Shown here one piece after another: positions 1-64,000 of a DNA stretch of 64,000 bases; the first letter of the stretch is position 1, and each line of letters starts with the position of its first letter. Location: positions 1 to 64,000 of the forward strand of contig NZ_JACGVG010000036.1 of NCBI RefSeq assembly GCF_014077095.1, read 5' to 3'. The notes under the pieces are model-generated. The model ran no database searches. It worked only from the letters and a program-made list of their open reading frames with translations, and was not told where the DNA came from. A program made the position numbers and the translations under genes. This DNA is from Colwellia sp. MB02u-6. Lineage in GTDB: Bacteria > Pseudomonadota > Gammaproteobacteria > Enterobacterales > Alteromonadaceae.

Positions 1-747
1 CGAGCAATAATCTTTATAAATAATGAAAGGTTTCACGCTGTAAAAGTAAGAAAAGATCAAAGCAATGAGCAAAAAAAAGCCCCATCAAGAGTATGATGGG
101 CAAAGAATCAAACAGGAAATACAACGAGCAATAGTCTTTATCAATAGTGGGAGGTTATACGCTGTAAAAGTAAAAAAAGATCAAAGAAATGAGCAAAAAA
201 AAGCCCCATCTAGAGTCTGATGGGGCAAAGAGTCAAACAGGAAATACAACGAGCAATAATCTTTATCAATATTGAAGGGTTATACGCTGTAAAAGTAAAA
301 AAAGATCAAAGCAATGAGCAAAAAAAAGCCCCATTAAGAGTCTGATGGGGCAAAGAGTCAAACAGGAAATACAACGAGCAATAATCTTTATCAATATTGA
401 AGGGTTATACGCTGTAAAAGTAAAAAAAGATCAAAGCAATGAGCACAAAAAGCCCCATCTAGAGTCGGATGGGGCAAAGAGTCAAACAGGAAATACAACG
501 AGCAATAATCTTTATCAATAATGAAAGGTTTTACGCTGTAAAAGTAAAAAAATATCAAAGCAATGAGCAAAAAAAAGCCCCATCAAGAGTCTGATGGGCA
601 AAGAGTCAAACAGGAAATACAACGAGCAATAGTCTTTATCAATAGTGGGAAGTTATACGCTGTAAAAGTAAAAAAAGATCAAAGAAATGAGCAAAAAAAA
701 GCCCCATTGAGGGGCAAAAGGTCATGCAGTAATTTTTCCAGATAGTC
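1..747. repeat. Six tandem copies of a 124-125 bp unit containing terminator-like hairpins
   Basis: Units begin with 'cgagcaata' at 1, 125, 250, 375, 499 and 623; the first is cut by the window edge, so more copies may lie to the left. Each carries an 8 bp inverted repeat (gccccatc / gatggggc) preceded by a run of A, at 79-101, 203-226, 328-351, 452-475, 577-599 and, shortened, 701-715. Read on the minus strand this is a GC hairpin followed by T, the form of an intrinsic terminator. Copies 1 and 5 resemble each other, as do 2 and 6, while 3 and 4 are almost the same, giving the order A-B-C-C-A-B. Copies 1 and 5 have one G fewer in the right arm, which opens short reading frames (65-220 and 563-745). 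I do not regard these as genes, because the other copies do not keep the frame. Confidence 0.9.
692..715 (-). terminator. Intrinsic terminator downstream of the DUF3833 operon
   Basis: On the minus strand gcccc and ggggc pair around a 5-base loop (701-715) and are followed by eight T (693-700). It lies about 60 bp past the stop of the DUF3833 gene and is the shortest of the six repeat-borne hairpins, so it would be the first to stop transcription of that operon. Confidence 0.7.
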
Positions 748-777
748 AACGCCAGTTATAACAATCAATTCAAGGTG

Positions 778-1329
778 TTATTGACAGCTTTTTACTGGTG
801 ATTCTTTATCAAAAAATAAAGTGATTTCAGCCACAGTAACACCAAACTTCTTCATTTTTGTTCGGTTAAAAACTCGGTACTCATCAATTCGATACATCCA
901 ATCGTCAAGTGACAACTGTACTTCTTCACCGTCTATTGGTACCAGTAACTCATATTGCCATTGAAAGGCAAAGCCCATTTGTTGACCAACAGCTTTGCCA
1001 ACAACGTCTCCAGCACTACCCAAGTATTTACCCTGCTTTAATTTTGTTAGCTGCCAGTTACGAAAAGTGACTTCACCATCAGCAAAATAAAATACTTCTT
1101 TTAACACCCCTTCGTCACCTTGCCATTGGCCATCAAGCTCAACACAAAAACGCCGAGTCACTTTACTGGTGAAATCTTGCACCATGCCCCAAGCTATCGA
1201 CTTGCCAGAAAAATATTGCTGTATATCAAGTTGAGGAGCAGTAGCTTGGTAATCTTCTAATTTAGTTGTACAGCTTGAAAGTACAAAGACCAAGCAAAAA
1301 AGTGCCGCTGATTTAGCATGTTTATTCAT
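778..1329 (-). CDS. DUF3833 family lipoprotein
   Basis: This 183-residue protein starts with a lipoprotein signal: a hydrophobic stretch (residues 8-17) and the lipobox LSSC with Cys20, so it is probably lipid-anchored in the envelope. The rest matches the DUF3833 family as I remember it: an ITxxFFxK-like ending, the aromatic 'DDWMYRIDEYRVFNRT' segment and a Gly-rich 'AGDVVGKAVGQ' stretch. No catalytic function is known to me. The start overlaps the upstream chalcone-isomerase-like gene by 4 bp (ATGA), indicating translational coupling. In other marine gammaproteobacteria this family sits with cfa, DUF1365 and DUF2878 genes in clusters linked to membrane-lipid modification; the role here is inferred from that. 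Confidence 0.85.
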   Translation of the reverse strand: MNKHAKSAALFCLVFVLSSCTTKLEDYQATAPQLDIQQYFSGKSIAWGMVQDFTSKVTRRFCVELDGQWQGDEGVLKEVFYFADGEVTFRNWQLTKLKQGKYLGSAGDVVGKAVGQQMGFAFQWQYELLVPIDGEEVQLSLDDWMYRIDEYRVFNRTKMKKFGVTVAEITLFFDKESPVKSCQ

Positions 1330-1979
1330 ATACTATTCCCTAATAGCTGTTGTCGTAGTTTAGGCTCACTGGTGTTTTCATCTAACCAAATACGAAGAAA
1401 TATCTTGGCAAAAGCTAAACTTTCAATTTCACCTATTTTTTGCCTATTCAAATAGAATACGCTTGTACCTTTTTGGCTTAACATCGACAAGCGATCTCCA
1501 GCATTAATATCTAGCCATATTTCTTCTAGTAAAGGCAAAAAAGCTAGATATTCATTTTCATTAAGCGATAGATGTTGCCATTGCGATACGGTGTTATCTA
1601 TCAATTCTTTTTTACTGATATCGCGTAAGTAATGTATTTCAAACAATGCATGCTGACATAGATTACTAAAGGGTCTTTGGCCATCGGTAGTGAATAACGA
1701 GCTTTCATAAATATCCCAAAAAAAAATGGAGAACTTGGCTTGACCCAATAAGGTAAAGTGCTGCTCGGTAGTCAACTTTGTTAAGTCGCTAGCTATAATA
1801 GTTGCTTGATCAGAAACTTGACACTTCATCAAACCTTCATCACTGACGACTGCCACTTCACTAACGGCCGCCACTTCACTAGGGGTAACACTTTCAATCG
1901 GGTTATTCGCTAGCGCATTTAAAGAAAACAACCAGACTAATAGTGTAAGCGTAGACATAACATTGACATTAACCAACAT
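1326..1979 (-). CDS. Chalcone isomerase-like periplasmic protein
   Basis: The 217-residue protein has an N-terminal signal peptide (hydrophobic residues about 8-24, likely cleavage after ALA). Its body carries the pattern of bacterial chalcone-isomerase-like proteins: 'KFSIFFWDIYESSLFT', then 'FEIHYLRDISKKELID' and a C-terminal 'GEIESLAFAKIFLRIWLDE'. The bacterial members are not known to act on flavonoids and may bind fatty acids or other lipids, so only the fold is claimed. It overlaps the DUF2878 gene upstream by 11 bp and the DUF3833 gene downstream by 4 bp, so the three form one operon. Confidence 0.85.
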   Translation of the reverse strand: MLVNVNVMSTLTLLVWLFSLNALANNPIESVTPSEVAAVSEVAVVSDEGLMKCQVSDQATIIASDLTKLTTEQHFTLLGQAKFSIFFWDIYESSLFTTDGQRPFSNLCQHALFEIHYLRDISKKELIDNTVSQWQHLSLNENEYLAFLPLLEEIWLDINAGDRLSMLSQKGTSVFYLNRQKIGEIESLAFAKIFLRIWLDENTSEPKLRQQLLGNSI

Positions 1980-2481
1980 AACTTTTTTCCTTTATCAGTA
2001 ACCAACGACTTAGCGCAAACATAAATACCATTAAAGGGCCCCACAAACAGGCTAGTAATAAATAACTAGCCTGTACTGATAGTCCTAAACCAACTACAGC
2101 TAATTTTGCCCCGGCAAGATAACTGAGTGGTGCTGATATTGCGCCAACAACAAACTGCAATAGCTTCGAGTTGGCTAGAAAAGCTAAACTATGGCGTATG
2201 GTACTAGCGAAAAAAATCCACAAGGTAATAAGCCAAAAAGGAATACCCTCGGTACCTGGAAAAACAAAAAAACCTGAATAAACTAAAGCAAGGTCTAAGA
2301 AAATACCAAGTGTTGCCACTAAGGAGATTAATAATATTTCGTTTTTAGTGCTCTTAAAATACCAAAGCTGTACGCCAAAAAAAGTGGCTGCAATCGGAAT
2401 AAATAAATTGCCAATAAAAACCAAACCAAGCCAAGCCAGATTGAAAGCGACTAAATTCCATAGTGGAGATTTAATTTTCAT
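1969..2481 (-). CDS. DUF2878 family membrane protein
   Basis: About 170 residues with five or six hydrophobic helices, including 'GIPFWLITLWIFFASTIRHSL', which fits the DUF2878 family of inner-membrane proteins. Three in-frame ATGs lie near the 5' end (2511, 2496, 2481) because a 15 bp segment, ATGGAGAATAAAGTT, is tandemly duplicated. I prefer 2481: the GGAG inside the second copy sits 9 bases before it, whereas the first ATG lacks a good ribosome site. The upstream starts would add MENKVMENKV. It is first in the operon with the chalcone-isomerase-like and DUF3833 genes and divergent from the DUF3429 gene. Confidence 0.8.
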   Translation of the reverse strand: MKIKSPLWNLVAFNLAWLGLVFIGNLFIPIAATFFGVQLWYFKSTKNEILLISLVATLGIFLDLALVYSGFFVFPGTEGIPFWLITLWIFFASTIRHSLAFLANSKLLQFVVGAISAPLSYLAGAKLAVVGLGLSVQASYLLLACLWGPLMVFMFALSRWLLIKEKSYVG

Positions 2482-2673
2482 CACCTTATTCTCCATAACT
2501 TTATTCTCCATAACTTTATTATGATACCCTTGCCCTTATGCAAACTTAGTCAGTCGTACTTACATACGTAATAAGCTGCAAACAGGATTAGTCTGCTAAG
2601 GTTTTTTATGATCTATATTCTAAAAAATTTCGTATGCTGGACGATGAACATTGAACATTGAAAAGAGCTTACA

Positions 2674-3090
2674 ATGCAAATGCAACAAACCTTAGGTTAT
2701 TTAGGATTAGCCCCCTTCGTACTAGCACTAGTATCTGAAAGTTTCAGTCCTACATTATTTAATATCGCCGCCGAGCAGGTATTTATATTTTACAGCGCCA
2801 TCATCTCTAGCTTTATCGCTGGCACACTGTGGCGCAAGCACAATGATAAATTAAGTATTAAATTACAGCTCTGCAGTAACATATTCAGTTTAGTTGCTTT
2901 TTTTGCGCTGCTACTGCCAAACTGTCTAGCACTTGTCGTATTAGCGGTGATTTACCCAGCGACTTTATGGTGTGAATACTACTTTGATCACGCTAAAAAT
3001 GAACACAAGGCTTATTTACGCATGCGTCTTAACCTTACTACGCTGGTGGTAATAATACATATCATTGCGCTTCTCTTGTGGTGTACCTAG
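2674..3090 (+). CDS. DUF3429 family membrane protein
   Basis: A 138-residue protein with four or five hydrophobic segments ('LGYLGLAPFVLALV', 'YSAIISSFIAGTLW', 'IFSLVAFFALLLPNCLALVVLAVIY', 'LTTLVVIIHIIALLLW'). The LGYLGLAPF start and the FxAGxxW turn are typical of DUF3429 (TMEM69-like) proteins, whose function is unknown. It is divergent from the DUF2878 operon across 192 bp, so the two may share regulation; related bacteria often keep these families together. Confidence 0.8.
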   Translation: MQMQQTLGYLGLAPFVLALVSESFSPTLFNIAAEQVFIFYSAIISSFIAGTLWRKHNDKLSIKLQLCSNIFSLVAFFALLLPNCLALVVLAVIYPATLWCEYYFDHAKNEHKAYLRMRLNLTTLVVIIHIIALLLWCT

Positions 3091-3472
3091 CCGAGCAGAT
3101 ATATAGATTCAGTTATATATGTTCAGAAATGAAAATAAAACTTAGCATTGCTATAAAATACTGTGCTAAATATAAAAACTCGCTCACTATGGCAGTAAAT
3201 GATTAGTGAGCATATACTTAGTTAGCATGTACGGACAGTTTATCGTTAAAACTATCAACAAAACTCATCGCAAAGGTATGCTTAATCTAATGCAGGGCTT
3301 AATCTAATGCAGGGCTTGATATAGTAGAGGGTTACTATTTTTCTAAGCCTGTAAATTTAGAGTAATGATTGGATAATTGGGCTTTACACCAGAACAGAGT
3401 ATTATTAGAGTCCTTGTCAGGGATGTAAATAATATTTTCCCTAAATTTGCATTAACTAAAAGTAGTATTTAA
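3091..3472. other. Intergenic region with a 17 bp tandem duplication
   Basis: No gene is visible in these 382 bp. The sequence cttaatctaatgcaggg occurs twice in direct tandem at 3281-3297 and 3298-3314. The remainder is AT-rich leader before the diguanylate cyclase gene. Confidence 0.6.
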
Positions 3473-4507
3473 ATGTATCATTCGAGTACAATTATCAACC
3501 ACATAGCTGATTTCACATCTCAGCGTAATACAGATCTATTAGCTTTCAGTCTATTAAAAAGCGTTAATAGTATGATAAGTTGCTCATCAACAAAGATAAT
3601 TACCATTGATAAAAAGAAAGATATTAGAGCTAACATTTCCTTTGAGAACAATCATTATACTGTTCATGACACCTCTATTGAGATAGATAGTGCGTTAAGA
3701 CATAGTTTTGAGCACATGAATAACTCTTCTATGGCAGCCTTTACCTTAAAAACTAAAATCGGTTATTCAGTAATACATCTATTGCACCATGATAGGAAAA
3801 CCGAGCAATTCTTAATCATTAATTTAGAAAAAAAAATGGCCAAAGAAAATGCTTATATTCTGTCAGGTATTCTTAGCATATACAGCAACTTTATTAAACT
3901 ATTAAATGAATCTCAAACAGATGAATTAACCGGGCTTGCCAATAGAAAAACATTTGACTCTGCTATTTCAAGTGTTTTTAATGCGTACCCTCAAGAGTAC
4001 GAAAAAATAGAAGATGAAAGAAGAGCACCGAATGAAATCATAGTTAAAGAGCAACATAAATATTGGTTAGTGATAATTGATATTGATGATTTTAAGCGTG
4101 TTAACGATGAATTTGGACACCTTTATGGTGATGAGATATTAATTCATTTAGCACAAATTATTCGTTCAAACTTTAGAAACGAAGATTTACAATTCCGTTT
4201 TGGAGGAGAAGAGTTTGTTATTCTATTAAGTGCTAATAACCAAATGGAATGCATGCAAATTCTAGAACGTTTCAGACGTAATGTGGAAGAATATCAATTT
4301 CCAAATTTAGATACAGTAACTGTTAGTCTTGGCGTAGTTGAATTTAAGAAAGAAACCTTTCATATAACGTCTATTGATTATGCGGATCAGGCTTTATATC
4401 AAAGTAAAAGAAGTGGTAAAAATCAAATTACTTTTTTTGAAAATATGCTGAGTCAAGGACTAGCTAAAAAATCTGACATTCAAGGTGGTAGCGTGGACTT
4501 TTTTTAA
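3473..4507 (+). CDS. GGDEF diguanylate cyclase
   Basis: This 344-residue protein would make cyclic di-GMP from two GTP. Residues 1-145 form a non-membrane N-terminal domain that could be GAF-like, but I cannot identify it firmly. The GGDEF domain begins at 'DELTGLANRKTF' and has the active motif GGEEF at residues 244-248. An RNED sequence (235-238), five residues before it, matches the RxxD inhibitory site, so product inhibition is expected. The metal-binding Asp is in 'IIDIDDFKRVND', and a 24-residue loop rich in charged residues interrupts the early part of the domain. No membrane segment is present, so it should be cytoplasmic. It stands alone, with long spacers on both sides. Confidence 0.9.
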   Translation: MYHSSTIINHIADFTSQRNTDLLAFSLLKSVNSMISCSSTKIITIDKKKDIRANISFENNHYTVHDTSIEIDSALRHSFEHMNNSSMAAFTLKTKIGYSVIHLLHHDRKTEQFLIINLEKKMAKENAYILSGILSIYSNFIKLLNESQTDELTGLANRKTFDSAISSVFNAYPQEYEKIEDERRAPNEIIVKEQHKYWLVIIDIDDFKRVNDEFGHLYGDEILIHLAQIIRSNFRNEDLQFRFGGEEFVILLSANNQMECMQILERFRRNVEEYQFPNLDTVTVSLGVVEFKKETFHITSIDYADQALYQSKRSGKNQITFFENMLSQGLAKKSDIQGGSVDFF

Positions 4508-4926
4508 AAAATTTTAAAAAAAGATAAATAAGTGCCAATTAACTTCTATGCCAAACATAAATAATTTTTTTTAGGACCATCAAAGTGGACGTTTGAGTAC
4601 CTTTTGGCACTAATCAATATGTTCTGACAGAGCAGTGCTGTGTAGTAATATCTGTTTTTTCATTTGCAATAGGGGCAAGCTAGATAGATTCATAATATTA
4701 ATACCAGCGCTTCGTCAATATAGTTAAATATACTAAAGCTAGCAATAGACTGAGTTCAAATGGTGGAGGCGACGGTACTGTTGTTGATTAGCATATGTTT
4801 ATATTGTAATAACTCGCTTATAAAATGAGTTATTCACATGATTGATTTAATATTTTTTGGTTTTAAAATATTAAATCATATCAGAAAAACACAAAATAAA
4901 GCGTCAACTAATCCGTTTGCCAAGAC
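4508..4926. other. Intergenic region with two adjacent hairpins
   Basis: No gene is seen. Two perfect inverted repeats lie side by side: aataactc (4808-4815) with gagttatt (4827-4834), and a 14 bp AT-rich stem, 4843-4856 with 4865-4878, around an 8-base loop. The second lies 49 bp past the end of the minus-strand three-gene operon and may end its transcript, though no clean T run follows. A wider pair, agtgccaa (4531-4538) and ttggcact (4604-4611), may be chance. Confidence 0.5.
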
Positions 4927-5142
4927 TTACTGCCAGCCAAAGCGCCAGAGCGTAGGCTGTTTTAAATCTCGCCAGTTTATTGAGTATGCATTATGATTAA
5001 TAACAGCGGTGATAAGACACTCAATAACATTTTTCTGCTCATCAAATTCTACCTCAGTGATGACAAAATGCTTTTCTCGGTTTTCAACACTCACCTTGGT
5101 CCACTTACTATGCAACAATACTTTTGGATTTACTCTGTTCAT
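4927..5142 (-). CDS. Tryptophan-rich conserved hypothetical protein (TIGR02450 type)
   Basis: A 71-residue protein whose whole length fits the short TIGR02450 family: 'MNRVNPKVLLHSKWTKV' at the start, 'KHFVITEVEFDEQ' in the middle and 'INWRDLKQPTLWRFGW' at the end. The conserved Trp residues are present. The function of the family is unknown. It overlaps the preceding DUF3081-like gene by 4 bp, making it the last gene of a three-gene operon. Confidence 0.8.
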   Translation of the reverse strand: MNRVNPKVLLHSKWTKVSVENREKHFVITEVEFDEQKNVIECLITAVINHNAYSINWRDLKQPTLWRFGWQ

Positions 5143-5405
5143 GCTTTTGCAATCAATAATTTATTTACCTTAGATAAGAACACATCTAAAGTTTCTTGCT
5201 GCTCGAAATCAAAAGTATAACGACCATGAAACAACATGGTTAAGGTCAAGTCTTTATACCCTAAAAAACAAGTATAACCATCGAAGTCATGCCAAGCGGT
5301 TATACCTTGATACTCATAATTACCCTCAGTTTTGCTACCTTGGGTGGTGACTAAATTAAACACCTGTAATAAATCACTTAAGGCGACAGTATTATTTTTC
5401 ATCAT
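5139..5405 (-). CDS. DUF3081-like small protein
   Basis: Eighty-eight residues. The segment 'ITAWHDFDGYTCFLGYKDLTLTMLFHGRYTFDF' followed by 'LDVFLSKVNKL' resembles the DUF3081 family of short gammaproteobacterial proteins, which has no assigned function. The frame is open back to 5453, but I choose the ATG at 5405 because it overlaps the stop of the upstream gene as TAATG, a standard coupling arrangement, with an AGAGGA ribosome site 10 bases before. It overlaps the TIGR02450-type gene downstream by 4 bp. Confidence 0.7.
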   Translation of the reverse strand: MMKNNTVALSDLLQVFNLVTTQGSKTEGNYEYQGITAWHDFDGYTCFLGYKDLTLTMLFHGRYTFDFEQQETLDVFLSKVNKLLIAKA

Positions 5406-5674
5406 TAGCACAAGATCCTCTGACGGTAACGGCTTTTCTTTGATTGGCCACACATTTCATCAAAAGCACTATCCATCTCAAGCAGTGCAGAAAATATATT
5501 GTTGCCTCTTAAATACGCTTTTGCTTCGACGATAGAATTGACAACTTCTACCGAATTTTCTCCTAATCCAATAAAGTTATCACTTGAATCGATAACCCCG
5601 ACTAAATAATGGGTAGCACCTGCAACAGCGATAATAATGGGTTCTGAAGAAGGTATTGAACTTGATTGTATCAT
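5405..5674 (-). CDS. Small conserved protein ending in a DEMCG motif (DUF6482-like)
   Basis: Eighty-nine residues from the preferred ATG at 5674. That ATG directly follows GGAGGTTT, a strong ribosome site with rather short spacing; the frame stays open to a GTG at 5725, and the corresponding start in the second copy of this gene has the same GGAGG with normal spacing. The protein has 'THYLVGVIDSSDNFIGLGEN', then 'SIVEAKAYL' and 'SAFDEMCGQ'. This pattern resembles the DUF6482 group of proteobacterial proteins, which is my tentative assignment; function unknown. It is the first gene of the operon with the DUF3081-like and TIGR02450-type genes. A near copy with a stop codon lies at 8644-8910. 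Confidence 0.65.
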   Translation of the reverse strand: MIQSSSIPSSEPIIIAVAGATHYLVGVIDSSDNFIGLGENSVEVVNSIVEAKAYLRGNNIFSALLEMDSAFDEMCGQSKKSRYRQRILC

Positions 5675-5768
5675 AAACCTCCAATGGTCTAATGCTCGTA
5701 TTAATCGCTCATGTTTATTAACCACTCATACGAGTTAAATAGCAATAAAGTTCAATATTGTTGACATT

Positions 5769-5799
5769 ATATAGCCGTTCTACTTCAAGCTGAGCTTTT
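5769..5799. repeat. Dispersed short repeat 'cccgttccacttcaagctg' (variant copy)
   Basis: Here it reads atagccgttctacttcaagc and onward. Close relatives lie at 60766-60798 (tacccgttccacttcaagc) and, cut short, at 9071-9088. The unit is intergenic each time, suggesting a repeat family spread through the genome rather than a gene. Confidence 0.5.
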
Positions 5800-5859
5800 C
5801 TCGGCTTACCAACAGGTAACTAAGCTAAAAGTGGAAAGGCTATACACTAGAGATGCTTA

Positions 5860-5931
5860 TTATTGATAAGCGCCTTGAGCATAAGTTAATTCATAACTAT
5901 GGCTATAAATCTCAAGAATATTACCAAAGGG
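5860..5931 (-). pseudogene. Relic of the 3' end of a VOC (glyoxalase-like) gene
   Basis: The minus strand encodes PFGNILEIYSHSYELTYAQG and then AYQ and a stop, the same residues as the last 23 of the intact VOC protein at 9099-9602, with silent base changes. Nothing upstream matches the rest of that gene, so this is a leftover of the segmental duplication and cannot make a protein. Confidence 0.85.
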
Positions 5932-6291
5932 AATTGTTTCTTTACTTAAATCTATTAATTATTAAGTCTAAAGCTACCATTAATAAGTAACCTTATGAGG
6001 GCCTCTTAATGAAGATACTGTAAGAGCGACCTCATGCACTTGAGGAGCTAAATCACTGAGGTTTCCCTTCAGACATATCGTGCCCATTAGAGAGTGATAA
6101 GAACATCAATCTAATAGGAAATCTTGGCCACTACAAAGTTAATGGTGATGGTAGTTTGTTGAGTCTGGAAACCAAAAAAGCCTCAAACCTATTCAGTTAG
6201 TACAAAATTGAAAAATCTTTTTAGATATATCATTTTTTTCAATATGATATATCCACGCCAGCACTGTCTATATCCGTAAAGATTTAAAGAG
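5932..6291. other. Intergenic region with an AT-rich hairpin
   Basis: No gene is visible in 360 bp. A perfect 10 bp inverted repeat, gatatatcat (6224-6233) with atgatatatc (6244-6253), lies 38 bp past the Sel1 gene stop. On the minus strand it is followed by a T-rich stretch and may be a weak terminator for that gene. Confidence 0.5.
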
Positions 6292-7977
6292 TCAATTGCC
6301 TTCAGTAGTTTTTAATACAGCTATTTGGTTATTGCTAATTTTCTCATAAAGCTTTGTTGCTTCTTCTTGTGCCTCTTCTAGTTCTCTAAGTAATAAATTT
6401 TTAGCAGATAGGTCTCTATTTATTAACGCACCTTTGTGGCCATTAGCTGCTGCTATAGCATTCCAAATATAAGACTGTTTATTACTTTGCATAACACCCT
6501 TACCATTGAAGTATTTATTAGCAAGAGTATATTGAGCATTTACATCACCTTGCTCAGCCGCTTTTAGATACCACCTAACAGCTTGCTTATGGTCTTGTAT
6601 AACGCCTTTACCATTTTCATACATGACACCAAGGTTATATTGAGCACCTGTAATACCTCGTGCTTCAGCTTTTAAATACCATTTAACAGCTTGTTTGTAG
6701 TCTTGTATTAAACCTATACCATTATAATACATAAGACCAAGATTAAATTGAGCATCTGCATAACCTTGTTCAGCCGCTTTTAGATACCAGTTAACCGCTT
6801 TTTTATACTCTTGTATAATGCCTTTACCATTATAATACATAAGCCCAAGATTAAACTGGGCATCTACATCACCTTGCTTAGCAGCCTGTAGATACCAGTT
6901 AGCCGCTTGTTTATACTCTTGTATAACGCCTTTACCATTATAATACATAAGCCCAAGATTAAATTGAGCATCTGCATCACCTTGCTTAGCTGCCTTTAGG
7001 TACCACTTCACGGCTTGCTTATGGTTTTGTATAACACCTTTACCACTTTCATGCATAACCCCAAGATTATATTGAGCACCTGCATGATCTTTTTCAGCCG
7101 CTTTTAGATACCACTTAACGCCTTGCTTATCGTCTTGTATAACGCCTTTACCCTTAGAATACATATGCCCAATCTTATACTCAGCACTTATTGCACCTTG
7201 CTCAGCAGCCTTTAAAAACCAATTAAAAGCTTGCTTGTCATCTTGTAATGCACCTATACCAATATGGTACATTTCCGCAAGAGTTAATTGAGCAATTGTA
7301 TGACCTTGCTCAGCAGCTTTTAGATACCACTTAAGGGCTTCCTTGTAGTCTTGTATTAAACCTATACCATCATAGTACATAACCCCAAGATGTGATTGAG
7401 CATATTCATTCCCTTGCTCAGCAGCTTTTAAAAACCACTTACCGGCTTGTTTGGCGTTTTGTAATACACCCTTGCCACCCCATCGATACATAAGCCCAAG
7501 ATTAAATTGATCATCTGCAGCGCCTTGTTCAGCAATCTTTAAACGCCAGTTAAAGGCTTGCTTATGGTCTTGTATAACGCTTCCAACTTCATTGTACATA
7601 AATACAAGATTTTTTTGAGCAACTACATCACCTTGTTCAGCGGCTTTTATATACCAATTAAAGGCTTGCTTATCGTCTTGTACAACACCTCTGCCCATAT
7701 TATACATTAAAGCAAGATTAGATTGAGCCTTACTATGACCTTGTTCAGCAGCTTTTAAATACCACCTAGCAGCTTGCTTAAAGTCATTTAATACACCCTG
7801 AGCATTATTATACATAAGTCCAAGCTTAAATTGAGCCTCCACATCGCCTTTCTCAGCGGCTATGGTTGTTGACAGAAAATCATCTGCTTCATTAGCGCAT
7901 AAATTAAAGGTGAGAAAACAGATTAATAAAGGAATTATTATCTTGATGTTTTTAAGGAGATTAGTAATAAAGTACAC
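6292..7977 (-). CDS. Secreted Sel1-repeat protein (13 repeats)
   Basis: The 561-residue protein starts with a signal peptide (hydrophobic residues 11-27, likely cut near LCA-NEA), so it is exported. Residues from about 40 to 510 are 13 Sel1-like units of 36 residues with the pattern AQFNLGLMYYNGKGVxQDxK then QAxxWYLKAAEQG. Such alpha-solenoids bind other proteins; the partner cannot be told from sequence. The C-terminus (from about 515) is helical and charged, without a recognised domain. The DNA repeats are 108 bp long, and the units around 6715-7000 are almost identical, indicating recent internal duplication. The gene stands alone between two copies of a 556 bp direct repeat, so it may have entered, or could be lost, by recombination. 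Confidence 0.9.
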   Translation of the reverse strand: MYFITNLLKNIKIIIPLLICFLTFNLCANEADDFLSTTIAAEKGDVEAQFKLGLMYNNAQGVLNDFKQAARWYLKAAEQGHSKAQSNLALMYNMGRGVVQDDKQAFNWYIKAAEQGDVVAQKNLVFMYNEVGSVIQDHKQAFNWRLKIAEQGAADDQFNLGLMYRWGGKGVLQNAKQAGKWFLKAAEQGNEYAQSHLGVMYYDGIGLIQDYKEALKWYLKAAEQGHTIAQLTLAEMYHIGIGALQDDKQAFNWFLKAAEQGAISAEYKIGHMYSKGKGVIQDDKQGVKWYLKAAEKDHAGAQYNLGVMHESGKGVIQNHKQAVKWYLKAAKQGDADAQFNLGLMYYNGKGVIQEYKQAANWYLQAAKQGDVDAQFNLGLMYYNGKGIIQEYKKAVNWYLKAAEQGYADAQFNLGLMYYNGIGLIQDYKQAVKWYLKAEARGITGAQYNLGVMYENGKGVIQDHKQAVRWYLKAAEQGDVNAQYTLANKYFNGKGVMQSNKQSYIWNAIAAANGHKGALINRDLSAKNLLLRELEEAQEEATKLYEKISNNQIAVLKTTEGN

Positions 7978-8614
7978 CTTTTAATCAAAATCAAAATCAA
8001 AATCAAAAAATAACATAAAATAACATAAAATAAATTGGTTAGTACCTTAATTTCATTAAACTAATTATCCTGATCAATCTAAATAACACCTAATGCACTA
8101 AAACATTGAATATTAACAGTATTAAATTAGATGATGATACTTAATAAACTTAAGAGTATTCGTAGTATATTTATAAATTAGAACTATTATTATAAGCTAA
8201 AAGTTTCAATAAAACGTTTATTGTGAAAGCATAAAATAACGTAATCGCAAAGACTATCGACTACCCCCCAACACATATGTCTGTTTATAATCAAACATAA
8301 TAAATTGAGAATAACGGCAGAGGATGTAGTGGTGACCCATGTGTGGCTTTCTGATTAGTTGTTCCATCAAAAAAACACTACATAATTAAGATATGAACAC
8401 TAAATGTCTAAGTCAGTCTGTGTTACCGTTTGAATTGCAGTCTAAACAGATAGCTATGACGATAATCAATCTTATTTCTATATATCTCGAATAAAGCGTT
8501 ATCAGAAAAGAAATTACTTTCATTTATCCAAGCGGTTGTAAACTCCTTGTTGATTGACATATCAAGGATATGAGAATCCATAATATCAAATACTCTTATA
8601 CGCTAGCGTTTATT
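7978..8614. other. Long AT-rich intergenic region with simple repeats
   Basis: I see no gene here. Directly upstream of the Sel1 start is tcaaaa repeated four times (7985-8008), followed by ataacataaa twice. The rest is AT-rich sequence without clear signals, and the second copy of the segmental duplication begins at its right edge. Confidence 0.5.
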
Positions 8615-9170
8615 ACTTAAGGCGACAGTATTATTTTTCATCATTAGCACAAGATCCTCTGACGGTAACGGCTATTCTTTGATTGAGCACACATTTCATC
8701 AAAAGCACCGTCTATCTCAAGCGCTACAGAAAATATATTATTGCCTTTTAAATACGCTTTTGCTTTGACGATAGAATTGACAACTTCTACCGATCTTTAT
8801 CCTAATCCGACAAAGTTATCACTTGAATCGATAACGCCAACTAAATAATGGCTAGCACCTGCAACAGCGATAATAATAGGGTCTAAAGAAGATAGTAAAC
8901 TTACTTGCATAATAAACCTCCATTGGTATATTTCTCGTATTAATCGCTCATATTTATTAATAACAAGAAATATACAAATAATTAACAAAAGTTTGACCAC
9001 AAGCTAACAAAAAATAAGAGTTAAATAGCAATACGAGTTAAATAGCAATAAAGTTCAACATTATTTACCTTACATACCCGTTCCACTAGAAATGCTTATT
9101 ATTGATAAGCGCCTTGAGCATAAGTTAATTCATAACTGTGGCTGTAAATTTCAAGGATATTACCAAAGGG
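8615..9170. repeat. Copy 2 of the 556 bp direct duplication
   Basis: It matches 5376-5931 in direct orientation. It includes the disabled copy of the DUF6482-like gene and runs 72 bp into the intact VOC gene, where similarity ends at 'ttaccaaaggg'. Since the VOC gene is complete only here, the original arrangement was probably DUF6482-like gene next to VOC gene. Confidence 0.85.
8644..8910 (-). pseudogene. Disabled copy of the DUF6482-like gene (in-frame stop)
   Basis: The reading frame matches the gene at 5405-5674 from start to stop. One GAG/GAA-type codon after 'FVGLG' is TAA in this copy (about 8812-8814), ending the protein at roughly 34 of 89 residues. Beyond it the frame stays open and keeps 'SVEVVNSIV' and 'AFDEMC' through the same C-terminus, so the loss is recent. 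The ATG at 8910 has GGAGG six bases before it. The downstream genes of the first copy's operon are absent. Confidence 0.85.
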
Positions 9171-9602
9171 GTCTTCCATGTAAATCATACGGTAAGGTTT
9201 TTCACCTGGGTAATAGTAACGTGGCTCTGCCATACGTTTTTTACCACCGGCAGCGACTATTTTATCAACTAACTCTTCAAGATTTGGATCTTGCACGCAA
9301 AAGTGAAAGATACCTGTTTTCCAATATTCAAAGTTATTTTCTGGATTTTGCTGATTTTTGAATTCAAATAACTCGACGCCAATACGATCGCCAGTCGACA
9401 TATGGGCAATTTTGAATTTATCCCAATTAGCACCAAAAACATCAGTGCACATTACGCCAATGGCACTGTCGTCTTCAATAACCTCTGTCGGTGCCATAAT
9501 TAAATACCAACCTAAAACCTCAGTATAAAATTTAACAGCTTTTGCTACGCTCGGTACTGATATACCAATATGTGAAAATGTTCTTGGATAGGCTTTGCTC
9601 AT
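9099..9602 (-). CDS. VOC family (glyoxalase/dioxygenase-like) protein
   Basis: A 167-residue protein with the two beta-alpha-beta-beta-beta modules of the vicinal oxygen chelate fold. The first begins 'FSHIGISVPSVAKAVKFYTEVLGW', the second about 'GIFHFCVQDPNLEELVDKIVAAGG', and it ends with 'YMEDPFGNILEIYSHSYE'. The His in 'SHIG', Glu in 'GVELFEF', His in 'FHFCV' and Glu in 'ILEIYSH' are candidate metal ligands. The substrate is unknown. It is divergent from a LysR gene across 106 bp, the usual arrangement of a LysR regulator and its target, so induction by the same small molecule is likely. Its last 72 bp are part of the direct duplication. Confidence 0.85.
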   Translation of the reverse strand: MSKAYPRTFSHIGISVPSVAKAVKFYTEVLGWYLIMAPTEVIEDDSAIGVMCTDVFGANWDKFKIAHMSTGDRIGVELFEFKNQQNPENNFEYWKTGIFHFCVQDPNLEELVDKIVAAGGKKRMAEPRYYYPGEKPYRMIYMEDPFGNILEIYSHSYELTYAQGAYQ

Positions 9603-9708
9603 TTTAATAACCTCTTTAATAACTTATTTTAATGTGATGGACAAAGTATAGACAATGTTATAAATTATGAAAAATTATCATTAGTTATTAAATTAAGTAC
9701 GTTTTGTT

Positions 9709-10581
9709 ATGATAAATCTTGTTTGGTTAAAGACTTTTTGCACATTGGTTGATGTTGGCCATTTCACTAAAACTGCTGACCGGCTTTTTATGACGCAGTC
9801 TGGGGTTAGTCAACAAGTAAAAAAGCTAGAGCAGCAGCTAAACATGCTATTACTGATGCGCGAAGGCAAGTCTTTTTCGCTTACCGACGCCGGCATAAAA
9901 TTGCATCAACAAGGACAAAGCTTATTGCAAAGCTCAGCAGAGTTAGAAAAATCAATCCAACAAGATGATCCTTACATAGGTACAATAAAAATTGCCTCGC
10001 CTGGCAGTATTGGCTTAAAGCTCTATCCTTATATGCTCGATATTCAACAACAGCATAGGCAATTAGCCATCGACTACAAATTTGCGCCAAATAAAAATAT
10101 TGAGCAAGACTTAACTGAGCGTAAAATCGATATTGGCTTGGTCACTGAGTTGAGTAAGGCGGCCACTATTATCAGCCAAAAAGTCGCGATTGAGCCACTG
10201 GTGCTAGTCACAGCAAATACAGTCAGTACCCTCACTTGGCAAAAACTAACCAGACTAGGCTTTGTCGGCCATCCTGACGGTGAGCACCATGCACAGGCGC
10301 TGCTCGGTAAAAACTATACTCAATTTGAACACATTAGCCAATTTGAGCACCAAGGGTTTTCTAATCAAATTAGCTTAATTCTTGAACCAGTTAGTCGCGG
10401 ACTTGGTTTTACCGTTTTACCCTTATATGCTGCCAAAGCCTTTAGTAAACCAGAAAAAATAAAGGTGCATTTATTAGCACAATCGGTAAATGAAACCCTG
10501 TATTTGTGTCAGAACCGACACTCACTTGAAAACAACCGCAGTAAATATATTAAAAGCGCCATTATTAACTTTATCGCTTAG
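9709..10581 (+). CDS. LysR family transcriptional regulator
   Basis: A 290-residue regulator with an N-terminal winged helix-turn-helix ('MINLVWLKTFCTLVDVGHFTKTADRLFMTQSGVSQQVKKLEQQL') and a periplasmic-binding-like effector domain from about residue 90. It is divergent from the VOC gene with 106 bp between, which suggests that it controls that gene. The intergenic DNA contains ATAAT-type half-sites (ttataaattatgaaaaatta) that could be its operator. The effector is unknown. Confidence 0.9.
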   Translation: MINLVWLKTFCTLVDVGHFTKTADRLFMTQSGVSQQVKKLEQQLNMLLLMREGKSFSLTDAGIKLHQQGQSLLQSSAELEKSIQQDDPYIGTIKIASPGSIGLKLYPYMLDIQQQHRQLAIDYKFAPNKNIEQDLTERKIDIGLVTELSKAATIISQKVAIEPLVLVTANTVSTLTWQKLTRLGFVGHPDGEHHAQALLGKNYTQFEHISQFEHQGFSNQISLILEPVSRGLGFTVLPLYAAKAFSKPEKIKVHLLAQSVNETLYLCQNRHSLENNRSKYIKSAIINFIA

Positions 10582-10904
10582 TGATCTTGCTTATTGAAAC
10601 AAAGCCACTATCACTGATGTAATGCTAACTGATGAAATTAGATCAGTGAACATGGTTATATTTAATGCCGTACAGAACGAATGTATTCGCTCACAGCCAT
10701 TGTTAAGCACAGTAGCTAATTGCACCAAAATAAAGCAATTTTTTTATTAACTGCCCTTTATGCCACATTTTCATTTTTTAAATTCATTAACAAAAATAAA
10801 ATAATCATTATTTTACAATAGATTACAGCCTAAATTTAGTGACTAAAATAATGGCATAAGAGTTGATAGTATAATCATATTACTATTTAGATAAAGTAAA
10901 AATT
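10582..10904. promoter_or_regulatory. Leader of the glucosylglycerate operon, with a weak sigma-54/NtrC-like arrangement
   Basis: No gene is seen in 323 bp. At 10852-10868 lies TGGCAT-N5-TTGAT, which has the -24 TGG and correct GG-N10 spacing of a sigma-54 promoter but GA instead of GC at -12. At 10721-10737 is TGCACCAAAATAAAGCA, whose left 11 bases equal a strong NtrC-site half and spacer, while the right half is poor. The distance between the two is near that seen at the porin promoter (32838-32986). A TATAAT at 10870-10875 is an alternative sigma-70 -10 box, without a clear -35. Confidence 0.3.
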
Positions 10905-11786
10905 ATGCTCTCAACTTTTATTAAACACCACAAACTGCCTGAAAAATTTAGACTAACAGCACAAGAGCACTACCAACCGCTCGCCGAGCGAATATTCAGT
11001 CAGTTTACAGAAAATAATGGCGCTTATTTTGTCGGTATTAATGGCTGTCAAGGCAGCGGTAAATCAACACTGACTGATTTTATCGCTGAATATTTAGCCA
11101 CCACCTATCAATTAAGCATTGTAGTGATGTCGTTAGATGACTTCTATTTCACCGGTAAAAAACGTCAGCAGCTTGCTGATGACATTCACCCGTTATTAGC
11201 AACTCGTGGTGTGCCTGGCACGCACGACATGACAATGTTAGCAAGTACCTTAACAAAGTTAAAAGCCCAGCAAACAGGGTTTGCTATCCCAAGGTTTAAT
11301 AAAGCCACTGACGAACCATATCCTGAAGCACACTGGCCAATAGTTAAAAAGCCAGCAGACATTATTTTATTAGAAGGCTGGTGTTGGGGCGTAAAGCCAC
11401 AAACTGACGAGCAATTAAAAGCCCCCGTTAATGAACTTGAACTCAAGCATGACAGCAAGGGTGAATGGCGCCATTATGTTAATCAACAACTTAAAAATAA
11501 CTATCAACCTTTATATAAAACAATGAATTTCTGGTTAGCACTGCAAGCACCGTCATTCGACTGTGTTTACCAATGGCGCTTAGAGCAGGAGCAAAAATTG
11601 CAAGACAAAAATATGGGTTTACCGAATTCAAAAATAATGAAATCTGCTGGTATCTTAAATTTCACGCAATATTTTCAACGATTGAGTGTGCAAGCATGCC
11701 TGAGCATCTCACAGTCTGCTGATGCTATTTTTTACTTAGATTATGCAAGAAACATTTCAAAAACGCCCTTCATGGAAGGTCTATGA
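10905..11786 (+). CDS. D-glycerate 3-kinase-like P-loop kinase
   Basis: This 293-residue protein would phosphorylate D-glycerate to 3-phosphoglycerate with ATP. It has a Walker A motif, GINGCQGSGKST (about residues 45-56), a Walker B-type 'SIVVMSLDDFYFTGKKRQQ', and the 'TRGVPGTHDMTM' and 'LLEGWCWGVKP' motifs shared with plant-type glycerate kinases (GLYK) and related kinases. It is the first gene of a four-gene operon and overlaps the phosphatase gene by 4 bp. In this setting it probably recovers glycerate released when glucosylglycerate is broken down, returning it to the acceptor used by the synthase. Other P-loop kinases of this superfamily act on nucleosides or pantothenate, but the neighbours favour glycerate. 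Confidence 0.85.
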   Translation: MLSTFIKHHKLPEKFRLTAQEHYQPLAERIFSQFTENNGAYFVGINGCQGSGKSTLTDFIAEYLATTYQLSIVVMSLDDFYFTGKKRQQLADDIHPLLATRGVPGTHDMTMLASTLTKLKAQQTGFAIPRFNKATDEPYPEAHWPIVKKPADIILLEGWCWGVKPQTDEQLKAPVNELELKHDSKGEWRHYVNQQLKNNYQPLYKTMNFWLALQAPSFDCVYQWRLEQEQKLQDKNMGLPNSKIMKSAGILNFTQYFQRLSVQACLSISQSADAIFYLDYARNISKTPFMEGL

Positions 11787-12625
11787 GTGCGACAAAAACC
11801 ATTATTTTCAGTGATCTCGACGGCACGCTACTTGACCATTATAGCTATCAGTCAACGCCGGCAAATCAAACACTGCAACAGTTAAGCAAAGCCAACATTC
11901 CGGTGATCTTAAATAGCAGTAAAACACTGGCTGAATTAGTCATTATTCGCGCTGAACTCAAGCTTAATACACCCTTTATTATCGAAAATGGTGCTGCCGT
12001 TTACATCCCTATTAACACCTTTATTACCCAACCGGCAGATACAGAACTCATCGGTAACTATTGGGTAAAATCATTCTGTTTACCAAGGCAGCATTGGCTA
12101 AAATTGCTTAACGAGCACAGTAAAAAATTCCAGCCATATTTTCACGGCTTTTCAACCCTGTCAGCAGCAGCCTTATGCAAAATAACGGGCTTAGATTTAG
12201 CGCAAGCTGAACGGGCAAAGCAACGACACTACAGTGAGCCCGTAAAATGGTTAGGTGATAAAAGCACCAAAGAATCCTTTATCGAACATTTAGTTGCATT
12301 AGGCGCCAGTATTGTCCAAGGAGGACGCTTTATTCATGTCGGTGGTTATTGTGATAAAGGCCAAGCGCTCATTTGGTTAACCCAACAATATCGTGAATAT
12401 TTTAGCCGCCACACGGTTTACACCATTGCCCTAGGCGACGGTGAAAATGACACGCCAATGTTAGAAGCCGCAGATATTGCCGTGCAAATACGCTCACCGG
12501 TGCACGACTTTCCGCCACTGTATCGACAATACAAAACCAGCCAAACCCAATTATATGGCCCCGAAGGCTGGGCAGAAGCGATTCAACAACTCTTAGCAAA
12601 ACAACTAGGTTCACAAGCAACTTAA
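11783..12625 (+). CDS. Glucosyl/mannosyl-3-phosphoglycerate phosphatase (HAD-IIB)
   Basis: A 280-residue HAD phosphatase of the mannosyl-3-phosphoglycerate phosphatase type. It shows the catalytic 'FSDLDGTLLDH' (two Asp, near residue 10), Ser/Thr motif 'LNSSKTLAEL', the family-typical 'PFIIENGAAVYIP', Lys-containing 'GGRFIHVGGYCDKGQAL', and 'ALGDGENDTPML' with the metal-binding Asp residues. It removes the phosphate from the sugar-phosphoglycerate made by the synthase. Because the next gene is a glucosyl- and not a mannosyl-phosphoglycerate synthase, glucosyl-3-phosphoglycerate is the more likely substrate; enzymes of this family accept both. It overlaps the kinase gene by 4 bp and is 13 bp from the synthase gene. 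Confidence 0.88.
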   Translation: MSATKTIIFSDLDGTLLDHYSYQSTPANQTLQQLSKANIPVILNSSKTLAELVIIRAELKLNTPFIIENGAAVYIPINTFITQPADTELIGNYWVKSFCLPRQHWLKLLNEHSKKFQPYFHGFSTLSAAALCKITGLDLAQAERAKQRHYSEPVKWLGDKSTKESFIEHLVALGASIVQGGRFIHVGGYCDKGQALIWLTQQYREYFSRHTVYTIALGDGENDTPMLEAADIAVQIRSPVHDFPPLYRQYKTSQTQLYGPEGWAEAIQQLLAKQLGSQAT

Positions 12626-12638
12626 TCTGAGGTAAATC

Positions 12639-13865
12639 ATGGCTGACTTCTATCAAAATGGTACGGTAACAACATTACATAACTTGGCCCAGCGCAAACC
12701 AGAAAATATGGCCACTGAGTTACTAGCGTTTTCGAAAAAGCGTTCCTTAGGGCTCATTTTACCCTCGCTTTTTTCCGAGTTAGAAGGTAAAGCTTTACCC
12801 GATATTATTCATAAAATAAAAGAGGTAAAGTATCTATCTGAAATTGTTATCGGCTTAGACCGAGCAGATTTAGCGCAATACCAACAAGCGTTGTCATTTT
12901 TTTCTCAGCTACCTCAACACCATAGGGTCTTATGGAATGATGGCCCTAGACTACAAGCAATAGATGCAAAATTACAGGCCTTAGGTTTAGCACCAAAAGA
13001 GCTCGGCAAAGGCCGCAATGTTTGGTATTGCATGGGCTATATTTTATCCTCAGGTAAAGCCGAGTCCATCGCCCTTCATGACTGCGACATTCTCACTTAT
13101 GAAACAGAGTTACTCGACCGACTACTGTATCCCGTGGCCAACCCATTATTTAACTATGAATTTGCCAAGGGGTTTTATGCCCGTGTTGCTGACGGAAAAA
13201 TAAATGGCCGGGTTTCTCGCTTGTTGGTCACACCGTTGATCAAAGCGCTGAAAAAAACGGTTGGCCATTGCGACTACCTCGAATATATGGACAGTTTTTT
13301 GTATCCCTTAGCAGGTGAATTCTCCTTTCGACGCGATGTATTAAATGACATTCGTATTCCAAGTGATTGGGGTTTAGAAATTGGTGTATTATCTGAAATG
13401 TATCGCAACTATTCACCAAACCGCTTATGCCAAGTGGATATTGCCGCCACTTATGATCATAAGCATCAAGACTTATCGTTAGATAATACCGCTGGTGGTC
13501 TATCAAAGATGTCGATTGATATCAGCAAAGCTTTCATTCGTAAACTTGCCACTCAAGGTGAAACTTTCAGCGCTGAAAAATTTAGAACCTTAAAAGCAAC
13601 TTACTATCGCATTGCTTTAGATTATGTTGAAACCTATCGCAATGACGCGATGATGAATGGACTGGAACTTGATATTCATAATGAAGAAAAAGCAGTAGAA
13701 ATGTTCGCGCAAAATATTTTAACTGCAGGTAACACTTTCTTAGAAAATCCAATGGAAACGCCTTTTATTCCCTCTTGGAACCGTGTGGTGAGTGCTATTC
13801 CCGATATCTTATCTCAATTAAAAACCGCCGTAGAGTTAGACAACGCAGAATTTAATCAAACATAA
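12639..13865 (+). CDS. gpgS: Glucosyl-3-phosphoglycerate synthase (GT81-like)
   Basis: The 408-residue glycosyltransferase should join glucose from a nucleotide sugar to 3-phosphoglycerate, the first step to glucosylglycerate, a compatible solute. It has a GT-A fold with the nucleotide-sugar/metal motif 'IALHDCDILTYE' (DxD) in the middle and 'PLAGEFSFRRDVLNDIRIPSDWGLEIGVLSEMYRN', where the Gly-Glu-Phe and 'LEIG' elements are typical of GpgS proteins. The His in 'ATYDHKHQDLS' is the likely third metal ligand. A Shine-Dalgarno-like gaggt precedes the start. It lies between the phosphatase and the GH13 phosphorylase genes. Mannosyl-phosphoglycerate synthases (GT55) differ in sequence, so I prefer glucose as donor. 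Confidence 0.85.
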   Translation: MADFYQNGTVTTLHNLAQRKPENMATELLAFSKKRSLGLILPSLFSELEGKALPDIIHKIKEVKYLSEIVIGLDRADLAQYQQALSFFSQLPQHHRVLWNDGPRLQAIDAKLQALGLAPKELGKGRNVWYCMGYILSSGKAESIALHDCDILTYETELLDRLLYPVANPLFNYEFAKGFYARVADGKINGRVSRLLVTPLIKALKKTVGHCDYLEYMDSFLYPLAGEFSFRRDVLNDIRIPSDWGLEIGVLSEMYRNYSPNRLCQVDIAATYDHKHQDLSLDNTAGGLSKMSIDISKAFIRKLATQGETFSAEKFRTLKATYYRIALDYVETYRNDAMMNGLELDIHNEEKAVEMFAQNILTAGNTFLENPMETPFIPSWNRVVSAIPDILSQLKTAVELDNAEFNQT

Positions 13866-13871
13866 GGGAAG

Positions 13872-15629
13872 ATGTCGCCAATGCCAACAAAAATTGAACC
13901 GTTAAAAAACAAGTTAATTCAACAGCTTTCAACTATTTATCACGAGGTAGCACTTGAGCAATCAACGGATGATATTGCCGATGCGCTGATGGAAATTATG
14001 CGCTTACCAAGCGAAGTACTGACGCCAACACCTTTTAGCAATCATTGGTCAGAGGCAGACATTGTCTTAATTACCTATGGTGATAGCATCATAAAAGCAG
14101 CTCAGCCACCGTTACAGACTTTAAAAGTATTTTTAGATAATCATCTAAAAAACACTATCAACAGTGTACATATATTGCCATTTTTTCCATATAGCTCTGA
14201 CGATGGTTTTTCGGTCATTGACTACTCCTCGGTTAATGAGTCACTGGGAACATGGCAAGATATCACTGAAATAAGTCAAGCTTATCAACTGATGTCAGAT
14301 CTTGTGATTAATCATTGCTCAAGCCGCAGTGTTTGGTTTGATAACTTCATCAAAGGCGAAGGAACCGGGCATGATTTTTTCTTTACCGCGCAGTTAGATG
14401 ATGATTTATCTGTGGTGGTGCGACCACGAACATCACCCTTACTAAAAGAAGTGATCACCGGCAAAGGGCAAAAATTTGTCTGGTGTACCTTTAGCCACGA
14501 CCAAGTCGATTTTGACTTTCGTAACCCCGAAGTATTAAAAGCATTTGCTGCAATTATTCGGCAATATCTTGATAGCGGGGTGAAAATATTTAGGTTTGAT
14601 GCCATTGCCTTTATATGGAAAATTGTTGGCCGCGATAGTATCAACCTCCCTCAAACTCATGAAATTGTGCGCTTATTGCGCACCTTAATTGAATCTGCAG
14701 ACCCGCAAGCAATTATCATTACTGAAACCAATATTCCTAACACCCAAAACCTTACCTACTTTGGTAACGCTAATGAAGCGCACGGTATCTATAACTTTTC
14801 ACTGCCTCCCTTACTCATAAACACTTTACTAACCGGTAATTGTTTATATTTAAAACGCTGGCTAATGAGCATGCCACCTTCACAAGACGGCACCCTGTAT
14901 TTCAACTTTATTGCCTCACATGACGGCATTGGTCTGCGTCCAGCAGAAGGATTATTAAGTGACACTGAGCTTGATAGTTTAATTCATACTGTTGAGAGCT
15001 TTGGCGGTAAAATTTCATGGCGAACCTCAAACACTGGCGAGCAAAAAGCTTATGAAATGAATATTGCCCTTTATGATGCTCTACAAGGAACGGTTGCAGG
15101 TAAAGACCAATGGAACTTTGAACGCTTTATTTGTGCACATGCTGTTATGTTTGCCCTTGAAGGTATACCCGGGATTTATATTCACAGCATGCTAGGAACA
15201 CAAAACGACTATAAAAAATTGACCAACACGCATAATAACCGCTCAATCAATCGCCATCGTTGGCATGAAGAGGCCCTAGAGACCGCATTGGCTGATAGTA
15301 GTTTACATCATGCAAAAGTGCTTTTAACCTTAAAAACATTGTTAAATATTCGCATTAGACAACCCGCATTTCATCCCAACGCCACCCAATTTACTTTACA
15401 TTTAGGCTTACAGTTATTTGGTTTCTGGCGACAAAGCCAAAACAGAAAACAAAGTATATTTTGTGTCAGTAACGTCTCAGACCAAGCTATCACCTTGCCA
15501 TTAAGCGAACTTAATTTGATCGTTACAGAAGCTTGGATAGAATTAATCACAGGGGCAAAAATTACCGAGTTAAGCCAAGAGATAATATTATCTCCTTATC
15601 AAACCGTATGGATAGCTAACAAAAGTTGA
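13872..15629 (+). CDS. GH13 sucrose-phosphorylase-like enzyme, probably glucosylglycerate phosphorylase
   Basis: A 585-residue GH13 (subfamily 18 type) enzyme. The triad is intact: nucleophile Asp243 in 'FRFDAIAF', acid/base Glu285 in 'ITETNIP', and transition-state Asp351 in 'ASHDGIGLRP'. The N-terminal 'SVHILPFFPYSSDDGFSVIDY' is typical of sucrose phosphorylase relatives. Members of this subfamily include sucrose, sucrose-6-phosphate and glucosylglycerate phosphorylases (E. coli YcjM, Meiothermus). The operon with glycerate kinase and the glucosyl-phosphoglycerate enzymes argues for glucosylglycerate plus phosphate giving glucose 1-phosphate and glycerate. It starts 6 bp after gpgS; an ATG at 13881 is an alternative start. 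It is cytoplasmic, with no signal peptide. Confidence 0.85.
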   Translation: MSPMPTKIEPLKNKLIQQLSTIYHEVALEQSTDDIADALMEIMRLPSEVLTPTPFSNHWSEADIVLITYGDSIIKAAQPPLQTLKVFLDNHLKNTINSVHILPFFPYSSDDGFSVIDYSSVNESLGTWQDITEISQAYQLMSDLVINHCSSRSVWFDNFIKGEGTGHDFFFTAQLDDDLSVVVRPRTSPLLKEVITGKGQKFVWCTFSHDQVDFDFRNPEVLKAFAAIIRQYLDSGVKIFRFDAIAFIWKIVGRDSINLPQTHEIVRLLRTLIESADPQAIIITETNIPNTQNLTYFGNANEAHGIYNFSLPPLLINTLLTGNCLYLKRWLMSMPPSQDGTLYFNFIASHDGIGLRPAEGLLSDTELDSLIHTVESFGGKISWRTSNTGEQKAYEMNIALYDALQGTVAGKDQWNFERFICAHAVMFALEGIPGIYIHSMLGTQNDYKKLTNTHNNRSINRHRWHEEALETALADSSLHHAKVLLTLKTLLNIRIRQPAFHPNATQFTLHLGLQLFGFWRQSQNRKQSIFCVSNVSDQAITLPLSELNLIVTEAWIELITGAKITELSQEIILSPYQTVWIANKS

Positions 15630-15688
15630 TAAGTTCAAACCTGATAATTTTAAGTGCGTTGAGTGATCGCAAACCTACCTAATTACGT

Positions 15689-16387
15689 ATGAAAGATACA
15701 CAAGTTAACTTATATGACAGCACTTACATGCAATATATTATCAATCACGACGAACTGGTTAGTATGGAACCTCGCTATAGAGCACAGGTTATCAACAGCT
15801 TGTCTGGTTTTAAAAGTGCTAATCTTATTGGCACCCGCGACGAGCAAAATATCAATAACTTGGCTATGTTTAGTTCAGTATTTCATCTTGGGGCTTCACC
15901 GGCTTTAGTGGGTTTTATTTCACGCCCCGACAGTGTTAACCGACACACGTTAAGCAATATTCAGCAAACTAAACAATTTACGATTAACCAAGTGAATGAA
16001 AGCTTTTGGCAAGCAGCTCATCAAACCTCTGCACGCTACGGCAATGACGAGTGTGAATTTAAACAAACTGGATTAACACCACATTTTATTGATGGAGTTA
16101 ATGCGCCATTTGTGCAAGAAAGTCGACTTAAATATGCTTTAACGCTAAAAGAAATAGTGCCAATAGAGCTCAATAACACGGTATTAGTTATCGGCGAAAT
16201 AACTGATATCCTCTGTGAACAAGACGCGATTAAAAGTGATGGTTACATTGATATTGAGTCATTAAATACCGTCATGGTTTCCGGGCTCGACAGCTATCAC
16301 ACCAGTAAACGATTATCGCGTGTTAGTTATGCAAAGCCTGATGAATCGCAACAAAAACTTTCAGTCGATGGTCAAGCAGAAAAGTAA
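15689..16387 (+). CDS. Flavin reductase-like (FMN-binding split barrel) protein
   Basis: The 232-residue protein fits the flavin reductase-like domain family: an FMN-binding beta barrel with 'NLAMFSSVFHLGASPALVGFISRP' and, later, 'TLSNIQQTKQFTINQVNES', in which the phosphate and flavin contacts are usually made. Members reduce flavin with NAD(P)H or carry bound FMN. The last 30 residues are polar and probably disordered. It begins 59 bp after the phosphorylase gene and is followed after about 100 bp by the DCC and SDR genes, so it may be a separate unit. The partner enzyme cannot be named. Confidence 0.8.
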   Translation: MKDTQVNLYDSTYMQYIINHDELVSMEPRYRAQVINSLSGFKSANLIGTRDEQNINNLAMFSSVFHLGASPALVGFISRPDSVNRHTLSNIQQTKQFTINQVNESFWQAAHQTSARYGNDECEFKQTGLTPHFIDGVNAPFVQESRLKYALTLKEIVPIELNNTVLVIGEITDILCEQDAIKSDGYIDIESLNTVMVSGLDSYHTSKRLSRVSYAKPDESQQKLSVDGQAEK

Positions 16388-16485
16388 TCGAGCTAAGCAT
16401 TAATCTGATGTTAAGCGTGTTAAAGGTAGAGTAAAAATCACCTCGTTATGCCAACTTAATGTATTGAGATTTTTCCGAGGCTTAA

Positions 16486-16944
16486 ATGCCATATATAGTA
16501 ACTTTTAGGGCTAATTTAATGTTAACAATATTTTATGATGGTAACTGCCCATTATGTGCCACAGAAATGGCTCAGTTAAAAAAACATGATCAAAACGATT
16601 TAATAAGTTTGGTAGATATTCACCAAGAAAATTTTGCTACGCTCCACCCTAGCGTTAGTTTTGATGGCGCAATGAAAATATTGCATGGCCATTACAACGG
16701 GCAAGTTTTACTGGGGCTAGCTGTTACACACCGAGCATGGACTTTAGTTGGCAAAGGCTTTTGGGTTGCACCACTTAATTGGCCAGTCATTAAAACTTTC
16801 AGTCATTGGGTCTATTTAGGCCTAGCTAAATATCGTCACCCAATTTCAGCGCTACTCGCCAAACTGTTTAGTATTAAAACCACTCACTGCAATTCAGGAA
16901 CTTGTCATGATAACCCAACAAACACTGATCATCGGCGCAAATAG
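16486..16944 (+). CDS. DCC family (DUF393) thiol-disulfide oxidoreductase-like protein
   Basis: A 152-residue protein with the family signature 'FYDGNCPLCATEM', whose CxxC could carry out thiol-disulfide exchange, and the later 'AWTLVGKGFWVAPLNWPVIKTF' region typical of DUF393. The usual start of the family is close to the ATG at 16519 (MLTIFYDG), which has AGGG before it; the ATG at 16486 has GAGG and is kept as the longer option. The C-terminus adds a Cys pair (CNSGTC). It overlaps the SDR gene by 38 bp, so the two are translated together. In related marine bacteria DCC and SDR genes often accompany photolyase genes, but none is in this window. Confidence 0.8.
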   Translation: MPYIVTFRANLMLTIFYDGNCPLCATEMAQLKKHDQNDLISLVDIHQENFATLHPSVSFDGAMKILHGHYNGQVLLGLAVTHRAWTLVGKGFWVAPLNWPVIKTFSHWVYLGLAKYRHPISALLAKLFSIKTTHCNSGTCHDNPTNTDHRRK

Positions 16945-17653
16945 CGATATTGGCCAAGCCATTGCTGCGCAAATACAAGCTTCAGAAAATACTGGCTTAA
17001 TACTTATTAGTCGGGACTTAGCGCAGCCTAATCCTGTTGCTAGTGACTTGACAGCCGCTAATGTGACAAAAATTAGTCTTAAAGACTATCAAGCAGAATC
17101 AATCGACCAAGCGGTCGCAGAATTATCTCAGCACAAGCATGTGCCAATAACACGGGTATTTGTCTGTAACGGCATACTGCATAATGATCATATTCGTCCA
17201 GAAAAACGTTTAGAAGACTTCAATGCACAAGCCTTTATTGAAATTATGACCGCAAATTCTCTCACACCAATGTTGTGGATACAAAAATTAACCCCTTTAT
17301 TGACCGGGAAGTCACCCTGCAAATTCGTGCTATTTAGTGCCCGAGTAGGCAGTATCAGTGAGAATCGTTTAGGAGGTTGGTATAGTTATCGCGCGTCGAA
17401 GGCGGCATTAAACATGATAGTTAAAACTGCATCAATAGAGTTAGCCCGTAGAGCCAAAAACATAAAGCTAATCGCTTTTCATCCAGGTACTACTGATACG
17501 CCATTATCAAAACCGTTTCAAAAAAATGTTCCAGCTAATAAACTTTTCACTCCAGAGTTTGTCGCCAAACAACTGCTAGACATTGTTGAGCACACTGCGT
17601 TAGACCAAACAGCAAGCTATCTCGATTGGCAGGGAGAGTCTATCAATTGGTAG
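16907..17653 (+). CDS. Short-chain dehydrogenase/reductase (SDR) family protein
   Basis: A 248-residue Rossmann-fold oxidoreductase. It has a modified cofactor motif, 'IIGANSDIGQAIA' (GAxxxIG), the 'VCNGIL' turn in place of NNAG, a catalytic 'YSYRASKAALNM' (YxxxK) and 'AFHPGTTDTPLS', where the PG is conserved. It belongs to the C-factor/CsgA-like SDRs. Substrate unknown. The start lies inside the DCC gene (38 bp overlap), so the pair forms one unit. A strong hairpin follows at 17672-17708. Confidence 0.88.
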   Translation: MITQQTLIIGANSDIGQAIAAQIQASENTGLILISRDLAQPNPVASDLTAANVTKISLKDYQAESIDQAVAELSQHKHVPITRVFVCNGILHNDHIRPEKRLEDFNAQAFIEIMTANSLTPMLWIQKLTPLLTGKSPCKFVLFSARVGSISENRLGGWYSYRASKAALNMIVKTASIELARRAKNIKLIAFHPGTTDTPLSKPFQKNVPANKLFTPEFVAKQLLDIVEHTALDQTASYLDWQGESINW

Positions 17654-18022
17654 TCTTAAGTAAAGGCTATGACAATACCTAGTCAATAGCATCACTGCTA
17701 GGTATTGTGCTCAATAGGATCAACACTCGTTACTGCTGCTATTAGGTTTCTCACAAGCTTTCTTTGTTAGAATCAACAGGAAAGCTTGATTAAGTCATTG
17801 ATAAATAATTAATCAGCCGTTGTTTATAAAGCAATTAGTTATCTTTGAGTTAGAGTTCTATTTAACTGGTTTTTTCTAAACTCTGTAACTATGGTAGTTA
17901 CACACTGGCAGTTTAGTCGGAATACGCTGTAAACTGAGCGTTAGCGTGTAAAGCTCAGATTATAAATACTTAATTACACCCTAGTAATAGAAGCAACCTA
18001 TAAGCCAAAGCCATAGGCTAGT
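17654..18022. other. Convergent intergenic region with two strong hairpins
   Basis: No gene is seen between the converging SDR and CIA30 genes. An 11 bp perfect stem (acaatacctag, 17672-17682, with ctaggtattgt, 17698-17708) lies just past the SDR stop. A second, caagctttc (17754-17762) with gaaagcttg (17780-17788), follows. Neither has a T run, so they may stabilise the 3' end or act with Rho. Confidence 0.55.
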
Positions 18023-18634
18023 TTATTGAAAAGACATACTAGCAATAACTAAAGAGAATTCGCCACCGACTTTACTAGTCACTAGAAAACCCACTTCACG
18101 AATTTTTTCAGATTTTAGTACCGGCGCATTGGGTATCTCGCGGCCTCGAAATGATGCTTGAAAGTCAGCCAGTGTAAAACTTAGTTGTGTTTTTTGGCCT
18201 GCCACCGTATCGAAACTCTGTTTATAAGCCATACGATAACCGTCAAGGTTAACAATCATTCTTAATTGATAAGTCAGTCCATCACCTTCAATATCTATTG
18301 TTACGGTTTCAAGCGCTTTAACTAAGGACTCGACTGGCCGAAATACTGAGCTGAAACCACCGTTATTAGCAAGTGATATATCACCTGAAAATATCGCTTT
18401 GTCCGCTTGTAATGAAATCTGACCTTGAGATTGACCTCCCATGACACCGTCATTAGTAATGCGCCAACTATCAAGGCTTTTTAGCTCAGTAAAATTAATC
18501 ATAAGGGCAGACTCTTTTTTAGCCATAGCATGAAGCTGCTTATCTTGCTTGGCCTGTATTTGAAGATCAGTGCTAGCAAGGCTATAACCAGCAAAAACAG
18601 TAGATAATAAAAGTGTATAAATGTTAACTCGCAT
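18023..18634 (-). CDS. CIA30 family protein with signal peptide
   Basis: A 203-residue protein with an N-terminal hydrophobic signal (residues 4-20, likely cut after SLA). The rest is the CIA30 (complex I intermediate-associated protein 30) domain, a jelly-roll like carbohydrate-binding modules: 'SWRITNDGVMGGQSQGQ', 'FSGDISLANNGGFSSVFRP', 'TYQLRMIVNLDGYRMAYKQSF'. Despite the name, bacterial exported members are not shown to assemble complex I. It lies 47 bp after the HAD gene, so the two may be co-transcribed. Confidence 0.85.
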   Translation of the reverse strand: MRVNIYTLLLSTVFAGYSLASTDLQIQAKQDKQLHAMAKKESALMINFTELKSLDSWRITNDGVMGGQSQGQISLQADKAIFSGDISLANNGGFSSVFRPVESLVKALETVTIDIEGDGLTYQLRMIVNLDGYRMAYKQSFDTVAGQKTQLSFTLADFQASFRGREIPNAPVLKSEKIREVGFLVTSKVGGEFSLVIASMSFQ

Positions 18635-18681
18635 TAGGCTTGCGCTCCTATTCTTGACTGGTGAATGTTGAGTGATAAACT

Positions 18682-19299
18682 TTAGCCAGAAACACCAGCA
18701 GCCTCACCCGTAAAAATTTGCCTAATAACCTCACTTAACTCGGTTAGTTCGTTCACTACAATATTCGCTAAGTTGGCATAATCAGGCGTTTCGCCATGTG
18801 TAACCAGACACGACATAGTATTAGCATTTTTTGCGGCTTGTAGATCGTATAAATAGTCACCGACATATAATAAATTTTCAGCAGGTGCTTGCCATAATTG
18901 TGCTAAGTGCAATAAAGCATCAGGCGCAGGTTTAGCCTTGTGATCGGCCCTAGTTAATAGCAGGGTAATAGCAATATTATTATTTTGCATTTTTATCAAA
19001 GCCGCTTGACGACAGTTTCGCGTAACAATAGCACAAGGTATATCCAATTCAGACAATAGCGCTATAAGTTGGTCAGTGCCGAGCAGTTTTTTCGCATTAA
19101 GCGCGTCACTAACTTCAAATTCAACCAACGAGCTATTGGCATGCATCTGCTGCTCTGTTGGCAAAGCATCAACAAAATCTAATAAGTCGATATCTTTTGC
19201 GCAACCTAAATATGCTCTTATTTCTTCAAAATTTAAAGATGAAGAAACTAAAGTATTATCTAAATCAAATATAACGCCTAATAATTTCTGAGCTAACAA
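18682..19299 (-). CDS. HAD superfamily hydrolase (subfamily IA, phosphoglycolate phosphatase-like)
   Basis: A 205-residue phosphatase-like protein with HAD motifs in order: 'VIFDLDNTLVSS' (nucleophile and acid Asp near residue 11), 'AIVTRNCRQ' with the Thr of motif II, 'KAKPAPDALL' with Lys, and 'LYVGDYLYDLQAA' with the metal-binding Asp. The substrate is unknown; phosphoglycolate or similar small phosphates are typical. The frame opens after a TGA, and the first usable start is TTG at 19299, with AGGAG ten bases before it, so I take this as a rare TTG start. The CIA30 gene follows. Confidence 0.8.
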   Translation of the reverse strand: MLAQKLLGVIFDLDNTLVSSSLNFEEIRAYLGCAKDIDLLDFVDALPTEQQMHANSSLVEFEVSDALNAKKLLGTDQLIALLSELDIPCAIVTRNCRQAALIKMQNNNIAITLLLTRADHKAKPAPDALLHLAQLWQAPAENLLYVGDYLYDLQAAKNANTMSCLVTHGETPDYANLANIVVNELTELSEVIRQIFTGEAAGVSG

Positions 19300-19628
19300 T
19301 GTTCAATCACTCCTATTTTTTTTATAATCCATTCATCAGAACGGTGAATTAACTTTACCCTTAATTAAACTACAGCTAACGAGTATTTATTTAACTAGAG
19401 CTAAATACGCAAAAAAATGAAATTAAGATCAAACTGTCCCCGCTTTAGCTCTACAACTCAGACGATAAAATTAATAAACACTCTTTTAATAGCAAATATT
19501 TAACTATCTTTTAGCTAACTTATATACCACAGTACAAGTATTCACTTTTGTATCAAATGCCATGTAGAGCGTGTATATTACCGAAAAATCCCGCTAAATA
19601 TTCATGCCATGCCTGAGGTTTAATATTA
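19300..19628. other. Divergent intergenic region before the MHYT-GGDEF-EAL gene
   Basis: These 329 AT-rich bases separate the HAD gene and the large c-di-GMP gene. They must hold promoters for both, but I see no convincing -35/-10 pair or operator. Confidence 0.4.
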
Positions 19629-22601
19629 ATGAATCACGACTATAACGGTATAACTGTTGCAGCGCTCACAACCACTTATGATCTCAAATTAGTCTTTCTA
19701 TCCATGGTAATTGCCATGTTAGCCTCATTCACTGCTTTTGGCATAGTTGAACGAAGTGTGTCGAATTCCCAACAAAGTCAGAAAATATTATGGAATTTAT
19801 TTGGTGCTTTAATGATGAGTCTCGGTATTTGGGCAATGCATTTTATTGCCATGTTATCGTTGACATTTCCAATACCGGTTAGCTATGACGTAGCCACAAC
19901 TATGGTATCTATTCTACCAGTAACTTTTGCCTCTACTATTGTCCTGTGGTTGATGACACTAAAAACATTTAGTTATTATCGATTATTAATTGGTGGGCTG
20001 TTGTTAGGTCTAAGTATTGGCCTTATGCATTACATAGGCATGACCGCCATGAGATTACAAGCCGTAATGGTTCATGATATAACTTTAGTTTATTTGTCGA
20101 TCTTGATTGCGGTAATCTTGGCTATGGCGGCACTAAAGATACAGTATCGTGCTATTAATCAAAACCGATATCAATTTATAACTAAAAAACATTTAGTGAG
20201 TGCTGTGGTAATGGGATTGGCATCTTCGAGTATGCACTATAGTGCGATGACAGCCGTGCACTTTATTCCGCAAACTACAGATCAAGTCATAGATGCAGTC
20301 CCTCCCACCACATTAGCCTTAATTGTCACTGTGGTGATTTTAGTGTTATTACTGCTTACTATGCTCATTCCGCACTTACTAAGGTACAAACAACTAGTCA
20401 ACCACTTAAACGCAGAAGTGCTAGTTCAAACAGAAATTTTACATGAACTTGATCACCGGTCTAAAGCACAAACAGAACAAAAAACTCAAGCGGTCAAAGC
20501 TGCTCAGGCTGCGCTCCTAGCACAAAAAGCAGCCATGGATGAACATTCGCTAGTGTCGATTACTGATGTTAAAGGCACGATTAACTATGCCAATACCAAA
20601 TTTTGTACGGTCAGTGGTTATAGTCAAGAGGAACTCATTGGCGCCAATCACAGCCTGCTTAATTCTAAGCAGCAACCAAAAGACTATTGGCGTGAGATGT
20701 ATTTAATTATCTCTAAAGGCGGCTTCTGGAATGATGATATCTGTAATCTTGCCAAAGATGGACAAGAGTATTGGGTTAATACCACTATTATACCCTTGTA
20801 TGTAAACGAAAAGCTTAGTGGTTATACTTCAATTCGTACCAATATTACTGAGCATAAAAAAAGTGAGAAAAAGCTTAAACTTGCCAATGAAGAGAAAGAT
20901 AAACGCGCAGCTGAGCTAGCCCTTGCCGCTATTGTATTTTCTCACACTCGTGAAAGCATTATAATCACTGATGCGAGTACGAGCGTAATCAAAGTCAACA
21001 ATACCTTCACTGAAGTCACCGGTTACTCACGTCAAGAGGCAGTTGGTAAGAACCTACGCTTCTTTCAATCAGACAGTCAGTCAGCTGAGTTCTATACTTT
21101 GATGTGGCAAGCCGTTAACACCAAAGGCTATTGGGTTGGTACCATTTGGAGTCGTCGTAAAAATGGTGAAGTATGTCCAGAAAACCTGACCCTAAGTGCG
21201 GTGAAAAATGCGGCTAGCGAAGTCAGCCATTATGTTGCACTCTATTCTGACATTACAAAGCTTAACAAAACCCATCAAAGTCAACTGCAGCAGATGGCTC
21301 ATTACGACGACTTAACCGATTTGCCCAATCGCACATTACTTGCTGAGCGCCTGAACCAAGCTATATTACAAAGCAATCACCAGCATAACTCCCTCGCTGT
21401 AGCATTTCTAGATTTAGATGATTTAAAGACTGTTAATGATGCCCATGGCCATCATGTCGGTGATGAACTGTTAATTATTATCTCACTACGCATGAAAGAG
21501 GCGTTACGTGAGGGCGATACACTTGCCCGTATAGGTGGTGATGAGTTTGTCTTGGTATTAACCGATTTAGAAAAAACTGAAGAGATTAGCAAGATATTAG
21601 AGCGTTTACTGCTGGCGGTTTCAGAGCCAGTAATAGTTAATGATCTGGTATTAAATGTCTCTGCTAGCATAGGTGTTACCCAATATCCTCAAGATGATGC
21701 CGATGCAGAAATACTTATCCGTCATGCCGACCAAGCCATGTATATGGCGAAAAAAGTGGGTAAAAATTGTTATAAATTGTTTGATAGCGCCCTCGATGAC
21801 GCCGTTAACCTTGAACAGGAAAACATCAACAATATCAGTGCAGCACTCGATAAAGGTGAGTTAGTTTTGTATTATCAACCGAAAGTCAATATGTCTACGG
21901 GTGAAGTAGTAGGTGTAGAAGCGTTGATCCGCTGGCAAGATCCTGTCCGTGGTTTAGTGCCGCCACTAGATTTTTTACCGCTAATAGAAAACCACGCTAC
22001 TAGCCTTGAGATAGGTGAATGGGTTATCGATAGCGCGCTGAGCCAAATAAGCCAGTGGCAAAGTATCGGAGTTACTGTCCCCATTAGCGTTAACATCAGT
22101 GCTTATCAGCTCCAACAAATTGATTTTGTTGCACGCTTGACCACATTATTGGCTGCACACCCTGATGTGTCACCGCATTTATTGGAACTAGAGGTATTAG
22201 AAACCAGCGCATTAAATGACATCAACTATATTATAGCGACCATGAAATCTTGTATCAGCCTTGGTGTGCAGTTTGCCCTAGATGATTTTGGTACTGGGTA
22301 TTCCTCACTAACTTATCTCAGGCGCCTACCCGCTAGCCAGATCAAAATAGATCAGAGTTTTATACGCGACATGCTCAATGACCCCGAGGACTTAGCCATT
22401 GTTAAGGGGGTTGTTAGTTTGGCGAAAGCCTTCCAACTTGAGGTGATCGCAGAAGGGGTAGAAACTATTGAGCATGGCACTGAATTATTACAACTGGGTT
22501 GTAAATTAGCACAAGGTTACGGCATTGCAAGGCCAATGCCCGCCAGTGAAGTGCTAGTATGGCTGGACAGTTGGAAGCCTGATAGCGCTTGGCTGTCCTA
22601 A
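19629..22601 (+). CDS. MHYT-PAS-PAS-GGDEF-EAL membrane protein (cyclic di-GMP turnover)
   Basis: A 990-residue protein. The N-terminal 250 residues form a seven-helix MHYT sensor with the repeated motifs MHFIAM, MHYIGM and MHYSAM, proposed in this family to bind copper and sense gas. A coiled stretch (260-300) leads to two PAS domains (about 302-420 and 432-550), a GGDEF domain with GGDEF at 636-640, and an EAL domain with EAL at about 764. The GGDEF has an RxxD inhibitory site (REGD, five residues before). The EAL keeps 'NISAYQL', 'DDFGTGYSSLTYL', 'KIDQSFI' and 'EGVE', so the phosphodiesterase should be active. Which activity dominates cannot be told. It stands alone and is followed by a dispersed hairpin repeat. 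Confidence 0.93.
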   Translation: MNHDYNGITVAALTTTYDLKLVFLSMVIAMLASFTAFGIVERSVSNSQQSQKILWNLFGALMMSLGIWAMHFIAMLSLTFPIPVSYDVATTMVSILPVTFASTIVLWLMTLKTFSYYRLLIGGLLLGLSIGLMHYIGMTAMRLQAVMVHDITLVYLSILIAVILAMAALKIQYRAINQNRYQFITKKHLVSAVVMGLASSSMHYSAMTAVHFIPQTTDQVIDAVPPTTLALIVTVVILVLLLLTMLIPHLLRYKQLVNHLNAEVLVQTEILHELDHRSKAQTEQKTQAVKAAQAALLAQKAAMDEHSLVSITDVKGTINYANTKFCTVSGYSQEELIGANHSLLNSKQQPKDYWREMYLIISKGGFWNDDICNLAKDGQEYWVNTTIIPLYVNEKLSGYTSIRTNITEHKKSEKKLKLANEEKDKRAAELALAAIVFSHTRESIIITDASTSVIKVNNTFTEVTGYSRQEAVGKNLRFFQSDSQSAEFYTLMWQAVNTKGYWVGTIWSRRKNGEVCPENLTLSAVKNAASEVSHYVALYSDITKLNKTHQSQLQQMAHYDDLTDLPNRTLLAERLNQAILQSNHQHNSLAVAFLDLDDLKTVNDAHGHHVGDELLIIISLRMKEALREGDTLARIGGDEFVLVLTDLEKTEEISKILERLLLAVSEPVIVNDLVLNVSASIGVTQYPQDDADAEILIRHADQAMYMAKKVGKNCYKLFDSALDDAVNLEQENINNISAALDKGELVLYYQPKVNMSTGEVVGVEALIRWQDPVRGLVPPLDFLPLIENHATSLEIGEWVIDSALSQISQWQSIGVTVPISVNISAYQLQQIDFVARLTTLLAAHPDVSPHLLELEVLETSALNDINYIIATMKSCISLGVQFALDDFGTGYSSLTYLRRLPASQIKIDQSFIRDMLNDPEDLAIVKGVVSLAKAFQLEVIAEGVETIEHGTELLQLGCKLAQGYGIARPMPASEVLVWLDSWKPDSAWLS

Positions 22602-22673
22602 AAAATATACTTTAATTATTTCTGGCAATAGTTAGGCTTTACAATCTAGCGAACACCTTGCTTTTTAGTGATT

Positions 22674-22707
22674 ATAACCGTTTCATTAATTAGCGGGTCT
22701 ACTTTAT
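22674..22707. repeat. Dispersed hairpin repeat, copy 1
   Basis: The sequence ccgtttcattaattagcggg and the following tctactttat closely match 54945-54978. The arms (a)ccg and cgggt can pair around a 12-base AT-rich loop. Both copies lie just past the 3' end of a plus-strand gene that faces a minus-strand gene, so the unit may be a terminator-like or REP-like element. Confidence 0.6.
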
Positions 22708-22719
22708 ATGCAGGAAAAA

Positions 22720-23427
22720 CTAATCGATAGTATCGATAATAATCACTTCACAGTCGGTAGCAGCGCTGAGTAAAATAACATTGGACTGGGTAACTTCCAG
22801 CCCATCGCCCTTGTTCACCGTTACCGTTTTTAAGCTGTCTGCTACTTTAAACATACCATCAGAGGCTAAAATATAAGCTTGATGGCTTATTTTATGTTCA
22901 ATAACGGTTCCTTTAGCTAGTTTTCCACCATAGATTCGCGTTTCTTGGTTAAGAAACAATGCCTTACTTTTATCTTCTGGATAACCTGAAACTAACAACG
23001 TCAGCTCTGAGCCATACTCGCTAGGAAATTTTTTACTTTCCCAGCGAGGTGTTACGTTATCTTTATTGCTTTCAAGCCAAATTTGATAGAAAGTTAACGG
23101 TTTATTCGTTCGGTTATATTCTGAATGCACGATCCCCGTACCTGCACTCATCACTTGTACTTCACCTGCTTTAGTTATGCTTTTATTACCTGTGCTGTCT
23201 TGATGAGTAATAGCACCTGAGCGAATAAAACTAATAATTTCCATATTACGGTGTGGATGCGAAGGAAAGCCCATACCGGCTTCGACCCAGTCGTCATTGA
23301 CTACGCGTAGTTTTCCAAAGCCCATACGTGTTGGATTATAGTAATTAGCAAAACTAAAGTGATGGGTAGACTTCAGCCAGCCGAAGTTAGCTTTGCCTAA
23401 ACTTTTATAGGGATAATGTTTGATCAT
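22720..23427 (-). CDS. Pirin family protein (YhhW-like)
   Basis: A 235-residue bicupin of the pirin family. The N-terminal cupin keeps 'GFPSHPHRNMEIISFIRSGAITHQDSTGN' and 'VQVMSAGTGIVHSEYN', in which two His of HPH, a later His and Glu bind the metal. E. coli YhhW is a quercetinase of this family. It is the last of three minus-strand genes after doxX and the hydroquinone reductase, 112 bp downstream of the latter; the divergent LysR gene probably regulates all three. A role in handling quinones or similar aromatic compounds is inferred from this neighbourhood. Confidence 0.88.
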   Translation of the reverse strand: MIKHYPYKSLGKANFGWLKSTHHFSFANYYNPTRMGFGKLRVVNDDWVEAGMGFPSHPHRNMEIISFIRSGAITHQDSTGNKSITKAGEVQVMSAGTGIVHSEYNRTNKPLTFYQIWLESNKDNVTPRWESKKFPSEYGSELTLLVSGYPEDKSKALFLNQETRIYGGKLAKGTVIEHKISHQAYILASDGMFKVADSLKTVTVNKGDGLEVTQSNVILLSAATDCEVIIIDTID

Positions 23428-23539
23428 GGTCTTTCCTCAGCACTCATTGAATAAAACCGTGTAACTCATGGCTTTGGTAATACATTTTTAGCGCTATAAA
23501 GCTATATTTGTTAGTTAAACGATTAACACTTTTTAGCTC

Positions 23540-24490
23540 TTAATATTGACGGTCTCTATCGTGTGGCGCATCAAAGTGTTGACTCGCACCTAAAGGGACA
23601 ATACGAGTAGGGTTAATCGTTAAATGACTCGCGTAGTAATGGATTTTAGTGTATTCCAGATCAACCGTTCCTTTCACACCAGGCATTTGATAAAGCTCAT
23701 TAACATAATTACTAATATGATGAAACTCAATCAGTTTTTCGCGATTACACTTAAAGTGACCATGATATACCGCATCAAAACGAATCAGGGTAGTAAACAA
23801 ACGCCAATCAGCTTCAGTCATGTTTTCACCCACGAGATAACGCTGTGTTGATAAAAGATCTTCTAACCAGTCCAAACTAGCAAACAAGGCCTGGTAAGCA
23901 TTATTATAAGCGACTTGTGTGGTGGCAAATCCTGCTTTATAAACCCCATTATTAATGCTGTCATAAATACGGGCGTTCACGGTTTCTATTGCTGCTCTTT
24001 GAGCAAGCGGGTAGTAATCATCGACGTTACTCGTTAATTCATTGAATGCTGAATTAAACATTCTCATGATTTCAATTGATTCATTATTAACAATAGTTTG
24101 GGTCTTTTTGTCCCATAAAATAGGGACAGTAACACGGCCTTGGTAACTGGGATCTGCTTTTAAGTATAACTGGTAGGCATAATTTAACTGATAAAGCGGA
24201 TCACCTTCCTCACCAAACTCCCAACCATTCTCCATCATAGCGGCTTCTACAACACTGACCGAAATAACATCTTCGAGTTGCTTTAATTGGCGAAATATTA
24301 GGGTTCTATGTGCCCAAGGACAGGCCAATGAAACATATAAATGATAACGACCTGCCTCGGGTTTAAATTGACTATTTTCTGTGGCTGAAATTTGACTTCT
24401 AAAACGACTATCTTGACGAACAAATTGTCCTTTACTTTTATTGGTGTCATACCATTGGTCGACCCATTTACCGTTAACAATTAATCCCAT
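23540..24490 (-). CDS. yqjG: Glutathionyl-hydroquinone reductase (xi-class glutathione transferase)
   Basis: This 316-residue enzyme belongs to the YqjG/PcpF group, which uses glutathione to reduce glutathionyl-hydroquinones. Features are the long N-terminal extension with Trp and Arg residues ('GRYHLYVSLACPWAHRTLIFRQLK'), the catalytic Cys in the CPWAHR motif (about residue 54), 'TVPILWDKKTQTIVNNESIEIMRM' with the Glu-Ser that binds glutathione, and an all-helical C-terminal domain with 'TEADWRLFTTLIRFDAVYHGHFKCN'. Length matches the family. It lies between doxX and the pirin gene on the same strand. Confidence 0.92.
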   Translation of the reverse strand: MGLIVNGKWVDQWYDTNKSKGQFVRQDSRFRSQISATENSQFKPEAGRYHLYVSLACPWAHRTLIFRQLKQLEDVISVSVVEAAMMENGWEFGEEGDPLYQLNYAYQLYLKADPSYQGRVTVPILWDKKTQTIVNNESIEIMRMFNSAFNELTSNVDDYYPLAQRAAIETVNARIYDSINNGVYKAGFATTQVAYNNAYQALFASLDWLEDLLSTQRYLVGENMTEADWRLFTTLIRFDAVYHGHFKCNREKLIEFHHISNYVNELYQMPGVKGTVDLEYTKIHYYASHLTINPTRIVPLGASQHFDAPHDRDRQY

Positions 24491-24562
24491 AATAAACTCC
24501 TAAATTTTTTTCTTTAGCCAATAGCATCGCTAATGCCTGTGATAAAAGATGGTAAGCGTCAG

Positions 24563-25021
24563 TTAAGCATTTTTGTTTAACTGACGATAAGCTGCGTTAT
24601 CTATTGAGTATTTACCGCCGCCTTGAATAAATAAGGCAAGAGTCATAGCTAATAGCGCTAAAGCAAATTCATAGCCATTGTTACTGATAAATAAGCCACT
24701 CGTTATATGCACACTAAAAATGGCAACTATCATGGTAACGGCTAAAACAAAACTTGTCGGTCTAGTAAGAAAACCAACGATTAGTAACAAACCACCAAAA
24801 AATTCAGCACTACCGGCCAGCAATGCCATTAAAAATCCTGGTGTAAGCCCTATCGATTCCATCCACTGGCCTGTACCGTCTAGGCCATAACCACCAAACC
24901 AAGCAAATAATTTTTGCGCACCGTGAGCGCTAAAAATAAGCCCTGCGATTAATCGTAGTGGTAACTGTGATAAAGATTGCTCAGTTTTAGTGATGTTATT
25001 AATGATACTTGTAATTGCCAT
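24563..25021 (-). CDS. DoxX family membrane protein
   Basis: A 152-residue protein with four hydrophobic helices and the family pattern 'LPLRLIAGLIFSAHGAQKLFAWFGGYG', 'FLMALLAGSAEFFGGLLLIVGFLTRP' and 'EFALALLAMTLALFIQGGGKYSID'. DoxX proteins are inner-membrane subunits or partners of redox enzymes, and some respond to thiol or quinone stress. It is first in the doxX-yqjG-pirin run, 130 bp from the divergent LysR gene. Confidence 0.9.
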   Translation of the reverse strand: MAITSIINNITKTEQSLSQLPLRLIAGLIFSAHGAQKLFAWFGGYGLDGTGQWMESIGLTPGFLMALLAGSAEFFGGLLLIVGFLTRPTSFVLAVTMIVAIFSVHITSGLFISNNGYEFALALLAMTLALFIQGGGKYSIDNAAYRQLNKNA

Positions 25022-25110
25022 GATAAATGCCTTTGAGTGATGTTAATTGAGTATGTAGCTATTGTATAAGTTGAATTGCTGTTGAATAACCCCTAGTATT
25101 TGTTTGTTAT

Positions 25111-25127
25111 GTTCAAGTAATTTGAAC
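25111..25127. promoter_or_regulatory. Palindromic LysR-type operator candidate
   Basis: The sequence gttcaagtaatttgaac has 6 bp arms around a 5-base centre and contains the T-N11-A core (tcaagtaatttga) of LysR-family sites. It lies 25 bp before the LysR start and 90 bp before doxX, so binding there could control both directions. Confidence 0.6.
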
Positions 25128-25151
25128 AATTAAGTATTTGGATTAAACAAC

Positions 25152-26039
25152 ATGAAGAAACCACCTATAAGCCTGGAAGCATTACTTGTATTAGACGCCA
25201 TTGAAACTCGTGGCAGTTATGCGGGCGCAGCAGAGCAATTAAATAAAGTGCCTTCAGCGCTTTCTTATATTGTTCAGAAGCTTGAAGAACAGTTAAATGT
25301 CACACTATTTCAGCGTCAAGGTCGTCGTGCTGTTCTTACGCCAGCAGGCAAGCATTTATTGTCTGAGGGGCGTAAAGTTTTGAGTGCGATCAATACGTTG
25401 TCAGAGCAAACGCAAACCATTGCTAATGGCTGGGAGCCAAAAATTCGTCTTGCTTGTGATTCAATTATGGATATAAAAACTGTTTTTAATGGCATAGAAA
25501 GCTTTTTAGCTGTACATCACAGCATTGAGATTGATGTGCAAGAACAGGTTATGAACGGCACCTGGGAAGCGTTAATTGACGACCGAGTTGATTTGGTGAT
25601 TGGCGCCCCTGCACCGGTGCCTAATCAAAAAGGTATCCGTGCAATAAAAATAGCGGAGTTAAACAGTGTGTTAGTGGTCAATAAAGCACATGAGTTATCA
25701 CTTATTAAGCAGCCAATTAAATCAGAACAGTTATCAGGCTATAGAAATGTGGTTGTTCATGACTCAGCACAGCATCAAATTCCATGGTCGGTCAATATGA
25801 TTGCAGGCAGCCAACATTTTTTTGTCAGCTCTATTGCCATCAAAACTGCCGCTATTATTGCAGGAATCGGTATTGGCTATTTACCCAAAAACCTGATCCA
25901 AAATCACATTGAGTCAGGCGAGCTTATTGTGATCAAATTAGCTGAAGAACGTCCACCTCAAGATTTATTTATGGCATGGAAAATAACGAACAAAGGCAAG
26001 GGCTTAAATAAGTTAATAACAATTTTATCAAGGCATTAA
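25152..26039 (+). CDS. LysR family regulator divergent from doxX-yqjG-pirin
   Basis: A 295-residue LysR protein with an N-terminal helix-turn-helix ('GSYAGAAEQLNKVPSALSYIVQKLEEQLNVTLFQRQGRRAVLTPAG') and an effector domain from about residue 90. The divergent position next to three redox genes, with a palindrome between them, suggests that it activates those genes in response to quinones or other electrophiles. The inducer is not deducible. Confidence 0.92.
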   Translation: MKKPPISLEALLVLDAIETRGSYAGAAEQLNKVPSALSYIVQKLEEQLNVTLFQRQGRRAVLTPAGKHLLSEGRKVLSAINTLSEQTQTIANGWEPKIRLACDSIMDIKTVFNGIESFLAVHHSIEIDVQEQVMNGTWEALIDDRVDLVIGAPAPVPNQKGIRAIKIAELNSVLVVNKAHELSLIKQPIKSEQLSGYRNVVVHDSAQHQIPWSVNMIAGSQHFFVSSIAIKTAAIIAGIGIGYLPKNLIQNHIESGELIVIKLAEERPPQDLFMAWKITNKGKGLNKLITILSRH

Positions 26040-26228
26040 GACTAGTGTTAAGCATTAACAGCACAAATGCTGATACTTACGATGGAGACACTCAACAGTA
26101 CAGAAAATAATGTGAATGCCACATTAACAATTCAGCAAATGGTATACAAATTCAATGGATATCAGTTATTGCAGACGAGTCTGTAAGTTCAATACCATGG
26201 CGTTTGTTATTTTGGGTTGGGGTTTTGG

Positions 26229-26257
26229 AGCCAGGACTAATAGCGTTAGTCCTGGCT
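26229..26257. terminator. 12 bp perfect hairpin between converging genes
   Basis: The arms agccaggactaa (26229-26240) and ttagtcctggct (26246-26257) pair perfectly around a 5-base loop. It lies between the LysR and YjbR genes, which point toward it. There is no T run on either strand, so it may be a Rho-assisted terminator or an RNA-stabilising stem. The other bases from 26040 to 26339 hold nothing I recognise. Confidence 0.5.
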
Positions 26258-26339
26258 AGATTTAAGGCCATCAATTTAATAGTTCAGGTTGGCAGTCAGC
26301 ATTCGTCAGTTTGGTGCTTTTTTAGTGCTAATATTAATT

Positions 26340-26732
26340 TTATAAAGGCATTAGAAGCGACTGCTGGTCTTGCTTGGGCATCTTGCTTACTACTAGCATG
26401 TATGAGTTATCAATCATGCGTTCAACTTCACCTTGTGGAATTGAACCATCTAAAATGACCGTATTCCATTGCGTTTTGTTCATATGGTAGCCTGGTATAA
26501 CCGCAGCAAAAACATCACGTAGCATGACCGCTTCCTCAGGGTCACATTTTAAGTTGATACAATAATGTCCTGCCATTTTACCATTAGTGCCTTTTTCATT
26601 ACCTTTGCCTAACGATAATGTCGCATACATTTTATGCTTTACTTTAAAAACACTCACATCAGGACCAAATGGAGTATATTCAATAGTTTCAGTTTTATTC
26701 AGTAAATAACGCTTTGCTTGTATGTTATCCAT
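26340..26732 (-). CDS. MmcQ/YjbR family protein
   Basis: About 130 residues from the ATG at 26732 (MDNIQAKRYLLNK). The segments 'VSVFKVKHKMYATLSLGK', 'INLKCDPEEAVMLRDVFAAVIPGYHMNKTQWNTVIL' and 'EVERMIDNSYMLVVSKMPK' are those of the YjbR family, which has a double-wing DNA-binding-like fold and no settled function. The frame is open to 26822, but family length favours the inner start. It is a single gene. Confidence 0.85.
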   Translation of the reverse strand: MDNIQAKRYLLNKTETIEYTPFGPDVSVFKVKHKMYATLSLGKGNEKGTNGKMAGHYCINLKCDPEEAVMLRDVFAAVIPGYHMNKTQWNTVILDGSIPQGEVERMIDNSYMLVVSKMPKQDQQSLLMPL

Positions 26733-27031
26733 ATTTTCAATACTGCTTTTTACAACTAAGATTAAATATAGCCTAAGCTGTTTAGTAATGTTCGACAAGA
26801 TAAATAACGCTGTGTTGTTCAAAGATAGCGTTATCAGGTGCTATATCAGACGAATTGATGACTTAACGATAATTAAAGACCTGAGTGTTAACGATAAGAA
26901 ACCAACGCAGGTATGGTAAGAATGTTTTTACCTGCTCATTTTAAAGCGTAATATATGCTAAAAAATACTGCTATGATCACAACAATACTGATGAACAAGT
27001 GAACAGGTTGTGATGAAAACACCGTAAGTTG

Positions 27032-27800
27032 TTAACATGCTGCTGCCGATAAGTAGGCTAACGTAAAACTCCATAATGCAGCAAAAATTGCCCAACGAGT
27101 ACCCACTTCATTTTTAATTGCCCCCATTTCTGCCGCGCATGGTGTATAAAGTAAAATAAAAAGCAAATAAAAAAATGCGCCAATTTTACCCGCAAAAGCG
27201 GCTTGCATGATGTGTTGCCGCAAGCTTGGCGCTCTAATTCAAGTGGCATGCCTGAGTAAGCAGCTAATGCTTCGGGCAGGGTCAATAAATGCCTAACGAC
27301 GCTTGAGCTAGGAATATTTTGTAATGCGGCGGTGATTTTTTTGCCAGCATGTTTTCCAACACTATTTTAAGTGACTACTGGGCAACCTAACTGAGCAGAT
27401 AATTTTTGCAGATCTATATTAGCGGCTTCTTTACGATCTGATTTATTTAGCACCACTATCATAGGTAAACCAAGCTCAAGTAGCGGTGTAGTTAAATACA
27501 GCTGGCGCTTAAGTTGTGTGGCGTCAATCACATTAATTAAACAATCAATGGGATTTTGCTTAATAAAGTCATGAGTAACCGACAGATTTTTACTTTGCTG
27601 ACTTCGCTGCGCTAAAGAGCTAATGCCAGATAAATCAGATAGTAATGTCAGTTTTTGATTTAGCTGACATTACTGCTGTTTGGCGGCAACCGTGACACCT
27701 GTCCAGTTACCTGTTTTCTGTTTTGCCACCGCCAATGCATTAAAAAGTGTGCTTTTCCTGAATTAGCAAAACCGACCAGTACAATATTTTTTTCGATCAT
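27032..27800 (-). pseudogene. feoB: Degraded ferrous iron transporter gene feoB
   Basis: Pieces of FeoB remain in order but in different frames. The start, 'MIEKNIVLVGFANSGK', is followed by a one-base deletion inside the P-loop codons (near 27755); restoring the frame gives 'TLFNALAVAKQKTGNWTGVTV', then a stop, then 'LTLLSDLSG' where DLPG is expected, 'INVIDATQLKRQLYLT' and 'VVLNKSDRK' (G4 motif). Another stop follows 'LGCPVVT'. Most of the membrane core is missing: near 27220 the sequence jumps to the FeoB C-terminal part, 'GAFFYLLFILLYTPCAAEMGAIKNEVG'. Only 0.77 kb of an expected 2.3 kb is left. The start overlaps feoA by 4 bp, as in a functional feoAB operon. Confidence 0.92.
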
Positions 27801-28027
27801 TTGCTTAATAACTCAATGTTAATTTGCTTGGCAATGCTCGCTGACAGGCATATTTTTGTGCCATGCAAATGAAAGGTAAGTGGACCGTTAAAAGGCGCTT
27901 TATGGGCTAATGATATTTCACTTTTCAATGCGAAGTCCTGTGCAATTAACTGCGCACTTAAAGCGAAGTTTGCCGGTAAATAACTGATATGAGCTGGCTG
28001 ATTAAGGGGTAATTCGTATAAGGTCAT
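27797..28027 (-). CDS. feoA: FeoA-like protein (remaining partner of decayed feoB)
   Basis: A 76-residue SH3-like protein of the FeoA family: 'MTLYELPLNQPAHISYL' at the start, 'PFNGPLTFHLHGTKICLSASIAKQINIEL' at the end. It would assist FeoB in taking up ferrous iron. The frame appears intact, and the start is set at the ATG 28027 (an ATG-less extension to 28039 is open). Its stop overlaps the feoB start (ATGA). Since feoB is destroyed, the protein may be unused here or may serve another FeoB elsewhere in the genome. Confidence 0.8.
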   Translation of the reverse strand: MTLYELPLNQPAHISYLPANFALSAQLIAQDFALKSEISLAHKAPFNGPLTFHLHGTKICLSASIAKQINIELLSK

Positions 28028-28039
28028 AGTCACCCACAC

Positions 28040-28569
28040 CTAAATGATAACAAGATATTAAATAAACGTTTTAACGGTAGCTTGATCTGATACCGCTTTC
28101 ATTAAATTATTAGCCACTTATGTTAGTTAAAACACAACACGGCAATTTGGCTATCCATCACAATAACCTGCTGCGGTGATTGAGAGTATATTACCGACAA
28201 ATATTTCGGCACTTGTGCTTAATCTGGAACAATAACAATAGGATTTTATGTGCCTTATCTGCAGACAACAAGCTCACAAAGTTAATACCTGTGATAAACG
28301 CATAATCTAACGCTGTTATTACTTAAATAGACACCTATTAGTTTCATAAGCTTCTGTAGGTATTAAGTGGGCATTCAGATAGCACAAATTAATTTGGCTA
28401 TTCATCATGGCTTTTTCTGTCCCATTAAACGTATTGCATCAAGCAAAATAGTCATATTATCGGATAAAAGATGACAAATTTGATTACACTGGCACAATGG
28501 TAGTCAGACAAGATCTGCTTTGCCTAAATATCAAACAGCTCCCAAAGTAACAATACAAAAGGATATGCA
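28040..28569. other. Divergent intergenic region, nothing recognised
   Basis: About 530 bp between feoA and the protease gene. I see no reading frame, no clear Fur or Fnr site and no hairpin of note. A ribosome site (aaaagga) lies just before the protease start. Confidence 0.4.
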
Positions 28570-29823
28570 ATGAAAGCTATTTTTGCTCTGCTACTTATGT
28601 GCTTTAGTGCATTAAGTTTCGCAGCTGAGCAGGCCGAAGAAATTTTTAAACAACTGGCCCCATCACTTTATCAAATTCGCTTAATTGACAAAGCCAGTGG
28701 TGAAAAATCATCCATTGGTTCGGGTTTTCAAATTAGCAGCAGTGGCCTTATTGCCACTAATTATCATGTTATTTCCGGTTTTGCACGTCATCCCAATAAA
28801 TACAACATTGAATATTTAGACAACCAAGGTAACCAAGCTCCATTAACCTTAAAAAGTGTTGATGTCATTAATGACCTAGCCATAGTACAACGTGAAGTCA
28901 CGGCTAAAATGCCCTTTTTTCAGCTTGCCCAACAAGCCCCAACTAAAGGTGAAGAACTGTATTCATTAGGCAATCCGCATGATTTAGGCATGATAGTTGT
29001 GCCCGGCACTTATAATGGTTTAAAAAAGGAATCATTTAATGACCGCATTCATTTTACTGGCTCGGTTAACTCAGGTATGAGCGGCGGCCCAGTGGTTAAC
29101 AAAAATACCGAAGTTGTTGGTATTAATGTCGCTACTTCGGGTAATCAAATTGGCTTTTTAGTACCGCACGATAAGCTACTTGAGCTTTATCTGGCCTATA
29201 AAAATAAGCCACCAAAAAGTATTGAGCAGCAAATGGCTGCACAACTTATGCAAAATCAAGAAAAGTTAATCACCACAATACTGAACAGTGATTGGCAACT
29301 AAAACAGTTAGGACAAGGCTTAATTCCAACCATTGACGTGCCTTTTGTACGTTGTTGGGGTGAATCCAACTCAGATAAAACCGACGCACAAATTATGGCG
29401 GCTGTTGCTAATTGTGACCTAGATGAGAACACTTACATTTCTTCTGACTTTTTTACCAGTTCGTTAGAAATGGAATATCGCTACATGGAATCAGATAAAA
29501 TTAGTAGCACTAAGTTTTACCATATTTTTGAACGTCAGTTAAACCAAGCCGCGCCAGGTAATAAAGCGGGTAAAGATGATGTCACTGAATATCAATGCCA
29601 CCATGACATTGTTATGCCCAACAGCAGTAATATGAAGAATAAAGCGGTGTTTTGTACCCGCGCTTATAAAGACTTCCCCGCACTTTACGATGTGCTCTAC
29701 ATTGCCATCTCGGTAGATCACGAACAATACGCATTGCTCAGCCATTTTACGATTTCAGGTGTTGCACAAGAAACCTCATTAGCCTTTCTAGCTAAATTTA
29801 TGGAGTCGGTTTCATGGAAATAA
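28570..29823 (+). CDS. Secreted trypsin-like serine protease (S1/HtrA-type domain, no PDZ seen)
   Basis: A 417-residue protein with a signal peptide (MKAIFALLLMCFSALSFA). Residues about 30-220 are a chymotrypsin-fold protease with His66 in 'TNYHVIS', an Asp in 'VINDLAIVQ' and Ser in 'NSGMSGGPVVN', so the triad looks complete. The remaining 200 residues contain four Cys and no PDZ domain that I recognise; 'FVRCWGESNSDKTDAQIMAAVANCDLDENTYIS' may form disulfides. It would act in the periplasm. Its stop overlaps the FHA gene by 10 bp, so the two are translated together and probably work together. Confidence 0.85.
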   Translation: MKAIFALLLMCFSALSFAAEQAEEIFKQLAPSLYQIRLIDKASGEKSSIGSGFQISSSGLIATNYHVISGFARHPNKYNIEYLDNQGNQAPLTLKSVDVINDLAIVQREVTAKMPFFQLAQQAPTKGEELYSLGNPHDLGMIVVPGTYNGLKKESFNDRIHFTGSVNSGMSGGPVVNKNTEVVGINVATSGNQIGFLVPHDKLLELYLAYKNKPPKSIEQQMAAQLMQNQEKLITTILNSDWQLKQLGQGLIPTIDVPFVRCWGESNSDKTDAQIMAAVANCDLDENTYISSDFFTSSLEMEYRYMESDKISSTKFYHIFERQLNQAAPGNKAGKDDVTEYQCHHDIVMPNSSNMKNKAVFCTRAYKDFPALYDVLYIAISVDHEQYALLSHFTISGVAQETSLAFLAKFMESVSWK

Positions 29824-30782
29824 TTATTGAAGAAATCAGTCATGGCCATAAATTATTAAGCCGCCACAAGTTTGCCTCAAATAACATTACCATTGGCCGC
29901 GGTTACGATAACGATATTATCATTAGTGACCCTCACGTTTGCGCTGATCACCTGCAACTGCGTTTTAATGGTGAACATTGGCTAGTCAATGATCAAGGTT
30001 CAATTAATGGCAGTTACCTTGAAGACAGTAAAGACAACGTTATTCAACACCAAGTACGTTCTGGCGACATTATCACTATTGGAAAAAGCCAAGTTCGTTT
30101 TGTCTTTCCCAGCCATCCGGTTTCAGAAAGTATCGCGATTAGTCCATTTGAAGGCTTAATTAACTTAGCACGTCACCCTATGGTACTGGCGTTAAGCATA
30201 ACCTTATTTGCCTTTATTGGCGGTTGGATTATTAATTTAAACAATGTTAACGAAGTTAGCTTAACGCAAATACTCGTGCCAACTATTGGCTTAACGCTAG
30301 GTTTTGCCTTATGGCCAGCAGGTATTGCTTTAGTGTCGCATTTAACCAAACACGATGGCCGTTTTTGGACCCAAATGGGCATTAGCTTTATCTTCTTTAA
30401 CTTAATGTGGCTCAGTGATATTTTTGAAAACATTGTGCACTTTAATACCTCAAGCAACGCTTCAATGTTATCGCTACTCGCCATTATTCCTTTGTTATTG
30501 GCGTTTTGTTTGTTTTGGCTCAACTGTTACGTTGGCTTTCATATGACATTAAAACGCAGAAGTTTCGTGTCTTTATGTTTGGTATTGTTGTTATTTGGCG
30601 GTAGTTTTATCGTCCAATTAAGTAAACAACCCGACTTTAATCCTCGACCGCGGTTTGACACCACAATAATGTCGCCAGCCTTCTTGTTTACACCGAGCAG
30701 TGATGTTGAAAGCTTTGTCAGTGACAGTGCTAAATTATTTGAAAAAGTAACGAAAAAGGCGGCTGAAGATAATAAAGAGTAG
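29814..30782 (+). CDS. FHA domain membrane protein paired with the protease
   Basis: A 322-residue protein. Residues 1-95 form a forkhead-associated domain with 'ITIGRGYDNDIIISDPHVCADHLQL' and 'LVNDQGSINGSYL', keeping the Gly-Arg, the S/H region and the Asn-Gly needed to bind phosphothreonine. Four or five membrane helices follow (about 120-260), then a short polar tail. The FHA part has no signal before it and should be cytoplasmic, while the partner protease is exported, so the pair could pass a signal across the membrane. It overlaps the protease gene by 10 bp and is followed by a clear terminator. Confidence 0.85.
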   Translation: MEIIIEEISHGHKLLSRHKFASNNITIGRGYDNDIIISDPHVCADHLQLRFNGEHWLVNDQGSINGSYLEDSKDNVIQHQVRSGDIITIGKSQVRFVFPSHPVSESIAISPFEGLINLARHPMVLALSITLFAFIGGWIINLNNVNEVSLTQILVPTIGLTLGFALWPAGIALVSHLTKHDGRFWTQMGISFIFFNLMWLSDIFENIVHFNTSSNASMLSLLAIIPLLLAFCLFWLNCYVGFHMTLKRRSFVSLCLVLLLFGGSFIVQLSKQPDFNPRPRFDTTIMSPAFLFTPSSDVESFVSDSAKLFEKVTKKAAEDNKE

Positions 30783-30840
30783 CGTTCATTCAGCCCTAAA
30801 TACTTAAACAGGCTTAAGACTGCATTGAAAAATAAAAACT

Positions 30841-30870
30841 AAAAAGCCGTCGTAAATACGACGGCTTTTT
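30841..30870. terminator. Bidirectional intrinsic terminator
   Basis: The stem agccgtcgta / tacgacggct has a 2-base centre and is flanked by A5 and T6 runs, so it works in both directions. It lies between the converging FHA and trpS genes. Confidence 0.92.
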
Positions 30871-30924
30871 TATGTCTGACTTAATTACTAGTTTAATAAC
30901 GCATCAGCATGAGTAGTGCAGAGA

Positions 30925-31929
30925 TTAAGGCTTAGCGATAAAACCAACCGCCTGATAAACCTCCGCAAGCAATTTACTCGCACGCGCAGAGGCTTTTTCA
31001 GCACCTTTGCGCATGACTTCATCCAGATAAGCTTGGTCATTACGAAATTGATGATAACGCGCTTGAATGGGCGCTAATAAAGCAACCACGGCTTCAGCTA
31101 CATCACCTTTTAAATGACCATACATTTTATCTTCATATTCAGGGACAAGTTCAGCCACTGATTTACCGGTTGTGCACGATAAAAGTGATAACAAGTTTGA
31201 CACACCTGGTTTTTCAGCTATGTCAAAATAGATATTCGCTTGCTCGTCCGAGTCAGTTACTGCACGTTTAATTTTCTTGGTAATTTTCTTGGTGTCTTCT
31301 AATAAACCAATAAAATTACCCGGGTTAGTATCAGACTTTGACATTTTTTTAGTGGGCTCTAATAAACTCATCACCCGGGCGCCAAATTCTGGAATATAAG
31401 GCTCTGGTACTTTAAAGGTTTCACCATGTAGATTATTAAATCGAGTTGCTATATCGCGGGCTAATTCTAAATGTTGCTTTTGGTCATCACCAACCGGCAC
31501 TTTGTTCGCGCCATACAATAAAATATCTGCCGCCATTAATACCGGATAAGTAAATAAACCTGAGTTCATATTAGCTTCAGACTTTGCTGACTTATCTTTG
31601 TATTGCGTCATTCGGTTTAACTCACCCATTTGGGTGTAGCAATTTAATACCCAACTCAATTGCGCGTGTTCCGGCACATGCGACTGAATAAAAATGGTGC
31701 TTTTTTCTGGGTCAACACCACAAGCTAAATACAAAGCTAAACCATCTAAGGTTGCTTTACGTAAATCTTCAGGTTTAGGGCGCACCGTAATCGCATGTTG
31801 ATCAACCAGCATATAATAACATTCGTGGCTATCTTGCATGTCCACCCATTGCTTTAACGCGCCAAGGTAATTACCAATAGTTAACTCGCCCGATGGCTGA
31901 CAGCCACTTAATACAATAGGTTTGCTCAT
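30925..31929 (-). CDS. trpS: Tryptophanyl-tRNA synthetase
   Basis: This 334-residue class I synthetase charges tRNA-Trp. It shows the HIGH-type motif 'TIGNYLGAL' (residues about 17-25), '[28 protein letters not shown]', '[12 protein letters not shown]' with the Trp-binding region, '[18 protein letters not shown]', and the KMSKS loop, complete. Length is normal for the bacterial enzyme. It follows rpe by 62 bp on the same strand; in many gammaproteobacteria a gph gene lies between these two, but here it is absent. Confidence 0.97.
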
Positions 31930-31991
31930 TTTTTATCCTTCAACTTTTCTTAATGTCAATGTAGTTTAATCGTGTTTTAATCAATAATTTT

Positions 31992-32663
31992 TTATTTTAC
32001 TTTTGCAAGTTCTACACGCATTTCATCAATCGCGACTTTGTAATCTGGCTTGGAGAAAATAGCTGAGCCCGCAACAAACATGTCAGCCCCCGCTTTGGCT
32101 ATTTCAGCAATATTGTCAACTTTAACACCACCGTCAACTTGCAAGCGGATGTCGTAACCACTGGCAGCAATTTTTTCACGTACTAAACGTAACTTATCTA
32201 AGGTGGTAGGAATAAAAGATTGGCCACCAAAACCAGGATTAACTGACATTAATAAAATAACGTCGAGCTTATCCATAACAAAATCTAAAACATGCAGTGG
32301 CGTTGCTGGGTTTAACACTAAACCTGCTTTACAGCCGTGATCTTTAATCAACTGCAAAGTTCTATCAATATGATCGCTCGCTTCTGGATGAAAGGTAATA
32401 ATATCAGCGCCCGCTTTGGCAAAGTCAGGAATAAGGCGATCAACGGGTTTTACCATCAAATGCACATCAATCGGCGCAGTAATACCGTAATCTCGTAATG
32501 ACTTACATATCATTGGACCAAAGGTCAGGTTTGGCACAAAATGATTGTCCATTACATCAAAATGAATTACATCAGCACCAGCGCTGAGTACATTAGCAAC
32601 GTCTTCACCCAAACGAGCAAAGTCTGCCGATAAAACTGAGGGAGCAATTAAAAAATTAGACAT
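31992..32663 (-). CDS. rpe: Ribulose-phosphate 3-epimerase
   Basis: A 223-residue TIM-barrel enzyme that interconverts ribulose 5-phosphate and xylulose 5-phosphate in the pentose phosphate pathway. Visible motifs are '[16 protein letters not shown]', the metal ligands in '[13 protein letters not shown]', 'DVHLMV', '[13 protein letters not shown]' and '[12 protein letters not shown]' with the catalytic Asp, and the phosphate loop 'FVAGSAIF'. It is upstream of trpS, probably in one transcript. Confidence 0.97.
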
Positions 32664-32837
32664 AATGATAACCTTAAAAAAATTTTTGCTACTTTACCTC
32701 AATTATCGTGATTTTGCGACTGAGAACCCACACAAAAATCGATATTAAAAGCAATAATAACAGCTAGATTAACGCTAAAGTTTTGGCTCATGACGCAATA
32801 TTGAGCTCAATACTGGTGGTTATTGTGAGCAATGCTG

Positions 32838-32884
32838 TGCACCTTTTTTGTACATTAGTCTTTTTTTTGCACCAAGCCTGTACA
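32838..32884 (+). promoter_or_regulatory. Two NtrC-like enhancer sites
   Basis: TGCACCTTTTTTGTACA (32838-32854) and TGCACCAAGCCTGTACA (32868-32884) share the form TGCACC-N5-TGTACA. The left half equals the NtrC consensus, and the right half matches GGTGCA at four of six. They are 30 bp apart centre to centre, three helical turns, and lie about 120 and 150 bp before the expected transcript start of the porin gene. This is the layout of NtrC enhancers at glnA-type promoters. Confidence 0.7.
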
Positions 32885-32970
32885 AAGTGGCCAATTGGCT
32901 AAAACAAGAAACACCTTAATAAAATTACTAACTAACTGAAAATAAAGACTTTATAAAAAATTAATTAAAT

Positions 32971-32986
32971 AGGCACTGTCTTTGCA
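32971..32986 (+). promoter_or_regulatory. Sigma-54 promoter of the TorF-family porin gene
   Basis: aGGCACtgtctTTGCa has GG and GC separated by exactly 10 bases, as required by sigma-54 (consensus TGGCAC-N5-TTGCA). The predicted start of transcription is about 32996, giving a leader of about 29 bases before the ATG at 33025. Confidence 0.8.
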
Positions 32987-33024
32987 GTGTCCTTAGTAAT
33001 TATAAAAACTTAGTGGAATAAAAT

Positions 33025-33669
33025 ATGAACAAAACAATGACCTCTCTATCAATTGCGATGATATTAACAACTTCTGTACTTACAGCAACGTCAGCATCTG
33101 CTACTGGCATAGAAGGCTTAAGTGCCAATGTTGGCGCGGTATCACAATATATTTTCCGTGGTGTAGTACAAACAGACACTGCCTCAGCTAGTGCTGGTGT
33201 TGATTATGAAAACAGTGGCTTTTATATTGGCACTTGGGCAGCTGACGTGCAAGAGGGTTTAGAAGTAGACGTTTATGGCGGTTACGGTGGCGAACTCGAC
33301 GGTGGTATAAGCTATAGCCTTGGCTTTACGACTTACCAATACACGGGTGATTTTGATACTTCTTATAATGAAGTAAACTTAGGCTTAAGCTACGGCATGT
33401 TTTCACTTTCTTATAATGTCGGTGAGTGGGAGGTTGAAGGTGCTACAAACCAAGACTATGACTTCTTATCTGCAACGGTTGAACATAAAGGATTTTACGC
33501 CACTTACGGCACTTGGGGTGACGATTTTGATGGCGATTACCTAGAAGCGGGTTACAGTACAGCAGTTTCAGGTTTCGACGTGGGTATTGCTCTTGTGGCT
33601 AATTCAAAAGAACTATCGGGTACTGAAAGTGACGAAAACCTAGTATTTAGCATAGGTACATCTTTCTAA
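33025..33669 (+). CDS. TorF family putative porin
   Basis: A 214-residue outer-membrane protein. It has a signal peptide (hydrophobic residues about 8-20, likely cut at SASA-TGI) and the family-typical first strand 'LSANVGAVSQYIFRGVVQTD', followed by alternating Gly/aromatic beta strands and a final 'LVFSIGTSF' ending in Phe. This is the PF09694 (Gcw_chp) group, often found next to amtB/glnK and other nitrogen genes. The sigma-54 promoter and NtrC-like sites upstream fit that link: the protein may let nitrogen compounds through the outer membrane under nitrogen shortage. What it transports is unknown. Confidence 0.88.
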   Translation: MNKTMTSLSIAMILTTSVLTATSASATGIEGLSANVGAVSQYIFRGVVQTDTASASAGVDYENSGFYIGTWAADVQEGLEVDVYGGYGGELDGGISYSLGFTTYQYTGDFDTSYNEVNLGLSYGMFSLSYNVGEWEVEGATNQDYDFLSATVEHKGFYATYGTWGDDFDGDYLEAGYSTAVSGFDVGIALVANSKELSGTESDENLVFSIGTSF

Positions 33670-33754
33670 GTAATCGCTTATTAACAGCTAACAAAACAAG
33701 AACAACACTTTTTTGATGGCTAATAAAACACAGGTTAATTAATTTCCTGGTGAA

Positions 33755-33792
33755 TTTGGTGCGATACTTTTATTATAAAATATCGCACCAAA
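33755..33792. terminator. Hairpin between porin and metL (converging genes)
   Basis: A 12 bp stem, tttggtgcgata (33755-33766) with tatcgcaccaaa (33781-33792), with further pairing inside the AT-rich loop. It lies between two converging genes and is probably a shared terminator, although the T runs are short. Confidence 0.55.
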
Positions 33793-33860
33793 GCTTTACT
33801 TAACCTTCCTGGTAACGCTATTTATTTCCCCTTGGCATAACTTCCTACCAGCAAAAAAAT

Positions 33861-36392
33861 TTAATTTAAACCTTTGATTTTAACTTGCTGCTGACGATGA
33901 TTTAGCTGCTGGCAACTAATGACTAAATCAGCATGAATACCACCCGCAGTGACATCACGTCCAGCACCTGGACCACGAATAATCAGCGCATTTTCTTGAT
34001 ACCACTCGCTTTTAATTTGAAAAATATTATCACATGGGGTTAATTGTGCAAACGCGTCGTTATAGCTTAATTCTTCCAAACTAACTTTCGCACTCACTTG
34101 ACCATTATCACTGATAAACCGAGCAACATAACGAATGCCACAGGCTTTTTCCTGTGCTTGCTGTAAGCGCAATAAAAACAACTCATCAAGTTCAGATGTT
34201 CGTTGCAGAAACTCCTCTAAGCTAATATCTCGTAATAACTCTGGCACTAAATTCTGACAGTCAATATCAGCTAAGGACAATTCAAAACCTGCGGCACGTG
34301 CTAAAATTAATAATTTACGCTGTACGTCTCGCCCTGATAAATCTTCTCGCGGATCCGGTTCAGTCAACCCTTGCGTTAAGGCATTCGACAACAGCGCCGA
34401 AAATGGCGTTGTACCATCGTAAAATTGAAATAGCCAGGATAAAGTGCCCGAGAATATACCCGAAATTTCTGTTATTTTATCACCGCTATTGATCAACTCT
34501 TTAATGCTTGAGTTAATAGGCAACCCAGCACCAACCGTGGTATTACCCAGCCATAAGCTATTATTTTTTTCTGCTGTTTTAAGCAATTGCTGATAATTTT
34601 CAGTACTTGAAGATGCCGCCCACTTATTGGCGCCAATAACATGAATGCCACGGGAAAAAAATTCTTCATACAACTGACTAAAGTCTTCGCTGGGTGTAAT
34701 ATCAACAACAATCAACTCGTCATAAGGGTGATTAGTCAACCAAGTTAACAGTTGCTTACTGTCGTAGGGCTGCGCTTGTTGTTGATAATGTAACAAAGCA
34801 TTAGCGACATCGATGCCATCGGTATTTATTAAGGCTTTACTGGCACCCACTAAGGCGACTAAATGTACATTGTCTAAACCTGGAACACGCGCTATTTGCT
34901 TGGGTAACAGGGTTAAAAATCGTTGGCCAATATTACCTAATCCGGCGACAACAAGGGCAATATTTTTCGCGTCTTTGGTCATATCCGCGTGAACATTATT
35001 GAGTATTTCACTCGAGCATGGCTCAGGTAAAATCGCAATATAACTGTGTTCATTAAAGGCATGTAAAAAATGTAAGCTTTGTTGATGCTTAAGCGCTCTT
35101 TTAAATCTAGCGCGCATATCGCCTTGTTTCGCCACACTATGACCAACAATGGCAATAATTGCTACCGGCCTAAAGGTCACTTCGGTGTCATGACTGGCTA
35201 GCCATTGGCTGACCGCCTTTTGTTGGGCCTGCGTGACGACTATATAACCTTCGTCAATATTGTAGCAAATCGGTGAAAATTCACTTACCGCTAATTCACC
35301 AGACTTAGCTAAAAAGCTGCTTGATTTCGCTAATATTAAATCGTTTAAACTGGTGACTGAAAGTTCTTGTTTCGCTATTTGGCCAAACTTGCCTATTTCA
35401 GTGCCGCTAACCTCTGGTGCAAAACTACTGGCAACATGTAAATGGGTATTATGGTTGGTTAATGGCTTTAAGGTTTTGGCATGTAATACTGGGTTACCCA
35501 AACGGCCAAGTTCATTGGCAACCGCATTAGGTAAACGGTGTAATTTTCTCGCTAAGGGTACAAGCCTTGGGTCAGCACTATAAATACCATCAACGTCAGT
35601 CCAAAGCGTTACATTGCCCGCGCCTAACAGTGCCGCCATTATAGTTGCTGAGTAATCACTACCATTGCGCCCTAACGTGCAAGCTTGTTGCTGTTGATTA
35701 CGCGCAATATAACCAGTAACGATCACCAGTTGGTCTTGTTGTTGAAGCGGTAAAAAGTTTTCTTGGCTCACGCTATAGTCAACGGCACAATTTTTTTCAT
35801 CTTTTAGTAAAAGAAAGTCTCTGGCATCCAACATATAACTTGGACACACACTTTCACTCAATACCGCAGATAATAATCGTGCTGACCAAATCTCACCAAA
35901 GGCCAATAAATCATTTTGATAACTAAATAGATCACTAAGGGGATCACTCAGCGGATCACTGAGTAAATTTTCTGTTATTTGTGCAACATCCTGCTTCAGT
36001 AAACTTTTTAGTCTAGCAGCACTACTGACATTTAAGAGTTGATCAATTAACTGAGCTTGCGTCGCATCAAGTGCAGTAATAGTTACCCCTAAATGCTCAC
36101 GCAAGGTTTTTACGTCATGACTCTTGCTCACTTGCTCAGTGTTAAGGGAAGTTATTTCCTGAAGCTCAACCGCGAGTTGATAAATATTAAATAATGCATC
36201 TGTGGTATTGCCATTGGCAGATACCACAATAATGTCATTGAGCTGGCAATGCTGCCGAATAATATCCACCACACGTTCCACACAAGCACTGGTTGCTAGA
36301 CTACTGCCACCAAATTTATGGACATTACAGGCAACTTTTGCCAAGTGATTTTTTGCAGAGCTAAGCTTTACCGCTGTATTTGAATCGATCAT
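33861..36392 (-). CDS. metL: Bifunctional aspartokinase II / homoserine dehydrogenase II
   Basis: An 843-residue enzyme that phosphorylates aspartate (N-terminal half) and reduces aspartate semialdehyde to homoserine (C-terminal half), feeding methionine synthesis. The kinase starts with 'VHKFGGSSLA' and keeps 'TLGRNGSDYSATIMAALL'. The dehydrogenase begins at 'LVVAGLGNIGQRFL' and keeps 'GANKWAAS', 'TTVGAGLPI' and 'GLTEPDPREDLSGRDVQRKL'. A tandem 'SDPLSDPLSD' insert (about residue 150), coded by a repeated 12-base unit, is unusual. It follows metB by 81 bp in the divergent, MetJ-controlled locus. Confidence 0.95.
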   Translation of the reverse strand: MIDSNTAVKLSSAKNHLAKVACNVHKFGGSSLATSACVERVVDIIRQHCQLNDIIVVSANGNTTDALFNIYQLAVELQEITSLNTEQVSKSHDVKTLREHLGVTITALDATQAQLIDQLLNVSSAARLKSLLKQDVAQITENLLSDPLSDPLSDLFSYQNDLLAFGEIWSARLLSAVLSESVCPSYMLDARDFLLLKDEKNCAVDYSVSQENFLPLQQQDQLVIVTGYIARNQQQQACTLGRNGSDYSATIMAALLGAGNVTLWTDVDGIYSADPRLVPLARKLHRLPNAVANELGRLGNPVLHAKTLKPLTNHNTHLHVASSFAPEVSGTEIGKFGQIAKQELSVTSLNDLILAKSSSFLAKSGELAVSEFSPICYNIDEGYIVVTQAQQKAVSQWLASHDTEVTFRPVAIIAIVGHSVAKQGDMRARFKRALKHQQSLHFLHAFNEHSYIAILPEPCSSEILNNVHADMTKDAKNIALVVAGLGNIGQRFLTLLPKQIARVPGLDNVHLVALVGASKALINTDGIDVANALLHYQQQAQPYDSKQLLTWLTNHPYDELIVVDITPSEDFSQLYEEFFSRGIHVIGANKWAASSSTENYQQLLKTAEKNNSLWLGNTTVGAGLPINSSIKELINSGDKITEISGIFSGTLSWLFQFYDGTTPFSALLSNALTQGLTEPDPREDLSGRDVQRKLLILARAAGFELSLADIDCQNLVPELLRDISLEEFLQRTSELDELFLLRLQQAQEKACGIRYVARFISDNGQVSAKVSLEELSYNDAFAQLTPCDNIFQIKSEWYQENALIIRGPGAGRDVTAGGIHADLVISCQQLNHRQQQVKIKGLN

Positions 36393-36473
36393 TTTACTAC
36401 CACAGGTATGACAGCCTTGTCATACCGCCTTTAAATTATTTATATATAACGCTTAAGATTATAAGTAACTGCT

Positions 36474-37631
36474 TTAAGCTTGGCTGGCATCGAGCGCCTG
36501 AGATAGGTCGGCCAGTATATCGTCAATATCTTCAATACCAACAGAAAGTCGCACTAATGACTGGGTAATACCGGCGGTAAGTTGTGCTTCAATTTCCATC
36601 CCAGCATGGGTCATGGTTGACGGATGACAGATTAAACTCTCAACACCACCAAGTGATTGTGCCAGGGTGAACAGTTCAAGTTTATCAAACAGTATTTTGA
36701 CGGCTTCAACGCCGCCTTTAATCTCAAAACTCATCATAGCGCCAAAATCATACTGCTGTTTTTTAGCTAATTCATGTTGCGGATGGCTAGCTAAACCCGG
36801 AAAATAAACCTGTTGAATAGCTGAATGCTGTTGCAAAAATTTTGCCACAGCATTGGCATTAATTTGATGCTGCTTCATCCGTATTGGCAAAGTTTTTAAG
36901 CCACGTAAAGCTAAAAAGCTATCGAAAGCTGAACCCGTAATACCAATGCAGTTTGCCCACCAAGCTAGTTTTTCACCTAAAGCTTGTTCTTTGGTGACTA
37001 GCACACCGCCTACTACGTCGCTATGACCATTAATGTATTTAGTGGTGGAGTGAAAAACAATATCTGCACCTAATAATAAGGGTTGCTGCAATACCGGCGA
37101 CATAAAGGTGTTATCAACCGCCACTAATGCGCCAACTTGATGGGCTTTTTTGGTAATAGCAGCAATATCAACTAAGCGTAACAATGGATTACTCGGTGAT
37201 TCAACTAACACTAATTTAGGTTTTGTTGCTAAGGCTTGGGCTAAGGCTTGTTGATCGTTTTGATCAACCACCACGAGAGTAAACTGACCCCGTTTGGCAA
37301 GATGGGTAAATAATCGAAAACTTCCACCATAGCAATCATGCGGAATAACCACTGTGTCTTGTGTATTGAGTAATTGGCAAATAAGATGCACCGCTGACAT
37401 GCCGGTATTTGTCACAATGCCAACGGCACCCTTTTCTAAATCTGTAATAGCTTGGGCAAACGTAGCGCGAGTTGGATTACCAGTGCGTGAATAATCAAAC
37501 TGACGCTTGTTGTTAAAACCTTTCAGTGCATAGGTGCTTGAAAGATGAAGAGCTGGAATAACAGCGCCATGGTGTTGGTCGCTATTAATACCTGCTCGAA
37601 CAGCGGTAGTGGCAATTTTTTTCTCGCTCAT
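36474..37631 (-). CDS. metB: Cystathionine gamma-synthase
   Basis: A 385-residue PLP enzyme of the Cys/Met metabolism family, joining activated homoserine with cysteine to cystathionine. It shows 'QFDYSRTGNPTRATFAQAI', 'HDCYGGSFRLF', 'VESPSNPLLRLVDIAAI', 'AVDNTFMSPVLQQPL' and the PLP-Lys motif 'VFHSTTKYINGHSDVVGGV'. The neighbourhood with metL and metJ supports the synthase rather than a lyase. The ATG at 37631 follows the MetJ boxes. Confidence 0.95.
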   Translation of the reverse strand: MSEKKIATTAVRAGINSDQHHGAVIPALHLSSTYALKGFNNKRQFDYSRTGNPTRATFAQAITDLEKGAVGIVTNTGMSAVHLICQLLNTQDTVVIPHDCYGGSFRLFTHLAKRGQFTLVVVDQNDQQALAQALATKPKLVLVESPSNPLLRLVDIAAITKKAHQVGALVAVDNTFMSPVLQQPLLLGADIVFHSTTKYINGHSDVVGGVLVTKEQALGEKLAWWANCIGITGSAFDSFLALRGLKTLPIRMKQHQINANAVAKFLQQHSAIQQVYFPGLASHPQHELAKKQQYDFGAMMSFEIKGGVEAVKILFDKLELFTLAQSLGGVESLICHPSTMTHAGMEIEAQLTAGITQSLVRLSVGIEDIDDILADLSQALDASQA

Positions 37632-37660
37632 GTGTACTCCGGTAAAAATATTTTCTTTAT

Positions 37661-37731
37661 AGATGTTTGGACGTCTATCAATCTAAATGCTTTAAAGCTT
37701 GCGGTCAAGTACTTTAGACTTCTAAACTTCT
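37661..37731. promoter_or_regulatory. MetJ operator: two clusters of met boxes
   Basis: Eight-base units near AGACGTCT lie in tandem: agatgttt (37661), ggacgtct (37669) and a weaker atcaatct (37677), then a second cluster, agacttct (37716) and aaacttct (37724). They lie between metB and metJ and so can repress both directions when MetJ is loaded with S-adenosylmethionine. Confidence 0.8.
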
Positions 37732-37864
37732 ACACATTCGTTATTGACTCACGCCCCACAACCAGTAAAATCAAGTAGTAAGAATAAATTTATCACAAAC
37801 TGGCCTACCAGACCGGTTTAACAACGATAAATTTATCTCAATTAATTAGCATAGAGGAATATTC

Positions 37865-38197
37865 ATGGCAGAGTGGAATGGCGAGTATATTAACCCATAC
37901 GCCGAACACGGGAAGAAAAGTGAACAAGTCAAAAAGATCACCGTGTCTATCCCTTTACGTGTGTTAAAAGTGCTCACTGATGAACGTACACGTCGCCAAG
38001 TGAATAACTTGCGTCATGCCACCAACAGTGAGCTGTTATGTGAAGCGTTTTTACACGCTTTTACTGGCCAACCATTACCTGATGATAGTGACTTGGCTAA
38101 AGACAACACACAAAAATTACCCGCGAGTGTTCGTCGGGCTTTGGCAGCAAAAGGTATAACTGACTTTAGTGAACACGAAGCGGAATTAGAAGATTAA
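37865..38197 (+). CDS. metJ: Methionine regulon repressor MetJ
   Basis: A 110-residue ribbon-helix-helix repressor using S-adenosylmethionine as corepressor. The sequence '[70 protein letters not shown]' is nearly that of other gammaproteobacterial MetJ proteins, including the DNA-contacting beta strand KKITVSIP. It is divergent from metBL, and met boxes lie between them. A strong terminator follows. Confidence 0.97.
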
Positions 38198-38217
38198 AAC
38201 CAGTAGTACAACAAGCA

Positions 38218-38251
38218 AATAAACAAGGCGCTGATTAGCGCCTTGTTTATT
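38218..38251 (+). terminator. Intrinsic terminator of metJ
   Basis: A perfect 15 bp stem (aataaacaaggcgct / agcgccttgtttatt) around a 4-base loop, 20 bp past the metJ stop. Both ends are AT-rich. Confidence 0.88.
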
Positions 38252-38626
38252 GCTGAAAATATAGGTGATTAGCAAGAGTTGCTTTGAAATATAAAGCGGG
38301 ATGACTCCTGTAGTATGTGGCTAAAGATCAAAAAATAATTATTTTTGTTCATCAGAATTATTTGAATATACATCAAACTTGGACGATATTGCTTTAGTTT
38401 GCATTGAGAGTGCTGCCAACAAAGTCAGCATCGTTTAAATAAAGTAAAATTATGCCCGTCACTCATATGGCCTCATCCACCTTTACATCATCTTGATTTA
38501 CTTAAACTTAATTTCTCATCGTTGCCACAAATTAAAAAGCTTAATAACTGAACTTGAATATCATCGAATTTAACTAAGCAGCTAAATTAACTCATGACTG
38601 ACGGCTGATAACTGATAGCTATGAAT
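38252..38626. other. Intergenic region, nothing recognised
   Basis: About 375 bp between metJ and the minus-strand VOC gene. I find no reading frame, hairpin or operator worth reporting. Confidence 0.4.
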
Positions 38627-39040
38627 CTACCCAGTCGCATCATGCAACTGCAATAAATCCCACTTAGTACCATATAAATCTTTAAACACGACAACCGTGC
38701 CATATTCTTCCACACGCGGCTCTTCGTTAAACTCGACACCTTGGCTTTTCATCTGTTGATAGTCGCGCCAAAAGTCATTGGTTTGCAGAAATAAAAATAC
38801 TCGTCCGCCCGCTTGATTACCCACTGATTGACTTTGCTCGTCGTTACTGGCTTTAGCAAGCAGTATGTTGGTGCCATTTGAATTTGGTGGTGATATTTGT
38901 ACCCAACGTTTTCCACCGCCTAAGTCAGTATCTTCAATAAGCTGAAAGTTTAATTTTTTGCTATAAAATGCAATCGCATCATCGTAGTCTTCAACCACGA
39001 GGGCAATATTTGATATGCTTTGTTTGATCGTTTTAGTCAT
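38627..39040 (-). CDS. VOC family (glyoxalase-like) protein
   Basis: About 137 residues from the ATG at 39040 (MTKTIKQSISNIALVVEDY); an ATG at 39064 adds eight residues. The VOC fold is seen in 'NIALVVEDYDDAIAFYSKKLNFQL', 'KRWVQISPPNSNGTNILLAKA', 'VFLFLQTNDFWRDYQQMKSQGVEF' and 'GTVVVFKDLYGTKWDLLQL'. The first metal position (usually His) is Asn/Ala-like, so metal binding is unsure. It is unlike the VOC protein at 9099. The substrate is unknown. A pseudogene lies directly upstream. Confidence 0.85.
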   Translation of the reverse strand: MTKTIKQSISNIALVVEDYDDAIAFYSKKLNFQLIEDTDLGGGKRWVQISPPNSNGTNILLAKASNDEQSQSVGNQAGGRVFLFLQTNDFWRDYQQMKSQGVEFNEEPRVEEYGTVVVFKDLYGTKWDLLQLHDATG

Positions 39041-39084
39041 GCTTTGTTCTCTATTCATTTTCATTACTCATCGTCCAAGTAACG

Positions 39085-39735
39085 CTATTTTAACGTATTT
39101 TTTTCTCCGTAATGAACTTTGCATGATTTAATTAAAAAAACCTCACCTAGAGGTCTTTTTTCACCATAACTAGCCACTAGCTCTACCTGCGACAACATTT
39201 TGGTGATTATTGGGCTTCTACCCACCAAGCCAGCAGACGACCACTCTTGCGCTAACTCGTTCTGTAGATCGGTATTTTCAGCCTGAAGTTGCTCAGTAAG
39301 CGATTGTACATTTTCCAAGGCACTGCGCAGTGCCAACTCAATTTGTTGTTGCTGACTAACATCACGAAATACCGCAACAGCACCAATAATATGGTTATTT
39401 TTATAAACCGCTCGTGTTGTGTACTCAACAGGGAAGTTACTGCCATCTTTACGCCAAAAAACCTCACTACTAACCTGTCGAGAAATACCATCAAGCGCGG
39501 TATTGAATATTTTACATTCACAAGCAGGATAAGGCTCACCATTGCTATAACTATGATGATGAAACTAATGAATATTTTGTCCCAATAGTTCAGCGTAAGA
39601 CCAGCCGGTCATGGCTTCTGCAGTCGGGTTAATAAAAATAGCCCGCCCTTGTGTATCTGAACCGTAAATACCTTCACCTATGGAGTTTAGTAATAGTTCA
39701 GAATCGGCGAGATAGGCTTTAATTTCTTTATCCAT
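39085..39735 (-). pseudogene. Truncated PAS / sigma-54 activator gene with an in-frame stop
   Basis: From the ATG at 39735 the frame reads as a PAS domain ('SIGEGIYGSDTQGRAIFINPTAEAMTGWSYAELLGQNIH'), then a TAG at about 39564-39566, then the same frame goes on through 'WRKDGSNFPVEYTTRAVY', 'GAVAVFRDVSQQQQIE', a coiled coil, and 'LVGRSPIITKMLSQVELVAS'. That last segment normally begins the AAA+ domain of NtrC-type activators. The sequence then departs from the family before Walker A and ends after 26 unrelated residues. So the ATPase and DNA-binding parts are lost. The shorter open frames in this area are pieces of it. Confidence 0.85.
39134..39160. terminator. Terminator inside the 3' end of the pseudogene
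   Basis: The arms acctc (39140-39144) and gaggt (39150-39154) form a stem with A7 on the left and T6 on the right, so it can act in both directions. It lies where the pseudogene no longer resembles its family, showing that the 3' part was replaced by what was intergenic DNA. Confidence 0.65.
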
Positions 39736-39741
39736 TAATAT

Positions 39742-40040
39742 TCCTAAAGTGACTTACTAGGTGCAAATAAACTCTGTTATTTACGCTAAATATCGAGGTT
39801 AATCTTAAGCCACGATATAGCGTGGCTATATTGGCAACAGCCTTGATAGTGGCAATTTTTTAACGACGGTAGCAAATTTTGCCAATCACATTCACTGTTA
39901 TCAATTTATTAGCAATGTTTGATGTCGGCGGTACCTAAGTTAAAAGTTGAATTTAAGAGAGCCCAAAAAGAAAGGGAAGCTATAAGCTTCCCTTCTATTT
40001 GATTATCAGTTTAAAACTGCATTACTTAAAAGCGCAGCCG
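39742..40040. other. Intergenic region with the malic enzyme terminator
   Basis: At 39967-39994 aagggaagct and agcttccctt form a 10 bp stem with a 3-base loop, followed on the minus strand by a T-rich run (tcttttt); it is the terminator of the malic enzyme gene. The rest shows nothing. Confidence 0.75.
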
Positions 40041-41282
40041 TTAGCCTTGGTAATTCTCTGGCATTGCGAGTGCCGCTACACCTGAGTCTACCGCCGCTTG
40101 TGCAACCGCAATAGCGACGGCCGAACGTAAACGTGAGTCCATAGGTTTTGGAATAATGTAATTTCTACCAAAATTTAAGTCGTCACAGCCACTAGCCGCT
40201 AATACTTCCTCTGTCACTTGCTCTTTTGCTAAGGTGCGAATGGCATGTACGGCGGCAATTTTCATTTCGTCATTAATGATGCGTGCCCTTACGTCTAAAG
40301 CGCCACGGAAAATAAAGGGGAAACAAAGTACATTGTTAACTTGGTTTGGGTAGTCTGAACGACCGGTAGCGATAATTAAATCATTGCGTGTTGCCAACGC
40401 CAGTTCAGGTTTAATTTCTGGATCTGGGTTTGAACATGCAAAAATCACTGGCTTAGCGGCCATCAGCTTTACGTGTGACGGTAATAATAAGTTAGGCCCA
40501 GATACACCAATAAATACGTCAGCACCATCGATGGCGTCTTCTAGCGTGCGCTTATCAGTATTGTTAGCAAATAATTTTTTATATTCATTTAAATCGTCAC
40601 GGCGGGTGTGAATAACACCTTTCGTGTCGAGCATATAAATTTTTTCACGTTGTGCGCCGCATTTAATCAACAATTCCATACAGGCAATGGCTGCAGCACC
40701 AGCCCCCATACAAACAATGTTAGCGTGTCGAAGTTCTTTACCTTGAATTTCTAGCGCATTTATCATTCCTGCTGCCGTTACAATAGCAGTACCATGCTGA
40801 TCGTCATGAAATACCGGTATTTTACAGCGTTCAATGAGTGCTTTTTCAATAACAAAACATTCAGGTGCTTTGATGTCTTCTAAGTTAATGCCACCAAAGC
40901 TGTCAGCAATATTGGCTACCGTATTAATGAAGTCTTCAACGGTTTTATGGTTAACTTCAATATCAAACGAATTAATGCCAGCAAAACGTTTAAACAATAA
41001 CGCTTTTCCTTCCATCACAGGTTTAGAGGCCATTGGCCCTAAGTTCCCTAGACCTAAAATAGCGGTACCGTTGGTAATAACAGCAACGGTATTACCTTTG
41101 CCAGTATATTTATAAACGTCATCAGGGTTTGCAGCAATAGCGCGAACAGGCTCAGCAACACCGGGGCTATAAGCAAGTGAGAGATCTTTGCTTGTTTCAG
41201 CAGGGGTCGTTAATTCAACACTAATTTTGCCCGGCGTTGGGTATTGGTGATAATCAAGTGCTTGTTGGCGAAGATCTGTCAT
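40041..41282 (-). CDS. Malic enzyme (oxaloacetate-decarboxylating), short form
   Basis: A 413-residue enzyme that converts malate to pyruvate and CO2 with NAD(P). It contains 'LAYSPGVAEPVRAI', 'ITNGTAILGLGNLGPMASKPVMEGKALLFKRFAGI', 'INLEDIKAPECFVIE', 'IPVFHDDQHGTAIV' (metal site) and the dinucleotide motif 'IVCMGAGAAAIACMELL'. It has the N-terminal part of the MaeB type but lacks the phosphotransacetylase-like C-terminal domain of long MaeB proteins. Cofactor preference cannot be read safely. It is monocistronic, with its own terminator. Confidence 0.95.
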   Translation of the reverse strand: MTDLRQQALDYHQYPTPGKISVELTTPAETSKDLSLAYSPGVAEPVRAIAANPDDVYKYTGKGNTVAVITNGTAILGLGNLGPMASKPVMEGKALLFKRFAGINSFDIEVNHKTVEDFINTVANIADSFGGINLEDIKAPECFVIEKALIERCKIPVFHDDQHGTAIVTAAGMINALEIQGKELRHANIVCMGAGAAAIACMELLIKCGAQREKIYMLDTKGVIHTRRDDLNEYKKLFANNTDKRTLEDAIDGADVFIGVSGPNLLLPSHVKLMAAKPVIFACSNPDPEIKPELALATRNDLIIATGRSDYPNQVNNVLCFPFIFRGALDVRARIINDEMKIAAVHAIRTLAKEQVTEEVLAASGCDDLNFGRNYIIPKPMDSRLRSAVAIAVAQAAVDSGVAALAMPENYQG

Positions 41283-41813
41283 GTTTATTCCTAATGTGTG
41301 AGTCTACTACGTTAATTTTATGTGTTAACTTGAGTCGATACTATTATTGTTGTTTACATGTTATTGCAATGCGCTGGCTAATTTCAAGCTATTTTGTATA
41401 TATTAATTCGCTACAAGCTATATTTAATATAGGCTTTTAAAATTCATATTTCATATAACTTAGCTAAATATTCAACATATATTGTTAACTATTCATAGAG
41501 AAATAGCGCTTAGAATCGCTAATCAAACCATAAGTAACTTAATCATAAGCTTTAAGTGTAAATCCGCTGCTCTACTTATGAAACTCAGCACCTTTGTATC
41601 ATTTCATGATAGATAACAGAATTTCACTGCTATTCTTCTAACCTGACTTCTTAGCAGAAGCTAAACTGGTTAACCTCTTTACTTCAATTGCCATCCAACA
41701 GGATAGCACTTTAGATACTACAGGGAGCTTATCTTGAATGAATAGTTAGGTAATTGGAGGTATAAAAAAACCACCTAAAAGGTGGTTTTTTAAAACGATT
41801 CAATGAAATTTAA
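41283..41813. other. Intergenic region with the purA terminator
   Basis: At 41764-41791 ccacct and aggtgg pair around AAA, with A7 on one side and T6 on the other: an intrinsic terminator for purA that can act both ways. The other 480 AT-rich bases hold the malic enzyme promoter, which I cannot place. Confidence 0.8.
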
Positions 41814-43133
<1,320 letters not shown>

Positions 43134-43238
43134 TTAGGCGAGGATTCTATCAAATATCAATATTGAGTCCAAGCAATAATTGTTGAATTTTAATGCGTTA
43201 TTAAAAAAACCAGTGGTAGTGCAGAGTTAGCAAAGGAA

Positions 43239-43424
43239 TTAATTTACCGTCCAAAGCAGCATAATACCGATTAACAGCAAAAATAAACCTATTTGACGAA
43301 TAGTATTAACCGGTTCATTAGCTAATTTTAAGACATAGGCTCGCCATTTATTCGGAAATAGTGCTGGAATCACTCCTTCAATAATTAACGCAATAGCTAG
43401 TGCCATGAGTAACGTAGACAGCAT
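43239..43424 (-). CDS. DUF2065 family small membrane protein (YjeT-like)
   Basis: A 61-residue protein with two hydrophobic helices (about 2-22 and 43-60) and the family pattern 'LIIEGVIPALFPNKWR' and 'IRQIGLFLLLIGIMLLW'. The function is unknown; the gene is usually found between hflC and purA, as here. The hflC terminator lies upstream, so it may have its own promoter. Confidence 0.9.
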   Translation of the reverse strand: MLSTLLMALAIALIIEGVIPALFPNKWRAYVLKLANEPVNTIRQIGLFLLLIGIMLLWTVN

Positions 43425-43503
43425 ATAAATCCCTTATCTAAACCAATACAATCAAAACCAAATTTAAGACGCTTTGAGTGCATTTTTTAAGTGATAGAAA
43501 CAC

Positions 43504-43530
43504 AAAAGCCATGACAATGTCATGGCTTTT
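43504..43530 (-). terminator. Intrinsic terminator after hflC
   Basis: A perfect 12 bp stem, aaaagccatgac with gtcatggctttt, with a 3-base loop, 24 bp past the hflC stop. Confidence 0.88.
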
Positions 43531-43553
43531 AAATCACTATTTAACCTTAGGTA

Positions 43554-44438
43554 CTAATTAGTTTTTTTACCATTCTTTAGGTAATTAAAGAAGTCACTGT
43601 CAGGTTTAACAATTAAAATATCACTCTTAGAACTAAAACTGTTTTCATAAGCTTCTAAACTACGGAAGAAGTTATAAAACTCAGCGTCTTGGGTGTAAGA
43701 GTCTGCATACACTTTCGCTGCTAGGGCATCACCTTCACCACGAACTTCTTGTGCATTCTTCTGTGCTGTTGCTAACATAACAGTTACTTTAGCATCAATA
43801 GTGGCACGAATGATTTCAGCTTGCTCTTGACCTTGTGAGCGATGTTCTTTCGCCACAGCGGTACGTTCAGCACGCATACGTTCGTAAATTGAATTACTGA
43901 CCTCTGTAGGTAAGTTAATAGCTTTGATGCGAACATCAATCACTTCAATACCTAAATCTTCACGGCTACTTGTAGCACTTTCTAATGCTTGGGCCATGAT
44001 GTCATCTCGATCACCAGAAACAATTTCTTTAATCGTACGTGTACCAATCTCGGTACGTAAGCCATTATTTACTTTCTGTTTCAATAACGCACGAGCGTTC
44101 TCAATTGAACCTGTAGTACGTAAATAATAGGTTGAAAAGTTAACAATACGCCATTTAACAAATGAGTCGACCATTAAATCTTTCTTCTCAGATGTTACAA
44201 AACGATCTGGCTCTTCGTCCAAGGTTTGTATACGCGCATCAAGTTTACGTACTGTGTTAATAAATGGAAATTTAAAGTGTAAACCTGGCTCATAAACTTT
44301 CATGTCGCCGGTATCACTGTCACGCGTAATTTTTGAGAACTGGAAAACTATGCCACGTTGGCCTTCAGTCACAACAAAAACAGACGAAACTGTTAGCACA
44401 AGTATTAAGGCAATAATTGCCAATATAAAATTCTTCAT
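43554..44438 (-). CDS. hflC: HflC, membrane-bound modulator of the FtsH protease
   Basis: A 294-residue SPFH/prohibitin-family protein with an N-terminal membrane anchor (residues 4-24) and a periplasmic body. Family features are 'VVTEGQRGIVFQFSKITRD', 'GLHFKFPFINTVRKLDARIQTLD', and the coiled 'AERTAVAKEHRSQGQEQAEIIRA' region. With HflK it forms a large ring around FtsH and limits degradation of membrane proteins. It starts 3 bp after hflK. Confidence 0.96.
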   Translation of the reverse strand: MKNFILAIIALILVLTVSSVFVVTEGQRGIVFQFSKITRDSDTGDMKVYEPGLHFKFPFINTVRKLDARIQTLDEEPDRFVTSEKKDLMVDSFVKWRIVNFSTYYLRTTGSIENARALLKQKVNNGLRTEIGTRTIKEIVSGDRDDIMAQALESATSSREDLGIEVIDVRIKAINLPTEVSNSIYERMRAERTAVAKEHRSQGQEQAEIIRATIDAKVTVMLATAQKNAQEVRGEGDALAAKVYADSYTQDAEFYNFFRSLEAYENSFSSKSDILIVKPDSDFFNYLKNGKKTN

Positions 44439-44441
44439 GGC

Positions 44442-45587
44442 TTAGTCTCTCCCATTATTGAAACGATCATTACGACCGGATAATGCTGGTGCAGTATTAG
44501 TACTATTTGACGACTGGTTTATCGCCGGTGCTGATTGTTGCGTAGCACGTTGACTACTAGACTGCTGTTGCATAATTTTATCTAGTGGTAGATAAATCAT
44601 GTTATTGCCGCCGTCAACATCAACCATTACTTTACTGGTGTTGCTATAAACTTTTTCCATCGACGTTAAATACATACGCTGACGTGTAACTTCAGGTGCT
44701 GCTTGATATTCAGGTAATAACTTGTTGAAACGAGCAACGTCACCTTCTGCATCAAGTAGTATCTGCGCTTTATAAGCGAATGCTTCTTGTTCTAAACGCT
44801 TAACACGACCACGAGCACGAGGTTCAATGCCTCTTGCATACGCCTCCGCTTCACGTAAGAAACGCACTTCATCTTCTTGTGCAGCAATGGCGTCATCAAA
44901 AGCGTCTTTGACTTCTTCAGGAGGACGAGCGTCCTTGAAGTTAACATCGACAACAATCAAACCTAAATTATAAGGTTCAATAATTTCTTCTAACTCTTTC
45001 CATACCGCTTGGCGCACAGCTTCACGACCACTGGTCAAAATGTCATCCATTTTTGAGTGACCGACCACATAACGCAAAGCACTATCAAGCGATTCACTTA
45101 AGCTTTCATCGGCATTAGTAACGCTGAAAATATAATTACGTGCATTAACCACACGATATTGAATTTGCATTTCAACACGAACAACATTCTCATCTTTTGT
45201 TAGCATAAAGCCTGAAGAAGGAAGGTTACGCGTGGTTTGCATATCAACTGGAATAATACGTTCAGCGAACGTCCACTTCCAACGTAAACCAGGTTCTACC
45301 GTGCCAGCATACTGACCAAAGCGTAAGACGATACCTTTTTCAGCTTCTTTAATGGTAAAAAAGCCAGCGAAGGCATAGCCCAAAATCGCCACAATAAGCA
45401 CTACCATGATGCCGATACTAGAAAAGTTTTTCCCTGCACCGCCTCCTGATTTGTTGCCACCGAAAAGACCGCCAAATTTATTGCCGATATCCTTTAATAA
45501 ATCATCTAAGTCAGGTGGGCCTTGATTTTTGCCACCTTTGTTTTTCCAGGGGTCTTTCTCATTATTCCCCGGTTCATTCCAAGCCAT
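44442..45587 (-). CDS. hflK: HflK, membrane-bound modulator of the FtsH protease
   Basis: A 381-residue SPFH protein. The N-terminus is rich in Gly, Asn and Lys ('MAWNEPGNNEKDPWKNKGGK'), as in other HflK, followed by one membrane helix (about 57-78), 'EAEKGIVLRFGQYAGTVEPGLRWKWTFAE', the coiled-coil region 'LREAEAYARGIEPRARGRVKRLEQEAFAYKA', and a Ser/Asn/Gln-rich tail. It is the partner of HflC, directly downstream. Confidence 0.96.
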   Translation of the reverse strand: MAWNEPGNNEKDPWKNKGGKNQGPPDLDDLLKDIGNKFGGLFGGNKSGGGAGKNFSSIGIMVVLIVAILGYAFAGFFTIKEAEKGIVLRFGQYAGTVEPGLRWKWTFAERIIPVDMQTTRNLPSSGFMLTKDENVVRVEMQIQYRVVNARNYIFSVTNADESLSESLDSALRYVVGHSKMDDILTSGREAVRQAVWKELEEIIEPYNLGLIVVDVNFKDARPPEEVKDAFDDAIAAQEDEVRFLREAEAYARGIEPRARGRVKRLEQEAFAYKAQILLDAEGDVARFNKLLPEYQAAPEVTRQRMYLTSMEKVYSNTSKVMVDVDGGNNMIYLPLDKIMQQQSSSQRATQQSAPAINQSSNSTNTAPALSGRNDRFNNGRD

Positions 45588-45653
45588 GCTATTCTCCGCT
45601 ATAAAAAATTAATGCGCTAACTGCTATATTAACCACGCTAATATAGCAGTCTG

Positions 45654-46940
45654 TTAAGTGTGAATAAAGTGCTCTATTTCTGCTTCGTCTTGTTTTAGTA
45701 ACTGATTCCATTCTCTCACCGGTAATTTTATATCTAATAAACAATTACCTTTCTCGTCATAATGCTCATTAGTAATACAATTTAACTGGTAAAGTTGACC
45801 GCGAAGTTTACCGGCACTAGGCGGTAAACAGAGCAAGTGTTTAATGATTTGTTTACCTAATCGTTCTGACAGTGCTTGAAATAAGAGCTCAATGCCAATG
45901 CCTTTCTGGGCTGACAGCCAAACACGAATAGGTAGCCCTTGATCATCACGATCAATTCTGGGTTCAACATCATCTAACTGGTCTATTTTATTACAAATCA
46001 ATAGTTGTGGAACATCGCCCGCTTCTATCTCTTTTAAAACTTCTTCTACTTGTTCAATATTTTCGCTACGTCGTTCATCAGCAATGTCAATAATGTGCAG
46101 CAACAACTCTGCTTCTCTTGTTTCAGTTAACGTCGCTTTAAATGCGGCCACTAAATCATGGGGTAGATGACGTATAAATCCTACGGTATCGGCCAAAATG
46201 ACACGGCCGACTTCATCCACTTCAATTTTGCGCAGAGTTGGGTCTAAAGTGGCAAACAATTGATCGGCCGCGTACACACCTGCCTGGGTTATTTGATTAA
46301 ATAATGTTGATTTGCCGGCATTGGTATAACCCACTAAAGAAAGTGTTGGGATTTCAGCTCTAGTTCTCGCCCGACGCCCCTGTTGCCTTTGCTTTTCAAC
46401 TTTCCCCAAGCGTTTACGAATGTTGACCATGCGCTCACGTAATAAGCGCCTATCTGTTTCCAACTGAGTTTCGCCTGGCCCACGTAAACCAATACCACCT
46501 TTTTGGCGCTCTAAGTGAGTCCAACCGCGAATTAATCGTGTACTCATATGGCGTAACTGTGCTAATTCTACTTGTAATTTACCTTCGTGAGTTCGAGCTC
46601 GTTGGGCAAAAATATCTAAAATTAGCGTCGTACGATCAACCACACGACATTGACACAAGGCTTCAATATTTTTTTCTTGAGATGGCGATAAACTATGATT
46701 AAACAAGACAATATTCGCATCGAACATACGCACAGCATCAGCCACTTCTTCTACTTTACCAGTACCAACAAAATATTTCGGGTGCGGGGTAGCGCGTTTA
46801 CCTGTGATGGTATTTAACGCACTTATACCGGCAGAACTTGCAAGCATTTCAAATTCTTGTAAGTCTTCACGGGTATTATCGTCGGGAAAATCTAAATGAA
46901 CAAGTATAGCCCGCTCACCTGCCTGATATCTATCAAACAA
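45654..46940 (-). CDS. hflX: Ribosome-associated GTPase HflX
   Basis: A 428-residue GTPase that splits or rescues stalled ribosomes, notably under stress. The N-terminal HflX domain has 'TGKRATPHPKYFVGTGKVEEVADAV' and a Gly-rich 'KGGIGLRGPGETQLETDRRLLRER' linker. The GTPase domain shows 'LVGYTNAGKSTLFN' (G1), 'ADTVGFIRHLPHDLV' (G3) and 'LICNKID' (G4). It follows hfq by 33 bp. Confidence 0.96.
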   Translation of the reverse strand: MFDRYQAGERAILVHLDFPDDNTREDLQEFEMLASSAGISALNTITGKRATPHPKYFVGTGKVEEVADAVRMFDANIVLFNHSLSPSQEKNIEALCQCRVVDRTTLILDIFAQRARTHEGKLQVELAQLRHMSTRLIRGWTHLERQKGGIGLRGPGETQLETDRRLLRERMVNIRKRLGKVEKQRQQGRRARTRAEIPTLSLVGYTNAGKSTLFNQITQAGVYAADQLFATLDPTLRKIEVDEVGRVILADTVGFIRHLPHDLVAAFKATLTETREAELLLHIIDIADERRSENIEQVEEVLKEIEAGDVPQLLICNKIDQLDDVEPRIDRDDQGLPIRVWLSAQKGIGIELLFQALSERLGKQIIKHLLCLPPSAGKLRGQLYQLNCITNEHYDEKGNCLLDIKLPVREWNQLLKQDEAEIEHFIHT

Positions 46941-46973
46941 ATGAGCAACTCAATACAATACTAGCTTTTTGCA

Positions 46974-47222
46974 TCAATCTTCTATGTCCTGATTTATTTG
47001 TGGGACTGGCATACTAGTTACAGCTCTAGCCGGCACTACCGTTGATATAGCGTGCTTATACACCATTTGACTAACGGTATTTTTAAGTAAAATTACAAAC
47101 TGATCGAATGACTCTACTTGCCCTTGTAGTTTAATGCCATTAACCAAGTAAATTGCTACAGGAATACGATCACGACGTAACGCATTCAAAAATGGGTCTT
47201 GTAAAGATTGCCCCTTTGCCAT
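46974..47222 (-). CDS. hfq: RNA chaperone Hfq
   Basis: An 82-residue Sm-like protein that forms a hexamer and pairs small RNAs with mRNAs. The Sm1 motif ('[29 protein letters not shown]') and Sm2 motif ('[12 protein letters not shown]') are complete, including the Tyr-Lys-His of the uridine-binding proximal face. The C-terminal tail is short. It lies between miaA (131 bp, AT-rich, likely with a promoter) and hflX. Confidence 0.98.
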
Positions 47223-47353
47223 TATTAGGTACCTTTTTTATTTTTGGTGAAAGTTAAATATTCTATTTGAATATTTTATTAAAAATACTTTATTAAAATT
47301 ATTCAATAAAACTAGCTAGTTAATACACAGCCGTTTTAATTATACATCAATGT

Positions 47354-48310
47354 TTAAAGTTTGCTTACTGCCGATAAAATAACTTTTAAGTTATTTTCAT
47401 CATCCATATGTAACCACTGTAAGTTTTGCCAATTCCGTAACCAGGTTAACTGTCTTTTTGCTAACTGACGTGTTGCACAGACACCTCTGAAAACCATCTC
47501 ATCGTGATCATAGTCACCCGCTAAATGTTGCCACATTTGTCTGTAGCCAACACAACGAATAGCCGGCAAGTCAAGATCCAAATCAGCCCTTTCTTTCAAG
47601 CCGGTAACTTCTTGTTCAAAGCCTTGTGCTATCATTTGCGTAAAGCGTAACTCTATCCGTGCATGCAAGTCACTACGCTCTTTCGGTGCTATCGCAAATT
47701 GTAAAATATTTCCGTTGACTTTATCACCTTTTATTTCGGTCAATTGTGTCAAAGTGTTACCTGTTTTTCGATAAACTTCTATCGCTCTTGCAAGTCGCTG
47801 CGGATCATTTGGATGAATGCGCTCTGCTGAAACAGGGTCAAAACTATGTAACTCTTCGTGCATAGCAAACCAACCTTTTTCAGCCGCTTCTAACGCTATT
47901 ACATCTCTAATATTTTGGTCAGCTTGAGGCAATGGCGAAATACCATCAATCAAACTTTTAAAGTACATCATAGTACCGCCAACCAATAAAGGAATCCGAC
48001 CATTTTCTCGACTTTTTGCAATGGCCTTAAGCGCGTCTTGACAAAAATCAGCGGCAGAATAACTTTCACTGGGATCTTTAATATCGATCAATTGATGTGG
48101 ATAAGCAGCTAATTCATCCGCTGTTGGTTTCGCCGTACCAATGTCCATACCTTTAAAAACTAACGCTGAATCAACACTAATAATGTCACAGGGTAGTACA
48201 TCATATAATGCCATTGCTAGAGCAGTTTTACCTGAGGCTGTGGGCCCCATTAAACAAATAACGGGTGGCTGTTTATCGTCAATATGCTCTTGGTTTGCCA
48301 GCTTAGTCAT
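47354..48310 (-). CDS. miaA: tRNA dimethylallyltransferase
   Basis: A 318-residue enzyme that adds a dimethylallyl group to A37 of tRNAs that read UNN codons. It has the P-loop '[16 protein letters not shown]', '[19 protein letters not shown]', '[19 protein letters not shown]', '[16 protein letters not shown]' and '[14 protein letters not shown]'. It overlaps mutL by 4 bp. Confidence 0.97.
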
Positions 48311-50289
48311 TTCGGTAATATTTTATCTAACTCATTTATAGAAGATGTGAGGTCTATGGCGACCGAATTCAAGCGTAGTTGCTGTTCAAATTGACAATTA
48401 AAATCACTTTCAGCATTTCGCCACACCTGTAATGCCTGTGCTTGCGTACATTCTTCGCTTAGCATAAGGCTAGCCAATGCCATTTGCCAATCAATTTCAG
48501 CGTAGACACCTTCTTGATTTTCAACGTCTAACTGTTTAATTAGCTTATCAAAACTATAAGCTATATCTTTATTTCTTAGCAAAGCAGGAAATTGTCGAAT
48601 TTGTAATGTGCTGGTCTGTAACTGGCGAATTTCCATACCCATATGCTGAAATTGTTTTTCATTTATTTGCACAAATTTAGCTACTTTTTCACTGACCTTA
48701 ATTTTTATTGGCAGTAATAACGGCTGGCTCACCAATTTTTCATGCCAACGTTGCTGGATGACTTGCAGCCGTAACAAGTGTTCGAGCTTGTTCACTGATA
48801 ATAAACGTAACGCCTGGCGTTGTTGAATAACAAGATAATGTGGTGCCTGCCAGAATAAAATTTTTGTCGCATCTGTCATTTCGTCTTGCGTTGATGATGC
48901 AGTATTTACCAATATTGGCATGGCGACTGTTGACGCTAACTCAGTCGTTATGGCTGGTAGTTCAGGCTCAGTTACCTGTGAATTAAGCGCTAACGGTGTC
49001 ATTAAATCACTGTAGGCTTTACTCGCTTGAGGATTTATTTTTGTCGAATAATGTCGCGCGTTAGCTTGAGAAGAATTGCTGCTAATTCGCTGGTCTGTGT
49101 TATCACCGGTATATTCGGCTTTTTGGCTTGCAGCCTGATCTCTAGCTAAAGTATTACTTTGCAGATCACTATCAGTACTTGCCCGTAAAGGGGTAATAAA
49201 GCTAGAGGCTTGAATCTCAGCTTGCTGATGGCTTTGAACCCCGTTATCAGGCGTTAGAATTTCGCCGGTACTATTGTCAACCTTGAGCGGTAACTCATGG
49301 GTTAAGGCACGATTACAAACCGAATAAATAAAATCATGCACATAACGCCCTTGATGAAAACGTACTTCATGTTTGGACGGATGAACATTGACGTCAACTT
49401 CACAAAAATCGAGTTGTAGAAACAAGACAAATGCAGGGTAGCTATCACTGGGCAATAAATCAGCATAAGCTTGACGAATAGCATGATTAATTAACTTATC
49501 GCGCATCATACGATTATTAACATAACTGTAAGTAAGATCATTTTGGTTACGATAATAACTTGGTTGGGCAATCCAACCCTGTAAATTTAGGCCATCATGT
49601 TCGCAATTAATTTCTATCGCATGATCAATAAATTTTTGTCCACAAACTTGTGCAACCCTTTTACTGCGCTGTATCGATGAATTAGCGATGCGAAATTGTT
49701 TAACCACTTTATGGTTATGGGTAAGAACAAAAGTAATAGCAAAATTTGCCAAAGCAATGCGTTTAATCACTTCTTCAATATGAGCAAACTCTGTTTTTTC
49801 TGTACGTAAAAATTTTCGTCTTGCTGGCGTGTTAAAAAATAAGTCGCTCACATCAATTGTCGTACCATTTGGGTGAGCAGCAGGCTTGATTGACACCACC
49901 ATGTCACGCCCTTCCGCATTCGCTTGCCACGCTGACGCTTGTGCTTCAGGCTTAGAGGTTAAAGTTAACCGGGCGACAGAACTAATACTGGCTAATGCCT
50001 CTCCACGAAAGCCCAAACTACTAATGGCTTCAAGATCATCAAGGTCTTTAATTTTACTGGTGGCATGTCGGCTCAGCGCTAACGCTAACTCTGCTTTAGC
50101 AATACCCTTGCCGTTGTCGATAATGCGAATCCGCTTGGCGCCGCCTTTTTCAATGTCTATTTTAATGCTTGTCGCGCCAGCATCGATACTATTTTCTACC
50201 AGTTCTTTAACCACAGAGGCTGGACGTTCAACGACTTCACCGGCGGCAATTTGGTTGGCGAGACGAGCGGGTAATATGGCAATGGTCAT
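48307..50289 (-). CDS. mutL: DNA mismatch repair protein MutL
   Basis: About 660 residues from the ATG at 50289, which fits the family start ([19 protein letters not shown]) and lies 8 bp past amiB; the frame runs open to 50331. The GHKL ATPase domain shows '[12 protein letters not shown]', 'IDNGKGI' and 'SRHATSKI' and '[11 protein letters not shown]'. A long polar linker (about 340-480) leads to a C-terminal dimerisation domain. The DQHAxxExxxxE endonuclease motif is not present, which fits the methyl-directed system with MutH. Confidence 0.96.
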
Positions 50290-50296
50290 GCGAAGG

Positions 50297-51616
50297 TTAA
50301 TCTGCCTGTGGTATTTTGAGTGTTTGGCCAATTCTAACCAAATTAGATTTAAGATTATTGGCAGATTTTAATTTTCTAACGGATACTTTATAACGCTCAG
50401 CAACTACAGAAAGCGATTCACCGCGGCTGACCTTATGTTCACGAAATCGTGTCGCAGCGATTAATGTGCCATCAGGTGGATTGCCAGAGAAATAGTCATC
50501 TACAGCAATATATATTGCCTTAGCCAACTTATACTGATGATTGGCATTATTTAAACGTCTTTCTTCCTGTGGATTAGAAATAAAACCAGTTTCAATTAAT
50601 ACTGACGGAATATCAGAAGATTTTAATACCGCTAAGCTTAAACGTTCTGGCTTATGCTTATGTAGCCTTGTGACTTTCTTAAGCTGCTTAACCACATGTT
50701 CAGCAAAATCATAACTGCTTGCCATAGTATATTCTTTCTTCATATCACCCAGTGCTATCGCTAAGTTGTTATCCTTGGTTTTTCTAATAGTTTCACCTGC
50801 ACCACCTAGTAGTTCAGAATTTTTTTCTCGGTTTTGAATCCAGTGGCTAAATTCTGAATCAGCACGACGCGTAGCTTGTACTAACACTGAAGCGCCGTTG
50901 GGCTGTGATGACGTAAAGGCGTCAGCGTGAATAGAAATAAGCAGATCAGCCTTAGATTTTCTGGCTAATTCAGTTTTACGATCATGGTTAACGTAATAGT
51001 CACCACTGCGGATCATCACCGCTTTTAGACCTGATTTTTTGTTAATTAAATTAGCGAGCTTTTGGGCTATCTTTAAGGTTATACGTTTTTCATAAGTTCC
51101 TGCAGCACCTATAGAACCTGGATCTTCACCACCATGACCGGCAACAATAGCAATCACGATATCGCGTTTACCTTTGCTATTGTCGTGTTGTGCAATGCTC
51201 TGACTTTGTTTATCGTAGAGATCAATAACCAGCCGGTCACCATATTGCCCCGCAGGCGCCAGTGGAAATATCGAGATACGAAAGTTATCCGCTAATTCAA
51301 GTACTAAGCGAGTTGTTCCTTGCTGTTTTGAGCGACTGGTACGAATTTTTTTCACGCGACGGTCAGCTTTTATCACCGACATTAAATCGACATAGTTTTT
51401 ACTATTTTTAAAATCAATCACTAAGCGTTGAGGCGATTGTAATGAAAAGTATTTAAAATCAGGTTGTTTACTAAGATCAAAAACAATACGGGTATTTTCA
51501 GGCGCAGGCCAGACCCGCACACTGTCAATACTGTTGCCCGCGTTAGCAATACTTGCTAAGCCTAGACAGAGCATAAGTATGACTATGATTTTTGTTGAAA
51601 AAATGGCTAAACGCAT
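50297..51616 (-). CDS. amiB: N-acetylmuramoyl-L-alanine amidase AmiB
   Basis: A 439-residue periplasmic hydrolase that cuts peptide stems from septal peptidoglycan so that daughter cells separate. It has a signal peptide (cut near NAG), an AMIN domain (about 30-135), a zinc amidase domain with '[13 protein letters not shown]', Glu in '[10 protein letters not shown]', '[10 protein letters not shown]' and '[10 protein letters not shown]', and one C-terminal LysM domain ('[29 protein letters not shown]'). It lies between tsaE and mutL. Confidence 0.96.
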
Positions 51617-51713
51617 TGAATTAATTACCTTTTACGGGCCTTTCAAGAGCCTTTTTTAGCGGTTACTTTTCTTATTACACTGCGCTGGAACTGCCTGTGT
51701 TCAATAAAGCGCG

Positions 51714-52199
51714 CTACGGCGCTAAAATTGACAGTAAGTGTGTACCTAAAGCTGTTTTAGCCGAGAGTGAAACTTGACGCTGCTCTTCATGATAAGCTAA
51801 GTTTATAATCATATCTGGCTCTGGTAACATGCCCTGACCTTTTTCGGGCCATTCTATAAAGCTACAACACTGGCTATTAAAGTAATCTCGAATGCCCATA
51901 TACTCTAATTCTTCAGGGTCAGCTAGCCGGTATAAGTCAAAATGATACACTTGCCAGTCTGCTAAGTCATAGGGTTCAACTAAGGTATACGTTGGGCTTT
52001 TAACATTACCGACATGCCCCATTCCTTGCACAAAACCTCGTGTTAAGGTGGTTTTACCGGCACCAAGATCACCATTTAAGTAAACAATAATCCCTTGTTT
52101 TAACTCTGCTTTTACAATATCAGCTAATTGTTTACCCAAGGTGATTGTTGCCAATTCATCGGCCAATATAAAGTTTTTTTTTGTCACAAAATTATTCAT
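51714..52199 (-). CDS. tsaE: tRNA threonylcarbamoyladenosine biosynthesis ATPase TsaE
   Basis: About 161 residues from the ATG at 52199 (MNNFVTKKNFIL), which matches family length; the open frame reaches 52247. It has the P-loop 'LNGDLGAGKTTLTRGFVQGMG', 'VKSPTYTLVEPY', 'VYHFDLYRLADPEELEYMGIRDYF' and 'CSFIEWPEKG'. It works with TsaB, TsaC and TsaD to make t6A37 of tRNA. It starts 16 bp after nnr. Confidence 0.95.
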   Translation of the reverse strand: MNNFVTKKNFILADELATITLGKQLADIVKAELKQGIIVYLNGDLGAGKTTLTRGFVQGMGHVGNVKSPTYTLVEPYDLADWQVYHFDLYRLADPEELEYMGIRDYFNSQCCSFIEWPEKGQGMLPEPDMIINLAYHEEQRQVSLSAKTALGTHLLSILAP

Positions 52200-52215
52200 C
52201 GTATTGTTATTACTT

Positions 52216-53742
52216 CTAAAGTATCTTATCTGCAGCGCAATTACCATTAATTAGCCACTGAATTTCGGGGTATAGATCACTCGCAAGTAACCCTATTCGT
52301 CCGTGCTTTAGGGCAATAATATCAGCTGCACGACCATGAATATAGACACCTAAGCGGGCTGCGGCAAATAAATCCTTACTTTGTAAGATTAGTGCGCCAA
52401 TAATACCACTGAGCACATCACCCATACCACCACTGGCCATGCCTGAATTCCCCGTACTATTGACCCAAACAATATCGCCATCAGATACCAGTGTACCTGC
52501 GCCTTTTAACACACATACGCCGCCATATTGTTGCGCTATTTTTTTTACCGCTGAAAATCGGTCCGCTTCAACCTCAGTAATCGAGCATGATAACAAAGCC
52601 GCCGCTTCACCGGAATGCGGTGTTAATACCCATTGAGCACTTTTTAATGAACTTTTGCCAAGTAACCTTAAGGCATCAGCATCAACTACTTTTGGCTCAG
52701 GCCGCTTAATTACCAACTTAAATAACGCTTTTGACCATAGCTCTTGCCCTAAGCCAGGCCCAAGTATAATGACTTTTATTTTTTTTAGTAGCGCTGAACG
52801 GTTTAAGCTTTCGGCTGAATTTGCCACTAACATTAGCTCTGCTTGTCTGGTCAGTAAAGTGTTACGTGACTTTTCGTGACAACAAACACCGACTAGTGCA
52901 GCACCCGTTCGCAAAGCCGCCTCTGCAGCCAAACAAATAGCGCCGGTAAAGGTGTGAAAACCACCAACCGCTAGCAACATGCCAATATTACCTTTATGGC
53001 TGCAAGGGGCTCTGGGTAACATAACCGGTAAGTTTTTCTCACTTTGGCGAAAACATACTGATGAGGTTAACGCAGCTAACGCCCGATTTACGCCTAGCGT
53101 TTCAAGCTCTAAATTACCGACATAGTTTGCCGCTTGCCCAGTCAATAAACCTTGCTTATAGGCTATTAATGTCACCGTTAAATCGGCCTTGACCGCAACA
53201 CTTGATACTATACCTAGGTCAGCATTAAGTCCTGATGGCACGTCAACCGACACCCGTGGGCATGGCTGGTTATTTATCTGAGTAATCAAGTCGACAAGGG
53301 ATGGAGATAGTACTCCACTGAAACCAATACCAAATAAGCAGTCAACAATAACACCTCCTTGAAACCCAGCTACAAGGGTTTCCATTGCCTCACTTTGTGG
53401 GCAAAAATCAATTTTTATTGGCAGCGCGGTAAGTAAGGTTAGCGCTTGTTGTGCATCGCCAGTAATAGATTCACGCTCAGCATTAACCAGTACAGTGACA
53501 GCTAGACCGGCTTGATAGGCTAATCTGGCAACAATATAACCATCGCCACCATTATTGCCTTTACCGCACACAATAAGGAGCTTAATCGCGGTAGGGAAAT
53601 GTTGCTGTATTTGACTTAACACCGCACGGCCTGCTCGTTCCATCAGCTGAAATAGATCGATACCAACAGCTTGTGCTGCGTCAGCCTCAAAGCGTTGTAG
53701 TTGATTAACCTTATAAGCATGATGTGTTAAACTATTTGACAC
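52216..53742 (-). CDS. nnr: NAD(P)HX epimerase/dehydratase (bifunctional)
   Basis: About 508 residues. The N-terminal YjeF domain (epimerase) has 'GIDLFQLMERAGRAV', 'LLIVCGKGNNGGDGYIVARL' and 'VSVDVPSGLNAD'. The C-terminal ribokinase-like domain (dehydratase) has 'LAVGGFHTFTGAICLAAEAALRTGAALV', 'KVVDADALRLL', 'VLTPHSGEAAALL' and 'GNSGMASGGMGDVLSGIIGAL'. Together they repair damaged hydrated NAD(P)H. I choose the GTG at 53742, which has AGGTGG eight bases before; a GTG at 53754 is also open. It is divergent from queG. Confidence 0.94.
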   Translation of the reverse strand: MSNSLTHHAYKVNQLQRFEADAAQAVGIDLFQLMERAGRAVLSQIQQHFPTAIKLLIVCGKGNNGGDGYIVARLAYQAGLAVTVLVNAERESITGDAQQALTLLTALPIKIDFCPQSEAMETLVAGFQGGVIVDCLFGIGFSGVLSPSLVDLITQINNQPCPRVSVDVPSGLNADLGIVSSVAVKADLTVTLIAYKQGLLTGQAANYVGNLELETLGVNRALAALTSSVCFRQSEKNLPVMLPRAPCSHKGNIGMLLAVGGFHTFTGAICLAAEAALRTGAALVGVCCHEKSRNTLLTRQAELMLVANSAESLNRSALLKKIKVIILGPGLGQELWSKALFKLVIKRPEPKVVDADALRLLGKSSLKSAQWVLTPHSGEAAALLSCSITEVEADRFSAVKKIAQQYGGVCVLKGAGTLVSDGDIVWVNSTGNSGMASGGMGDVLSGIIGALILQSKDLFAAARLGVYIHGRAADIIALKHGRIGLLASDLYPEIQWLINGNCAADKIL

Positions 53743-53780
53743 TTTTAGTACCACCTTTATTGTTTGAAAATTCGGCTGCC

Positions 53781-54926
53781 ATGACTACACCTGCTCTTAA
53801 CTATCAAGATTTAACAGAAAAAATCAAGCTTTGGGGCCAAGAACTTGGCTTTTCACAAGTAGGTATTAGCAATGTCGACTTATCTGAACACGAGGCCGCG
53901 TTAACCCGTTGGCTAGACAATAACTATCACGGCACTATGGATTATATGGCCCGCCATGGCTTAATGCGTGCCAGAGCTAAGGAATTAGTTGCCGGCACCC
54001 TGAATGTTATTAGCGTGCGCATGGATTATTTGCCTACTGATGCGAAATTTGCCCGCACTTTAAAAAACCGCGATCATGCTTATATCAGCCGATATGCCTT
54101 AGGTCGCGATTATCACAAATTAATGCGTAAACGCCTAAAGCAATTAGGTGAGATCATTAAAACCCATTGTAACAACTTTAATTATCGCCCTTTTGTTGAT
54201 TCTGCGCCAATACTTGAAAGACCTCTGGCTGAGAAAGCAGGTTTAGGGTGGGTGGGTAAACATTCATTACTGATTAACAAGCAAGCGGGCTCTTGGTTTT
54301 TTATCGGCGAGCTCTTGGTTGATATACCGCTAATTAGTGATACTAAGGCAGAAAATCACTGTGGTAGTTGTGTGTCTTGTATCAAAATTTGCCCAACTCA
54401 AGCCATAGTTGAACCTTATGTGGTCGATGCAAGACGCTGTATATCCTATCTAACGATAGAATTACGTGACGCCATACCCGTAGAGTTTAGGCCTTTAATT
54501 GGCAATAGAGTGTATGGTTGCGATGACTGCCAATTAATTTGCCCATGGAACAAGTTTGCCAAGCTTGGCAGTGAAGATGATTTTAAACCTCGACAAAACT
54601 TAGACAATATCACTTTATTAACTTTGTTTTCGTGGGATGAAGCAACATTTTTAAGTAAAACTGAAGGCTCACCTATTCGTCGTATTGGCTTTCAGTGTTG
54701 GCAGCGCAATATCGCTGTTGCCCTGGGTAATGCCGACTTCTCAACAGCTAATATTGAGGCGTTAACAGAAAAAACAGCAAGCTCAGCCCCTATGGTTGCT
54801 GAACATATTGAGTGGGCAATATCACAACAAAAACTTAAACAACAAGCTTTAACTAAAGATCAAAATTTACGTTTAACCGCACGGTTAATTCGTTCGGTTG
54901 AAAAAGGTATGCCTCGCGATGCTTAG
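53781..54926 (+). CDS. queG: Epoxyqueuosine reductase QueG
   Basis: A 381-residue cobalamin- and iron-sulfur-dependent enzyme doing the last step of queuosine synthesis in tRNA. Two 4Fe-4S clusters are bound by 'CGSCVSCIKICPTQAIV' and 'GCDDCQLICPWN'. Other family parts are 'GFSQVGISNVDLS', 'YHGTMDYMARHGLMRARAKELV', 'FVDSAPILERPLAEKAGLGWVGKHSLLI'. The ATG at 53781 fits the family start, leaving 38 bp to the divergent nnr; the frame is open to 53724. Confidence 0.95.
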   Translation: MTTPALNYQDLTEKIKLWGQELGFSQVGISNVDLSEHEAALTRWLDNNYHGTMDYMARHGLMRARAKELVAGTLNVISVRMDYLPTDAKFARTLKNRDHAYISRYALGRDYHKLMRKRLKQLGEIIKTHCNNFNYRPFVDSAPILERPLAEKAGLGWVGKHSLLINKQAGSWFFIGELLVDIPLISDTKAENHCGSCVSCIKICPTQAIVEPYVVDARRCISYLTIELRDAIPVEFRPLIGNRVYGCDDCQLICPWNKFAKLGSEDDFKPRQNLDNITLLTLFSWDEATFLSKTEGSPIRRIGFQCWQRNIAVALGNADFSTANIEALTEKTASSAPMVAEHIEWAISQQKLKQQALTKDQNLRLTARLIRSVEKGMPRDA

Positions 54927-54944
54927 CAACTAATGCATTAAATA

Positions 54945-54978
54945 ATACCCGTTTCATTCATTAGCGGGTCTGCTTTAT
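54945..54978. repeat. Dispersed hairpin repeat, copy 2
   Basis: It matches 22674-22707 almost base for base: acccgtttcattcattagcg then ggtctgctttat. The arms acccg and cgggt pair perfectly here. It lies 19 bp past the queG stop, like the first copy past its gene. Confidence 0.65.
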
Positions 54979-55037
54979 TTATTAAAAAAACAGAAAAATA
55001 CATGGTTTTTATTTTAATAACGTAGTAATAAATTTTT

Positions 55038-55061
55038 TACCCTGATGAAATGCTCAGGGTA
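55038..55061. terminator. Possible terminator between queG and the receiver-TPR gene
   Basis: An 8 bp stem, taccctga with tcagggta, around an 8-base loop, preceded by T6 on the plus strand. It lies between converging genes, but the T run is on the wrong side for a standard plus-strand terminator. Confidence 0.4.
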
Positions 55062-55094
55062 TTAGTGATATTGGTAAAATCATGGCGTTTGCCA

Positions 55095-56735
55095 CTAGTT
55101 TAATTTTTGCCATTTCAGTGTTAATTCGTTAAGCGTTGCCAGGCCTTTACCCGCAAAATTTAGCGTTGAAAGTACAGCGAGAATACCCTCTACTGACACC
55201 CGATGCTCAGGTGTGTCCTGATCTTCTTGCTTAATTTTTATCAATATTTTTAATTGGCTAAACAGTAATTTGACATTATTTGGACTCAGTTGTAATGCTT
55301 GTTGAATGGCCTTTAACGCCGGTAGTAATCGATGCTTATGAAAGTGCTCAACCGCCATGCGGTTAAGTTCTTTGGCAGTAAAGTGTATCTCTTCACGCTG
55401 TTGACTTTCTTGCGCTATATAATGCCTAACCACTTGGCTATTTAACGAATTACCAGCAATTTGATTATTGATGGCTTCAAGTAATTTTATTGCCTCTTCA
55501 CGCATACCTAACTCATGCAATACTTTCACCCGATCTAAATTATCCTCTACTACTTTGCTGGGTATAAGCGACATATGATTTTCAACTAATTTTATCGCTT
55601 TAGCTTGTTCATTACGGACATTGTGTAACCTAGCTTTAACCACTAATAGTGGTTGTTTAAAAAGGCTCACATCTTTGCAGACATGCTCAAATTGTGTGAT
55701 ATAACGATCAGTTTGCCGCAATAATTCATTGGCACTGTCATCTGGAGTTGCACAAGCAAGATCAATACCCGCTCTGATCACATTCAGTAAAAGTTCGGGG
55801 GAGTCATGAATTGAGTTTTTCGCTTGTTGTGCTATGTTGCGCGTCGCTACATATTGTCCTTTATAATCATGAGTTAAGCGGGCTAAATCCCACGACTTTC
55901 TATTACGTTCAATATTTCTTGGTGCCAATGCCATGGCTTTTTTAATTTCTTCATAGGCCTGTTGGTATTGTTCTTGTTCGATGAAATACTGCGCCATCAT
56001 ATCGTGGGCACCAAAACGTGTGTCTGGCTTATCAATCAAGGTGTTTATCATATCGCTAATTTCACCCAAGCGACCTTGCTTTAACAAAGATTTCGCATAG
56101 CCTAAATACACCCACGAGTATTTATAGGTTTTAAATAATCGGCGATAAAAAGCTTCTGCTGTTTCAAACTCGAGCAAGGAAAGATATGACTCACCTTTAA
56201 TGCGGTTAATATTAGGATGATAATGGGCTAACTTTTCATTTTGCAGGTGTCGATCAGCAAAATAAAGTGCTTTGGCGTAGGCTTTTTTGTCTATCGCATT
56301 GTTGATATTAAAAAGTACTTGCTTGACCTTTAATATCGCGATGAAGCGGGTTCTCACTTTTTTTATCGCTAACGGTTTTGTCCAAAAGTCATCGGGTTGC
56401 AACTCGATGATAGAGTTTACTAAAGGTTCATTGGTTTCTGTACTGAGGAATATTAATACCGTAGTTTTAGTTACATGGCCTTTAAATTTCAATTCTTCTA
56501 ATAAGTGAAAACCGTCTTTGTCGCTTTGAATGTTAAAGGCGCAAATAATAATATGAAAATACATTTCATCGCACAACCTAAGACCATAATAAGCATTTTG
56601 TACACAACGCACTTCCTTTATACCAAGCGCGAATAGGGTTGTTTTTAAAACGCTGTGTACGAGCAGGTTATCGTCGATAACTAAAACATTAAGTTGATCA
56701 AGTTGCGCTAAGGTATTTTTTTCAACATCTTGCAT
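55095..56735 (-). CDS. Receiver-TPR protein with a missing phosphoacceptor
   Basis: A 546-residue protein. Residues 15-135 are a response-regulator receiver with the acidic pair Asp21-Asp22 ('LVIDDN') and the conserved Lys in 'DDFWTKPL', but the phosphate-accepting Asp is replaced by Ala66 in 'IIICAFNIQSDKDG' (relatives have CDYN). The remaining 400 residues are TPR-like helical repeats, with no DNA-binding domain. It should work through protein contacts without the usual phosphorylation. It is the last gene of an operon with a DUF1289 gene and a large kinase-like gene that also lacks its phosphate sites. Confidence 0.85.
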   Translation of the reverse strand: MQDVEKNTLAQLDQLNVLVIDDNLLVHSVLKTTLFALGIKEVRCVQNAYYGLRLCDEMYFHIIICAFNIQSDKDGFHLLEELKFKGHVTKTTVLIFLSTETNEPLVNSIIELQPDDFWTKPLAIKKVRTRFIAILKVKQVLFNINNAIDKKAYAKALYFADRHLQNEKLAHYHPNINRIKGESYLSLLEFETAEAFYRRLFKTYKYSWVYLGYAKSLLKQGRLGEISDMINTLIDKPDTRFGAHDMMAQYFIEQEQYQQAYEEIKKAMALAPRNIERNRKSWDLARLTHDYKGQYVATRNIAQQAKNSIHDSPELLLNVIRAGIDLACATPDDSANELLRQTDRYITQFEHVCKDVSLFKQPLLVVKARLHNVRNEQAKAIKLVENHMSLIPSKVVEDNLDRVKVLHELGMREEAIKLLEAINNQIAGNSLNSQVVRHYIAQESQQREEIHFTAKELNRMAVEHFHKHRLLPALKAIQQALQLSPNNVKLLFSQLKILIKIKQEDQDTPEHRVSVEGILAVLSTLNFAGKGLATLNELTLKWQKLN

Positions 56736-56766
56736 GATTTACCTTACTGGCTATGATCTTAGCCTG

Positions 56767-56973
56767 CTACTTTCCATATTGTAGTTGACGTTGTTGGCAC
56801 TGGTTAAGTACCTCTTTTTTTGCCGCGACATCAAGCTGGCGCCATGTCATAATTTCATCAATATTGCGAAAGCAGCCTAAACAAACATCGTCCTCATTTA
56901 GGCCACAATGACTTACACAAGGACTAACAATATCTTTAACTTTGTCTTTTGACTGGTAGTATTGAACACTCAT
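56767..56973 (-). CDS. DUF1289 family small cysteine-rich protein
   Basis: A 68-residue protein with four Cys in the family pattern 'SPCVSHCGLNEDDVCLGCFRNIDEIMTWRQL', probably binding zinc or an iron-sulfur cluster. The function is unknown. It overlaps the large kinase-like gene upstream by 4 bp and is 31 bp from the receiver-TPR gene, so all three are one operon. Confidence 0.9.
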   Translation of the reverse strand: MSVQYYQSKDKVKDIVSPCVSHCGLNEDDVCLGCFRNIDEIMTWRQLDVAAKKEVLNQCQQRQLQYGK

Positions 56974-59900
56974 ATCGCTTCTGCAAATTCAGTTAACTGT
57001 AATAGACATAGTTTGAGGTGATTTAACTGACGTTGCAATGCCTCTTTTTCTAGTACTGAAAAAGAGGCATTTAACGCTTTTGGGCTAAGCAATTGACTTA
57101 ACTGTCGACATTGCGCCAATAAAGGTCTGGCAGCAATAACATTAGCTAAGGTAGTTAACGACTGTAACAGCGCTAAAGCGAGGCGGTAGTCTTGCGCCGC
57201 TAGTGCCGAGCTTAACGCTTGGAGATTGGTGCTAATGTCCACCAAATATTCATCTAACATATAAGCGGCTAACTCAGCAGAGCCTTGATTTTCTGCGTAT
57301 TGGTTTAAATCCAAAGCCTCTGCTGTTGATTTATTTATTTGCTCAAAGCCAAAAGAGAAGTCTAACGACTGCTCAATATCCGCCATATTCAATACTTGCT
57401 CACCAGTCACATTGCTCTTGTCAGGTACAGAATTTGGTATGGCCGTGTACTTATTATCTTGCTTACTTAGCGGTGGGGCTAATATGGCTTGATTTTCACC
57501 CGTGCCTGCAGCTGACTTTAACCAAGGAGATAATTGCTGAATTAATTTTTGAATATCTAATATTGGAGCTAAATAGCCACTATGCCAAGACGTTGGTAAG
57601 TTAAATTTATCGAAAAAATCGTCTGACTTATCCTTATTATCGCTCAAAGCAAACAGGCCACGAACAGAAGTTAATGTATTATTAATAGTACTATTAAAAC
57701 TGGAAAACTCATAAATAGCCACTAAGTAACGCCCTGACTGCCATAAGTTTTCGAGCTGTTCTTGTTGAGAAACCACAGTCACCTGTAAACCAAGCCAATG
57801 CAATATTCTCAGTAAAACTTGGTGTTTACTGGCCATGATCACACCAAGTAAAACTTCAACTTGGCTAGGTATAAAACGATAAGGTGAGAAAATCTCTGGC
57901 TCAACTAATAAGTTAATCTTGTTGTTATTACTTAACAACGCAATAATATTGGTGATTAACTCACCGGAAAACCAAGGTAAGTTACTGGCTGAAAACAACC
58001 CTGCTCGTTGTAATGTAGTACAGTTAACTGGCTGAATAACTAATATTTTAGGTTGTATTTTAGCCGGTAAACTCGCCAAGTGTTGGGTGATCAAATCATA
58101 ATCTGAAAAGTAGACTTCAGGCGATAAAACAATCACATCCAAGCGATACGTCATTAGGTGTTTTATACTCATTTGGCGACGAAATAGTGACAAATCTTGC
58201 ATTGTTTCCACTGTAGCTTTGCTGTGGCCGAGTTGATGACAAATTCTTTCGCGGCTAACTTTGTCAGTAGCAATAACTAAAAGTGCACACTTGGTTAAAT
58301 TTATTTGCTGGTTTTCGCTAGTTTTATTCAACTCTTCAGCAATGGTTAACGAACACTCAAAAGAAAATTTTCCAGCCGATTCTAACAGTTGACTAGCTTT
58401 ATTACTGACATTAAAAACCAACTGCAAATCTCGTAAATAATGCTCAGTAGTATGAGTAAAGTCTGCCGTTATTTCATCATCGAACACTAACTCGTTAATC
58501 ACCTGAGATAGCCTCTGTGCATCAGATGGCTTATTAAGCAAAAAGCTTATCTGTACAGTTTGTTGGCCGCTATTTATGTCAATCACTTGCAAAGCAATAT
58601 CAAGCTCAGCACCCCGCTGCTCCGTCAGTATCTTATGACATATTGTTGCTATCATGGCCTGAAAAAATTCACTTTCAAGTGTCACCGAAGAGGCTAAATT
58701 CTCTGCCATATGCAAATAAATGCAGTTGTTACTTTGCGCTACAGCCAAACTCACATTAGCTAAAACTGTATGCATTTCATTAGCAAGTGTTACCCTAGAT
58801 AAGGTCAAGACAAAGTCGTTTAGACGTAATTGGGCACAGGTTTTTTGTTGTTCACCCCAGCGCGCTAATTGACGTAATTGCTGGTAGGCAAGTTGTTCGT
58901 CACCCTGAGTGATGGACACTAACTGCCTTTGTAGCATTACGCTATTCACTAGCTCTGACGCTTTGTCGCTACGGGTAATAATAGCGAGTTTATCTGCTTG
59001 GTTTTGCTGTTTAAGTTGTTGTTGTAACTGTGCATTACTATCTTTAAGCACTTGATGTTCTTCTGCATTAGCTAAACTGCCACACCACAGGCCACCAATA
59101 TATTCAAGCGTTAAAGCCAGGGCTTTTTCTTGATTGCTCATTAACGAAATTTTTTCAACACTCTGATGTTTTTTGGCGTGTCGCGCAAGAGACAAAATAG
59201 CCCGAACATCTGCCCGACTAAAGCACTGACGCCAATGTTGAATGTTAACGTTAACACCGAATAAGGCTGACAATTGTTGTTGCTTTTCTGACCGCAAAGG
59301 CATTTGCCAAAAAACAACCCCACTATGACGAGACATAAATACTATTTGCGTTTGGTATTCTTGCTGCTGTTGTCTGAAGTCGGCTTCACGATGTAAAGGT
59401 TGAGACAGTTGCTTAATAGCATTAAGCGTTGCTGTGACTTCAAGCCCAGGTATTTTTGCTACCACGTTACCTGTAGTCACAAACTCTTTAACGACAGCGA
59501 CACTTTGTCTACCAAAGTATTTAATTTTTCTTCGTAAACTGAAAAGTAAACTGATAAAAATCAGGCTGAGTAAAAGAAAAACACCGGTAATAAGCCAAGT
59601 GTAATGCTTAGGCTGCACGTCAATATTAGCTTTTACCAACCATGCGAAGAACTGTTGTTTGATAAGCGATGGTTTAATGGGTTGCACGACAATTGTATTA
59701 TCAAGTAAGGGTATTAGCTCAGCTTTCTGTTTTATTAGTTCAGCTTTCAAGTCATCTACCCTGCGTAATTGACCACGCCACTTTGCAAAAGTGTTTTGCT
59801 CACTAAACAGCAGGGTATTAAGCACTGATATTTGTTCAACCAAGCCTTTTTCATTTAAATTTTTATTCATCACATTACTGGCATTTGCCAGCCAACGAAT

Positions 59901-60587
59901 TATATCGCGTTGAATCTCTTGCTGAATATAACTAAATTCGACTAAATCATACTGTAAATCAAGTTGGTTAAACATCACTAAAGTGTCCATGATACCTTGA
60001 TGCAACTCACGATTAATATTTAAGCTATTTACTAAGTTACTTAATGCCTTCGCCCGTACGCTAATTACCTTCTGGGTTAAGTTGTTTTGGCTGATTTGAC
60101 GATATAAGTCATTTTGCTGACTTATTTGCTCGGCGATTAAATGAGATAAACTATCCGTCACTAAGAGCAATTGAATAATAACACTATCTTTAAGTTGAAG
60201 GTTTCGTCGAGTACTTTCAGTTAAGCGCGTGACATTTTCTGCCTGCGTCTTTAAACGCTGAGTTAACTGCGCTAATAACCACTTATTGTTTTGACTTAAC
60301 GCAGAAATTTTTTTTAAGTTTTCACTCAGCATTTGATAGCTTTCATCAAATTTTAGCGCCGACTTACTGTCGAGCAAATCATTGAGTAAGCGATTATTTT
60401 TAATTAACAACAATTGTCGTTGATGCTGCTGTTCAAGGGCCGGCAATTGTTGATATTTAACTAGCGCTAAATCTTGTTCTGATTGAAAGTACAACCAAAA
60501 CCCCAGCAAAAAAAGTAAGGAAAAGCTCAAAGCCAATAAAAAAAATTGGCGACTAAGCTGACGATATAGCGGCAGTGTTGAATCCAT
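56970..60587 (-). CDS. Large hybrid-sensor-kinase-like protein without catalytic residues
   Basis: A 1205-residue inner-membrane protein. Helices at about 14-34 and 328-352 enclose a helical periplasmic sensor. A PAS-like segment (about 410-510) and a coiled coil follow. Where a histidine kinase should have HExR, there is 'ELVNSVMLQRQLVSITQ', without His, and the ATP-binding part has no clear N or G boxes. A receiver-like domain ('CALLVIATDKVSRERICHQLG' to 'YRLDVIVLSPEVY') lacks both the acidic pair and the phosphate Asp. The C-terminus resembles an HPt domain, but the His position is Gln1142 ('LLQSLTTLAN'). I read it as a pseudo-hybrid kinase, perhaps a signalling scaffold. It overlaps the DUF1289 gene by 4 bp. 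Confidence 0.8.
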   Translation of the reverse strand: MDSTLPLYRQLSRQFFLLALSFSLLFLLGFWLYFQSEQDLALVKYQQLPALEQQHQRQLLLIKNNRLLNDLLDSKSALKFDESYQMLSENLKKISALSQNNKWLLAQLTQRLKTQAENVTRLTESTRRNLQLKDSVIIQLLLVTDSLSHLIAEQISQQNDLYRQISQNNLTQKVISVRAKALSNLVNSLNINRELHQGIMDTLVMFNQLDLQYDLVEFSYIQQEIQRDIIRWLANASNVMNKNLNEKGLVEQISVLNTLLFSEQNTFAKWRGQLRRVDDLKAELIKQKAELIPLLDNTIVVQPIKPSLIKQQFFAWLVKANIDVQPKHYTWLITGVFLLLSLIFISLLFSLRRKIKYFGRQSVAVVKEFVTTGNVVAKIPGLEVTATLNAIKQLSQPLHREADFRQQQQEYQTQIVFMSRHSGVVFWQMPLRSEKQQQLSALFGVNVNIQHWRQCFSRADVRAILSLARHAKKHQSVEKISLMSNQEKALALTLEYIGGLWCGSLANAEEHQVLKDSNAQLQQQLKQQNQADKLAIITRSDKASELVNSVMLQRQLVSITQGDEQLAYQQLRQLARWGEQQKTCAQLRLNDFVLTLSRVTLANEMHTVLANVSLAVAQSNNCIYLHMAENLASSVTLESEFFQAMIATICHKILTEQRGAELDIALQVIDINSGQQTVQISFLLNKPSDAQRLSQVINELVFDDEITADFTHTTEHYLRDLQLVFNVSNKASQLLESAGKFSFECSLTIAEELNKTSENQQINLTKCALLVIATDKVSRERICHQLGHSKATVETMQDLSLFRRQMSIKHLMTYRLDVIVLSPEVYFSDYDLITQHLASLPAKIQPKILVIQPVNCTTLQRAGLFSASNLPWFSGELITNIIALLSNNNKINLLVEPEIFSPYRFIPSQVEVLLGVIMASKHQVLLRILHWLGLQVTVVSQQEQLENLWQSGRYLVAIYEFSSFNSTINNTLTSVRGLFALSDNKDKSDDFFDKFNLPTSWHSGYLAPILDIQKLIQQLSPWLKSAAGTGENQAILAPPLSKQDNKYTAIPNSVPDKSNVTGEQVLNMADIEQSLDFSFGFEQINKSTAEALDLNQYAENQGSAELAAYMLDEYLVDISTNLQALSSALAAQDYRLALALLQSLTTLANVIAARPLLAQCRQLSQLLSPKALNASFSVLEKEALQRQLNHLKLCLLQLTEFAEAI

Positions 60588-60952
60588 GCTTGGGTAATAT
60601 CCTAATAAATAAAATACATAATATTTTTATATACTTATATAACTTAGTTACGCCAAGCTCTATGGTGCAACAACTTAGCGTAAATTAGTTATTCCATTAA
60701 TAGTGTATGGCTTTAAGATTAATTAGCAAAGATTAATCATGCCCGCAGAGCATTTTATCTTAACTTACATATACCCGTTCCACTTCAAGCTGCAGTTTCA
60801 ACGTTAAACTAGGGAATAAGATCAGCTGGGATAAATCAGCTGTAACGAGTGAAGGTCAAATAAGCTCCATAGTTTAGCAACAGCGCCCTGAAATAGATCA
60901 GTGATTACTTGGTATTGCCTTATCTACATTCATTTTTTAATATTTGTGATGA
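60588..60952. other. Intergenic region with a dispersed short repeat
   Basis: No gene is seen. At 60766-60798 is tatacccgttccacttcaag followed by ctgcagttt, close to 5769-5799 and 9071-9088. The kinase-like gene's promoter should lie in the AT-rich part near 60600-60650, but I cannot place it. Confidence 0.5.
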
Positions 60953-61450
60953 TTAGCGCTGATTACTTTTTGGTTTTTTACTGATCCATGCCCATGTCAT
61001 TTTACATTCAATTGGCTGTTCGCCTGATTCATCAGTGATGGTAACCGCAATGTTCATATTGCCCTTTTCTTGGCTCAATAACGCAATTTGCTGATCTGAA
61101 ATGGTTGCAATAGCGGTTAAATCTCCCTGCATTCTGCGCTGATAGTTAATCGTCATCGACTTTAATAAAGGCAGACAGCTATCGGGTAAGTTCAAACCAA
61201 AAACGATACCTGTCGCTGATTCAGCTAATAACGCCGCGGCAATAGCGTGCACACCACCAATATGATTTTGTACTCTTTTACAATTTACCATGGACAACTT
61301 AACTTGCTGCTGCTCTATATCGACCAGAGTGACCTTCGACGTGCTGGCGTATTTAACCTGAGAGCAAAATAATTTTGTTAACAAAAATGAATGACTGATT
61401 TTCGGTAACTTTTTAATTTTTTTAACGATCCGACTAAAGCGATTAACCAT
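60953..61450 (-). CDS. DUF4442 hotdog-fold thioesterase-like protein
   Basis: A 165-residue protein with a hotdog fold: 'NHIGGVHAIAAALLAESATGIVFGLNLPD' forms the central helix after the Asn-His, followed by 'KSMTINYQRRMQGDLTAIATI'. This fits DUF4442, related to PaaI-type acyl-CoA thioesterases. The N-terminus is basic and not a typical signal peptide. The substrate is unknown. It is a single gene between the kinase-like operon and orn. Confidence 0.85.
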   Translation of the reverse strand: MVNRFSRIVKKIKKLPKISHSFLLTKLFCSQVKYASTSKVTLVDIEQQQVKLSMVNCKRVQNHIGGVHAIAAALLAESATGIVFGLNLPDSCLPLLKSMTINYQRRMQGDLTAIATISDQQIALLSQEKGNMNIAVTITDESGEQPIECKMTWAWISKKPKSNQR

Positions 61451-61833
61451 AAATATCCTAGATAAATGTTTTGCAAAATGCGTTAATGATTGTCAAGCAA
61501 ACTGGTCAGACCTTCAAGTTTTTTATCTTATTACGCTTTAAAATTTAAATCATAATTTCTTAAAACCATCAGCTAACTGTAAATATAAGTTATTAGCGTA
61601 ATATAAGAAAAATCATTAAGGTGATTAATACTGCGCAGCGATGAATGGCTAACAACAACAACGCACAGGTACTTGAATAACTGTAAACGATAAGCGACAA
61701 ATAGGAGCGCAATTTTGGAGCAAGATTAAGCTCGAAAAATGCCGCGAAGGCCAGAATATATCAATGAACTCTGAGCATAAAAAAGACGCTAATGCGTCTC
61801 ATTATAGGGCTTACTGTGTTTTAAATGCCGCTA
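61451..61833. other. Intergenic region with the orn terminator
   Basis: At 61778-61799 agacgc and gcgtct pair around a 4-base loop, followed on the minus strand by six T: the terminator of orn. The rest (about 330 bp) holds nothing I recognise. Confidence 0.75.
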
Positions 61834-62385
61834 CTACAGCTTAAAAAAATGTTCCTGATAAACTTTCAATTCAGCAATAGATTCAAGAATATCATCCATG
61901 GCTAAATGTGCTCCCGTTTTAACCACTTTACTTAATACTTCTGGCTTCCAACGACGCGCCAACTCTTTTACTGTGCTAACGTCAAGATTACGATAATGAA
62001 AGTAATCTTCAAACTCCGGCATGTATTTATTAATAAAGCGTCTATCTTGCCCAATGCTATTACCACACATAGGCGATTTACCTTGTGTAACGTGTGGCTT
62101 AAAAAATGCCAAGGTTTCCGCACTTGCTTGCGCTAAACTCGTGCTACTTTCTCGACATCTTTGGGTTAAACCTGATTGGCCATGATGCTCGATACACCAG
62201 GGATTCATATTATTTAATATTTCATCACTTTGATGAATAGCAAACACTGGCCCTTGAGCTAAAATATTAAGTTGGCTATCGGTAATGATTGTCGCAATTT
62301 CTAAAATAACGTCAGTACTCGGTTCAAGGCCGGTCATCTCTAAATCTAACCAAATTAAATTGCTATCGTTAGCGTTCATTGTCAT
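61834..62385 (-). CDS. orn: Oligoribonuclease
   Basis: A 183-residue DEDDh exonuclease that degrades very short RNAs, including the pGpG formed when EAL proteins cut cyclic di-GMP. Motifs are '[13 protein letters not shown]' (Asp, Glu), 'LAFFKPHV', '[38 protein letters not shown]' and '[12 protein letters not shown]' with the last His and Asp. It is divergent from rsgA. Confidence 0.97.
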
Positions 62386-62589
62386 TCCTACGTTATTTAC
62401 TGTTGATCAAATTATATATATTAGCAGATAAACTACAGAGAGTGTGCCTGCAAAGGCACGATTACACATGCATTTAAGCGCTACTTGAGTATATAATACG
62501 GCAGAACGTAACACGATTAAATTTATTTATCGGTTACTAACAGAGATTAAAAATACAAATTCTGAGTTAACATAAAAAGAGAATAACTT

Positions 62590-63627
62590 GTGGCTAAAGC
62601 CAAAAAATTAACCAAAGGTCAAACGCGACAGATCAAAGCGAACCAAAGTAAGAAATTACGTAAATCTACTGAAAAAGTACAATGGCAAGATGATGAACTC
62701 GCTGCAATTGAAACCGGTACTATTATTAGTCGTTTTGGCCAACATGCAGATGTGGAGGGCAGCGATGGCGAAATTTTTCGTTGTAATATGCGCCGCAGTA
62801 TTGCTTCCTTGGTTTGTGGTGACAAAGTGCTTTGGCGCAAAGGCAAAGAAACGCAACACAGTATTTCAGGCGTAATTGAAGCAGTTCATGAGCGTAAGTC
62901 TGTACTGAGTCGCCCTGACGTTTACGATGGTGTTAAGCCTATTGCGGCCAATATTAGCCAAATACTGATTGTTTCATCAGTGTTACCAGCCTTTAACGCT
63001 GACATTATTGATCGTTACTTAGTCGCGGCTGAACAAACCGGCATTACCCCAGTTATTTTATTGAATAAAATTGATTTATTCGATGATAGCAATCGTGATG
63101 AAATTGAAAATCAACTGAATATTTACCGAGAAATTGGTTATCAAGTGACTTACATGAGTAATGAAACCGGTGAAGGTATTACTGAGTTAAAGTGTCAACT
63201 TAGCCAGCATACCAGTGTATTTGTCGGTCAGTCTGGTGTCGGTAAGTCAACACTGACTAATACCTTGATGCCTGAATTAGGTGTCGTCACTAAAATTGTC
63301 TCAGAAAATTCAGGGTTGGGTCAGCACACCACAACGGTTGCTCGATTATATCATTTTGAACAAGGTGGCGATCTGATTGACTCACCCGGCATACGAGAAT
63401 TTGGCTTGTGGCATTTATCACCCATACAGGTCAGTAATGGCTTTATCGAATTTAACCCCTACATTGGGACCTGTAAATTTCGTGACTGTAAACACCAAAA
63501 CGATCCCGGCTGTGCGTTAATTGCGGCGAAAGATGAAGGCAAAATCTTCCCAGAGCGCTTAGCCAGTTTCCAAAAAATATTAGCTAGTTTAGGTGATAAT
63601 ACCCTAACCTCACGCTTTAATGATTAA
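62590..63627 (+). CDS. rsgA: Ribosome small subunit-dependent GTPase RsgA
   Basis: A 345-residue circularly permuted GTPase that helps mature the 30S subunit. After a basic N-terminus and an OB fold, motifs come in the order G4 ('LLNKIDLF'), G1 ('GQSGVGKSTLTN'), G3 ('DSPGIREFG'), then a zinc site 'CKFRDCKHQNDPGC'. It starts with GTG (GTGGCTAAAGCC). It is divergent from orn and is followed after 30 bp by psd. Confidence 0.97.
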   Translation: MAKAKKLTKGQTRQIKANQSKKLRKSTEKVQWQDDELAAIETGTIISRFGQHADVEGSDGEIFRCNMRRSIASLVCGDKVLWRKGKETQHSISGVIEAVHERKSVLSRPDVYDGVKPIAANISQILIVSSVLPAFNADIIDRYLVAAEQTGITPVILLNKIDLFDDSNRDEIENQLNIYREIGYQVTYMSNETGEGITELKCQLSQHTSVFVGQSGVGKSTLTNTLMPELGVVTKIVSENSGLGQHTTTVARLYHFEQGGDLIDSPGIREFGLWHLSPIQVSNGFIEFNPYIGTCKFRDCKHQNDPGCALIAAKDEGKIFPERLASFQKILASLGDNTLTSRFND

Positions 63628-63657
63628 GACAGTTAAACTCACAATAAGGAAAAAATA

Positions 63658-64000
63658 GTGCTAGTTAATAAATTGAAAATCGCCCTACAACACCTAATGC
63701 CAAAACATGGAATTTCGCGACTAGTAGGTAAATTTGCCGCTGCAGAGGCTGGCTGGCTTACCACCAAGGCCATTAGTTATTTTATCAAAGCTTATGACAT
63801 TAATATGGCAGAAGCTAAGTTAAAAAACGCCACTGATTTTACCACCTTTAATGACTTTTTCACCCGTGAATTAGCAGAAGGCGCACGCACTATCATCGCA
63901 GACCCAAACACTATTTGTTATCCTGTGGATGGTGCCATTAGTCAACAAGGGCCAATTGTACAAGGTCAACTTATTCAAGCGAAAGGTTTTAACTACAGTT
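63658..64000 (+). CDS. psd: Phosphatidylserine decarboxylase, N-terminal part (cut by window edge)
   Basis: The first 114 codons are present, and the gene runs off the right edge. It starts with GTG, with AAGGA about 9 bases before. The sequence '[19 protein letters not shown]', '[12 protein letters not shown]', '[18 protein letters not shown]' and '[13 protein letters not shown]' is typical of the membrane-bound enzyme that makes phosphatidylethanolamine. The catalytic and self-cleaving LGST region lies outside. The rsgA-psd order is common in this group. Confidence 0.95.

Follow-up and report, generated by a model that had tools for sequence, protein, structure and literature searches.

Sequence comparisons and structural models make it highly probable that KL, a 1205-residue pseudo-hybrid-kinase of Colwellia sp. 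MB02u-6, has a TorS/GacS-like histidine kinase ancestry and keeps the folds of a tripartite kinase, yet no longer runs a phosphorelay. KL probably signals by shape and binding, not by phosphorylation, and the explanation that we find best overall, and hold with middling confidence, is a transmembrane pseudo-hybrid-kinase with a His-less HPt domain as its essential output.

The KL gene lies in a window of 64,000 nucleotides (the whole stretch of DNA analysed, positions 1 to 64,000 of contig NZ_JACGVG010000036.1), where it is followed by a DUF1289 gene and by the gene of a receiver-TPR protein, RR-TPR. All three open reading frames were found at the positions that an earlier, sequence-only reading had given, and a Pfam match bears out the DUF1289 gene that it had placed in the same operon.

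56970..60587, minus strand: KL gene (pseudo-hybrid-kinase, 1205 aa), from the open reading frame, orthologues and purifying selection
56767..56973, minus strand: DUF1289 gene (small Cys-containing protein, 68 aa), from PF06945 (E 4e-19) and the sequence
55095..56735, minus strand: RR-TPR gene (receiver-TPR protein, 546 aa), from the open reading frame, PF00072 (E 7e-11) and TPR matches

The DUF1289 start overlaps the KL stop by 4 bases, and 31 bases separate DUF1289 from RR-TPR in the window. The DUF1289 protein may bind metal. Promoter-like sites showed no excess over shuffled sequence (11 seen, 23.8 in shuffles), and any excess of terminator-like sites was slight at most (8 seen, 5.4 in shuffles).

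Searches of Pfam and NCBIfam with KL gave nothing above the cut-off (best E 0.02 and 0.12), a sequence search against solved structures gave no match, and profile searches of the KL genome itself with Response_reg (52 matches), Hpt (8) and HATPase_c (37) gave none at the KL locus. A KL profile searched against solved structures returned weak HPt and receiver matches alone (best E 0.1). AlphaFold2 models of KL contained a periplasmic bundle, PAS-like, DHp and CA domains, a pair of receiver-like domains and an HPt domain, from which, together with fold matches and alignment columns, we drew the following map.

60486..60548, minus strand: TM1, residues 14-34, a hydrophobic stretch within a model helix, placed by eye
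59673..60443, minus strand: periplasmic TorS/HBM-like helical bundle, residues 49-305, from Foldseek and VIA
59538..59603, minus strand: TM2, residues 329-350, hydrophobic, within model helix 326-372, placed by eye
59388..59531, minus strand: putative HAMP-like helical linker, residues 353-400, a helix-loop-helix in the model
59067..59321, minus strand: putative PAS-like domain, residues 423-507, from an alpha/beta segment of the model
58827..59072, minus strand: DHp-like helical hairpin, residues 506-587, from the model, the GacS alignment and column counts
58341..58799, minus strand: CA-like (ATPase fold) domain, residues 597-749, from the model, fold matches and column counts
57930..58286, minus strand: receiver-like domain 1, residues 768-886, Ser822 at the phosphate position, from the model, the ShkA alignment and columns
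57519..57863, minus strand: receiver-like domain 2, residues 909-1023, Glu960 at the phosphate position, from the model, weak profile matches and columns
56976..57311, minus strand: HPt-like four-helix domain, residues 1093-1204, Gln1142 at the His position, from VIA and the HptB profile

The top Foldseek match of the periplasmic part was the TorS sensor domain (E 1.6e-4), and its VIA Z was about 15 against both PilJ and TorS. The TorS sensor fold is present in KL, and since the PilJ and McpS folds score alike we assign the bundle to the TorS/HBM class and not to TorS alone. A Lys269-Trp270 motif marks this bundle, with W270 invariant in 43 sequences and K269 kept in at least 90% of the 43. 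The DHp/CA part superposed on GacS with a Z of 18.2 (4.2 Å, 244 residues aligned, model residues 1-246), and RetS, DivL and GacS were among the folds nearest to it. Receiver-like domain 1 falls inside an alignment with ShkA (model residues 27-466, Z 14.5), and the profile matches of receiver-like domain 2 were weak (5uic, E 0.18; 7c1j, E 0.87). The interval between CA and HPt has the strand-helix pattern of receivers in the model, in a part that the fold list barely probes, and one KL member matched Response_reg at E 0.015, below the cut-off. The HPt-like domain gave VIA Z scores of 15.2 to a Shewanella HPt (3myf) and 13.7 to the BarA HPt (3iqt), with an HptB profile alignment at E 0.1; it carries an NQGS motif at 1100-1103, and eight positions of the stretch 1093-1114 are kept in 27-29 of 29 sequences. 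By model and fold matches, DHp, CA and HPt occur in the order of a tripartite hybrid histidine kinase. The tripartite outline proposed earlier is recovered in its membrane, DHp, CA and HPt parts, and differs in having two receiver-like domains, not one.

To follow the phosphate and ATP sites across relatives we counted alignment columns in 44 KL sequences; the H-, N-, D- and G-box columns were placed by eye from model ranges and motifs, with the help of published His numbers. In the DHp stretch 533-552, His reached at most 4 of the 44 sequences in any column. Asn stood at the first N-box column in 9/44, Asp occurred in at most 7/44 across the D-box region 678-689, and GxG was found in 0/44 in the G-box stretch. 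Position 1142 of the HPt-like domain is Gln in the window and variable elsewhere, with His in 2/44. The H-box His, ATP boxes and HPt His, reported missing in the window protein, are thus not conserved in the family either, and the loss is common to the relatives, not a local decay; none of the 44 had the canonical residues that would have marked this copy as an exception, and a column-by-column check of the alignment for an overlooked canonical residue found none. In the receivers, Asp is at the phosphate position in 0/44 in receiver-like domain 1, and the acidic pair is present in 0/44 in receiver-like domain 2, but the phosphate position of the latter is Glu or Asp in 39/44 (E 30, D 9, Q 2, N 1, G 1, M 1).

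Other positions are kept more strongly than any classical kinase motif in KL, namely the DxNxGQQ turn of the CA-like domain at 670-676 (D670 in 40, N672 in 37, Q675 in 43 and Q676 in 40 of 44) and R976 of receiver-like domain 2 (43/44). The residues invariant in 44/44, L913, G933, W949 and W1022, all lie within receiver-like domain 2 and none in HPt, which suggests that this domain matters where it is present. Receiver-like domain 1 has two partly conserved His residues, H836 (32/44) and H810 (25/44), neither at a canonical site.

KL was found in 17/17 genomes of the genus, its own included, with open and full-length frames. In the queG tree it was present in 60 of the 63 rows of the surrounding clade, many of which were picked for having KL, as were many loci of the sample for an already known KL or RR-TPR match; at the queG neighbourhoods of genomes without a previously known KL, it was found in 8/20. 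The dN/dS of KL was 0.21-0.28 (four congener pairs) and that of RR-TPR 0.06-0.13, so that both frames are under purifying selection, as the intact frames had suggested. KL evolves faster than its neighbours orn and rsgA (0.03-0.07); the DUF4442 value at L086 is undefined, the wrong open reading frame having been matched.

Further analysis showed a series of KL forms: the complete protein, versions lacking PAS or receiver 1, versions reduced to sensor and HPt, and one without sensor. The PAS-like domain is missing from several relatives in the coverage table. Six KLs are short, at 525-611 aa (L106, L162, L207, L208, L209 and L219, the last a single genome of 800 contigs), and come from three genera, which is not the same as three proven events, given that the queG tree does not settle their fork order; L142, whose KL ends at a contig edge, was excluded. 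These short KLs sit between queG and orn or adjoin queG, and keep TM2, HPt and most of the periplasmic part (85-99%); coverage is 23-32% for DHp, 8-24% for CA and 0-5% for the receivers. The kinase-receiver core was presumably lost, rather than gained, among these lineages. Conversely, the 884-aa KL of L163 includes kinase, receivers and HPt but lacks the periplasmic domain (7% covered). The periplasmic bundle is found in nearly all members, and the HPt-like domain, covered to 88-100% in 60/60 rows, is the sole domain kept by all. The 60-row coverage table has all KLs; alignments A2 and A3 exclude those of 800 aa or less, and A3 also L163.

The RR-TPR gene encodes the following domains.

56328..56693, minus strand: pseudo-receiver of RR-TPR, residues 15-136, Ala66 at the phosphate position, from the column described below
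55197..56210, minus strand: TPR region of RR-TPR, residues 176-513, from Pfam and NCBIfam TPR matches

The pseudo-receiver keeps the acidic pair and Lys despite Ala66. That Ala occupies the phosphate position had been noted in the window, and the same column holds Ala or Ser in 57/57 close relatives, window included. Among RR-TPR proteins from the order's other families (30 loci), Asp stood there in 27, Glu in 2 and Ala in 1, the lone Ala belonging to a close relative (55% identical). The KL-DUF1289-RR-TPR order occurred at 30/59 loci by script, or 31 with L085, whose DUF1289 was missed by the distance rule of the script, and spanned six genera. RR-TPR belonged to the KL operon in 32 of the 60 KL genomes (the window, 16 congeners and 43 others) and lay elsewhere in 10, and 18 had no visible orthologue (hand count), an orthologue being called absent when the best E was weaker than 1e-50 among four candidates scored per genome; two genomes of the RR-TPR survey (G330, G343) are only 80-85% complete. 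DUF1289 was missing beside KL at 10/59 loci. Ala/Ser-type RR-TPR stood at 25 loci without a nearby KL, and one genome with it (G031) had no KL match at all. At 16 RR-TPR loci without a nearby KL, the flanking genes offered no lead. The proposal that the three genes form one system is weakened by these absences, and obligate partnership of KL and RR-TPR was rejected on the 18/60 KL genomes without visible RR-TPR.

TorS, a tripartite sensor kinase, has the order sensor-TM-DHp-CA-receiver-HPt. KL shares its helical periplasmic sensor fold and, counting its receiver-like domains, would match that order, whereas it lacks the phosphate and ATP motifs and adds a PAS-like and a second receiver-like domain; compared with any working tripartite hybrid kinase, its DHp His, ATP boxes, receiver Asp, acidic pair and HPt His are all absent or non-conserved. 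The plant pseudo-HPt AHP6, an HPt fold without His, works inside a functioning phosphorelay; like KL it has a His-less HPt, but unlike KL it is soluble and has no sensor. Judged from its modelled kinase fold, a loss of activity read from residues, and selection, KL fits the definition of a pseudo-histidine kinase, a term applied to DivL (PMC9430884), whose degenerate kinase core, a feature shared with KL, serves regulation. RetS is described as having a degenerate ATPase domain and two receivers, retaining receiver Asp858 and a phosphatase motif, and down-regulating GacS (PMC5992135). RetS and KL have in common the degenerate core and two receivers (in KL, receiver-like domains), whereas KL has no canonical site and some of its relatives have no core at all. 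The Caulobacter hybrid kinase CCNA_03265 is said to be without the conserved His and to keep its receiver Asp (PMC11481889); KL shares the first feature and not the second. RR-TPR resembles in architecture VieB of the Vibrio cholerae VieSAB system, a REC-TPR protein that is reported to bind the hybrid kinase VieS, in that receiver and TPR are joined and the operon has a hybrid kinase or kinase-like gene. The two differ at Asp62 of VieB and Ala66 of RR-TPR; VieB D62A is described as inhibiting like wild type, unphosphorylated VieB being the active inhibitor (PMC4352251).

In the mechanism that we propose, the periplasmic TorS/HBM-type bundle would sense a signal and transmit a conformational change via TM2, and the C-terminal HPt-like domain would provide the output through protein binding. 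This domain could well dock a receiver-type partner without phosphate movement. The likely partner in Colwellia would be the RR-TPR of the operon, with Ala66 barring phosphorylation at the usual site, as in the active VieB D62A. Tentatively, the KL-RR-TPR pair might hold or let go of TPR clients, or keep a genuine kinase in check. In lineages without the kinase-receiver core, the sensor and the HPt-like domain would suffice. We read the HPt-like domain as the essential output because it alone is kept in all 60 KLs, and our confidence in this explanation is lowered by the member without sensor (L163) and by the invariant residues in receiver-like domain 2. A bolder version, in which an entire multi-step phosphorelay became a phosphate-free chain, with the His-less HPt docking the Asp-less receiver and the old phosphotransfer interfaces used as protein switches, we consider unlikely. 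Of the phosphorylation-independent system suggested from the sequence, the lost sites and retained selection hold, while a joint three-gene system and a scaffold role for KL and RR-TPR are conjectural.

KL might instead be a dominant-negative kinase partner whose DHp-like helices associate with a genuine hybrid kinase and alter its activity, in the style of RetS on GacS or DivL on CckA. Most members keep the DHp/CA fold, the nearest folds include RetS, DivL and GacS, RetS with its degenerate ATPase domain offers a precedent for down-regulation (PMC5992135), the genome has 37 HATPase_c matches, and L163 retains the core without the sensor. Yet the six short KLs, still kept near queG, have no CA, no receivers and little of DHp, and RetS retains its phosphate-receiving Asp whereas no KL site has the helper residues; we consider this role rather unlikely. 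The short forms also lack the regions in which a new catalytic or ligand-binding site would have to lie, either the DxNxGQQ turn or the Glu/Asp with Arg976 of receiver 2; conservation of D670, N672, Q675, Q676 and R976 in 37-43 of 44 sequences speaks for such a site, GxG in 0/44 and N-box Asn in 9/44 against it, and we regard it as improbable.

Slow decay of KL and RR-TPR as relics would agree with the higher dN/dS of KL than of orn and rsgA, and with the domains missing in several lineages. Purifying selection over the domains, full-length frames throughout the genus, the invariant W270 and the kept HPt-like motif oppose it; for KL, decay is largely refuted by dN/dS and retention across the genus, and we give it very little credence. 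The link to RR-TPR is less secure than the HPt-output explanation itself. RR-TPR may be an independent VieB-like regulator, in the KL operon only for shared expression and a mere neighbour of KL, as the 25 loci without nearby KL and the 18 KL genomes without RR-TPR would suggest; set against the three-gene order across six genera and the 31-base gap, this is a possibility that we rate below even.

Among the papers listed by a limited literature search, none names the KL family. Single pseudo-receivers and single pseudo-kinases are known already; a 2025 review gives missing-site rates of 0.9% for both HisKA and Hpt and of 2.0% for sampled receivers, the last being pseudo-receivers (PsR) with a receiver fold and no Asp, and calls the switching of bacterial pseudo-receivers still a mystery (PMC12632262). 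Here, by comparison, the adjoining HPt-like and kinase-like parts also lack their sites: one conserved protein has none of its phosphate sites in a working state, and the neighbour in the operon is without its own. The natural series of KL forms offers a ready-made test of which parts matter.

The gene for KL, a hybrid-kinase-like protein, lies with a DUF1289 gene and the gene for the receiver-TPR protein RR-TPR in a set of three closely spaced genes flanked by queG and orn:

60587-56970, minus strand: KL, 1205 aa, within the queG-orn interval
56973-56767, minus strand: DUF1289 protein, 68 aa, its start overlapping the KL stop
56735-55095, minus strand: RR-TPR, 546 aa, within the queG-orn interval
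61450-60953: DUF4442 gene, upstream of KL, as is orn
61800-61783: terminator-like hairpin after orn, of a kind scarcely commoner than in shuffles

KL had no match above cut-off in Pfam or NCBIfam, searches of its own genome with Hpt, HATPase_c and Response_reg found nothing at its place, and a sequence search found no solved relative. We modeled residues 505-1205 from 44 sequences (mean pLDDT 80, below 50 in linker 1029-1089) and residues 1-530 from 43 (pLDDT 83). In the first model, a DHp hairpin and CA domain are followed by two receiver-like domains and an HPt bundle. Its top Foldseek match was ShkA (E 2.6e-12), and VIA matched it to GacS (Z 18.2, 4.2 Å, 244 residues), Shewanella HPt 3myf (Z 15.2, 2.4 Å, 110 residues), ShkA (Z 14.5, 4.8 Å, 333 residues, model 27-466) and BarA HPt (Z 13.7). 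These matches cover mainly DHp-CA and HPt, so the receiver folds are drawn from the model itself, from the range of the ShkA alignment and from profile matches that are weak. The second model contains a periplasmic helical bundle, with TorS sensor domains as top Foldseek matches (E 1.6e-4) and VIA Z scores of ~15 for PilJ and TorS; since helical bundles easily reach high scores, we assign the predicted periplasmic part to the TorS/HBM class and nothing narrower.

Phosphate and ATP sites were placed by eye in 44 sequences. Along the DHp stretch 533-552, His occurred in at most 4 of 44 at every column; the first N-box column held Asn in 9, and no sequence had GxG in the G-box stretch. The phosphate position of receiver 1 held Ser in 16 sequences, Ala in 10, Thr in 7, Gly in 5 and His in 1, with a gap in 5. 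That of receiver 2 held Glu in 30, Asp in 9, Gln in 2, and Asn, Gly and Met in 1 each, and the acidic pair of receiver 2 was found in 0/44. HPt position 1142 was His in two sequences (loci L137 and L139), and this His is absent in their queG-tree neighbors L064, L136 and L138. Partly conserved His columns sit only outside these sites, the highest being H836 (32/44) and H810 (25/44) in receiver-like domain 1. A Pfam scan of 28 KL members gave weak Hpt matches in four (best E 0.003) and no kinase domain among the matches listed (25 of 53 families). KL thus lacks the residues that define a working hybrid kinase, and it fits a pseudo-histidine kinase. Known kinds include the pseudo-kinases RetS (PMC5992135) and DivL (PMC9430884), a hybrid kinase reported to be without its His (PMC11481889), and pseudo-receivers (PMC12632262). 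Unlike these, KL has no site in working form, and some KL relatives lack the core itself.

The CA-like domain contains a DxNxGQQ turn (window 58560-58580, residues 670-676; Q675 in 43/44) whose conservation far exceeds that of every classical kinase box. Lys269-Trp270 (window 59778-59783), close to where the periplasmic domain ends, is nearly universal, with W270 invariant in 43, and is a possible ligand or signaling site.

dN/dS of KL against four congeners was 0.275, 0.244, 0.216 and 0.210, and was loosest in linker 1027-1083 (0.26-0.93), the TM2 region (0.16-0.48) and the PAS-like part (0.18-0.41). KL was present in 17/17 genomes of the genus, its own included; named relatives are those of Colwellia sp. 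MB3u-45 (90%) and C1TZA3 (82%). A single-sequence search found KL in 8/295 genomes of the order, and a profile matched 28/394 genomes: ten strongly (E < 1e-10), all of the same GTDB family, and 18 by weak, short matches (best E 5e-8). In the queG tree, KL genomes fall within one 63-row clade (support 98/99), three rows of which lack KL in the fetched stretch.

Six short KLs (525-611 aa) come from three genera: g5, g126 and, with four genomes, g137. They retain the HPt-like domain, TM2 and the larger part of the periplasmic region; receivers are absent from them, CA is absent or scant, and no more than between a quarter and a third of DHp is present. PAS or receiver 1 is missing in other lineages, and an 884-aa relative (L163:7256-9910) has no periplasmic domain, whereas its kinase core (DHp and CA), its two receiver-like domains and its HPt are all present. 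The HPt-like domain is the constant part, 88-100% covered in all 60 KL rows. Among the 44 long KLs, full invariance is confined to L913, G933, W949 and W1022, all of them in receiver-like domain 2, a finding that weighs against a pure HPt account of KL.

RR-TPR matches a receiver (E 7e-11) and contains TPRs. Its phosphate Asp is replaced by Ala or Ser in 57/57 sequences (32 beside KL, 25 from loci without KL), all of which keep the Lys and most the acidic pair. Among 30 loci in other families of the order, this residue was Asp in 27, Glu in 2 and Ala in 1, the last in a close relative (L177, 55% identity). A single loss of the Asp in this subfamily, never reversed, is therefore probable.

Alignments and models together support the kinase-like fold of KL, its missing sites, the selection on it and its domain losses. 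We propose that the periplasmic part would sense, that a conformational change may be transmitted through KL, and that output could be docking of the HPt-like domain to a receiver-type partner, which in Colwellia may be the operon neighbor, RR-TPR. The REC-TPR protein VieB binds hybrid kinase VieS, and VieB D62A is as inhibitory as the wild-type protein (PMC4352251); a receiver can therefore regulate actively even when its Asp is missing. A point against KL-RR-TPR docking is that 18/60 KL genomes showed no RR-TPR orthologue (four candidates scored per genome).

DUF1289 follows KL at 48/59 loci by script (49 with L085), RR-TPR at 31/59, and both at 30/59 (31 with L085). The KL-DUF1289-RR-TPR order is present in six genera, and queG is convergent at 58/59 loci. 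A 509-aa protein in which Sel1-like repeats were seen by eye (L157:1727-3256) lies between KL and queG, the place of RR-TPR in Colwellia. In genus g11, a protein of 176-187 aa that by eye resembles a membrane and coiled-coil protein lies between DUF1289 and queG (L154:2674-3204, L176:9173-9736). In genome G052, a 741-aa GGDEF-EAL-like protein (by eye; L171:1999-4224) takes KL's place between DUF1289 and DUF4442. In genome G072 (region L106:6813-9614), the short KL lies behind a HemY gene (PF07219), and the genes behind KL in G311 (L157) are of similar length; KL may adjoin a heme operon there.
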